Positions 1 to 41,707 of a stretch of DNA of 41,707 nt are shown in pieces. Both the position numbers and the translations under genes were made by a program. The DNA is from an uncultured delta proteobacterium (GTDB taxonomy: Bacteria > Myxococcota_A > Polyangia > Haliangiales > Haliangiaceae), in NCBI GenBank assembly GCA_900696455.1, contig CAADGB010000255.1, forward strand, positions 1 through 41,707. The letters are read 5' to 3'. Under the pieces are notes generated by a model. It worked only from the letters and a program-made list of their open reading frames with translations. It searched no databases and was not told the DNA's origin. How positions within the stretch are numbered: the first letter of the stretch is position 1; each line of letters starts with the position of its first letter.

Positions 1-2325
<2,325 letters not shown>

Positions 2326-2360
2326 CGCGGGGCGGCCGCCGGGGCGCCGGCGCGATCGGG

Positions 2361-2416
2361 TGGCGCCGGGTGGCGCCGGGTCGTCCCCGGTCGTCCCCGG
2401 TCGTCTCCGGTCGTCT
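2361..2416. repeat. 10-bp tandem repeats between convergent genes
   Basis: The gap between the stops of RNase R and cheA holds two copies of TGGCGCCGGG followed by three copies, and the start of a fourth, of a TCGTCYCCGG unit. Both sets keep an exact 10-bp period. There is no T-run that would make a terminator. The likely origin is replication slippage; no function is evident. Confidence 0.7.
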
Positions 2417-2433
2417 GGCGATCGGCGCGCGAG

Positions 2434-4839
2434 CTAGCCGCGGCTGGGATCGCGGTCGGCGCGGTCGGCGGCGCCCGGGTACAGCACCTCGAGCAGCTTG
2501 CGGCGGGTGAGCGGCTTGGTGATGACGCCCTTGCCCCCGAGCTCGCGGGCGCGCCGGCGGACGTCGGGGCTGACCCGCGACGAGACGATCACCACCGGGG
2601 TGGCGCGGGTGCGGGGCTCGGCGCGCAGGCGATCGATCAGCTCGAAGCCGCCCATGCGCGGCATCTCCAGATCGGTGACCACGAGGTCGTAGGGGAGCTG
2701 CTCGGCCAGGGCCAGGGCGCGCGCGCCGTCCTCGGCGACGTCGACGATCCAGCCCTCGCGGGCCAGCATCGAGGTCAGCGCCTCGCGGATCGCCCGCGAG
2801 TCGTCGACCACCAGGGCGCGGCCGGCCAGGGCCTCGGGGGCGGGCTCGGCGACGGCCGCCGGCGCCAGCGGGCGGTCGGGGTAGGCCGCGCGCACCAGCG
2901 CCGCCGGATCGAGGATGAGCTGGACCTTGCCCGAGCCGCTGATGGTGGCGCCGGCGAACAGCGGCAGGGGCGCGAGCAGCGGCCCGAGCTGCTTGACCAC
3001 GATCTCGCGCGGCCCCACCAGCTTGTCGACGGTGCACACCAGGCGCTGGTCGGCGTAGGCGACGACCACCGCCGGCCGCCGCGGCGGCGCCTCGCCGGCG
3101 GGCGTGCTCGGCACCGCCAGGAGCTGCTCGAGGCGGACCACCGGCGCGCCGCCGGGGCCGGGCGGCCAGGTGGTGGCGTCGGCGTCGACGAGGGCGGTGT
3201 CGACGACCTGGGTGTTGGGCAGGGCGTAGACCTGGCCGTGGACCTTGAACAGCATGGCCTGGCTGACCGCGGTCGAGACCGGCAGGCGCAGGGTGAAGGT
3301 GGTGCCCTTGCCCGGGGTCGAGGTCATGCGGATCTCGCCGCCGAGGCGGGCGATCGTCTCGCGGACCAGATCGAGGCCGATGCCGCGGCCGCTCAGCTCG
3401 TCGGCCTCGTCGCGCGACGACACCCCGGGATCGAACAGGGCGTGCAGGACGTCGTCGTCGGTGGCCAGCTCGGCGCGCGCCCGCGACCAGCGGCCGCTCT
3501 CGACGAAGCGCTCGCGCAGCTTCTTGACGTCGATGCCGCGGCCGTCGTCGGCGACCTCGACCACCACCAGGTTGCCCTCCTGGCGGGCGTGGACGCGGAT
3601 CGTGCCGGTCGCGGCCTTGCCGCGCAGCACGCGCTCGGCCGGCGGCTCGATGCCGTGGACCACGGCGTTGCGCAGGAGCTGGATCAGCGGATCGGTGACG
3701 CGCTCGGCGACCGCCTTGTCGAACTCGGTGTCCTCGCCGCGGGTCCGCAGCTCGACCTTGGCGCCGGCGGTGCGGGCGGCGGCGCGCAGGGCGCGGGCGA
3801 GCTGGGCGAACAGCGCGCGCGCGGTCTGCATGCGGACCCGGGTGAGGCCGCGCTGCAGCTCGCCCAGGTTGCGGCGCATGGCCTCGGCCTCGTCGAGCAG
3901 GGCGGCGGTGGTCTGGGCGAGCTGGGTGGTCAGCGCCGCGATCTGACCCTCGACCGCGCGCAGCCGGGCCTCGAGCGCGAGGCGCAGGGCCAGGGTGTCG
4001 GCGCCGCGCACGCCGCTGGTGTCGTCGCGCAGGGCCGAGCGGGCGCGGCCGAGCTCGCGGGTGAGCGTGCGCAGGAGCTGGACCCGGCGCTCGATGCGGT
4101 TGCGGTCGAAGAGCAGCTCGCCGGCCGCCGACATCAGCTCGTCGACCCGCTCGGGCTCGACCCGCAGGAGGGTGCGGGCGTCGTAGCCGGTCGAGGTGTC
4201 GACCAGCGGCATGCTCATCGAGGTCGAGGCGTCGTCGGCGTCGGCGCCCACGCCGTCGCTCACGAGCTCGCCGGCCAGGCTCGCCGGCAGGCTGCCGGGC
4301 AGCATGATCGAGCGGCTGGCCGCGCCGCGGTCGTCGGTGTCGTCGGCCGGCTCGGGGGGCGGCGGCACGTGATCGGGCGGCGGCGGCGACATCCCGTACG
4401 GCGGCGTGGTCGTGCGCGGCGCGCGGCGCTCCGACCACGGCGCCAGGAGCTCGTGGACGCGAGCGGCGAGGGCGGCGGCCCGCGTCGGGTCGCCGACGGC
4501 GTCGACGTAGGTGCGGATGCCGTCGGCGATCTCGATCACGGCCTCGGCGAAGGCCGGCGTCCACGGCCGCTGCCCGGAGCGGACGGCGGCCAGCGCGCCC
4601 TCGAGCTTGTGGGCGAGGTCGACCACGTCGCCGAGGCCGACGGTGCCGGCCGAGCCCTTGAGGGTGTGGGTCACCCGCATCATGTCGTGGACGGCCTCGG
4701 CCACCGGCTGGCCGCGGGCCACGCCCTGGGCGCGGGTCGTCACCTGCTCGAGCGCGTCGTGGGCCTCGTCGCGGAAGAGCTGCCGCAGGAGGGCCAGCTC
4801 CTCGGCGTCGAAGTCCACCAGCAGATCGCGGTCAGCCAA
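2434..4839 (-). CDS. cheA: Hybrid chemotaxis-type histidine kinase CheA with receiver domain
   Basis: Histidine kinase that autophosphorylates on an HPt domain and passes phosphate to response regulators. Domains in order: HPt with phospho-acceptor H58 in HTLKGSAG; a Pro/Asp-rich linker (about 135-215) where P2 would sit; dimerisation helices; HATPase with N-box N391, DDGRGI (431-436) and GRGIGLD (484-490); a CheW-like P5 domain (about 520-655); and a C-terminal receiver (674-790) with DD 679-680, phospho-Asp D723 and K775. The start is TTG at 4839, which lies inside the end of cheW (8-base overlap), implying translational coupling. At 801 residues it fits hybrid CheA proteins such as FrzE. 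No receptor, CheR, CheB or CheY gene lies nearby, so its pathway cannot be named from this window. Confidence 0.93.
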   Translation of the reverse strand: MADRDLLVDFDAEELALLRQLFRDEAHDALEQVTTRAQGVARGQPVAEAVHDMMRVTHTLKGSAGTVGLGDVVDLAHKLEGALAAVRSGQRPWTPAFAEAVIEIADGIRTYVDAVGDPTRAAALAARVHELLAPWSERRAPRTTTPPYGMSPPPPDHVPPPPEPADDTDDRGAASRSIMLPGSLPASLAGELVSDGVGADADDASTSMSMPLVDTSTGYDARTLLRVEPERVDELMSAAGELLFDRNRIERRVQLLRTLTRELGRARSALRDDTSGVRGADTLALRLALEARLRAVEGQIAALTTQLAQTTAALLDEAEAMRRNLGELQRGLTRVRMQTARALFAQLARALRAAARTAGAKVELRTRGEDTEFDKAVAERVTDPLIQLLRNAVVHGIEPPAERVLRGKAATGTIRVHARQEGNLVVVEVADDGRGIDVKKLRERFVESGRWSRARAELATDDDVLHALFDPGVSSRDEADELSGRGIGLDLVRETIARLGGEIRMTSTPGKGTTFTLRLPVSTAVSQAMLFKVHGQVYALPNTQVVDTALVDADATTWPPGPGGAPVVRLEQLLAVPSTPAGEAPPRRPAVVVAYADQRLVCTVDKLVGPREIVVKQLGPLLAPLPLFAGATISGSGKVQLILDPAALVRAAYPDRPLAPAAVAEPAPEALAGRALVVDDSRAIREALTSMLAREGWIVDVAEDGARALALAEQLPYDLVVTDLEMPRMGGFELIDRLRAEPRTRATPVVIVSSRVSPDVRRRARELGGKGVITKPLTRRKLLEVLYPGAADRADRDPSRG

Positions 4840-5365
4840 GCGTGGTGTCTCCGTCGAACCCGGGCGGGGTCCTGGCGCCGGTGGTGGGATCGCGGACCGG
4901 GCGCAGGCTCTCGGCGGTCAGATCGCTGGCGCCCTCGCCCTCGGCCTCCTCGCGCACCGCCTGCGACAGGGCGATGGCCCGCCGCACCACCGCCGACGGA
5001 TCGACCAGCGGCACGCTGCGGCCGCGGCCGTCGATCACCGCCGCGCCGTCGCGGGTCTGCTGCAGGGTCGCGACCTCGTCGACCTTGTCGACGCGGAGCG
5101 CGGCGACGACGCCGTCGAGCTCGACCAGGAGCGCGCCGTCGCCCTGGCGGGGCGGGGCCGAGGCCCGGCCGCCGACGAGGACCCCGGTGTCGAGGACCGG
5201 CACCAGGTTGCCGCGCAGGTTGAAGGCGCCGGTGACGCCGGGGGGCGCGGTCGGGATCTCGGTGACGAAGCCCAATGTAACCACTTCTCGCACCCACCTC
5301 AGCTCGGCGGCGTGGCGGACGCCTGCCAGCGCGAACACGATCACGTTCCGGAGCTCGGCCCCCAC
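4832..5365 (-). CDS. cheW: CheW-like coupling protein
   Basis: Single CheW domain, a scaffold linking receptors to CheA. The pattern is typical: an N-terminal strand (ELRNVIVFALAG), then RWVREVV, GAFNLRGNLVPVLDT and AALRVDKVDEV. It directly precedes cheA and overlaps it by 8 bases. The frame stays open upstream as far as 5545, but that part is unlike CheW and would run into the divergent gene at 5421. I prefer the GTG at 5365, just before the conserved domain (177 aa); an ATG at 5422 is possible. A long C-terminal tail of about 50 residues follows the domain. A TATGCT hexamer on this strand (5375-5370) lies just upstream of the GTG and could be its -10 element, which would make the mRNA nearly leaderless. 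Confidence 0.85.
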   Translation of the reverse strand: MGAELRNVIVFALAGVRHAAELRWVREVVTLGFVTEIPTAPPGVTGAFNLRGNLVPVLDTGVLVGGRASAPPRQGDGALLVELDGVVAALRVDKVDEVATLQQTRDGAAVIDGRGRSVPLVDPSAVVRRAIALSQAVREEAEGEGASDLTAESLRPVRDPTTGARTPPGFDGDTTLG

Positions 5366-5420
5366 CGGTCGAGCATAACCAGAAGCGGCGCGAGCGCCAG
5401 ATCGCGTATGCTCCGTCGCC

Positions 5421-6383
5421 ATGGCGCGTCCCCAGATCTCCGGGTTCTTCTCTCCCCTGGTCGGTTCCCTGGCGGTGGCGGTGGCGCTGGGTGGCTGCGG
5501 CGGCGACGGCGACGACGGCAGCGGCGATCCCGACGCCGCCGCCAACGTCGACGCCGAGATCCCCTCGGACTACACGCGCCTCATCGGCCGCGAGTGGACC
5601 CTGCCGCCGGGCGCCGCCGACACGTACCGGTGCGTGCGCGTCACGGTTCCCACCGAGACGTACATCACCAACATCATGGCCCAGGCGCCGCTCGGGACCC
5701 ATCATACAGTCCTCTCGATCTCCGACTCCCGGACGTCGGGGCCCGATGGGGTCTACGACTGCACGGTGTCCGAGCTCGGGATGGTCATGCTCTACGCGTC
5801 AGGCGTCGGAACGTCGCCCCTGGACTTTCCAGACGGTGTCGGAGTGCGCGTGCCGGCTGGCACCCAGATCCACCTCAATCTCCACCTCTACAACGCCAGC
5901 GATGCTCCCCTCAGCGGCGAGTCCGCGATCCTCGTGCGGTCGCAGGCGACGCCGACGCCGACGCTTGCCGAGATGGTCTTTGCAGGCACCTTCCTGGTGT
6001 CGATCCCGGCGAACTCGACCGAACACACGATCTCCGGCGGCTGCACCGCGAACGCCGACTACAGTCTGTTTGCGGTCTGGCCCCATATGCACCAGCTGGC
6101 GACGCACCAGAAGGTCGAGCACACGCGGAGCGGATCGACGACGGTCCTCCACGACCATCCGTTCTCGTTCGCCGAGCAGAACTACTACCGCATGGAGCCG
6201 CAGCCGTTCGCGGTCCAGTCGGGCGACCAGATCCGTGTGACCTGCACCTACGACAACCCCACCGGCAGCACGGTGACGTTCGGCGACAGCTCCAACCAGG
6301 AGATGTGCTTCAGCGGCCTCTATCGGTACCCCGCGCAGGGCGGCAACATCTTCAGTTGCTCCACCGGGGGTGGGTTCTTCTGA
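5421..6383 (+). CDS. Lipoprotein with copper type II monooxygenase-like fold
   Basis: Predicted lipoprotein (lipobox LGGC, C26) with an Asp/Gly-rich linker to about residue 48. The rest resembles the two-domain copper core of peptidylglycine alpha-hydroxylating and dopamine beta-monooxygenases. Candidate CuH ligands are H94 and H95 (GTHHTVL) and H155 (HLNLHLYN). Candidate CuM ligands are H222 and H224 (WPHMHQ) and M295 (NQEMCF). All six ligand positions of the family therefore appear to be present. The enzymes hydroxylate aliphatic carbons using ascorbate and O2; the bacterial substrate is unknown. The gene ends 17 bp before the next lipoprotein gene and is probably cotranscribed with it. The middle of the gene has more A/T-ending codons than its neighbours. 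The fold is likely; activity is inferred. Confidence 0.75.
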   Translation: MARPQISGFFSPLVGSLAVAVALGGCGGDGDDGSGDPDAAANVDAEIPSDYTRLIGREWTLPPGAADTYRCVRVTVPTETYITNIMAQAPLGTHHTVLSISDSRTSGPDGVYDCTVSELGMVMLYASGVGTSPLDFPDGVGVRVPAGTQIHLNLHLYNASDAPLSGESAILVRSQATPTPTLAEMVFAGTFLVSIPANSTEHTISGGCTANADYSLFAVWPHMHQLATHQKVEHTRSGSTTVLHDHPFSFAEQNYYRMEPQPFAVQSGDQIRVTCTYDNPTGSTVTFGDSSNQEMCFSGLYRYPAQGGNIFSCSTGGGFF

Positions 6384-6400
6384 CCGAGGAACCGCGTAGC

Positions 6401-8035
6401 ATGTGGAGGGTGATGGGGCGCATCGTCTGGGTTTCGGTCATGCTGGTCGCTTGCAGGTTCCCGGACCTGCCGCCCATCGATGAAGGTGACGGCGGCAACG
6501 TCGACGCGGATCTTCAGCAGCCGCAGCCGATCGCAGTCACCGTCGTGGGGGAAGGCACCGTCACGACGGCGCCGCCGGGTATCGACTGCGGGATGCAATG
6601 CACCGCGGAGTTCGAGCCGCTCAGCACGGTCACGCTGACGGCCGCGCCGTCGGCCACGTTCCTCTTCGCGGGCTGGGCGGGCGATTGTGCGGGCAGTGGC
6701 GACTGTGTCCTCACGATGGATGGCGCGAAGGCGGTGACTGCGCGCTTCGTGCGGCGCGGCTCGGTCCGATGGGTCAAGCACGTCTCGTACCCGGAGCATG
6801 ATCACATCGCGGCCGTCGTGGCGGACCCGCAAGGGGACGTGCTCGTCGCCGGCACCGTCGACGACGGAGGCGGGAACGACCTTTTCGTGGCCAAGTACGC
6901 GGCGAGCAACGGCCAGCTCGTCTGGATGAACCACCTCGATACTCCCGGGCTAGCCCTCGAGACCTTTGGTGGGCTCGCGGTTGACGCGGCCGGTAACGTG
7001 TACGTGGCTGCACGTCTCCAGGGCGACGGCAACGCGGTCTCGTACGGTGCCCATAGCGTCGCGGGCGACGTCTTGGGGAACATCGTCGTGCTTCGGCTCT
7101 CCGGCGAGACGGGTAGCGTCGGGTGGGCGAAGCAATGGGGAGGTGCCGGGCAGGACGTCCCTGCCGCGATCGCGGTGTTCGGGAACGACCTCTACGTCGT
7201 CGGCAAGACGAGTAGCAATCCAGCCGTGTTCGATGGCGTGAGCGTCGCTGCCCAGACGGGCGACGGGTTCGTCGTGCGTGCGAGCACGTCGAGTGGTGGC
7301 GCCGCAGCGGTGCGGAGGATCCCCGGGCCGGTCGACCTGGACGCTGTGGCGCTGAACGGAACGAACCTCCTGGTCGGCGGCGCGGTGCGGGCGTCGTTCA
7401 CCCTCGATACTTGTGTCGCTGCCCCCACCGGAGCGGGCAGCGACGCGCTCTTGATCGCGCTCTCCGGTACGACCTTGAACTGTCAGTGGGTGCAGAACCT
7501 CGGGGACACGGTCAGTGGCAACGACGCGTTTGTGAGGGGAGTCGCCGCGTTTCCGGGAGGAGGTTGGGCCATTGCGGGGGTCTTCGAGGGAAGCCTCTCC
7601 GGGCTCGGTTCCACGGCGCTGGGATCGCGTGGTGGTACCGATGTCTTCGTCGCGCGGCTGGCGGTCGACGGCCAGCGACTCTGGTCGTTTCGGTACGGCG
7701 AAGGCGCGAACGAATCGGTGTCAGGGATCGCGACCACGCAAGAGGGCAACGTCATCTTCGCCGGCGGCTTCCCGGGGCCTTCGCTGGACCTCGGAGCCTT
7801 CACGGTCACGGGGGACTTCAACGTGTTCGTCACGCGGATGACGGACGCCGCGGTTCCGACCCACGAGTGGGCTGTCAGCCTCGGGGGTGCGGAGAGCGAT
7901 GCCTCCGACGGCCTCGCTGTCTCCGCGGACGGTTCGGTCTACGTGGTGGCCAGGTTCAGTGGGTTCACGACGGTCGGGAACACGCCGCTTGCGTCACAGC
8001 TGAGCGACAGCTGGCTGGCCGCGCTCGTCCGGTAG
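6401..8035 (+). CDS. Lipoprotein with InlB-type repeat and beta-propeller repeats
   Basis: A short signal ends in the lipobox LVAC, 18 residues from ATG 6401. ATG 6413 is an equally good start, with GGAGG four bases before it. After an Asp-rich linker comes a divergent InlB B-repeat-like segment: VVGEGTVTTAPPGIDCG, then FAGWAGDCAGSGDC and AVTARF. Next come about seven repeats of roughly 50-60 residues with the pattern W(V/A)K, D..GNV.V.G and F.G...A, as in SBBP/NHL-like propellers. It is probably displayed on the cell surface; no catalytic motif is visible. Third positions contain clearly more A/T than most of this window, suggesting weak codon selection or later acquisition. It follows the copper-protein gene by 17 bp and stops 14 bp from the convergent kinase gene. 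Confidence 0.75.
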   Translation: MWRVMGRIVWVSVMLVACRFPDLPPIDEGDGGNVDADLQQPQPIAVTVVGEGTVTTAPPGIDCGMQCTAEFEPLSTVTLTAAPSATFLFAGWAGDCAGSGDCVLTMDGAKAVTARFVRRGSVRWVKHVSYPEHDHIAAVVADPQGDVLVAGTVDDGGGNDLFVAKYAASNGQLVWMNHLDTPGLALETFGGLAVDAAGNVYVAARLQGDGNAVSYGAHSVAGDVLGNIVVLRLSGETGSVGWAKQWGGAGQDVPAAIAVFGNDLYVVGKTSSNPAVFDGVSVAAQTGDGFVVRASTSSGGAAAVRRIPGPVDLDAVALNGTNLLVGGAVRASFTLDTCVAAPTGAGSDALLIALSGTTLNCQWVQNLGDTVSGNDAFVRGVAAFPGGGWAIAGVFEGSLSGLGSTALGSRGGTDVFVARLAVDGQRLWSFRYGEGANESVSGIATTQEGNVIFAGGFPGPSLDLGAFTVTGDFNVFVTRMTDAAVPTHEWAVSLGGAESDASDGLAVSADGSVYVVARFSGFTTVGNTPLASQLSDSWLAALVR

Positions 8036-8049
8036 CAACCGCGCCGCCG

Positions 8050-9704
8050 CTACTTCTTGAACAGCTTGTCCCAGGTCCGGCGCATGGCGCCGGGCTTGCG
8101 CGGCGTCTGGTAGTGGCTCTCGTAGGCGTGGCGGGCCGAGGGGTCGACGCCGTAGTGGACGTAGAGCGAGATGAGGTCGTGGACCATGGCCGAGATGCCG
8201 GTGGTGCGCAGGTCCCACGAGGTGCAGTAGCTGTCGGGCTTGTTGCGGACCATGGCCTTGGCGATGATCAGCATGATCACCGGGTCGATGAGCTCGCCGT
8301 TGCCGTCGAGGTAGTGCTTGTACGAGAAGAAGCGATCCTCGGGGGCGAGCTCGACGCCCTGGCCGTCGGTGCGGGGCGCGCGCATGTTGGCGATCGTCCG
8401 GTACTCGTGGTCGACGTAGGCGGCGACGGTGTTGGTCTCGTCCTTCTTGTCGTACTCGACGAACTTGCGGAAGGCGTCGGACAGGTTCTTGGGGTTGGCG
8501 TAGGCGCCGCTCACCAGGTAGTAGAACAGCGCGCCCAGCGAGTAGATGTCGGCGGGGCGGCCCACGCTCTTGACCACGCGGCCGCGGACGTTGGTCTCGG
8601 ACGGCTCGGCGAACGGCCGGTTGAGCAGGATCTTCTTGCGGGCGCGGTCGGCGGCCATGATCAGGTACTGCTCGGGCCGGTTGAACAGCGAGAAGACGTC
8701 GTTCTCGTAGATGTCGATGTAGAAGTCCTCGAAGAACTCGATCTCGGGCGAGCCCTGGGTGGCGTTGACCAGGACGTCGAAGGTGTTGGTCTCCTGCTCC
8801 GGGCTCTGGAAGAACAGCGTGCCCGGCACCGCCTGGAACCGGGTCATCGACAGATCGACGTCGGGATCGTTGACCTTGCCGACGTTGAAGTCGGCGAGCT
8901 TGACCCGCATCTGCGAGCCGCGCAGCGCCGGGTCGGGCAGCTTGAGCAGGACGTTGGCCGGCTTGATGTCGCGGTGCACGGTGTCGCGGACCAGGTGCGA
9001 GAACTCGATCGCGGTGGCCACCGGGATCACGTACTCGAGCACCCGGAAGATGCGCTCGCGCAGGGGCACGGCCAGGAGGTCGTCGCGCCGCCGCTTCTGG
9101 CGCGCGCCCTTGAGCCGCTCCTCGAGCGACATGTCGAGCAGCTCCAGGATCATGAAGTCGTTCTCGACCCGGTCGCGGATCGGCGGCGGGATGAAGGCCG
9201 GGCTCTCGCCCTCGCCCGACGACAGGAGCTCGATGATGTTGGGGTGGCCCTGGACCCGCTCCAGGATCTCCTTCTCCATCTGGAAGCGGAGCTGGTCCTC
9301 GCCCGACACCCCCTTCTGCAGGATCTTGATCGCGACCGGCCGCCGCAAGGTCGTCTTGCTCTCGACCCAGCGCTCCTCGCCGAGGTAGGCCTTGGCGAAG
9401 CGGCCGGAGCCGAGCTCGATGGGCTGGCCGTGCTCGTCGACGATGAAGGCGTAGACGCGGCTGCGGGTGACGTACGGGCTGGTGGCGGCGGCGCGCGGCA
9501 CGGGCGGCGCGCCGGCGGTGATCGGCGGCGCCGGCGGGGCCGCCGCGCTGGTGGTGGTGCCGCCGCCGGGCAGGGGGCCGCCGGGCGACGTCCGGTCTTC
9601 GTACTCCTCGAAGGCGCCGAAGGCCGAGGCCTCGGCGACGTGAGGCCCGGGGGATGGACCGCGGGGCGGGCCACCGCCGGCGGGGGGAGGCGGGGTGGTG
9701 GGCA

Positions 9705-9705
<1 letters not shown>
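8050..9705 (-). CDS. Ser/Thr protein kinase with DFN motif and large insertion
   Basis: Hanks-type kinase of 551 residues. A Pro/Ala/Gly-rich N-terminus of about 80 residues precedes the kinase domain. Visible motifs are the Gly loop LGSGRFAKAYLG (98-109), VAIKI with K127, HRDIKPANVLL with D246, and GTLFFQSPEQ around 295-304. DFG is replaced by DFN (272-274); the metal-binding Asp is kept. About 80 residues are inserted between the SPE motif and ADIYSLG (385-391), rich in acidic and aromatic residues. Lys, HRD Asp and DFN Asp are all present, so catalysis is plausible. No transmembrane segment or C-terminal sensor domain is seen. The ATG at 9705 overlaps the stop of the upstream kinase gene by one base (TGATG), so the two kinases are probably made together. 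Confidence 0.88.
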
Positions 9706-11261
<1,556 letters not shown>

Positions 11262-11277
11262 GGGTCCCTTCCCGAAA

Positions 11278-11299
11278 AGATCCTAACATCGAAGGATCT
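11278..11299 (-). promoter_or_regulatory. Inverted repeat upstream of kinase pair
   Basis: AGATCCT and AGGATCT form perfect 7-bp arms around an 8-base spacer. The dyad ends 17 bp before the GTG of the kinase gene, in the only intergenic space upstream of the pair. It could be an operator or a leader hairpin; no T-run follows. This is a candidate only. Confidence 0.35.
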
Positions 11300-11388
11300 C
11301 CGGGCCGGTAGGCCCGACGGGCAGAGATGTGGGTCCGCGCGCGACATCGTCGCCGCGTCGATGTGGCCTTACCACACGCAACCAAGGT

Positions 11389-12435
11389 TCAGGCGTGACC
11401 GCGGCGCCGGCGATCGCGCCGGTGGAGGTGCTCCTCGTCGACCAGCGCGACGTAGTCGAGCGGGGGCGGCGAGGTCGGCCACGGCAGGGGCCGCGCGCCC
11501 TTGAGCTCGCGCACCCGATCGGTGAACGCGCGCGCGATCTCGTCGAAGGGCGGCAGATCGGGGCGGGCCAGCGTCGCCGGCGTGGCGAGCGCGATCGCGC
11601 GCACCTCGTCGGCGAGGCGCAGCGCCTCGTCCTGGACGAAGCGGTTGCGCCGCATCAGGTCCTGCAGCGAGTTGGCCAGGATCGCGAGCTGGTACTGCCG
11701 CGAGTCGAGCATCTCGAACGCGATGAACAGGACCTGGCGGGCGTCGAGCAGGCGATCGGCGTAGAGGACGAGCGCGGCCTGGAAGTAGTTGTAGACCGGC
11801 ACCAGCCGCGGCCCGAAGCGCCGGAAGCCGGCGGGCGGCGACCGCCGATCGAGGTGGATGATCACGCGCCGCACGACGTCGCCCTTGGGCGCGCGCTCGG
11901 CGGCGCGCAGGGTGCGCGTGATCTCGTCGGGGTAGGCCCGCGCCGCCGCCAGCACGCGCTCGAGATCGGCGAGCGGGACCCGGCCGGCGACGACGTCGGC
12001 GTAGAGGCAGTAGATGATGGCGTCGGCCTCGGCGTCGTCCCCGAACAGGGTCTCGGCCGGCGCCGGCGGCGAGCCGCCCCGGCTCTCGAGCAGGGCCGGC
12101 AGCTTGTACGGCACCTGGGCGCGCAGCGCGCGGAAGCGGCCGCGCAGGATGTTCTTCAGGTTGTTCTTGAGGACGAACTCGTCGAACTCGACGCCGTCGA
12201 GGCGGAGCTTGGCGGCGAGCACGGTCCGCATCTGGCTGGGGCTGCCGCTGATGATGCAGACGCGGTGGCCCTCGCCGGCGCGCAGCGCGCGCAGCAGCGA
12301 CGTCGCCCCCGGGTAGGCCTGCTTGTCGGCCGCGTTCTCGATCGCGCTCTTGACCAGATCGCCGAGGCTGTCGAACTCGGTGCGGAGGTAGGTCTTGTCG
12401 AGATCCCAGCGGAAGACGTGGCGGGGCGCGGTCAC
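11389..12435 (-). CDS. App1-like HAD-superfamily phosphatase
   Basis: 348-residue protein with the four HAD motifs: DLDKT (D11, D13), a serine motif in IISGSPSQM, a lysine following the cap-like region (VPYKLP), and acidic motif GDDAEAD. The spacing, and the pairing of a SP motif with GDD..AD..IY, resembles the catalytic domain of App1-type phosphatidate phosphatases (DUF2183). The C-terminal third is helical, probably a family-specific extension. The GTG start overlaps the plsX stop by four bases (GTGA), so translation is likely coupled. PlsX feeds phosphatidate synthesis, so a phosphatidate or lipid phosphate substrate is an attractive inference. It remains unproven; another small phosphate ester is possible. 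Confidence 0.7.
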   Translation of the reverse strand: MTAPRHVFRWDLDKTYLRTEFDSLGDLVKSAIENAADKQAYPGATSLLRALRAGEGHRVCIISGSPSQMRTVLAAKLRLDGVEFDEFVLKNNLKNILRGRFRALRAQVPYKLPALLESRGGSPPAPAETLFGDDAEADAIIYCLYADVVAGRVPLADLERVLAAARAYPDEITRTLRAAERAPKGDVVRRVIIHLDRRSPPAGFRRFGPRLVPVYNYFQAALVLYADRLLDARQVLFIAFEMLDSRQYQLAILANSLQDLMRRNRFVQDEALRLADEVRAIALATPATLARPDLPPFDEIARAFTDRVRELKGARPLPWPTSPPPLDYVALVDEEHLHRRDRRRRGHA

Positions 12436-13496
12436 GTGGGGGCCTCGCCGGGACCGCCGGGCGGCCGCCGCCGGGCGGCGACGTCGGCGACGCCGCGGGC
12501 GATGTGGCCGCACAGGTCGCCGGCGTGGGCCTTGGCCGCCACCTTGATGGCGTTGGTGACCGCGGGCGCGCTGGAGCGGCCGTGGGCCTTGATGAAGAGG
12601 TGCTCGAAGCCGAGCAGCGGCGCGCCGCCGTACTGCTGCCAGTCGGTCACCGCCTTGAGCTGGGACAGCGCGCTCGACAGCGCCATCAGCCCCAGCCGCC
12701 AGGTCAGCTTCTCCTTGTGGGCGTAGCGGGCGAGGCGGACCACGGTCTCGGACACGCCCTCGAGCATCTTGAGCACGACGTTGCCGACGAAGCCGTTGCA
12801 CACGATCACGTCGGCGACGCCGCGCGGGATGTCGAGGCCCTCGACGTTGCCGATGAAGTTGAGCTCGGTGGCCTCGAGCAGGAGCTGGTGGGCGGCGACC
12901 ACCGCCTGCGGCCCCTTGCCGGCCTCGGTGCCGTTGGACAGGAGCGCGACCCGCGGCCGCCGGTTGCGCGACACCAGCCCGGCGTAGGCCGAGCCCATGA
13001 TCGCGAAGGTGACCAGGTCGTCGGCCGAGGCGTCGATCGTGGCGCCGACGTCGAGGATGAGGGAGAACGGGTCGTTCTTGTCGCCGCGGCGCAGCTCGGT
13101 GGGGTAGACCGAGGCCAGGGCGGCGCGCCGCACCCCGGGCAGGAGCCGCCAGCGACGGGCGCAGGCCAGGACGCTGGCGCCGGTGTTGCCCGCCGACACC
13201 AGGGCGTCGCCCTCGCCGGCGGCGACCAGCTCGGCGGCGACGACGATCGAGGCGTCGGGCTTGGCGGCGATGGCCTCGGCCGGCTTCTCGTCCATCTCGA
13301 TCGTCTGGCTGGCGTGGTGGACGCGGACGCGGGCGCCGTCGTGGCGCAGGCTGGGCAGCAGCGCGCCCAGGGCGGCGGCGTCGCCGACCAGGATGATCTC
13401 GGCGTCGGCCAGCGCCAGCGACGCCTCGGCCGCGCCCTTGACGATCTCCTCGGGGGCGTGATCACCGCCCATGGCGTCGACGACGATCCGCTGCAT
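12432..13496 (-). CDS. plsX: Phosphate acyltransferase PlsX
   Basis: Converts acyl-ACP and phosphate to acyl-phosphate, the donor for PlsY in phosphatidic acid synthesis; it acts peripherally at the inner membrane. The family is clear from [10 protein letters not shown] near the N-terminus, [37 protein letters not shown] and [13 protein letters not shown] chose the ATG at 13496 because [10 protein letters not shown] follows it directly; a GTG at 13517 would add seven residues. At 354 residues it is a normal length. Unusually it lies beside a HAD phosphatase and a mutase rather than rpmF or fabH. The leader of its transcript would contain the G-rich tract at 13545-13620. Confidence 0.97.
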
Positions 13497-13544
13497 CCGC
13501 GCCGGCGATGATGGCACGCGTCGCGGCGCGTCGCCAAGCGACCC

Positions 13545-13620
13545 CGAACCGGATCCCGACCCTCCCCGCCCCCGGTCCCCGCCCCGATCCGGATCCCGAT
13601 CCCGCTCCGGATCCGGCCCC
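13545..13620 (-). repeat. G-rich GATCCGG repeat tract, potential G-quadruplex
   Basis: The minus strand carries repeated GGATCCGG/GGGATC units around a run of five closely spaced tracts of three to five G (complement of 13560-13585). This meets the usual pattern for an intramolecular G-quadruplex. It lies about 65-90 nt upstream of plsX on the sense strand, so it could also form in the plsX leader RNA. No open frame here looks coding. Confidence 0.5.
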
Positions 13621-13648
13621 GGCGCCGACGCGGCGCTCGCGGGTCAGA

Positions 13649-13669
13649 GCGTGTGAAGGAACCACACGC
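13649..13669. other. Perfect stem-loop between mutase and plsX
   Basis: GCGTGTG and CACACGC are 7-bp arms around a 7-base loop, in the 251-bp gap between the mutase stop and plsX. No T-run follows on either strand, so intrinsic termination is doubtful. A processing site, an operator or chance are all possible. Confidence 0.35.
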
Positions 13670-13747
13670 GCTGGTCGATCGGTCGGTCCCGGCGAGGACG
13701 CCGGTGCCGACCTGAGTCGGAGCCGATCGCCTCGGCGGCGCCTCGGC

Positions 13748-15385
<1,638 letters not shown>

Positions 15386-15471
15386 GGCATGCGTGTACCA
15401 CGGTCGTCGCGACCCGGGCTCACGCCTCCAGGGTGATGGAGGAACTGGGAGAATCGTGACATGCTCGCGTC

Positions 15472-15921
15472 GTGCTCGTCCGAGGCCCGAGTGATCTGTC
15501 CGCGCTCCGGGACCGCATCCCGATCCCGCCGCGCCTGCGCGGCCGCTGGGCCGCCGGCCGTCGGCGCCCGCGTGCGGTCGCCGGCTACGAGCCGTCGCCC
15601 ATGGAGCTGGTGCTGTGGATCCCGGTGGCCGAGGTCGGGGCCGGGCAGGGCGACGACGCGCCGAGCTGGGACGAGATCGCCCGCGTGGTCGGCGCCGAGG
15701 GGCCGCCGGCGACGATCGCGGTCCACGTCGACGCCGCCCGCGCCCTCGCCCCCACCCACCTGGCCGCCATGCCGGCCGAGGGCTTCGAGCTGCGCGCCAC
15801 CGGGCCGCGCTACCCGGCGGCGGTGTTCGAGGGCGGCGGCTTCGCCGGCGGCCGCGCGGTGCGCGTGCCGGGCGGGCTCCTGGTCGGGCTGACCTCGCAG
15901 CTCCCGCCGATCCCGTCCTGA
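15472..15921 (+). CDS. Hypothetical protein
   Basis: 149 residues from a GTG at 15472; the ATG at 15601 ([13 protein letters not shown]) would give a compact 106-residue protein. Third positions are strongly G/C in both parts, supporting the longer form. No signal peptide, membrane segment or known motif is visible. The shorter part looks like a small alpha/beta domain with alternating hydrophobic residues ([20 protein letters not shown]). It is divergent from the mutase gene (86-bp gap) and upstream of nif3, which has its own promoter. No function is assigned. Confidence 0.55.
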
Positions 15922-15975
15922 CGCGGCGTCACGCCGACCGCGCCCGGCGCGGCGGGCGACCGGCCGACCCGCGCC

Positions 15976-16004
15976 TTGACTCGCACCGCGCGCGCGCCTA
16001 TACC
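15976..16004 (+). promoter_or_regulatory. Sigma70-type promoter for nif3-hisZ-purA
   Basis: TTGACT (15976-15981) and TATACC (15999-16004) are separated by exactly 17 bp. The expected transcription start near 16011 is only about seven bases before the nif3 ATG at 16018, too short for a normal ribosome-binding site. It is one of the few A/T-containing spots in the region. Confidence 0.65.
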
Positions 16005-16017
16005 GCCCGTCGGCGCG

Positions 16018-16797
16018 ATGACCGTCCACCTCCGCGACGTCGTGGCCTACCGCGACGCGACGCTCGAGATCGACCGCTTCCGGGACTACGCGCCCAACGG
16101 CCTGCAGGTCGAGGGCGCGCCCGAGGTCGACACGGTCGTCACCGGGGTCTCGGCCAACCAGGCCCTCCTCGAGCGCGCGCTGGAGCTGGGCGCCGACCTC
16201 GTCGTCGTCCACCACGGCCTCATCTGGGGCGGCGGCATCGCCCGCGTCACCGGGCCGACCGCGGTCCGGCTGCGCCAGCTCCTGGCCAGCGGCGTCTCGC
16301 TCGCCGCGTACCACCTGCCGCTCGACAAGCACGCGCGCCTCGGCAACAACACCGGGCTCGCCGACGCCATCGGCCTGGCGCTGGCGGGGCGCGAGGCCTT
16401 CGGCGACGTCAAGGGCGTGGCCCTGGGGCTGGCCGGGGGCTGGCCGCAGCCGCTGTCGCGCGACGAGGCGCTGGCCCGCATCACCGCCGGCGTGCTCGGC
16501 GGCCGCGCGGCGCCGTTCGTCTTCCCCTACGGCCCGGAGGTGGTGCGCCGGGTCGGCCTGTGCTCGGGCGCGGCCGGCGACCTGCTCGAGGCGGCGGCCG
16601 CCGAGCGCTGCGACCTCTACCTCACCGGCGAGCTGTCCGAGCGCGCCGCCGAGCTGGCGCGGGAGCTCCAGCTCACGCTGGTCGCCGCCGGCCACTACGC
16701 CACCGAGGTCTTCGGTCCGCAGCGGCTCGCCGACGAGCTGCGCATGCACTTCCCGTCGCTCTCGGTCCACTTCGTCGGCGTGCCCACGCCGATCTGA
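16018..16797 (+). CDS. NIF3-like dinuclear metal centre protein
   Basis: Member of the NIF3/YbgI (DUF34) family: hexameric proteins with two metal ions, often annotated as GTP cyclohydrolase 1 type 2 without proof of function. The ligand pattern is complete: H65 and H66 (VVHHGLIW), D103 (HLPLDKH), and H226 and E230 (AAGHYATE). At 259 residues it is the standard two-part form without the inserted PII-like domain. The ATG at 16018 gives the conserved N-terminus. It is the first gene of a run with hisZ (12-bp gap) and purA, behind a strong promoter that would leave almost no leader. Confidence 0.92.
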   Translation: MTVHLRDVVAYRDATLEIDRFRDYAPNGLQVEGAPEVDTVVTGVSANQALLERALELGADLVVVHHGLIWGGGIARVTGPTAVRLRQLLASGVSLAAYHLPLDKHARLGNNTGLADAIGLALAGREAFGDVKGVALGLAGGWPQPLSRDEALARITAGVLGGRAAPFVFPYGPEVVRRVGLCSGAAGDLLEAAAAERCDLYLTGELSERAAELARELQLTLVAAGHYATEVFGPQRLADELRMHFPSLSVHFVGVPTPI

Positions 16798-16809
16798 GCC
16801 CGCGCCGCC

Positions 16810-18114
16810 ATGTCCATCCCGCCCAGCCCCGTCCGCCTGCCCGCCGGTGTCCGCGATCTCCTGCCGCGCGCCGCCGCCCGCCGCCGCGCCATCGCCGAGC
16901 GCGTCCTCGCCGAGCTCGAGGCCTGGGGCTACCCCCGCCTCATCACGCCGGTGTTCGAGTGCGCCGACGTGCTGGAGCGCGGGCTCGGCGCCGACGCCCG
17001 CGCCGCGGCGCTGCGCTTCGTCGAGCCCGGCTCGGGCGAGGTGGTGGCGCTGCGCCCCGACTTCACGCCGCAGGTGGCGCGCATCGCCGCCACCCGCCTC
17101 GCCGACGTCGACGGGCCGCTCCGCCTCTGCTACGAGGGCGCGGGCAACCGCCTGACCAGCCCGACCCGCGGGCCGCTGGCCCAGCGCGAGATCCTGCAGG
17201 CCGGGATCGAGCTCATCGGCGCCGGCGGGGTCGACGGCGACGCCGAGGTGCTGGCGGTGGCGTCGGCGACGCTCGCCCACCTCGGCGTCGAGGCCGCGCC
17301 GCTCGACGTCGGGCACGTCGCGCCCGCGCGCTGGGTGCTGGCCGGGGTCGGCGACGAGGCGCGGCCGGCCCTGGCCCTGGCCCTGGCCCGCAAGGACCGG
17401 CAGCAGGTGGCCCGCGTCGCCGCCGGGGCGCCCGGCGAGCTGCCGGCGCTCGCCGTCGCGCTGGTCGGGCTCACCGGGCCGGCCGACGACGCCCTGGCCC
17501 GCGCCCGCGCCCTGCCGTGGCCCGCCGCCGTCGACGCCGCGCTCGCCGAGCTGGTGGCGGCGCTGGCCGCGGCCGCGCGCCTCTACCCCGGCGCCCGCTT
17601 CACCGTCGACCTCGGCGACCTGCGCGGCTTCGACTACTACACCGGCCTGCGCTTCGCCGGCTACGCGCGCGGCGCCGGCGACGCCGTCCTGCGCGGCGGT
17701 CGCTACGACGAGCTGGTCGGCCGCTACGGGCGGCCGGCGCGCGCGGTCGGCTTCGCCGTCGACATCGAGGCCATCGCCCAGGCCCAGCGCGCGGCCCAGG
17801 TCGCGCCGCCGCGGCCGTCGCCGGGCGCGCTGGTGGTCGCCGCCGACGACGTCGGTCGCGCCACCGCCGCCGCGGTGGCCGCCGCCCTGCGCGCCGCCGG
17901 GGTGCGGGCCGCGGTCGACCTCGCGACCGGCGCCGCCGCCGCGCGCCTGCGCTACGCCGCCGAGACCGGCTGGACCCACGTGCTCGAGCTGGCCGCGGCG
18001 ACCGCCCACGAGGTCGCCGCCACCACCACCACCCCGATCCCGGCGACGGCGATCACCGCCGCCGCCAGTGGCGACGGGCTCGCCCTCGCGACTATCCTGA
18101 CCGGGAGGAGCTGA
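16810..18114 (+). CDS. hisZ: ATP phosphoribosyltransferase regulatory subunit HisZ
   Basis: Histidyl-tRNA synthetase paralogue that activates the short form of HisG, the first enzyme of histidine synthesis. Class II synthetase-like motifs are visible: LPAGVRDLLP, LRPDFTPQVARIA (residues about 78-90), QREILQAGIELIG, GFDYYTG and GGRYDELVGRYG. The DFTPQVAR form of motif 2 is typical of HisZ, whereas HisRS has LRPEGT. The immediate downstream neighbour purA is also a known HisZ context. At 434 residues it is long for HisZ and keeps a C-terminal Ala-rich alpha/beta domain, so a divergent HisRS is the alternative. Its TGA overlaps the purA ATG by one base (TGATG). Confidence 0.82.
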   Translation: MSIPPSPVRLPAGVRDLLPRAAARRRAIAERVLAELEAWGYPRLITPVFECADVLERGLGADARAAALRFVEPGSGEVVALRPDFTPQVARIAATRLADVDGPLRLCYEGAGNRLTSPTRGPLAQREILQAGIELIGAGGVDGDAEVLAVASATLAHLGVEAAPLDVGHVAPARWVLAGVGDEARPALALALARKDRQQVARVAAGAPGELPALAVALVGLTGPADDALARARALPWPAAVDAALAELVAALAAAARLYPGARFTVDLGDLRGFDYYTGLRFAGYARGAGDAVLRGGRYDELVGRYGRPARAVGFAVDIEAIAQAQRAAQVAPPRPSPGALVVAADDVGRATAAAVAAALRAAGVRAAVDLATGAAAARLRYAAETGWTHVLELAAATAHEVAATTTTPIPATAITAAASGDGLALATILTGRS

Positions 18115-19406
18115 TGTCCGTCGTCATCGTCGTAGGCGCACAGTGGGGAGATGAGGGCAAGGGCAAGGTCGTCGACCTCTACACCGAGCGCGCCCACACC
18201 ATCGTCCGCTATGGCGGCGGGGCCAACGCCGGCCACACCCTCGTGATCGGCGGCCAGAAGATCATCACCCGCCTGGTGCCGTCGGGGGTGTGTCACCCCG
18301 GCAAGCCGTGCGTCCTCGGCGACGGCATGGTCATCGACCCGGCCACCCTGCTCGAGGAGATCGCGCAGCTCCAGGCCCGCGGCCTGCTCCAGGACAGCGA
18401 GCTGGTGGTGGGCCAGGACGCCCACGTCATCCTGCCGTACCACAAGCGCATCGAGGGCGTGCGCGAGGATCGCACCGCCGGCGCCATCGGCACCACCCGC
18501 CGCGGCATCGGCCCGGCGTACGAGGCCAAGGTCGGCCGCCGCGGCGTGCGCATCCGCGACCTCTTCCGCCCGCCGCGCCTGCGCGAGGTGGTGCTGGCCA
18601 ACCTCGACGAGCTGACGCCGGTGCTGCGCCACCTCGGCGGCGAGGTGCCGAGCGAGGCCGAGGTCGATCGCTGGATCGACGACGCGGTCGCCGCCGGCGA
18701 GCGCCTGCGCCCGTACGTGCGCGACGCCAGCCGCTTCGTGGTCGACGAGATCGCCCGCGGCCACCACGTCCTGTTCGAGGGCGCGCAGGGCACGCTGCTC
18801 GACATCGATCACGGCACGTACCCGTACGTGACCTCGTCGTCGACGATCGCGGCCGGCGCCTGCCAGTCGACCGGCATCGGCCCCAGCAAGATCGACCGCG
18901 TCATCGGCATCACCAAGGCCTACGCCACCCGCGTCGGCGGCGGGCCGTTCCCGACCGAGCTCCACGGCGACGCCGCCGAGGCGCTGCGCCAGGCCGGCGG
19001 CGAGTTCGGCGCGGTCACCGGCCGGCCGCGCCGCTGCGGCTGGCTCGATCTGCCGGCCCTGCGCCTGGGCGTGCGGCTGTCGGGCATGGACGGCCTGGCC
19101 CTGACCAAGCTCGACGTCCTCGCCGGCCTGCCCGAGGTCGCGGTGTGCGTCGCCTACCGGCTGGACGGCAAGGAGCTCGACGAGCTGCCCACCGACGTCG
19201 ACGACATCGCCCGCGCCGAGCCGGTCTACGCCCGCTACCCGGGCTGGAGCTCGCTGTCCGGGGTGCGGACGTGGGACGACCTGCCGGCGACCACCCGCGC
19301 CTACGTCGAGACCGTGGGCCGGCTGGCCGGGGTCCCGTTCTACCTGGTGTCGGTGGGGCCCGACCGGGTCGAGACCATCGTGCTGCGCGACCCGTTCGCG
19401 CCCTGA
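18114..19406 (+). CDS. purA: Adenylosuccinate synthetase
   Basis: Joins IMP and aspartate using GTP to form adenylosuccinate, the first committed step to AMP. The N-terminus is diagnostic: VVGAQWGDEGKGKVVD with the GTP loop (residues 8-18) and catalytic D13, then GGANAGHT with H41. Further signatures are GIGPAYEAK, FEGAQGTLLDIDHGTYPYVT, TKAYATRVGGGPFPTE and TGRPRRCGWLD. At 430 residues it is full length. The start codon overlaps the hisZ stop, and AGGAG lies within the end of hisZ. Histidine and AMP synthesis both draw on ATP and IMP pools, which fits cotranscription. Confidence 0.98.
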   Translation: MSVVIVVGAQWGDEGKGKVVDLYTERAHTIVRYGGGANAGHTLVIGGQKIITRLVPSGVCHPGKPCVLGDGMVIDPATLLEEIAQLQARGLLQDSELVVGQDAHVILPYHKRIEGVREDRTAGAIGTTRRGIGPAYEAKVGRRGVRIRDLFRPPRLREVVLANLDELTPVLRHLGGEVPSEAEVDRWIDDAVAAGERLRPYVRDASRFVVDEIARGHHVLFEGAQGTLLDIDHGTYPYVTSSSTIAAGACQSTGIGPSKIDRVIGITKAYATRVGGGPFPTELHGDAAEALRQAGGEFGAVTGRPRRCGWLDLPALRLGVRLSGMDGLALTKLDVLAGLPEVAVCVAYRLDGKELDELPTDVDDIARAEPVYARYPGWSSLSGVRTWDDLPATTRAYVETVGRLAGVPFYLVSVGPDRVETIVLRDPFAP

Positions 19407-19430
19407 GCGCGGCCGCGAGCCGCCAAGTTG

Positions 19431-19474
19431 CCACCATCGCTGGCGTTTGCGCGATCGGCGGTGGTAGCATTTTT
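19431..19474 (+). terminator. Possible intrinsic terminator after purA
   Basis: CCACCATCGC can pair with GCGAT...GGTGG, interrupted by a four-base bulge, and TAGCATTTTT follows. It sits 25 bp after the purA stop. The stem is imperfect, so this is tentative; TAGCAT might instead belong to a promoter of the downstream gene. Confidence 0.35.
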
Positions 19475-19549
19475 CGCCAAGCTGGCCGGGGGCCGTGGGG
19501 GTCCAAGCCAGCACATCCTCGCCACACGAGGAACAGGGAAGCGCCCATC

Positions 19550-21478
19550 ATGAAGATCGTCTGCGACGCATGTTCCGCCAAGTACTCGATTGCCGACGAG
19601 AAGGTCAAAGGCAAGGTCTTCAAGATCCGCTGCAAGAAGTGCAGCAACATCATCGTCGTCCGCGGGAACGCCGGGGCCGCGGCCGAGGAGCCCGCGCCCG
19701 CGCCGGCGGGCCAGTTCGATCAGAAGGAGACCCGGGTCTACGACTACGGCGGCTACGAGGGCGAGGGCGCCCCGCCGTCGGCCGACGACGCCGTCTGGCA
19801 CATCGTCGTCGACCAGGAGCAGGTCGGCCCCATCACCGCCGCCGAGGTCGGCCAGCGCTTCGCCGCCGGTGAGCTCGACGCCGAGTCCTACATCTGGCGC
19901 GAGGGCTTCGCCGACTGGTTGCCCCTGTCGCAGGTGCCGGAGTTCACCGCGCTCGCCGCCGGCGGCAGCACCACCACCGCCCAGCCCAGCTCGGGCGAGG
20001 ACGCGGTGGCGAGCATGTTCGGCGCCGGCGCCGGCTACGAGGACGGCGGGACCTCGCGCAGCGATCCCAACGACGTGTTCGCGGCCCACGCCGCCAAGGC
20101 CACCGCGGCCGCCGCCGACGACGCCGACGACGGCGCCGACGATCTGTTCGGGCAGGGCGGGGCGCGCACCGCCAAGGGTCGCGCCGAGCCGGCCGCCGGC
20201 GCGGGCAAGGCCGCGGTCAGCCCCTCCAGCCTCAAGGGCCAGCGCAGCGAGAACTCGGTCCTGTTCTCGCTCAACAACCTGGCCGCGCTGGCCTCCGACA
20301 GCCCCAAGGCGGCGGCGGCCCCGGTGTCGTCGTCGTCGTCGTCGGGCGCCGCCCAGCACGGCGGCGGTGAGGGCTCGGGCCTCATCGACATCCGCTCGAT
20401 GGCGTCGGCTTACCTCGGCGCCGCCAAGTCGAGCGACGCGGCCCCGGGCGGCCGGAGCGTCGGCTCGATCGACGATCTGCCGGTGTTCTCGACCACCGCC
20501 TTCAGCGAGCCGGCGGTCATCATCCCCTCGGTCGGCGCCGGTCGCGGCAACAACAAGCTGATGTACGGCCTGCTCGGCGCGGTCGCGCTGCTCGCGATCG
20601 TGCTGGTGGTGGTCGTCGTGGTGCTGGTCACCGGCGGCGACGACAAGCCGAGCACCGCCGGTCAGGTCGCCGTGGGCTCCGGCGGCGGCACCGCGACCCA
20701 GCCCGACCAGCCGGCGGGCGGCACCGAGCCGGGCACGGCGGCGGGGCCGGCCGGGACCGGCGCCACCGGTGGCGGCGCCCCCGGCGGCGGCACGGATCCG
20801 GCGGCGGGTGGCGCCGCGGCCGGCGCCGGGAGCGGCTCGGCCGAGGAGCCCGGCGCGGGGACGACCGGCGGTGGCGCCTCGGGCACGGCCGACAGCGGCG
20901 ACCGCAAGCCGGGCGGCTCGACGGCGTCCAGCGACCGCAAGCCGGGCGGCTCGACGGCGTCCAGCGACCGCAAGCCGGGCGGCTCGACGACCACCAGCGA
21001 CCGCAAGCCGGGCGGCACGACCGCGACCAGCGACAAGAAGCCTCCCGCCGACAAGCCGCCCGCCGACACCGGCGGCAAGTGTCTCGACGAGGTCGCCTGT
21101 CTCCTCGCCGACAGGCCGCCCGCGTGCTGCGCGAAGTACCGCGGGTCGAGCGGCGGTGGTGGTGGCGGCGGCAGCACCACCAAGCCGCCGAGCGGCGGCG
21201 GCGGCTCGAACCTGCCCGAGAGCCTGCAGAAGGCCGACATCTCGGCCGGCATCGGCGGCGTGCGCGCGCGGGTCGACGGCTGCGCGGCGAAGTCGAGCGC
21301 CAAGGGCACGGTCAAGGTCTCGGTGAAGGTCGACGGCAGCGGCGCGGTGTCGAGCGTCACCGTGCGCGAGACCCCGGACGCCGGCCTCGGCTCGTGCGTG
21401 GCGGCGGCGGTGCAGAAGGCGACGTTCAAGAAGACGCAGACCGGCGGCTCGTTCAGCTACCCGTTCACGTTCCGCTGA
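19550..21478 (+). CDS. AgmX/GltJ-like protein: zinc ribbon, GYF, TM, TonB-like C-domain
   Basis: 642-residue envelope-spanning protein. A zinc ribbon of the MJ0042 type is at 1-40 (C5, C8, C28, C31). A GYF_2-like domain is at about 82-136 (WHIVV...GP...WREGFADWLPL). A long Ala/Asp/Ser-rich cytoplasmic linker contains ENSVLFSL (234-241) and GLIDIRSMASAYLG (277-290). One transmembrane helix lies at 337-361. A periplasmic Gly/Thr/Pro linker with five 11-residue repeats follows, then a Cys cluster (CLDEVACLL...ACC) and an AgmX/PglI-type TonB-like domain (about 560-642). This architecture is that of M. xanthus GltJ (AgmX), part of the gliding motor, where the zinc ribbon and GYF domain contact the cytoplasmic machinery. 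No other glt genes are nearby, so the role in motility is inferred. Its last 22 bases overlap the convergent gene. Confidence 0.85.
   Translation: MKIVCDACSAKYSIADEKVKGKVFKIRCKKCSNIIVVRGNAGAAAEEPAPAPAGQFDQKETRVYDYGGYEGEGAPPSADDAVWHIVVDQEQVGPITAAEVGQRFAAGELDAESYIWREGFADWLPLSQVPEFTALAAGGSTTTAQPSSGEDAVASMFGAGAGYEDGGTSRSDPNDVFAAHAAKATAAAADDADDGADDLFGQGGARTAKGRAEPAAGAGKAAVSPSSLKGQRSENSVLFSLNNLAALASDSPKAAAAPVSSSSSSGAAQHGGGEGSGLIDIRSMASAYLGAAKSSDAAPGGRSVGSIDDLPVFSTTAFSEPAVIIPSVGAGRGNNKLMYGLLGAVALLAIVLVVVVVVLVTGGDDKPSTAGQVAVGSGGGTATQPDQPAGGTEPGTAAGPAGTGATGGGAPGGGTDPAAGGAAAGAGSGSAEEPGAGTTGGGASGTADSGDRKPGGSTASSDRKPGGSTASSDRKPGGSTTTSDRKPGGTTATSDKKPPADKPPADTGGKCLDEVACLLADRPPACCAKYRGSSGGGGGGGSTTKPPSGGGGSNLPESLQKADISAGIGGVRARVDGCAAKSSAKGTVKVSVKVDGSGAVSSVTVRETPDAGLGSCVAAAVQKATFKKTQTGGSFSYPFTFR
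20898..21044 (+). repeat. 33-bp in-frame tandem repeats in AgmX-like gene
   Basis: Units of 33 bp begin at 20898, 20931, 20964, 20997 and 21030 and encode SDRKPGGSTAS-like 11-residue repeats; the last unit is degenerate (SDKKPPADK). The first three are almost identical in DNA, implying recent slippage. They form a basic, flexible periplasmic spacer. Confidence 0.85.
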
Positions 21479-22242
21479 GCCCGCTCGCGGCGGCGCGCGA
21501 GCAGCGCGCCGCCCGCGGCCAGCGCCAGCGCGAGCCCGGCCAGCCACGGCCACCGCCGGGGCGGGCTGGCGGCCGCGTCCCCGCACCGCCCGTCGGCGGG
21601 GCGGGGCGCGCTGGCGTCGACGGTCCACCGCACGTCGAGGCCCACGGTGAGCGGGCCATCGGCGCCGGTCCAGGTCTGCGTCAGCCCGTCCATCGCGCGG
21701 TCGCCGAGCCGCTTGTGGACGAAGCGCACGCCCGGGCCATCCTCGAGCCGGACCTCGGTCTCGCCGGGGCGATCGACGCGCACGCGGTCGACGAGGCGCA
21801 GGTGGGGCTCGCGCCCGCTCGTGCACAGCCAGCCGACCAGGTCGACCGAGAACGCGCCGGCCGCGACAGACGGTGTACCAAGGCCGACGTCGACCGTGGT
21901 CCACGCGATCGTGGCCGGGCGTCCGCCGAGCGTGACCTCGACCGCGGGGCGGACCATGGCCGCGAGCTCCTCGCCGTAGGCGCGCGCCTCGGCGGTGGAG
22001 AGCTGCCCGTCGCGATCGCGATCGAGGCGGCGGCGGAGCGCGGCGCCCGGCCGTTCTCCGAGGAAGATCGTGTACGCGAGGCGGACGCGATCGCCCATCG
22101 GCGTCAGCTTGAGGTAGCGGTTGTTCTCGTCCACCGCCGGCGCGACGTGACCGGCGGCGGGCGCGGCGGCGAGCGCGAGGAGCGCGAGGGCCAGCGCGGA
22201 CCCGACGCGCCGGGGCCCGGCGCCGCGCGTGCGATGGACCAC
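21457..22242 (-). CDS. Predicted membrane-anchored protein with EF-hand loop
   Basis: 261 residues from a GTG start. There is a signal peptide (about 14-31, cleavage after PAAGH or nearby), a perfect 12-residue EF-hand loop D74-D76-D78-G-Q80-S82-E85, a mainly beta luminal region, and a C-terminal helix (about 231-249) followed by arginines. It would be exported and anchored in the inner membrane by its C-terminus. I do not recognise the family; it somewhat recalls the exported parts of metal-transport-associated proteins. A single EF-hand suggests calcium binding, perhaps in a dimer. Its 3' end overlaps the AgmX-like gene by 22 bases. Confidence 0.65.
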   Translation of the reverse strand: MVHRTRGAGPRRVGSALALALLALAAAPAAGHVAPAVDENNRYLKLTPMGDRVRLAYTIFLGERPGAALRRRLDRDRDGQLSTAEARAYGEELAAMVRPAVEVTLGGRPATIAWTTVDVGLGTPSVAAGAFSVDLVGWLCTSGREPHLRLVDRVRVDRPGETEVRLEDGPGVRFVHKRLGDRAMDGLTQTWTGADGPLTVGLDVRWTVDASAPRPADGRCGDAAASPPRRWPWLAGLALALAAGGALLARRRERAQRNVNG

Positions 22243-22271
22243 GGCGGGCCGGGGCGGGTGATCGACGAGCG

Positions 22272-22301
22272 TTGACCCGCGGGGAGCGCCGTGCCTATGC
22301 T
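22272..22301 (+). promoter_or_regulatory. Sigma70-type promoter for MopE-like lipoprotein gene
   Basis: TTGACC (22272-22277) and TATGCT (22296-22301) are 18 bp apart. A start near 22308 leaves a leader of about 12 bases containing GGAGGA just before the ATG at 22320. Confidence 0.6.
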
Positions 22302-22319
22302 GCGCGCCGAGGAGGATGT

Positions 22320-23705
22320 ATGCAGCGTAGCCTATCCCTGACGTTGTGGGGGGTCGCGGCGGCCGGGTGCCTTGCGGCCTGCGGCGGCGACGACGCCCGC
22401 CTGCCCCCGCTGTTCGAGCCCAGGCCCGAGTGCATGGGCGAGTCGATCGTGCCCCTGGCGGGCCAGCACCAGCAGTTGATCTCGTTCCTCGAGATCGGCG
22501 ACCTGGCCGACGGCTTCGACCTCGACGGCGACGGCCGGCCCGACAACAAGCTGGCCGGGGTCGGCGCGCTGGCGCGCGACGCCATCCAGGAGTCGCTCGA
22601 CGAGTACGACATCCTCATCCCGCTCGAGATGTTCGACTTCGCGACGCCGGCCGCCGATAGCTGCGTCAAGTTCGCCCTCTACCTCGGCGTCTACAAGCTG
22701 GACCTCGACGAGGACGGCGAGGAGACCGCGGTCGACGGCGGCGACTGCAACGACCACGATCCCAACATCCCCGGGGTCGAGATCCCCGGCAACGGCAAGG
22801 ACGACGACTGCGACGGCCTCGCCGACGAGGCCGAGGACGGCACGCCGTCCACCGACACCGCCGACGCCGACCAGGACGGCCAGACCATCGCCGACGGCGA
22901 CTGCGACGACACCAACCCCATGGTCAAGCGCGGCATGGCCGAGATCTGCGGCGACGGCCTCGACAACGACTGCGACGGCGTCGCCGATCGCACGACCAAC
23001 GAGCTGGGCGTGGTGACGGCGTGCAACCCCTACGACGCCACCCCGGACACGATCTACATGGATCCGCGCGGGCTGGACAGCCAGGGCCGGCCGCTCATCG
23101 CCTTCACCTCGGGGGAGGTGACGTCGACCCCGAACGGGCTCCAGCTCACCGCCGGTCCTTCGCTGTTCCAGGTCAGCGTCCCGGTCACCGATGGCATCGA
23201 GCTCACCCTCAAGATCACCGGCACCCAGGTCGAGGCCGACGTCGTCATGGTGGACGGCCGGGTGGCGGCGATGAACGGGCGTCTGGGCGGCGTCATCGAC
23301 GCCGTCACCGCCGACACGATCCGCGGGCTCGACGTCCCGGAGATCAGCCTGACCCCGGAGAACTCGCTGCTCGACGCCGTGTTCGCCAACGTCCTGGGGC
23401 CGCTGCTCGCGCTGCCGGCGCTGCCCCCGGGGCACCCCCACGCCGGTTGCCGGACGCCCGACATCGACGTCGATCGCGACGGCCTCGAGGCCTTCTGCGA
23501 CAAGAACCTCGACGGCGATCCCATGACGCAGCAGGTCGACACCTGCATCGACGGCGACGGCACGGTGATCGAGGACCGGGTCGTGAACGGCGTGCTGGTC
23601 CAGTGCACCGAGGCCGTGGACAGCGCCGGCCGCAAGCGCTTCGTCGACGGCATCTCGGTCGAGCTCAACTTCGCGACCGCGCCGGCCAACCTGGTCCAGC
23701 CGTAA
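22320..23705 (+). CDS. Lipoprotein with MopE-like Asp-rich metal-binding repeats
   Basis: 461-residue lipoprotein (lipobox LAAC, C21). It has two copies of the MopE-type putative metal-binding motif. Copy one, at about 137-178, contains DLDEDG, GGDCNDHDPNI and DDDCDGLADE. Copy two, at about 181-222, contains DADQDG, DGDCDDTNPMV, EICGDGLDNDCDGVAD. A calcium-binding-like DLDGDGRPD lies near residue 60. The C-terminal half is beta-rich and ends with DIDVDRDGLEAFCD plus two further Cys. MopE repeats are common in surface proteins of Myxococcota; copper or calcium binding is inferred from the motif only. It is preceded by a good promoter and ribosome-binding site. Confidence 0.82.
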   Translation: MQRSLSLTLWGVAAAGCLAACGGDDARLPPLFEPRPECMGESIVPLAGQHQQLISFLEIGDLADGFDLDGDGRPDNKLAGVGALARDAIQESLDEYDILIPLEMFDFATPAADSCVKFALYLGVYKLDLDEDGEETAVDGGDCNDHDPNIPGVEIPGNGKDDDCDGLADEAEDGTPSTDTADADQDGQTIADGDCDDTNPMVKRGMAEICGDGLDNDCDGVADRTTNELGVVTACNPYDATPDTIYMDPRGLDSQGRPLIAFTSGEVTSTPNGLQLTAGPSLFQVSVPVTDGIELTLKITGTQVEADVVMVDGRVAAMNGRLGGVIDAVTADTIRGLDVPEISLTPENSLLDAVFANVLGPLLALPALPPGHPHAGCRTPDIDVDRDGLEAFCDKNLDGDPMTQQVDTCIDGDGTVIEDRVVNGVLVQCTEAVDSAGRKRFVDGISVELNFATAPANLVQP

Positions 23706-23718
23706 CCGAGATCACGGT

Positions 23719-23735
23719 GGTCACCTCGGGTGACC
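23719..23735. other. Stem-loop after MopE-like gene
   Basis: GGTCACC and GGTGACC form perfect 7-bp arms around TCG, 13 bp after the stop codon. There is no T-run; it may be a weak terminator or an RNA 3'-end stabiliser. Confidence 0.4.
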
Positions 23736-23796
23736 GCGCGCGCGCCCCCGGTCGTTCGGCCGCGGGGCGCGGGCGTTTTCGGGTAGGCTGGGGGAC

Positions 23797-24171
23797 ATGG
23801 CGCGACTCATCCCCACGCTCGGCGTCGTGATCCTCTGCGGCCTGGGGGGGCTCGGGGCCTGCGGCGGCGGCGCGCTCAAGGCGGCCGGCGAGCCGTGCGT
23901 GGCCTCGGCCGAGTGCGCCGAGGGCCTGGTCTGCGACTTCGGGCAGTCGCCGGCCGTGTGCGCGGGCAACGTCACGGTCGACGCCGCCCAGATCGACGCC
24001 GTCGACGAGCCGGTGGACGCCGCCGAGCCCGACGCCGCGACCACCGACGGGGCGGCGATCGACGCCCGCCCGGTCGACGCCGCCATGGTCGACGCCGCCA
24101 TGGTCGACGCCACGGTGGACGCCGAGCCCGACGCCGAGCCGCCGCCCGACGCCGAGCCCGGCGACGCCTGA
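23797..24171 (+). CDS. Small Asp/Ala-rich lipoprotein
   Basis: 124-residue lipoprotein (LGAC, C22). A four-Cys segment (GEPCVASAEC...GLVC...AVC) is followed only by a (V/I)DA(A)-type low-complexity tail to the end, partly from tandem copies of GCCATGGTCGACGCC. In related organisms such tails usually link the lipid anchor to a folded domain; here nothing follows. The frame ends cleanly, 40 bp before mlaD. It could be a reduced remnant or a genuine surface spacer. TAGGCT lies seven bases before the ATG. Confidence 0.65.
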   Translation: MARLIPTLGVVILCGLGGLGACGGGALKAAGEPCVASAECAEGLVCDFGQSPAVCAGNVTVDAAQIDAVDEPVDAAEPDAATTDGAAIDARPVDAAMVDAAMVDATVDAEPDAEPPPDAEPGDA

Positions 24172-24211
24172 GCCCGGCTCGCGCCGACCGGCCGTGTTAG
24201 CCTTGCCGCCG

Positions 24212-25228
24212 ATGCGCGAGCGCGGGCTCGAGTTCAAGGTCGGCCTCCTGATCATCGTCGCGGCGGTGATCCTGGCGGGCTTCGTCTTCGTGCTCGGCAA
24301 CTTCTCGCTGGCGCGCGGCTTCACGATCTACGTCGACTACGACTACAGCGGCAACCTGCAGCCGGGGGCGCCGGTCAAGGTCGCGGGCATCAAGGTGGGC
24401 AAGATCGAGGACGTCCGCTTCCTCGGCGGCGCCCTCGACGAGGCGAGCGGGCGCCGGGTCTACGTCCGGGTCGAGGCCTGGATCGAGGATCGCGCCCGCT
24501 CGTCGATCCGCCGCGACGCCGAGTTCTTCATCAACACCGCCGGCGTGCTCGGCGAGCAGTACCTGGAGATCGTGCCGGGGCGGAACTGGGACGACGAGCC
24601 GATCGCGCCCGGGACCAAGGTCGTCGGCCGCAACCCGCCGCGCACGGACCTGGTGCTGTCGCGGCTCTACGACGTCCTCGACTCGCTGTCGGAGGTGCTG
24701 ACCGAGGACAAGGACACGATCAAGGACCTGCTGGGCAACAGCGCCAGCGCCGTGGGCTCGGTCGACCGGCTCCTCCGCGACAACCGCGAGCAGCTCGGTG
24801 GCCTGATCGCGTCGACCAGCGGCCTGGCGGCCGAGGCCAACCAGACCCTGGCCAAGGTCAACGCCGGCCTCGATCCGTCGATGATCCGGCGCACGGTCGG
24901 CGACGCCGACGCGCTCCTGGTGTCGAGCAAGCGCGCGATCGATCAGGTCACCCCCGAGGCCGTGGCCCTGCTGGCCGACGGCCGCCGCGTCACCGGCATC
25001 GTGACCGAGGCGCGGGTCGAGCGCGCCATCGGGGTCGCCGACAAGGCGGCGACCGCGGCCCAGAAGGCGGGCGGCCTCATCGACAACGTCGACGGCATGG
25101 TCACCGATCTGCGCCAGGGCAAGGGCACCGCGGGCGCGCTCCTGGCCAAGGACGACGTCTACGTCGACGTGCGCGAGCTGATCCGCGACCTCAAGCGCAA
25201 CCCGTGGAAGTTCTTCTGGAAGGAGTGA
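24212..25228 (+). CDS. mlaD: MCE-domain protein (MlaD-like), first copy
   Basis: Substrate-binding part of an Mla-type ABC lipid transporter, anchored in the inner membrane and facing the periplasm. One N-terminal helix (about 8-28) follows FKVGLL. The MCE domain (about 36-120) has GNLQPGAPVKVAGIKVGKIEDV and TAGVLGEQYLEI. A long helical C-terminal region forms the hydrophobic needle or barrel seen in the family and ends in LKRNPWKFFWKE. I prefer ATG 24212 (MRERGLEFKVG) to the GTG at 24194. The length, 338 residues, is longer than E. coli MlaD. It is followed 42 bp later by a second MCE gene. Confidence 0.92.
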   Translation: MRERGLEFKVGLLIIVAAVILAGFVFVLGNFSLARGFTIYVDYDYSGNLQPGAPVKVAGIKVGKIEDVRFLGGALDEASGRRVYVRVEAWIEDRARSSIRRDAEFFINTAGVLGEQYLEIVPGRNWDDEPIAPGTKVVGRNPPRTDLVLSRLYDVLDSLSEVLTEDKDTIKDLLGNSASAVGSVDRLLRDNREQLGGLIASTSGLAAEANQTLAKVNAGLDPSMIRRTVGDADALLVSSKRAIDQVTPEAVALLADGRRVTGIVTEARVERAIGVADKAATAAQKAGGLIDNVDGMVTDLRQGKGTAGALLAKDDVYVDVRELIRDLKRNPWKFFWKE

Positions 25229-25270
25229 GCGGGTGACGGCCGGCGCGAGGTCGGGGCCGAGGTCGGGGCG

Positions 25271-26368
25271 ATGATCGCCGGCGGCGAGCCCGGCGCCCAG
25301 GCCCGGGTCGGCGCGATCATGATCGGGCTCATCCTGGCCGGCGCGGTGTTCGTGGTCGCGATCCTGCCCCGCCTCGAGCTCGGCGGCGGCGTCCGCGCCC
25401 GGGTGGTGTTCCAGCACGTCGGCGCGCTCAAGGTCGGTGCGCCCATCATCGTCGCCGGCCACACCGTCGGCAGGGTCGAGGGCATCGCGCTGGTGGCGGC
25501 GGAGGGCTTCCCGCCCGGGCACGACCTGGCCGCCACCGGCGGCAGCGGCGTCCACATCCGCGTCGACGACGGCCGGCGGTGGATGCTGCCGGTCGACGGC
25601 GACTACTTCATCTCGTCCAAGGGCGTGCTCTCGGATCGGTACCTCGAGGTCGGGCCGCCGCGCGGCGGCGGCGCGCCCGGCCGGCCGATCGCCGCCGGCG
25701 ACGAGGTCCGGGGCGTCGACCCGCCGTCGCTCGATCGCGCGCTCCTGCGGACCTGGGACAACCTCGAGCGGTCGCGGCACTTCCTCGAGGCGGTGGAGCC
25801 GGAGGTCCAGGTCCTGCGCGCGGCGCTGGCCGAGCTGTCGACCACGCTGGCCGCGGTCGAGCCCACGCCCGGCGCCTACGCGGCGCTCGGCGTCGAGCTG
25901 GCGACGCTGTGGCGGGAGGCCCGCCGCCTGCGCGCGACCCTGGCCGCGGCCGGGGCGACCCCGGCCGCGCTGCGGGCGCTGGCCCGGCGCGCCGGCGCCA
26001 CGATCGACGAGGCGCGGGCGGCGGTGGCGCGGGTGCGGAGCGCGGCGGCGGCCGTCGCCGCCGACCTCGACCGCGTCCGCGGCCACGCCGATCGGGTCGC
26101 GCCCGCCGCCGTGGCCCGCCTGCGGGCGGTGATCGACGACGGCGATCGGCTGCTGGCCCGGGTCGATCGGCTGCTCGCCGGCACCCGCGCGCTGGTGGCG
26201 ATGATCGATCGGGGCGAGGGCAGCATGATGAAGCTGTCGCGCGATCCCGAGTTCCCCGAGGACGCCAAGGAGCTGGGCAAGATCCTCAAGCGCTCGCCGT
26301 GGCGGATCATCGGCAAGCCCGACGATCGCGAGGGCCTGCCGGCGCGGGCGCCGCGGCGCGAGCGCTGA
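25271..26368 (+). CDS. mlaD: MCE-domain protein (MlaD-like), second copy
   Basis: Diverged paralogue of the preceding MCE protein, 365 residues. One N-terminal helix (about 13-32) is followed by the MCE domain with GALKVGAPIIVAGHTVGRVEGI and SSKGVLSDRYLEVG. It carries an insert near residues 80-105 absent from the first copy. The helical, Ala/Arg-rich C-terminal region ends with GEGSMMKLSRDPEF and LKRSPWRIIGKP, the same LKRxPW ending as its neighbour. Two different MCE proteins suggest a mixed ring. The TGA abuts the convergent mlaF TGA, giving TGATCA. Confidence 0.88.
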   Translation: MIAGGEPGAQARVGAIMIGLILAGAVFVVAILPRLELGGGVRARVVFQHVGALKVGAPIIVAGHTVGRVEGIALVAAEGFPPGHDLAATGGSGVHIRVDDGRRWMLPVDGDYFISSKGVLSDRYLEVGPPRGGGAPGRPIAAGDEVRGVDPPSLDRALLRTWDNLERSRHFLEAVEPEVQVLRAALAELSTTLAAVEPTPGAYAALGVELATLWREARRLRATLAAAGATPAALRALARRAGATIDEARAAVARVRSAAAAVAADLDRVRGHADRVAPAAVARLRAVIDDGDRLLARVDRLLAGTRALVAMIDRGEGSMMKLSRDPEFPEDAKELGKILKRSPWRIIGKPDDREGLPARAPRRER

Positions 26369-27147
<779 letters not shown>

Positions 27148-27151
<4 letters not shown>

Positions 27152-27971
27152 AGGTCGCCTCCCAGGAGCCACAGCGCCCCCACCGACAGCGCGAAGTCGA
27201 TCGCGATCACCGCGAACGAGCTGCCGACGACGGCGGCGGTGGTGGCCCAGCCCACGCCCTCGCTCGAGCCGCGCGCCCGCAGCCCGCAGGACCCGGCCAC
27301 CACCGGGATGGCGGCGCCGTAGGCCGCGGCCTTGAGCAGGCCCAGGATCACGTGGCGGGGCTCGACGAAGCCGAGGTCGACGAACAGCCGCGGGTTGACC
27401 CCGAACGACAGGTAGGCGGTGACGGCGCCGGCGCCGTACATGATGGCGGAGCCGATCACCGAGAGCACGATCGTCATCACCAGCGAGGCGAGGAAGCGCG
27501 GCACCAGGAGGTAGTCGACGGGCAAGACCCCCGACAGGCGCAGCGCGTCGACCTGCTCGGTGACCTTCATCGAGCCGATCTCGGCGGCGATGCCGGCGCC
27601 GACCCGGGTCGCCAGCATCATCGCGGTCAGGGTCGGGCCGAAGTCCGACACGATCAGGCGGACGAACTGCGGGCCGACCTGCGACAGGTCGCCGATCGAG
27701 CGCGAGAACTGGAGGCAGGCCTGGTAGATCATGACCATGCCGATGAAGCCCAGGGTCACGGCCACGAACAGGAGCGAGCGGTTGCCGATGACGTGGAGCT
27801 GCTCGACCAGGTCGTCGGTGGGCCGCGGCGCGCCGCGGCGGCCGTACTGACGCCAGATGCCGGCGATCGTGCCGACCAGCACCAGCCACAGGTCGCGGGC
27901 GGCGACGACCGCGGCGATCGTGCCGGCGCCGACGCGGGTGACGCGGGCGAGGAGCCAGGTACGGACCGCGG

Positions 27972-27975
<4 letters not shown>
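27148..27975 (-). CDS. mlaE: MlaE-type permease, first copy
   Basis: Multi-span inner-membrane permease, 275 residues, about five or six helices. The family signature is clear: FGPTLTAMMLATRVGAGIAAE followed by GSMKVTEQVDALRL and PRFLASLVM. The EIGSMKVTEQ stretch is the coupling helix that contacts the ATPase. ATG 27975 overlaps the upstream mlaE stop by four bases, and the stop overlaps mlaF. With the second permease it could form a heterodimer, as YrbEA/YrbEB do in mycobacterial Mce systems. Confidence 0.92.
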
Positions 27976-28748
<773 letters not shown>

Positions 28749-28780
28749 GGGACGGCACCGGGACCGGCACGGGGGCGAGC

Positions 28781-29584
28781 CTACCCCACCAGGGGGCCGT
28801 CGAGGGCGCCGCGGACGAACTGCCGCACCACCGGGTCGTCGGCGTCGGCGAGGCCGGCGGCCGGCCCCTGGTAGTGGGCGCGGCCCTGGTAGACGAAGAC
28901 CACGCGGTCGACGAAGCCGCACAGGGCCGCGACGTCCGACGACACCGCGATCGCGGTGGCGCCGCTGCGGTCGTGATCGGCGCGCAGGAGGTCGTACATC
29001 TTGGAGGTGGTCACCGGATCGAGGCCGGCGGTAGGCTCGTCGTACAGCACCAGCTCGGGGGCGGCGATCGTCGCGCGGGCGATGCCGACTCGCTTCTTCA
29101 TGCCGCCCGAGAGCTGCGACGGCAGCTTGCCCTCGCTGCCGGCGAGGCCGACCGCGCGCAGGCGATCCGCGACCCGGGCGGCGACCACCTCGGCGGCCTC
29201 GCCGCGGCGGACCAGGGGGAACCCGACGTTGCCCTCGACGGTCAGGAAGTCGTAGAGGGCGTAGTTCTGGAACAGCATGCCGATCCGGGCCCGCACCGGC
29301 GCCAGCCGCTCCTCGGACAGGCCGGTGACGTCGACGCCGTCGATGAGGACGCGGCCGGCGGCGGGCGCCACCAGGCCGGCGACGAGCTTCACCAGCACGC
29401 TCTTGCCGGCGGCCGCCGGGCCGATGATGCCCAGGCGGGCGCCGCGCGGGACGCTCAGATCGACCCCGGCCAGGACCGTGGTGGCGTCGAAGCGCACGCT
29501 CACGCCGCGCAGCTCGACCATCGGCGGCGGCGATCCTGGCCCGGGCGCCGGCGCCGGCGACGGCGGTGGCGTGGCGGCGGTCAT
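28781..29584 (-). CDS. mlaF: Mla-type ABC ATPase lacking the H-loop His
   Basis: ATPase of 267 residues with a Pro-rich N-terminus (1-21). Walker A GPAAAGKS (55-62), Q-loop FQNYALYD, signature LSGGM (158-162) and Walker B LVLYDEP with E183 are intact. In place of the switch His the sequence is VSSDV (214-218); the DNA reads TCG TCG GAC. The partner ATPase has VSHDL at this place. Loss of this His usually impairs hydrolysis at that site. The ATG overlaps the stop of the upstream lipoprotein gene by four bases. An internal ATG at residue 22 (MVELRGV) is an alternative start. Confidence 0.92.
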   Translation of the reverse strand: MTAATPPPSPAPAPGPGSPPPMVELRGVSVRFDATTVLAGVDLSVPRGARLGIIGPAAAGKSVLVKLVAGLVAPAAGRVLIDGVDVTGLSEERLAPVRARIGMLFQNYALYDFLTVEGNVGFPLVRRGEAAEVVAARVADRLRAVGLAGSEGKLPSQLSGGMKKRVGIARATIAAPELVLYDEPTAGLDPVTTSKMYDLLRADHDRSGATAIAVSSDVAALCGFVDRVVFVYQGRAHYQGPAAGLADADDPVVRQFVRGALDGPLVG

Positions 29585-30653
29585 CGCCGACCCCGGGCCG
29601 CCCCGCACGTCTCGCCGAGGGCGCGGGCGCGGGCGGCGAAGCGCGACTCGGGATCGTGCGCGACCAGGCGGGCGGCGGCGGCGCAGGCCCGATCGCGGTG
29701 GCCGCGGCCGAGCTCGGTCGTGATCCGCTCGTCGAGGGCGTCGTCGACCAGGATCGAGCGCGGGTAGTGGCGGGGCAGGGTGGCGAAGGCGGCGGCGGCG
29801 GCCTCGGGGTCGGCGAGGTCGTCGCGCAGGACCCGGCCGAGCTCGAGCTGGGCGTCGTCGAGCCAGATCGAGAAGTACGAGCCGGCGCCGACCGCGACCT
29901 CGCGGGTGGCGAGGAGCGCGCGCAGGCGCTCGACCGCGCCCGCCGGGTCGCCGGCGGCGCGCGAGATCCGCGCCGCGTGCCAGCGGGCGTCGTCGCGCAG
30001 ACCGCTGGCGGGATGATCGCGAGGGATGCGATCGTAGAGCTCGCGGGCGGCCCCGGGGTCGGCGAGCTCGTGCTCGGCGAGGTCGGCCAGCGCCCACAGC
30101 AGGTTGTCGGCGACGGCGGTGTGATCGAGGGCCGGGTAGAGGTCGCTCAGGCGCCGCCACAGGGCGCGGGCGTCGACGGCGCGGGTGCGCTCGACCACGA
30201 AGGCGACGGCGTCGGCGGCGAAGGCCTCGTCGGGGTACTCGACCACCAGCCGCCACAGGAAGCCGGCGGCGTCGGGCACCCGATCGGCCTCGTAGGCGAG
30301 GCGGCCGGCCCGCCACAGCGCCTGCGCCGACGGCGCGGCGACCCCGCCGGCACGCTCGGGCACCGCGGCGTACGCGGCCAGCGCCTCGTCGGCGCGGCCG
30401 TGGCGCTCGAGCAGCTCGGCCTCGCCGAGGAGGGCGCGGGCGCAGTCCTCGCGGGCGAGGCGGCGGGCGCCGGGGTCGCCGCACGGGCGCTGGGCGGCGC
30501 GGTAGGCGGCGAGCGCCCCGTCGACGTCGCCGGCGGCCTCGCGCTCGTAGGCGAGGCCGAGCTCGGCGGGGAGCGCGGGCGCCGAGCACGCGGCGGCCGC
30601 CGCCGCGATCAGCCCGGCGGCGGCCCGCGTCACCCGCGCGTGTGCGGCCGGGC

Positions 30654-30657
<4 letters not shown>
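29581..30657 (-). CDS. Tetratricopeptide-like repeat lipoprotein
   Basis: 358 residues from a GTG start, with a signal and probable lipobox (AAAC, C24). The remainder is helical repeats of TPR type rich in Ala and Arg: [90 protein letters not shown]. It resembles YbgF/BamD-like scaffold lipoproteins. Overlaps of four bases on both sides (GTGA, ATGA) couple it to threonine aldolase and mlaF. It could tether part of the lipid transporter in the periplasm; this is inference from position. Confidence 0.8.
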
Positions 30658-31682
<1,025 letters not shown>

Positions 31683-31764
31683 CGGCGCGACTGTACCGCA
31701 CGCGGTCGCCGCGAACGCGCGGGGCGCGCGGGGGCCGGGCGGTGGCGACCCGCGCGAGGCGGCG

Positions 31765-32238
31765 TCAGGCGCCGGCGGCCGCGTCCCGAGCCGGGGCCTT
31801 GTCGGGCGCCCGGTCGGGCGCCCTGTCGGGCGCCTTGTCGGGCGGCGGCCGGCGCACCGGCGGCGGCTCGCTGCCGAGCTCGGCCCGCAGCTTGCGCTCG
31901 AGCCGCTCGAGCATCGCCGCCTCGACGTACGACGGCCGGTCCTCGATGCGCAGCACCAGCCGCACCGCGGGCCGGCCGGCGTTCTCGGTCACCACCAGCT
32001 CGAGGGCGCCGGGGAAGACCTTGCCGTCCTCGGCCAGCTCGAACAGGACGTAGCCGGCGGTGGCGTCGCGCTCGGTGATGGTCAGGCCCTCGTCGACCCG
32101 CAGGAAGCGGACCGCGGTCGGGAAGACCTTGTCCGCCGGGTAGGCCACGGTCCTCTCGCTGCGCGCCGCCGCCGGCCGCGGCGGGCCGAGGGCCAGGGCG
32201 GCGAGGGTCAGGGCGAGGAGCCAGCGCGGCCAGATCAC
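31765..32238 (-). CDS. Secreted protein with Lys/Arg-Ala-Pro repeat tail
   Basis: 157 residues from a GTG that overlaps the flippase stop by four bases. A signal peptide ends near RPAAA (residue 25). The mature part (about 26-120) is a compact alpha/beta domain ([72 protein letters not shown]) that resembles small periplasmic domains seen in cell-envelope proteins. The tail is a DKAPDRAP repeat encoded by four 12-bp units. Function unknown. Confidence 0.7.
31797..31844 (-). repeat. Four 12-bp tandem repeats
   Basis: Units of CCYKGTCGGGCG-type sequence encode the DKAP/DRAP tail of the secreted protein. Copies differ at one or two bases, a slippage-prone array. Confidence 0.8.
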
Positions 32239-33311
32239 GACGCCGGAGCGTCGCTCGCCGCCGGCTCGGGGTCCAGTTTTCGGGCGGCCCACAGCTCGGA
32301 GAACGAGACGTGGGGCGTGGCCACGGCCAGGAGCCCGGTGCCCACGTACCAGACCACCTGCATGCCGTGGAGGATGACCGCGAAGGCCAGCACCTCGCCG
32401 AACAGCACGGTGCCGTCGGTGATCGCGGCCCGGCCCAGCTCGAGCGAGCAGCCGAGCGCGGTCAGCCACTGGTACTGGCCGATCATGCCCGGCGAGTTGG
32501 GCAAGGTGATGCCGACCGCGACCAGCCCCATCATCGCGAACGCCCCGGTCACCGACAGGTTCACGCCCAGGCCGCGGGCCAGCACCCAGCACGACAGGCC
32601 GTTGGCGATCCAGTAGACCAGGGTCCAGGCCAGGAACGCGGCCAGGTTCTTGCGGTCGCGCAGGACCGCGAAGCCGCGGATGAGCTCGTGGAGCTTGCCG
32701 TCGAGCCGCGCCGCCAGCCGCGGCGCCAGCGTGGTGAGCAGCGTGAGCCGCAGGAAGGTGCTCACCGTCCACGCCGGCCAGGTGAGCGCGAACACCAGGC
32801 CGATCAGGCACACCGTGAACAGGCCGAACGCGACGTAGGCGGTCGGCATCATCCACCCCGGCGAGTCGGGGCCGCGCAGGGCGATGAAGGTCGCGAACAC
32901 CGCCACCGACACCACCAGGCCGTCGATGATGCGCTCGACCGCGACCGTGCCCAGCGCCGCCGAGGCCGAGATGTGGCCCTTCTTGCGGATGAGGGCCGGG
33001 CGCACCAGCTCGCCCAGGCGCGCCGGCACGACCAGGATCGCCATGAAGCCGACCGACGACACCGCCATCAGCCGGCCCAGGCCGAGGCGCACGCCCAGCG
33101 GCGCGAGCAGGTTGTTCCAGCGGTAGGCCCGGCAGAAGTGGACCAGGCACAGGAGGCCGAGGTAGAGCGCCAGGGTCGGGGCGAAGCCGGTGACGGTGAG
33201 ATCGGACAGGGCGGCGCGCAGGACCTCGCGGCTGACCTCGTTGGGCCACACCAGCCACAGCGACAGCGCGAGCATGATGAGGCTCAGCGCCAGGTTGATC
33301 GCCAGCTTCAT
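32235..33311 (-). CDS. Flippase-like membrane protein (UPF0104/AglD2 family)
   Basis: 358 residues with about eight membrane helices. It belongs to the lysylphosphatidylglycerol synthase transmembrane/UPF0104 family: [62 protein letters not shown] and [14 protein letters not shown]. Family members include the flippase part of MprF and AglD2, and are thought to move or bind lipids or lipid-linked sugars. The synthase domain of MprF is absent. ATG 33311 overlaps the upstream phosphatase stop by four bases. With Mla genes downstream it supports an envelope-lipid theme. Confidence 0.87.
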
Positions 33312-34018
33312 TCGGGCAGCTCGCCGGCGAGGAGGGCCCGCGGCCCGTCGTCGAGGAGCCGGGCCACCGCCGGCCGGCCCAGCCGCTTCGCGATCCAGGC
33401 GATGCCCTCGGCCGCCGCCCGCACGTCCTCGACGGTGTGGGCGTCGGAGGCGACGGCCGCGGCCACGCCCTCCTCGAGCAGGCGGCGGGCCATCTTCTGC
33501 GGCTGCTTGCCGTGGTAGCCGGCGACCGCGCCCAGGTCGCAGACGAAGCCGCAGTGGGCGCGCAGGCGCTCGATCAGGCCGTCGTCGGCCCACAGCGGCT
33601 CGTAGCGCTCGGGGTGGGCGAGCACCGGCGTCTTGCCGGCCATGCGCAGGCGGAAGAGCTGGTCGACCAGGCCGAGCGGGAGCTCGTGGGGGCGCAGCTC
33701 GACCAGGAAGACGTCGCCGCGGTCGTAGGAGGGGATCTGACCGCGCTGCAGCCGGTCGAAGAACACATCATCCCACATGTTCTCGGCGGCCAGGCCGAGC
33801 CGGAGGCCGGGGACGGCGAGGGCCTGGATCGGGGCGAAGGCGGCGTCGATGGCGTCCAGCCCGGGCAGGAACTGGCCGGCCTTCTGATGGGGGGTGGCGT
33901 AGACCTCCGAGAACCCGAGGGCCTCGAGCGCCGTCAGCATGGCGCGCGAGGTCGCGAGATCGCGCGCGCCGTCATCGAGGCCGGACAGCACGTGGGAGTG
34001 GAGATCGACGAAGCCCAC
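33308..34018 (-). CDS. CpsB/YwqE-like PHP phosphatase
   Basis: Manganese-dependent PHP-fold phosphatase; relatives remove phosphate from tyrosine kinases controlling capsule synthesis. Metal ligands are visible: H7 and H9 (DLHSH), D15 region (GLDDGA), H44 (ATPH), E79, E107, H135 (LAHPERY), D192 and H194 (SDAH). I start at GTG 34018, placing DLHSH near the N-terminus as in CpsB; a TTG at 34057 or GTG at 34039 would add residues of no clear use. No tyrosine kinase or polysaccharide gene is in view. It heads the minus-strand run that leads to the Mla genes, divergent from the coiled-coil gene. Confidence 0.88.
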
Positions 34019-34105
34019 GACGGGGCGGATGTATCGCACGGCGGGCGGCCGGTGCAACAGCGCGTCGCCCCACGGTGTCCTCGTCGGCAGCCCGCCCGCT
34101 GGCCG

Positions 34106-34134
34106 TTGCCCGGCCCGATCGCGCGTGGTACAGA
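34106..34134 (+). promoter_or_regulatory. Candidate promoter for coiled-coil membrane protein
   Basis: TTGCCC (34106-34111) and TACAGA (34129-34134) are 17 bp apart, in the divergent gap. GAGGA follows before the ATG at 34153. The -10 match is moderate. Confidence 0.45.
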
Positions 34135-34152
34135 TGGAGACGCGAGGACCCG

Positions 34153-34911
34153 ATGGCCCAGTCCGAGAAGCGAGAGAATTCTGTCCTGTTTTCGCTGCGT
34201 GAGCTCCGCTCGATCGAGGAGTCGCGCGTCAAGGAAGAGGAGGACGCGGCGAAGGCCGCGGAGGAGGCTCGCATCCGCGCGCGGATGGACGAGGAGCGCC
34301 GCAAGCGTGACGAGCAGGAGGCCAAGGAGCGCGCCGCCGCCGAGGCCATCCGCCTCGAGAACGAGGCCCGCGAGCAGCGCCTGCGCGAGGAGGCCCTGCG
34401 CGTGCAGGAGGCCGAGGCCCGTGCCCGCGCCGATCACCAGGCCCAGCTCGAGGCCCACCGCCTGCAGCAGGAGATGGAGCTGCGTCGCCAGGAGGTGCAG
34501 AAGAAGTGGCCGGTCTGGCTGGTGGTCGCGGTCGGCATCTTTGCCGTGATCACCGCCGCCGCGGTCATCTTCATGGTCCAGAGCTCGAACAAGGCCGACG
34601 AGGAGGCCCGGCGCCGCCAGGCGGCGCAGGAGGAGCAGGCCAAGGCCGAGGCCATCGCCCGCCAGAAGGAGATCGAGACCGCCGAGCTCAAGGCGCAGGT
34701 CGACGGCCTCATCGCCGCCCTGGCCGATCTCGACAACCAGATGAAGGAGGCGGAGCGGCAGCTCGCCGCGGCGACCACCCAGGCCGACCGCGACAAGGTC
34801 GCCGCCCGCCAGGCCGAGATCCGGCGCCAGCAGCGCGAGGCCCAGGCCCGGCTCGACAAGGTCAAGGCCGGCGTCAAGCTGCGGTGCCCGCCTGACCAGC
34901 CGCTCTGCTGA
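34153..34911 (+). CDS. Coiled-coil inner-membrane protein with ENSVLFSL motif
   Basis: 252 residues. The N-terminus carries RENSVLFSLRELRSIEE (7-23). A charged Glu/Arg/Ala coiled coil spans about 25-117, a single transmembrane helix 121-143, and a second coiled coil about 147-240. The tail ends CPPDQPLC. With the N-terminus inside by the positive-inside rule, the motif would be cytoplasmic. The same ENSVLFSL sequence occurs in the cytoplasmic linker of the AgmX/GltJ-like protein 14 kb away. It may be a scaffold of a cell-envelope machine. The family is unknown to me. A strong terminator follows. Confidence 0.8.
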   Translation: MAQSEKRENSVLFSLRELRSIEESRVKEEEDAAKAAEEARIRARMDEERRKRDEQEAKERAAAEAIRLENEAREQRLREEALRVQEAEARARADHQAQLEAHRLQQEMELRRQEVQKKWPVWLVVAVGIFAVITAAAVIFMVQSSNKADEEARRRQAAQEEQAKAEAIARQKEIETAELKAQVDGLIAALADLDNQMKEAERQLAAATTQADRDKVAARQAEIRRQQREAQARLDKVKAGVKLRCPPDQPLC

Positions 34912-34944
34912 CGGCGCGCACTCCACTCCACGCGTTCGCTCCTC

Positions 34945-34981
34945 GCGCCGCCGGATCGCCTCCGGCGGCGCGACGGCTTTT
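34945..34981 (+). terminator. Intrinsic terminator
   Basis: GCGCCGCCGGA and TCCGGCGGCGC form a perfect 11-bp stem with loop TCGCC, followed by GACGGC and TTTT. It lies 34 bp after the coiled-coil gene stop. Confidence 0.8.
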
Positions 34982-35048
34982 CGGCGCCGCCGGCGGGCGG
35001 CTGCGCTATGATCGAGGGCGACGCACGGACCTCTGTCGGGAGCTGTCG

Positions 35049-35426
35049 ATGAGCGACTCGAAGCCCGTCTGGGACCCCCTCGCGAGCCAGCGGCCGCCGG
35101 ACGCCGAGCCCGGCGCCGAGCCGGGCGCGGCCCGCCCGGCGCCGGTGCTGCGCTGCGAGTCGCGGCGGCCGCCGCCGCTCGAGCGCGGCCTCCTGCTGTG
35201 GACCCTGGCCGCCGCGCTGGTGGGCGCCACCGCGCTCGACGCGCTGTGGGCCTCGCCGCGGCGCGCGGCGCGGGAGCGGGCGAGCGCCGTCGAGCGGATG
35301 CCGCCGCCGTGTCGGGCGACGGCGCGGCCGGCCAGCTCGACGCCGGCGCCGCGGACGACCTCGCCGACGACGCCGCGCAAGGTCGAGGACATCCAGCTCC
35401 TGCGACCGGCGCCTGCTGCCCGTTGA
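35049..35426 (+). CDS. Small single-span membrane protein, hypothetical
   Basis: 125 residues. A Pro/Ala-rich N-terminus is followed by a membrane helix near 47-66 (LLLWTLAAALVGATALDALWA) and a Pro/Arg/Thr-rich tail with no motif. GGGAG precedes the ATG by about nine bases, and a TATGAT hexamer lies at 35007-35012. Third-position GC is high. It stands alone between two terminators. No function can be assigned. Confidence 0.55.
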   Translation: MSDSKPVWDPLASQRPPDAEPGAEPGAARPAPVLRCESRRPPPLERGLLLWTLAAALVGATALDALWASPRRAARERASAVERMPPPCRATARPASSTPAPRTTSPTTPRKVEDIQLLRPAPAAR

Positions 35427-35464
35427 GCCTCCCACCGACCGCGGTCGGACTCGCGGCGACGCCG

Positions 35465-35497
35465 AAAACAGCGACGCCGACCCGGAGGTCGGCGTCG
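35465..35497 (-). terminator. Intrinsic terminator for lipoprotein gene
   Basis: On the minus strand CGACGCCGACC pairs perfectly with GGTCGGCGTCG around a four-base loop, then CTGTTTT follows. It lies about 50 bp after the lipoprotein stop; it may also act weakly for the plus-strand gene ending at 35426. Confidence 0.75.
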
Positions 35498-35548
35498 TGT
35501 CGACCCGTCACCGCGGGGTGCCGGGCGTGCGATCGCTGCGGACGCTGA

Positions 35549-35992
35549 TCAGAGCGTGCAGCCCATCGCCTGCGCGCTCTGCTTGAGCGCGTCGGTGCCG
35601 GCCTTGCAGCCGGTGGCCGCGGCGTCGGCGGCCGCCTTCTTGCTCGCCTCGTCGAGGTCCGCCCACATCTTGAACGCCTCGGCCTGCGCGTCGCGCGCCT
35701 GCTGCATGGCGTCGAACGCCGGGCCGAACTTGTCCTTGCACTTGGTGGCGACGTCGTCGAAGGTCTTCAGGTACTCGTCGCACTCGGCCGAGCCGGTCGA
35801 GCCCGCGGCGGCGGCGGGCTTGTCGGCGGTGTCGGCGGGCTTGTCGGCCGGCTTGTCGGCGGGCTTGTCGGCCGGCTTGTCCTCGACCTTGCCGGCCGGC
35901 GCCTTGTCGCCGCCAGCGGCCTCGTCCTTCTTCTTGCAGCCCACGAGGGCGAGAGCCGAGGCGAGGGCGACGATGGTGATGAGCTTCTTCAT
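35549..35992 (-). CDS. Small Cys-containing lipoprotein with ADKP linker
   Basis: 147-residue lipoprotein (LVGC, C19). A Lys/Asp/Ala/Pro linker with ADKP repeats spans about 36-65. The C-terminal domain is helical with Cys at ECDEYLK, TKCKDK, GCKAG and MGCTL, probably forming two disulfides. Similar small domains with a CxxY...C...C...C pattern recur in Myxococcota lipoproteins, but the function is unknown. The start is the ATG at 35992, with GGAGGAAG upstream; the frame is open further but lacks coding character. It has its own candidate promoter and terminator. Confidence 0.82.
   Translation of the reverse strand: MKKLITIVALASALALVGCKKKDEAAGGDKAPAGKVEDKPADKPADKPADKPADTADKPAAAAGSTGSAECDEYLKTFDDVATKCKDKFGPAFDAMQQARDAQAEAFKMWADLDEASKKAAADAAATGCKAGTDALKQSAQAMGCTL
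35837..35884 (-). repeat. 12-bp tandem repeats encoding ADKP
   Basis: Four near-identical units of SGGCTTGTCGGC (plus-strand reading) encode the (ADKP)n linker of the lipoprotein. Confidence 0.8.
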
Positions 35993-36047
35993 GTTCGTTT
36001 CTTCCTCCGGGACCGTCACGCGGGTTGGGTGGTCCTCTTGGGGACAG

Positions 36048-36077
36048 ACGCTACGTCCTGGCAGGCGCGCGCACCAA
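36048..36077 (-). promoter_or_regulatory. Candidate promoter for small lipoprotein gene
   Basis: On the minus strand TTGGTG (36077-36072) and TAGCGT (36053-36048) are 18 bp apart. The area just upstream (36080-36120) is unusually A/T-rich for this genome. The leader would be about 50 bases. Confidence 0.4.
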
Positions 36078-36221
36078 TCTTCTTTTGTCATTTCATGGTA
36101 TTGCTTCGTCGCGACATGTAATCGACCGGTGACGGTCGGACCCGAAACCGGCGCGTGGCCAGGCGATCGGCGGCGAGGTCCGGCAGGGAGTGGCAGGCGC
36201 CCGGGGATCGCGCCGCGCCGC

Positions 36222-36791
36222 TCAGGTCGTCGCGCGTACCGCCTCGTCCCAGTGCCGCCAGCACACCGGGTGGTACTCGGCGTCGCCGAGCTGCACGGTG
36301 GGGCCGTCGAGCGCCGCCTTGCCCCCGGCGAGGCGCAGGTTGCACACCGCCTTGGCGTTGCAGTACTGGCAGGTCACCTTCACCTCCTCGATGCGGTCGG
36401 CGAGCTCGAGCAGGCGCTTCGCGCCCGGGAAGAGGTGGGTGCGGAAGTCGGTGCGCAGGCCGTAGCAGATGACCGGCACGCCCGGATCGACCGTGGCCCG
36501 CCGCAGATCCTCGACCACCTGCGGCGACAGGAACTGGGCCTCGTCGACCAGCACGCAGTGGTAGCCGGCGAACACCTCGGGGCCGAGCCGGCTGTCGTCG
36601 TCGACGACGAGGTCGGCCTGGGCGGCGAGCCCCGACCGCGAGCCGATCGTCGCCTCGCCGAAGCGCGTGTCGAGACGCGGCTTGACCAGGAGGCAGCGCT
36701 TGCCCTGCTTGCGGTAGTTGTGGGCGACGGCGAGGAGGTTCAGCGTCTTGGCGCTGTCCATGGTGCCGTAGCGGAAGTAGAGCTTGGCCAC
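36222..36791 (-). CDS. tdk: Thymidine kinase, type II
   Basis: Phosphorylates thymidine to dTMP in nucleoside salvage. It is 189 residues, normal for the bacterial tetrameric form. The P-loop is GTMDSAKT (9-16), slightly unlike the usual GxMxSGKT. Catalytic E84 is in VLVDEAQFL. The zinc-binding lasso has C141 and C144 (CQYC), C177 and H180 (CWRH), as in E. coli. The ATG at 36791 gives MAKLYFRYG, a standard start. It stands alone on the minus strand with the tRNA gene divergent upstream. Confidence 0.96.
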   Translation of the reverse strand: MAKLYFRYGTMDSAKTLNLLAVAHNYRKQGKRCLLVKPRLDTRFGEATIGSRSGLAAQADLVVDDDSRLGPEVFAGYHCVLVDEAQFLSPQVVEDLRRATVDPGVPVICYGLRTDFRTHLFPGAKRLLELADRIEEVKVTCQYCNAKAVCNLRLAGGKAALDGPTVQLGDAEYHPVCWRHWDEAVRATT

Positions 36792-36818
36792 GGCGCGACG
36801 CTACACCACCGCGGGCGC

Positions 36819-36848
36819 TTGCGACCCCCGCCCCGCCTGGGGTAAGAA
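36819..36848 (+). promoter_or_regulatory. Promoter of tRNA-Cys gene
   Basis: TTGCGA (36819-36824) and TAAGAA (36843-36848) are 18 bp apart. The -10 ends 12 bp before the mature tRNA 5' end. Confidence 0.55.
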
Positions 36849-36860
36849 CCTGGCAGCTAC

Positions 36861-36932
36861 GGAGCCGTAGCCAAGTGGTAAGGCAGTGGTCTGCAAAACC
36901 ACCATTCCCCGGTTCAAATCCGGGCGGCTCCT
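36861..36932 (+). tRNA. tRNA-Cys (GCA)
   Basis: Acceptor stem GGAGCCG/CGGCTCC closes the cloverleaf. The anticodon arm GTGGT-CTGCAAA-ACCAC carries GCA. The T-arm contains GGTTCAAATCC. The discriminator is T, as expected for tRNA-Cys. CCA is not encoded. It is a single-copy, isolated tRNA gene here. Confidence 0.95.
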
Positions 36933-36957
36933 CTGAACGGAACGGCGGCGCGAGCTG

Positions 36958-37878
36958 CTAGCGCGGCGGCGCGGCGTAGCCGCGGGCGGCCGGGAAGGGG
37001 TCGGCCTGGTCGCGGCGGTCGAGCTCGGCCGGGGTCCAGCGCGCGCCGCGCTCGGCGAAGATCGCCACGCCGATGACGCCGACGCTGGCGTCGCCGCCGG
37101 TGCGGGCGGCGTAGGAGGCGGCGACCCTGCCGAAGCGGAAGGCGGCGACCGCGGCGTCGGACTGGCGGAAGCCGTCGATGACGAGCTCGTCGCGGGGCTC
37201 GACCAGGTAGCCGCGGCGGGCCGGCGACGCCGGCTTGCCGTCGATGACGTCGAGGCCGTCGACCGAGGTCACGACCTCGAAGCGGGCGCTGGTGGCGTTG
37301 CGGATGACGATGCGGTAGCGGGCGCCGTCGGCGCCGACCACCAGGTTGCGGCCCATCGCCGCGACGCCGGGCAGGAGCTCGCCACTGTCGCCGACCAGCG
37401 CGACGCCGATCGAGCCGTCGCCGACGAAGGTCTCGAGGGGCGCCAGCGCGCCGCCGACGTGGGCGGCGTGGGCGAGCACGCCGTCCCGATCGTTGTAGTG
37501 GATGACCGCGGTCGCCCACGGCGCCGCGCTCGCGCGCTCGAACGGGCGGGTCGTCACCGGCGACCACATCGACTCGCCCCAGGTGGTGCCGAGGCCGGGC
37601 CGCTCGTCGGGCGCGGGCCGCGCGACGTGCTCGGCGGCGAGCTCGCCGCCGGCGCCGGCGCCGGCGGATGACGGCGGGGCGGGCGGCGCCGGCACCGCGG
37701 CGTGGGCGTCGTACGCGGGGCCGCCGCGACCGGGCGCCGGGCCGCCGTGGGAGGCCGACGGCGTGGCGGCGTGGCGCGGCGGCGCGGCCAGGCTGCCGCC
37801 GCAGCCGGCGGCGAGGGTGAGGGCGAGGAGCGGGCGGAGTCGGGAGCGCGGGCGGCGTGGGCGGGGCGGGTGTGCCAT
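36958..37878 (-). CDS. Lipoprotein of unknown function
   Basis: 306 residues. The signal ends in the lipobox LAAGC (C26). A long Pro/Ala/Gly-rich linker runs to about residue 90. A globular domain begins at RPGLGTTWGES and contains SASAAPWATAVIHYNDRDG-like and ARYRIVIRNATSARFEVV segments, suggesting a beta-sandwich. The domain ends with a polar tail. I do not recognise the family. It converges on the tRNA gene and ends 25 bp from it. The 211 bp between its start and the next gene (37879-38089) is GC-rich with no open gene. Confidence 0.65.
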   Translation of the reverse strand: MAHPPRPRRPRSRLRPLLALTLAAGCGGSLAAPPRHAATPSASHGGPAPGRGGPAYDAHAAVPAPPAPPSSAGAGAGGELAAEHVARPAPDERPGLGTTWGESMWSPVTTRPFERASAAPWATAVIHYNDRDGVLAHAAHVGGALAPLETFVGDGSIGVALVGDSGELLPGVAAMGRNLVVGADGARYRIVIRNATSARFEVVTSVDGLDVIDGKPASPARRGYLVEPRDELVIDGFRQSDAAVAAFRFGRVAASYAARTGGDASVGVIGVAIFAERGARWTPAELDRRDQADPFPAARGYAAPPR

Positions 37879-38089
37879 GGGAGCCTCCAGGTGCGGGGTG
37901 CGTGCGTGCGGGGAGATCGGACGTCGGTCCAGACGGGGGTCAGGCGTCCGGCCCTCCGGCCCGAGCCGGCCGGACGTCGCGTGACGCCGGGCGTCGCCGG
38001 TCGCGGCGCCCGCGGCGGCGGACCGTCGCCGCCATCGCCCCTGGAACGCCGCCGGCCGCGCGCGCCTTACACCCGCGCGGCGCGGCCGG

Positions 38090-38497
38090 TCAGAAGGGCC
38101 ACAGGCTCCACGTGTAGTAGACGCCGGCCAGGAGGAAGCCGCTCAGGGCCCAGGCGGCGAGGAGCGACACCAGGGGCGCCGGCAGCGCGCGGCGGCGGAG
38201 CGTGATCAGCGCGGTCAGGGCGCCGCCGACCGCGGCGCCGCCCAGGCCCCACAGGATCGTGCCGTAGTAGTTGATCGCGAGCTTCTGTGTCGGGCCGTCC
38301 TGCCACCACCACGCGCCGCGGTACGGATCGAGCTGGAGCCGCGTCCAGCCCGACCAGTCGCACGCCGCGTAGGCGATCGTGCCGCCGATCACCGCGGACA
38401 GCGCGATGACGTAGACGCGCTGCCAGGGCGCCGGCGCGCCGGCCACGCCGGCCACGTCGGCCGTGCCGTCAGTCGCCGTGACATCGCGCGCAGCCAT
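38090..38497 (-). CDS. Small three-helix membrane protein
   Basis: 135 residues with predicted helices at about 27-46, 78-99 and 108-130 and an aromatic stretch between (YRGAWWWQDG). The ATG at 38497 lies 29 bases inside the end of the cytochrome gene in another frame, implying translational coupling. It may anchor or serve the cytochrome and barrel proteins encoded just upstream, but no haem or quinone motif is visible. The family is not recognised. Confidence 0.7.
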   Translation of the reverse strand: MAARDVTATDGTADVAGVAGAPAPWQRVYVIALSAVIGGTIAYAACDWSGWTRLQLDPYRGAWWWQDGPTQKLAINYYGTILWGLGGAAVGGALTALITLRRRALPAPLVSLLAAWALSGFLLAGVYYTWSLWPF

Positions 38498-39965
38498 GCC
38501 CGGTCATCTTGAACGCGCGCCGGCCGTCGTGGCAAGGCGCGCAGCTCGCCTTGGCCGGCGCCTCCACGGTGGCGGCGTCGGTCGACGTCGCCACGGAGGG
38601 GTGGCAGGTGACGCAGGCCAGGGGGGCGCCGGCGGCGTCGGTGGCGTGGGCGTCGTGGCGGAAGCGGCGGCGCGTCGACCACGCCGCCGCGGTGCGGAGC
38701 GCGATGCGCGCGCGCTCGAGCCCGACCTCGTGGCAGGCCGCGCACGTCGCCAGCGCGGGCGCCGGCCCGCCGCTCACCTGGTGGCACCCGGCGCCGGCGC
38801 AGGCGGCGTGGCCGCGCGGCGGCCGCAGCTCGCGGCCGGCGGTGGTCAGGGTGTGGCACCGCGCGCAGGCCACGGCGGCGTGGCGGGCGTGGTCCATGCG
38901 CGCGCCCAGCTCCGAGGTCGGCGGCGGCGCGCGATCGGGGTAGAGCCGGCGCCACGGCTCGGTGCTGGCGTGGCAGGCGCCGCAGATCGTCGGCGTCGCC
39001 CGCGTGAAGTCGGCGGCGTGGCAGGCCGCGCAGGCGGCGTGGCCGGCCACCCGCGGCTCGCCGCCGGCGTCGAGGCGGTGGCAACCCTCGCACGCGGCCA
39101 GCGGCAGGCGCGCGGCGTGGCGCTGGTGGGAGAAGCGGTCGGGCGGGCGGACGACCGCCCGGGCCTCGGTGGGCGCGGTGGTGTGGCAGGTGGTGCAGCG
39201 CTCGGTCACGGCGAACGCGGCCTGCCCGTCGTGGCAGCCAGGCGCCGAGCAGCGGTCGACGGTGGGCGTCGGCAGCTCGAGGCCCGCGGTCGCGGCCACC
39301 GCGTCGTGGCAGGTCGCGCAGGCCGCGGCCGGGCCCCGGCCGGCGTGGCGGACGTGGTCGTAGGCGGCGCCGACCGCGAGCGGGCCGCGCTCGAGCCGCG
39401 CCGTGGCGTTGGCGCCGTAGGCCGCGGCGTGGCAGGTCGTGCACGCGGTCATGGCCACCGCGGCGCCGCGGCCGTCGTGGCAGCCGGCGCAGCGGGCGTG
39501 GGGCGCCGGGCGGGGCGTCGGGGGCGCGGCGCCCGGGATCCGGTGGCAGGTCGCGCACGACGCGCTGGCGTGGGCGAGGTGCGAGATCGTGATCGGGTAG
39601 TCGGGATCGAGGCGGTACGGCGGGTAGGCCACGCGCGGGCGCCGCGACGTCAGCTCGGCCGGCGCGTGGCAGGCCTCGCACACGACGCGCTGCGCGGCGG
39701 GCGGGGCCGCGCCCGGGCGCGGCGCCGGTCCGTGGCACGCGCCGAAGCAGGCGGCGTGGCCGGGGCGGCCGATCAAGCCGCCGCCCGGGCCGAGGGTGTG
39801 GCAGGCGGCGCACGGGAGCTCGGGCAGGCCGCCGACCGAGACCCGGCCGGCGTGGGCGACGTGATCGAACCCGCTGGCGGTGGCGCGGGGCTGCGCGGTC
39901 GCGGGCGCGGCGAGCGCGAGCGCCACGGCGACCGCGACCACCACCCGCGCGTCCGGGCCCGGCAT
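38469..39965 (-). CDS. Exported multihaem c-type cytochrome, 18 haem motifs
   Basis: 498 residues with a cleavable signal (about 8-25, APATAQ). I count 15 CxxCH motifs, one CX3CH (CFGACH) and two CX4CH (CSAPGCH, CAGAGCH), giving up to 18 c-type haems. Many single His residues (HVAHAG, HLAHAS, HVRHAG, HQRHAA, HARHAA, HDAHAT) precede the motifs at regular spacing and are probable axial ligands. The repeating H..H...C..CH unit resembles cytochrome c3/MtrA-like chains. It is periplasmic or inserted in an outer-membrane barrel. The start ATG overlaps the barrel gene stop by one base (TGATG). Together they look like a porin-cytochrome conduit. Confidence 0.9.
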   Translation of the reverse strand: MPGPDARVVVAVAVALALAAPATAQPRATASGFDHVAHAGRVSVGGLPELPCAACHTLGPGGGLIGRPGHAACFGACHGPAPRPGAAPPAAQRVVCEACHAPAELTSRRPRVAYPPYRLDPDYPITISHLAHASASCATCHRIPGAAPPTPRPAPHARCAGCHDGRGAAVAMTACTTCHAAAYGANATARLERGPLAVGAAYDHVRHAGRGPAAACATCHDAVAATAGLELPTPTVDRCSAPGCHDGQAAFAVTERCTTCHTTAPTEARAVVRPPDRFSHQRHAARLPLAACEGCHRLDAGGEPRVAGHAACAACHAADFTRATPTICGACHASTEPWRRLYPDRAPPPTSELGARMDHARHAAVACARCHTLTTAGRELRPPRGHAACAGAGCHQVSGGPAPALATCAACHEVGLERARIALRTAAAWSTRRRFRHDAHATDAAGAPLACVTCHPSVATSTDAATVEAPAKASCAPCHDGRRAFKMTGHGCARCHGD

Positions 39966-41707
39966 CAGAACTGGCCCTCGGCGAGGAGGCGCAGCGACTT
40001 GAGCCCGCGGATCTCGGGCGCGACGTCGAGCGCCGACGAGATGTCGTACTCGGTGCGCAGCCGCAGGCGCGCCGTCACCCAGGCGTCGAACGAGATCCGG
40101 CCGCCGCCCCGGACGTCGAGCTCGCCGAGCAGGAGCTCGTCCTCCAGATCGCCGCCGCCGCCGGTCCGGGGATCGGCCACGCCGTCGTCGCGGTAGCGCT
40201 CGGCCCAGCGGGTGCGGCGGACGAAGGCCTCGGCGGCCGCCGAGAACCGGCGCGCGCCGCCGCTGAAGCGGGCGACCACCCCGCCCTCGAGCAGGGTGCG
40301 CTCGCCGACGTGCTGGGGCGGCAGATCGAGGGGCTGGACCTGGTTCTCCACGTCGACGAGGGCCTCCGGAGGGTCGCGGTGGTTGTAGGTGCGGGCCATC
40401 CCCGACACCCCGAGGACGAAGGCGCGGCGGACCCGGACCTCGAGGGCGGTCCCGCCCTCGAGGTAGCCGGCGGCGTGGTAGCTGACCTCGTCGCGATCGA
40501 GGCGGGCGTCGAAGGCGAAGGCCCCGTGGACGAGGACGTCGATGTTGTCGAGGAGCACGGTGCCGGCGCGGGCGCGGGCGGTCGCCCGCGGCAGGCTGGG
40601 GCCGCGGTCGAGGTAGCGGCGCGCGACCCCGGGCTCGTCGGGATCGCGGAAGGCGAAGTCCCAGATCGGGTCGCGGCGGTGGCGGTAGCGGCCGTCGATG
40701 ACCAGCCGGGTCTTCTCGGACACGCGGTAGCGGAGCGTGACGTGCTCCTGGGCCAGCGCGCTGTCGAAGGTGCGGGCGTTGCCGGTGATGACCAGATCCT
40801 TGCGCGCGGCCCAGTCGACGGTGAGGTCGGCGTGGTCGTGCCCCTCGAAGCCGAGCGCGCGCAGGCGCAGCGTGAACGGCAGCTCGCGGCGGCGGAGGTC
40901 GTAGGACAGCTCGAGCCCGCTCACCACGCCGCGCTGGGCGCCGAGGTCGGGATGGGCCGGGTCGGGCTCGTACCAGGCCGGGACCCGGCTGCCGACGTAG
41001 AGCGCGACCGCCAGGCCGCGGGCCCGCCACGACGCCCACAGCCCGTCGAGGTGGGCGATCGCGGGGCCGTAGACGTGCTGGCGCCCGGCTCGCACGACCA
41101 GGGAGGCCAGGGGCCCGCGGGTGAAGAGGCCGTCGGCCTCGGCCCAGCCGGCGCGGACCTGGAGGTCGTCGGTGGTGTCCCACGCCGTCGGCACCGGGGC
41201 GAAGCGCGGCACCGTGGGCACGATCCGGAACCTGGCGGCCAGGTAGGCCGACAGGCCGGGGGTCATGATGCGATCGACGCCGAGGACGGCGTCGCCGAAG
41301 GCGTAGGCGCGCGCCCGGTCGTAGCCGACCCGGGCGCGGTGGGCGTCGTCGGTGGCGGCGCCGGTGCCGAGCTGGTTGCCGGCGAGGGTCAGGCCGCGCG
41401 CCGAGGGCTCGGCACCGTCGATCGCGAACCCGAGCACGAGCTGGGCGCGGATCTCCGGCAGGAGGTCGGTGGGCGCGTCGCCGGCCTGGACCGCCGGCGC
41501 CGCGGCGGCGAAGCGCAGCGGGTCGTCGTCCGGAGGTCGGACGGTGGCGGCGGGCGGGCGGGCGGGCGTCGCCGCGGGCGCGGCGGTGGCCGCCGCCGCC
41601 GGTCGCATGGTGAGGCGGGGCACGAAGGGCAGGCCCCGGGCGCGCAGATCGGGTCGGGCCGCGGCCGATCGCGGGGGCGCCGCGGGGGTGGCGGGCGCGA
41701 CCTCGGC
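39965..41707 (-). CDS. Outer-membrane beta-barrel protein, 5' end beyond window
   Basis: Long alternating polar/hydrophobic strands with many Arg/Tyr, a final phenylalanine (LLAEGQF), and no helical segments indicate an outer-membrane barrel. Strand-like examples are RLVIDGRYRHRR, ALEVRVRRAFVLGVSG, ASLVVRAGRQHVYG and ARLRLRTEYDIS. The frame is open to the window edge. The Ala/Pro-rich stretch before residue 40 from GTG 41623 is no signal peptide, so the start lies beyond 41707. By position and type it is a candidate MtrB-like sheath for the multihaem cytochrome whose gene it overlaps. Sequence similarity to MtrB itself is not obvious. Confidence 0.78.
   Translation of the reverse strand, partial: AEVAPATPAAPPRSAAARPDLRARGLPFVPRLTMRPAAAATAAPAATPARPPAATVRPPDDDPLRFAAAAPAVQAGDAPTDLLPEIRAQLVLGFAIDGAEPSARGLTLAGNQLGTGAATDDAHRARVGYDRARAYAFGDAVLGVDRIMTPGLSAYLAARFRIVPTVPRFAPVPTAWDTTDDLQVRAGWAEADGLFTRGPLASLVVRAGRQHVYGPAIAHLDGLWASWRARGLAVALYVGSRVPAWYEPDPAHPDLGAQRGVVSGLELSYDLRRRELPFTLRLRALGFEGHDHADLTVDWAARKDLVITGNARTFDSALAQEHVTLRYRVSEKTRLVIDGRYRHRRDPIWDFAFRDPDEPGVARRYLDRGPSLPRATARARAGTVLLDNIDVLVHGAFAFDARLDRDEVSYHAAGYLEGGTALEVRVRRAFVLGVSGMARTYNHRDPPEALVDVENQVQPLDLPPQHVGERTLLEGGVVARFSGGARRFSAAAEAFVRRTRWAERYRDDGVADPRTGGGGDLEDELLLGELDVRGGGRISFDAWVTARLRLRTEYDISSALDVAPEIRGLKSLRLLAEGQF

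Follow-up and report, generated by a model that had tools for sequence, protein, structure and literature searches.

A gene set for a porin-cytochrome-type electron conduit through the outer membrane probably has its distal half at the end of the window (the whole 41,707-nucleotide stretch of DNA analysed), which comes from an uncultured relative of myxobacteria. We put the probability of this reading at about three in four. The complete set would comprise a 15-haem lipoprotein, a beta-barrel and an 18-haem cytochrome, and would serve to exchange electrons with the cell's surroundings. The set resembles known electron conduits, and its barrel has no match among the Pfam, NCBIfam and PDB families. 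The genes are as follows.

39965-41707, minus strand: predicted barrel gene, 580 codons within the window, 5' end missing
38469-39965, minus strand: 18-haem c-type cytochrome gene, 498 aa, ATG at 39965
38090-38497, minus strand: small three-helix membrane protein gene, 135 aa
36958-37878, minus strand: conserved downstream protein, 306 aa, lipoprotein-type signal

The stop codon of the barrel gene and the start codon of the cytochrome gene share 1 base (TGATG), and the 3' end of the 18-haem gene overlaps the start of the membrane-protein gene by 29 bases. Barrel, cytochrome and membrane-protein genes that overlap in this order, as originally predicted, are therefore borne out on the minus strand. 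The window holds no start codon for the barrel because the contig ends at 41707.

Proteins encoded in the window

Indirect evidence suggests that the gene at 39965-41707 encodes an outer-membrane beta-barrel. A C-terminal Phe or Tyr was present in 17/17 homologues, and alternating hydrophobicity was found in 0.302 of the sequence windows scored versus 0.121 +/- 0.027 in shuffles, with two cytochrome controls at shuffle level. Complete homologues were about 550-600 aa long. Barrel relatives in genomes were collected by single-sequence searches. None of the 17 family members tested matched Pfam or NCBIfam models at E 0.1 (MtrB/PioB included), the family profile had no PDB match up to E 10, and PF11854 MtrB_PioB matched nothing anywhere in the window's genome. 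The proposed comparison with MtrB was thus negative, the Pfam, NCBIfam and PDB profile tests giving no MtrB/PioB membership. By these comparisons the barrel is without a match in Pfam, NCBIfam or PDB, which counts against the conduit reading; the comparison with the OmbB, OetI and PCC3 systems was one of gene content. When the barrel alone was searched against PDB, only antibody chains came back, at E above 0.2, and these were rejected as chance matches; tblastn of the barrel against plasmids found nothing.

The 498-aa cytochrome frame contained 18 haem motifs, exactly as first counted: 15 CX2CH, a single CX3CH at residue 73, and CX4CH at residues 239 and 389. Six-frame translation placed all 15 CX2CH motifs of the 41.7-kb window in this frame alone. 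The haem motifs are not chance, since 36/36 motif cysteines and 18/18 motif histidines were invariant across 17 homologues. The protein begins with a Sec-type signal peptide, with cleavage predicted near ATA-Q as judged by eye. It matched Pfam Cytochrome_C7 (4e-23, 5 stretches) and NCBIfam nanowire_3heme (8e-16), and the best PDB relative of its family profile was 3ov0 (GSU1996; E 1.2e-23). It comprises six tandem c7-type tri-haem repeats, all on the minus strand:

39660-39875, minus strand: repeat 1, haems 1-3; conserved CX3CH; distal His 35, 38 and 70
39423-39593, minus strand: repeat 2, haems 4-6; distal His 129, 132 and 156
39177-39368, minus strand: repeat 3, haems 7-9; middle motif CX4CH; distal His 204 and 207 only
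38964-39140, minus strand: repeat 4, haems 10-12; distal His 280, 283 and 309
38724-38903, minus strand: repeat 5, haems 13-15; middle motif CX4CH; distal His 359, 362 and 386
38472-38669, minus strand: repeat 6, haems 16-18; distal His 437 and 440; invariant Lys 472

Repeats 1, 2, 4 and 5 each keep a third conserved distal His, which is missing from repeats 3 and 6; in repeat 6 its place is occupied by Lys 472. The two nine-haem halves of the protein are mutually homologous, and in one relative they are encoded by separate genes, which makes the 18-haem cytochrome a fused 9+9 protein. Such split and fused forms provide a natural example of haem-wire growth by domain duplication and gene fusion. 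Structure predictions for the barrel and the 18-haem protein, made from two-sequence input (the window and relative L030), had pLDDT values of 27 and 33; with alignments this shallow both models were too poor to use.

In the small membrane protein, residues 27-48, 79-100 and 104-130 (approximate limits) form three hydrophobic stretches, and the window copy contains no histidine. It had no Pfam or NCBIfam match and occurs near the cytochrome in most relatives.

The 15-haem lipoprotein and conserved gene order

An 18-haem cytochrome gene followed the barrel gene in the window and 17 relatives (exactly 18 motifs in 17 loci, at least 17 in the remaining one), which supports the conduit reading. 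The original prediction had proposed extending the sequence beyond 41707 in search of an outer-surface cytochrome; in relatives a 15-haem lipoprotein, a candidate for that role, lies there. A 15-haem cytochrome with a lipobox, judged by eye, was encoded directly upstream of the barrel in 18/18 loci having upstream sequence, 4 of them incomplete as called. A methyltransferase-like gene and a TPR lipoprotein gene precede the 15-haem gene in relatives, and the order of the set is kept across genera. Six distant barrel relatives in other contexts (family profile E 2e-50 to 3e-15) all adjoined a homologue of the 15-haem cytochrome, which also supports a conduit. Distance-matrix correlation was high for every pair of operon genes, including the TPR and methyltransferase genes; because all pairs were high, this reflects shared ancestry and nothing specific. 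The distant barrel-family members come from elsewhere in the same phylum.

The 15-haem gene of the window's own genome was not found in its assembly, which counts against the reading; its expected position is an assembly gap. Contig C446 of the same genome breaks off within the methyltransferase gene, the one lying ahead of the 15-haem gene in relatives. This is consistent with one operon spanning the gap, whose length is put at about 2 kb from the relatives. Contig C358 was considered as the continuation of the operon and rejected; C446 carries the upstream part.

In the proposed mechanism the barrel would sit in the outer membrane and sheathe a multihaem cytochrome, whose haem chain would cross the membrane. 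The 15-haem lipoprotein, presumably anchored at the outer membrane, would form the outer or the membrane-crossing part. The 18-haem protein, with its six c7 domains, would be a wire in the periplasm that passes electrons to or from the barrel-lipoprotein unit. A role in anchoring or assembling this wire at the inner membrane is possible for the three-helix protein.

A conduit could also be built with the 15-haem lipoprotein crossing the barrel like MtrA and the 18-haem protein as an accessory periplasmic wire or store, an arrangement to which we give only slightly less than an even chance. The 15-haem gene and the barrel gene always occur together, also where the 18-haem gene is missing: genus g2 has the pair without an adjoining 18-haem gene, which means that the 18-haem part can be dispensed with and counts against the main reading. 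Within the set, conservation is highest for the 15-haem protein (mean identity 0.57 versus 0.41 for the barrel), and according to Shi et al. 2014 (PMC4245776) a porin's constant partner is the cytochrome that lies in the periplasm and crosses the membrane. However, lipid anchors are usual in surface cytochromes (MtrC, OmcB), and it is the 18-haem gene that directly overlaps the barrel gene.

Comparison with known conduits

The window and its relatives show the general porin-cytochrome layout, a porin gene adjoining a gene for a secreted multihaem cytochrome. The Pcc clusters of Geobacter (OmbB-OmaB-OmcB) are similar in being one-cluster triads of a porin, a non-lipidated cytochrome and an outer-membrane cytochrome, but have 8 and 12 haems rather than 18 and 15; the likeness to the OmbB cluster is one of gene content. 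Pcc periplasmic cytochromes are reported with 5-14 haems, and Anaeromyxobacter, also a member of the Myxococcota, carries a Pcc cluster in which the outer cytochrome is missing (PMC4245776). MtrCAB, MtoAB and PioAB likewise combine a barrel with a multihaem cytochrome, the surface cytochrome being optional. They differ in that the barrel described here has no PF11854 MtrB_PioB, NCBIfam or PDB match, and the cytochromes adjoining the porin are 18- and 15-haem proteins rather than decahaem proteins of the MtrA type.

PCC3 (Sideroxydans, Leptothrix and others) shares a porin, two many-haem cytochromes, a clustered membrane protein and few residues per haem. With 27.7 residues per haem, the 18-haem cytochrome comes near the median of 26 reported for PCC3 wires (PMC5566968). 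The PCC3 cytochromes of ES-1 have 21 and 18 haems and PCC3-type conduits carry 18-35 (PMC5566968, PMC10734462), so the count of haems is in itself no novelty. PCC3 clusters encode an inner-membrane protein of about 300 aa with five helices and two HX13H motifs, whereas the membrane protein of the present set is 115-135 aa with three helices and no His in the window copy; the likeness to PCC3 is one of gene content. The set had been predicted to differ from standard ones in haem number, among other features, but that number falls within the range reported for PCC3-type conduits.

OetABI of syntrophic sulfate reducers and Geobacter also consists of a periplasmic cytochrome, a barrel and a lipoprotein cytochrome (PMC10553843). 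This likeness is one of gene content, and the present set has TPR and methyltransferase-like genes as companions instead. The dodecahaem polymer GSU1996 (3ov0) has c7 tri-haem domains in tandem on one chain, with four domains versus six here. Each GSU1996 domain has one His-Met haem (PMC10138318), whereas the third distal His is kept in 4/6 domains of the 18-haem protein.

Tentatively, and on balance rather improbably, the set may represent an independently arisen Myxococcota conduit class. Its barrel would be unrelated to MtrB, OmbB, ExtB, OetI and the PCC3 porins and always accompanied by the 15-haem lipoprotein, and in one order a fused 9+9 c7 wire that may be long enough to span the periplasm would join them, making a continuous haem path from near the inner membrane to the surface possible. 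No outer-membrane conduit in Myxococcota besides that of Anaeromyxobacter was described in the open-access full-text literature searched. If the conduit reading is true, a little-studied uncultured branch of the Myxococcota has its own type of outer-membrane electron conduit, and conduit screens by MtrB-type family models would miss its barrel.

Direction of electron flow and other functions

Electrons may instead flow inward, with Fe(II), Mn(II), minerals or a partner cell as donor and no delivery to an acceptor, a variant that we place somewhat below even odds. No component of the set dictates a direction, bidirectional operation is reported for MtrAB-type conduits (PMC10734462), and PCC3, the best known many-haem conduit type, is found in iron oxidizers (PMC5566968). 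Against this, a quinol dehydrogenase of the NapC/NirT type in the window's genome fits outward flow at least equally. It lies elsewhere in that genome, beside an MtrC-like decahaem cytochrome, in one of its other multihaem clusters; these clusters count in favour of a conduit, and the enzyme answers the original call for an inner-membrane quinol enzyme.

An unrelated solute porin in the operon by chance, beside an 18-haem protein acting as a periplasmic electron reservoir, is improbable. GSU1996, the nearest solved relative, is regarded as a capacitor (PMC10138318), but wherever flanking sequence was available the barrel was linked to multihaem cytochromes, even in distant members with different neighbours, and the conserved gene order includes no transporter partner.

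It is very improbable that the multihaem proteins form an oxidoreductase (for nitrite, for example) with the barrel as substrate pore. Among PDB chains, the 15-haem family profile weakly resembles NrfA and the 18-haem family profile NrfH, but the resemblance is confined to generic c-haem segments, and neighbouring genes include no catalytic subunit. Neither an NrfA family match nor partner genes were found in Pfam, NCBIfam or the neighbourhood, and identity as a nitrite reductase was dropped. Nitrite reduction had been named at the outset as an example of a use that would count against a conduit; the cytochrome matches c7/c3 families instead of NrfA and no nitrite-reductase genes lie nearby. 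Together with the upstream 15-haem lipoprotein of relatives, this supports the earlier assignment of the barrel and multihaem cytochrome to the MtrAB/porin-cytochrome plan.

DNA-level matches of the region within its own genome were short stretches, about 70-90% identical, and were put down to chance similarity in GC-rich DNA. The downstream 306-aa protein was encoded near the set in 14/21 loci compared and is therefore associated with it, as a candidate member.

Gene trio and its surroundings

Contig CAADGB010000255.1 comprises 41,707 bases of a draft genome of 7.98 Mb (554 contigs, estimated 95% complete). Three overlapping genes are present at its end, in the order originally predicted:

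39965-41707, minus strand: barrel gene, 5' end cut off
38469-39965, minus strand: 18-haem cytochrome gene
38090-38497, minus strand: gene for a small three-helix membrane protein

The first junction is a 1-base overlap (TGATG) and the second a 29-base overlap. The predicted motif tally of the cytochrome (15 CX2CH, one CX3CH and two CX4CH) was likewise obtained, and its single frame holds every CX2CH motif of the window. The most likely function of the set is to carry electrons across the outer membrane as a porin-cytochrome conduit, whose barrel lies outside the tested family models and whose wire would be a fused 9+9-haem c7 cytochrome. Its architecture is directly observed; the site of each cytochrome, the direction of flow and the substrate are not fixed by it. 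The other window genes scanned were mostly housekeeping or regulatory. None was tied to nitrite or sulfite reduction, the former being an alternative use raised with the original prediction. The gene at 22320-23705 encodes a protein of 461 aa carrying a Cu-binding MopE-type putative metal-binding motif (Pfam PF11617).

The closest named relative was the metagenome genome Myxococcales bacterium TH-Jun18-119, whose barrel is 72% identical. Relatives of the same family share the order TPR lipoprotein (~705 aa), methyltransferase-like protein (~310 aa, matched weakly by Pfam models), lipobox-bearing 15-haem cytochrome, barrel, 18-haem cytochrome and three-helix protein. The 15-haem gene lies immediately 5' of the barrel in 18/18 loci having upstream sequence. 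The 18-haem gene lies immediately 3' of it in 18 loci, including the window, and is missing beside it at two, both of one genus (g2). Another contig of the window's genome (C446) carries the TPR gene and then the methyltransferase gene, broken off by the contig end. A candidate for the outer-surface cytochrome sought beyond position 41707 is, in relatives, the 15-haem protein with its lipobox, encoded next to the barrel; this gene was not found in the window's own assembly, so we can only infer its presence there. In one relative, a stretch of ~30-45 bases lying between the methyltransferase and the 15-haem gene (L032:13171-13218) recurs at 84-100% identity on contigs of the window's genome, dozens of them in the DNA search, and is possibly an interspersed or tandem repeat.

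Barrel and 18-haem cytochrome

No Pfam or NCBIfam model matched any of 17 barrel family members, and a search of the PDB with the family profile returned nothing up to E 10. In the proposed comparison with MtrB, the MtrB_PioB model found nothing anywhere in the window's genome; the sets with OmbB, OetI or PCC3 porins were compared by gene content and haem number. The C-terminal residue was Phe or Tyr in 17/17 members. Hydrophobicity alternated in 0.302 of sequence windows, against 0.121 +/- 0.027 for shuffles, with both cytochrome families at shuffle level as controls; this crude measure gave about two dozen candidate strands.

The cytochrome matched Pfam Cytochrome_C7 (4e-23, five stretches) and a c7-type tri-haem domain model (8e-16). 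The top PDB match of a profile built from 17 homologues was the dodecahaem c7 polymer 3ov0 (1.2e-23), which is GSU1996 (PMC10138318). The 18 motifs of the window's cytochrome sort into six tri-haem repeats, with motif Cys and His all invariant across the 17 homologues. CX3CH at haem 2 was retained in all 17, and CX4CH at haems 8 and 14 in most. Each repeat is headed by an HxxH pair, invariant except for one His of repeat 4 (present in 16/17). An invariant third distal His is found in repeats 1, 2, 4 and 5 and is absent from repeats 3 and 6, so that haems 9 and 18, judged from c7 cytochromes, would carry another ligand. In repeat 6 the position of that His is taken by the invariant Lys 472 (38550-38552), and the terminal haem may be Lys-ligated or otherwise unusual.

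Repeats 1-3 aligned with repeats 4-6 over nearly full length (hhalign, E 7e-35). On a contig of another genome (G007, C4), two separate, adjacent nine-haem genes (L115:6169-7908) come after a paralogous barrel. For one of them the N-half profile gave the better score (1.5e-40 vs 2.3e-35 for the C-half); for the other the C-half did (3.0e-48 vs 3.8e-33 for the N-half). Because the halves align and occur apart, a fusion of two nine-haem units is the best reading of the 18-haem cytochrome.

Comparison with known conduits and spread

The predicted extracellular-conduit plan of barrel plus multihaem cytochrome is that of porin-cytochrome complexes (PMC4245776), and the pairing is kept in relatives. 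Periplasmic Pcc cytochromes had 5-14 haems in a survey (PMC4245776); PCC3 clusters have median counts of 34 and 21, with 21 and 18 in the ES-1 example (PMC5566968, PMC10734462), so 18 haems are not new as a number alone. The three-helix membrane protein does differ from that of PCC3, which has five helices and HX13H pairs. OetABI comprises all three roles (periplasmic cytochrome, barrel and lipoprotein cytochrome; PMC10553843). No description of this gene set was found in a literature search largely confined to papers outside subscription.

A single-sequence search placed the barrel in 25/144 genomes of the class, every one belonging to a single taxonomic order; with another member as query, weaker relatives appeared in further families (237 genomes of the phylum). 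All six distant members inspected with their neighbours adjoin a homologue of the 15-haem cytochrome. Some of these loci add nine-haem genes, very large multihaem proteins, or a protein in which FHA, ferredoxin and pyridine-nucleotide oxidoreductase domains occur together. The barrel-multihaem cytochrome pairing persists across these different surroundings, which argues against a chance neighbourhood. Near a paralogous 15-haem/barrel set, the large proteins of L116:278-4099 and L110:254-4441 unite ferredoxin and pyridine-nucleotide oxidoreductase domains with three FHA domains and seven CXXCH-type motifs, and may connect the conduit to a pyridine nucleotide.

Other multihaem clusters of the genome

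The window's genome is multihaem-rich, with 29-, 25-, 20-, 13-, 13-, 12- and 10-haem proteins on contigs C37, C483, C124, C69 and C439 (L066-L070), several adjoining barrel-like, NapC-type or Fe-S proteins. An inner-membrane quinol oxidase candidate, also sought by the original prediction, is encoded in the genome but not at this locus: C37 carries a NapC/NirT protein (5e-11). It lies in a candidate second electron-transfer cluster (L066:4037-8395) with a 13-haem lipoprotein and an MtrC-like decahaem protein, whose N-terminus is collagen-like and which matches the Mtrc-MtrF domain at 4.5e-50. On C124, a 12-haem cytochrome gene is overlapped by that of a further barrel-like protein. On C483 (L067:6306-12560), a 29-haem cytochrome is flanked on one side by a membrane Fe-S protein and on the other by a 540-aa barrel-like protein with the C-terminus RVGYRF.
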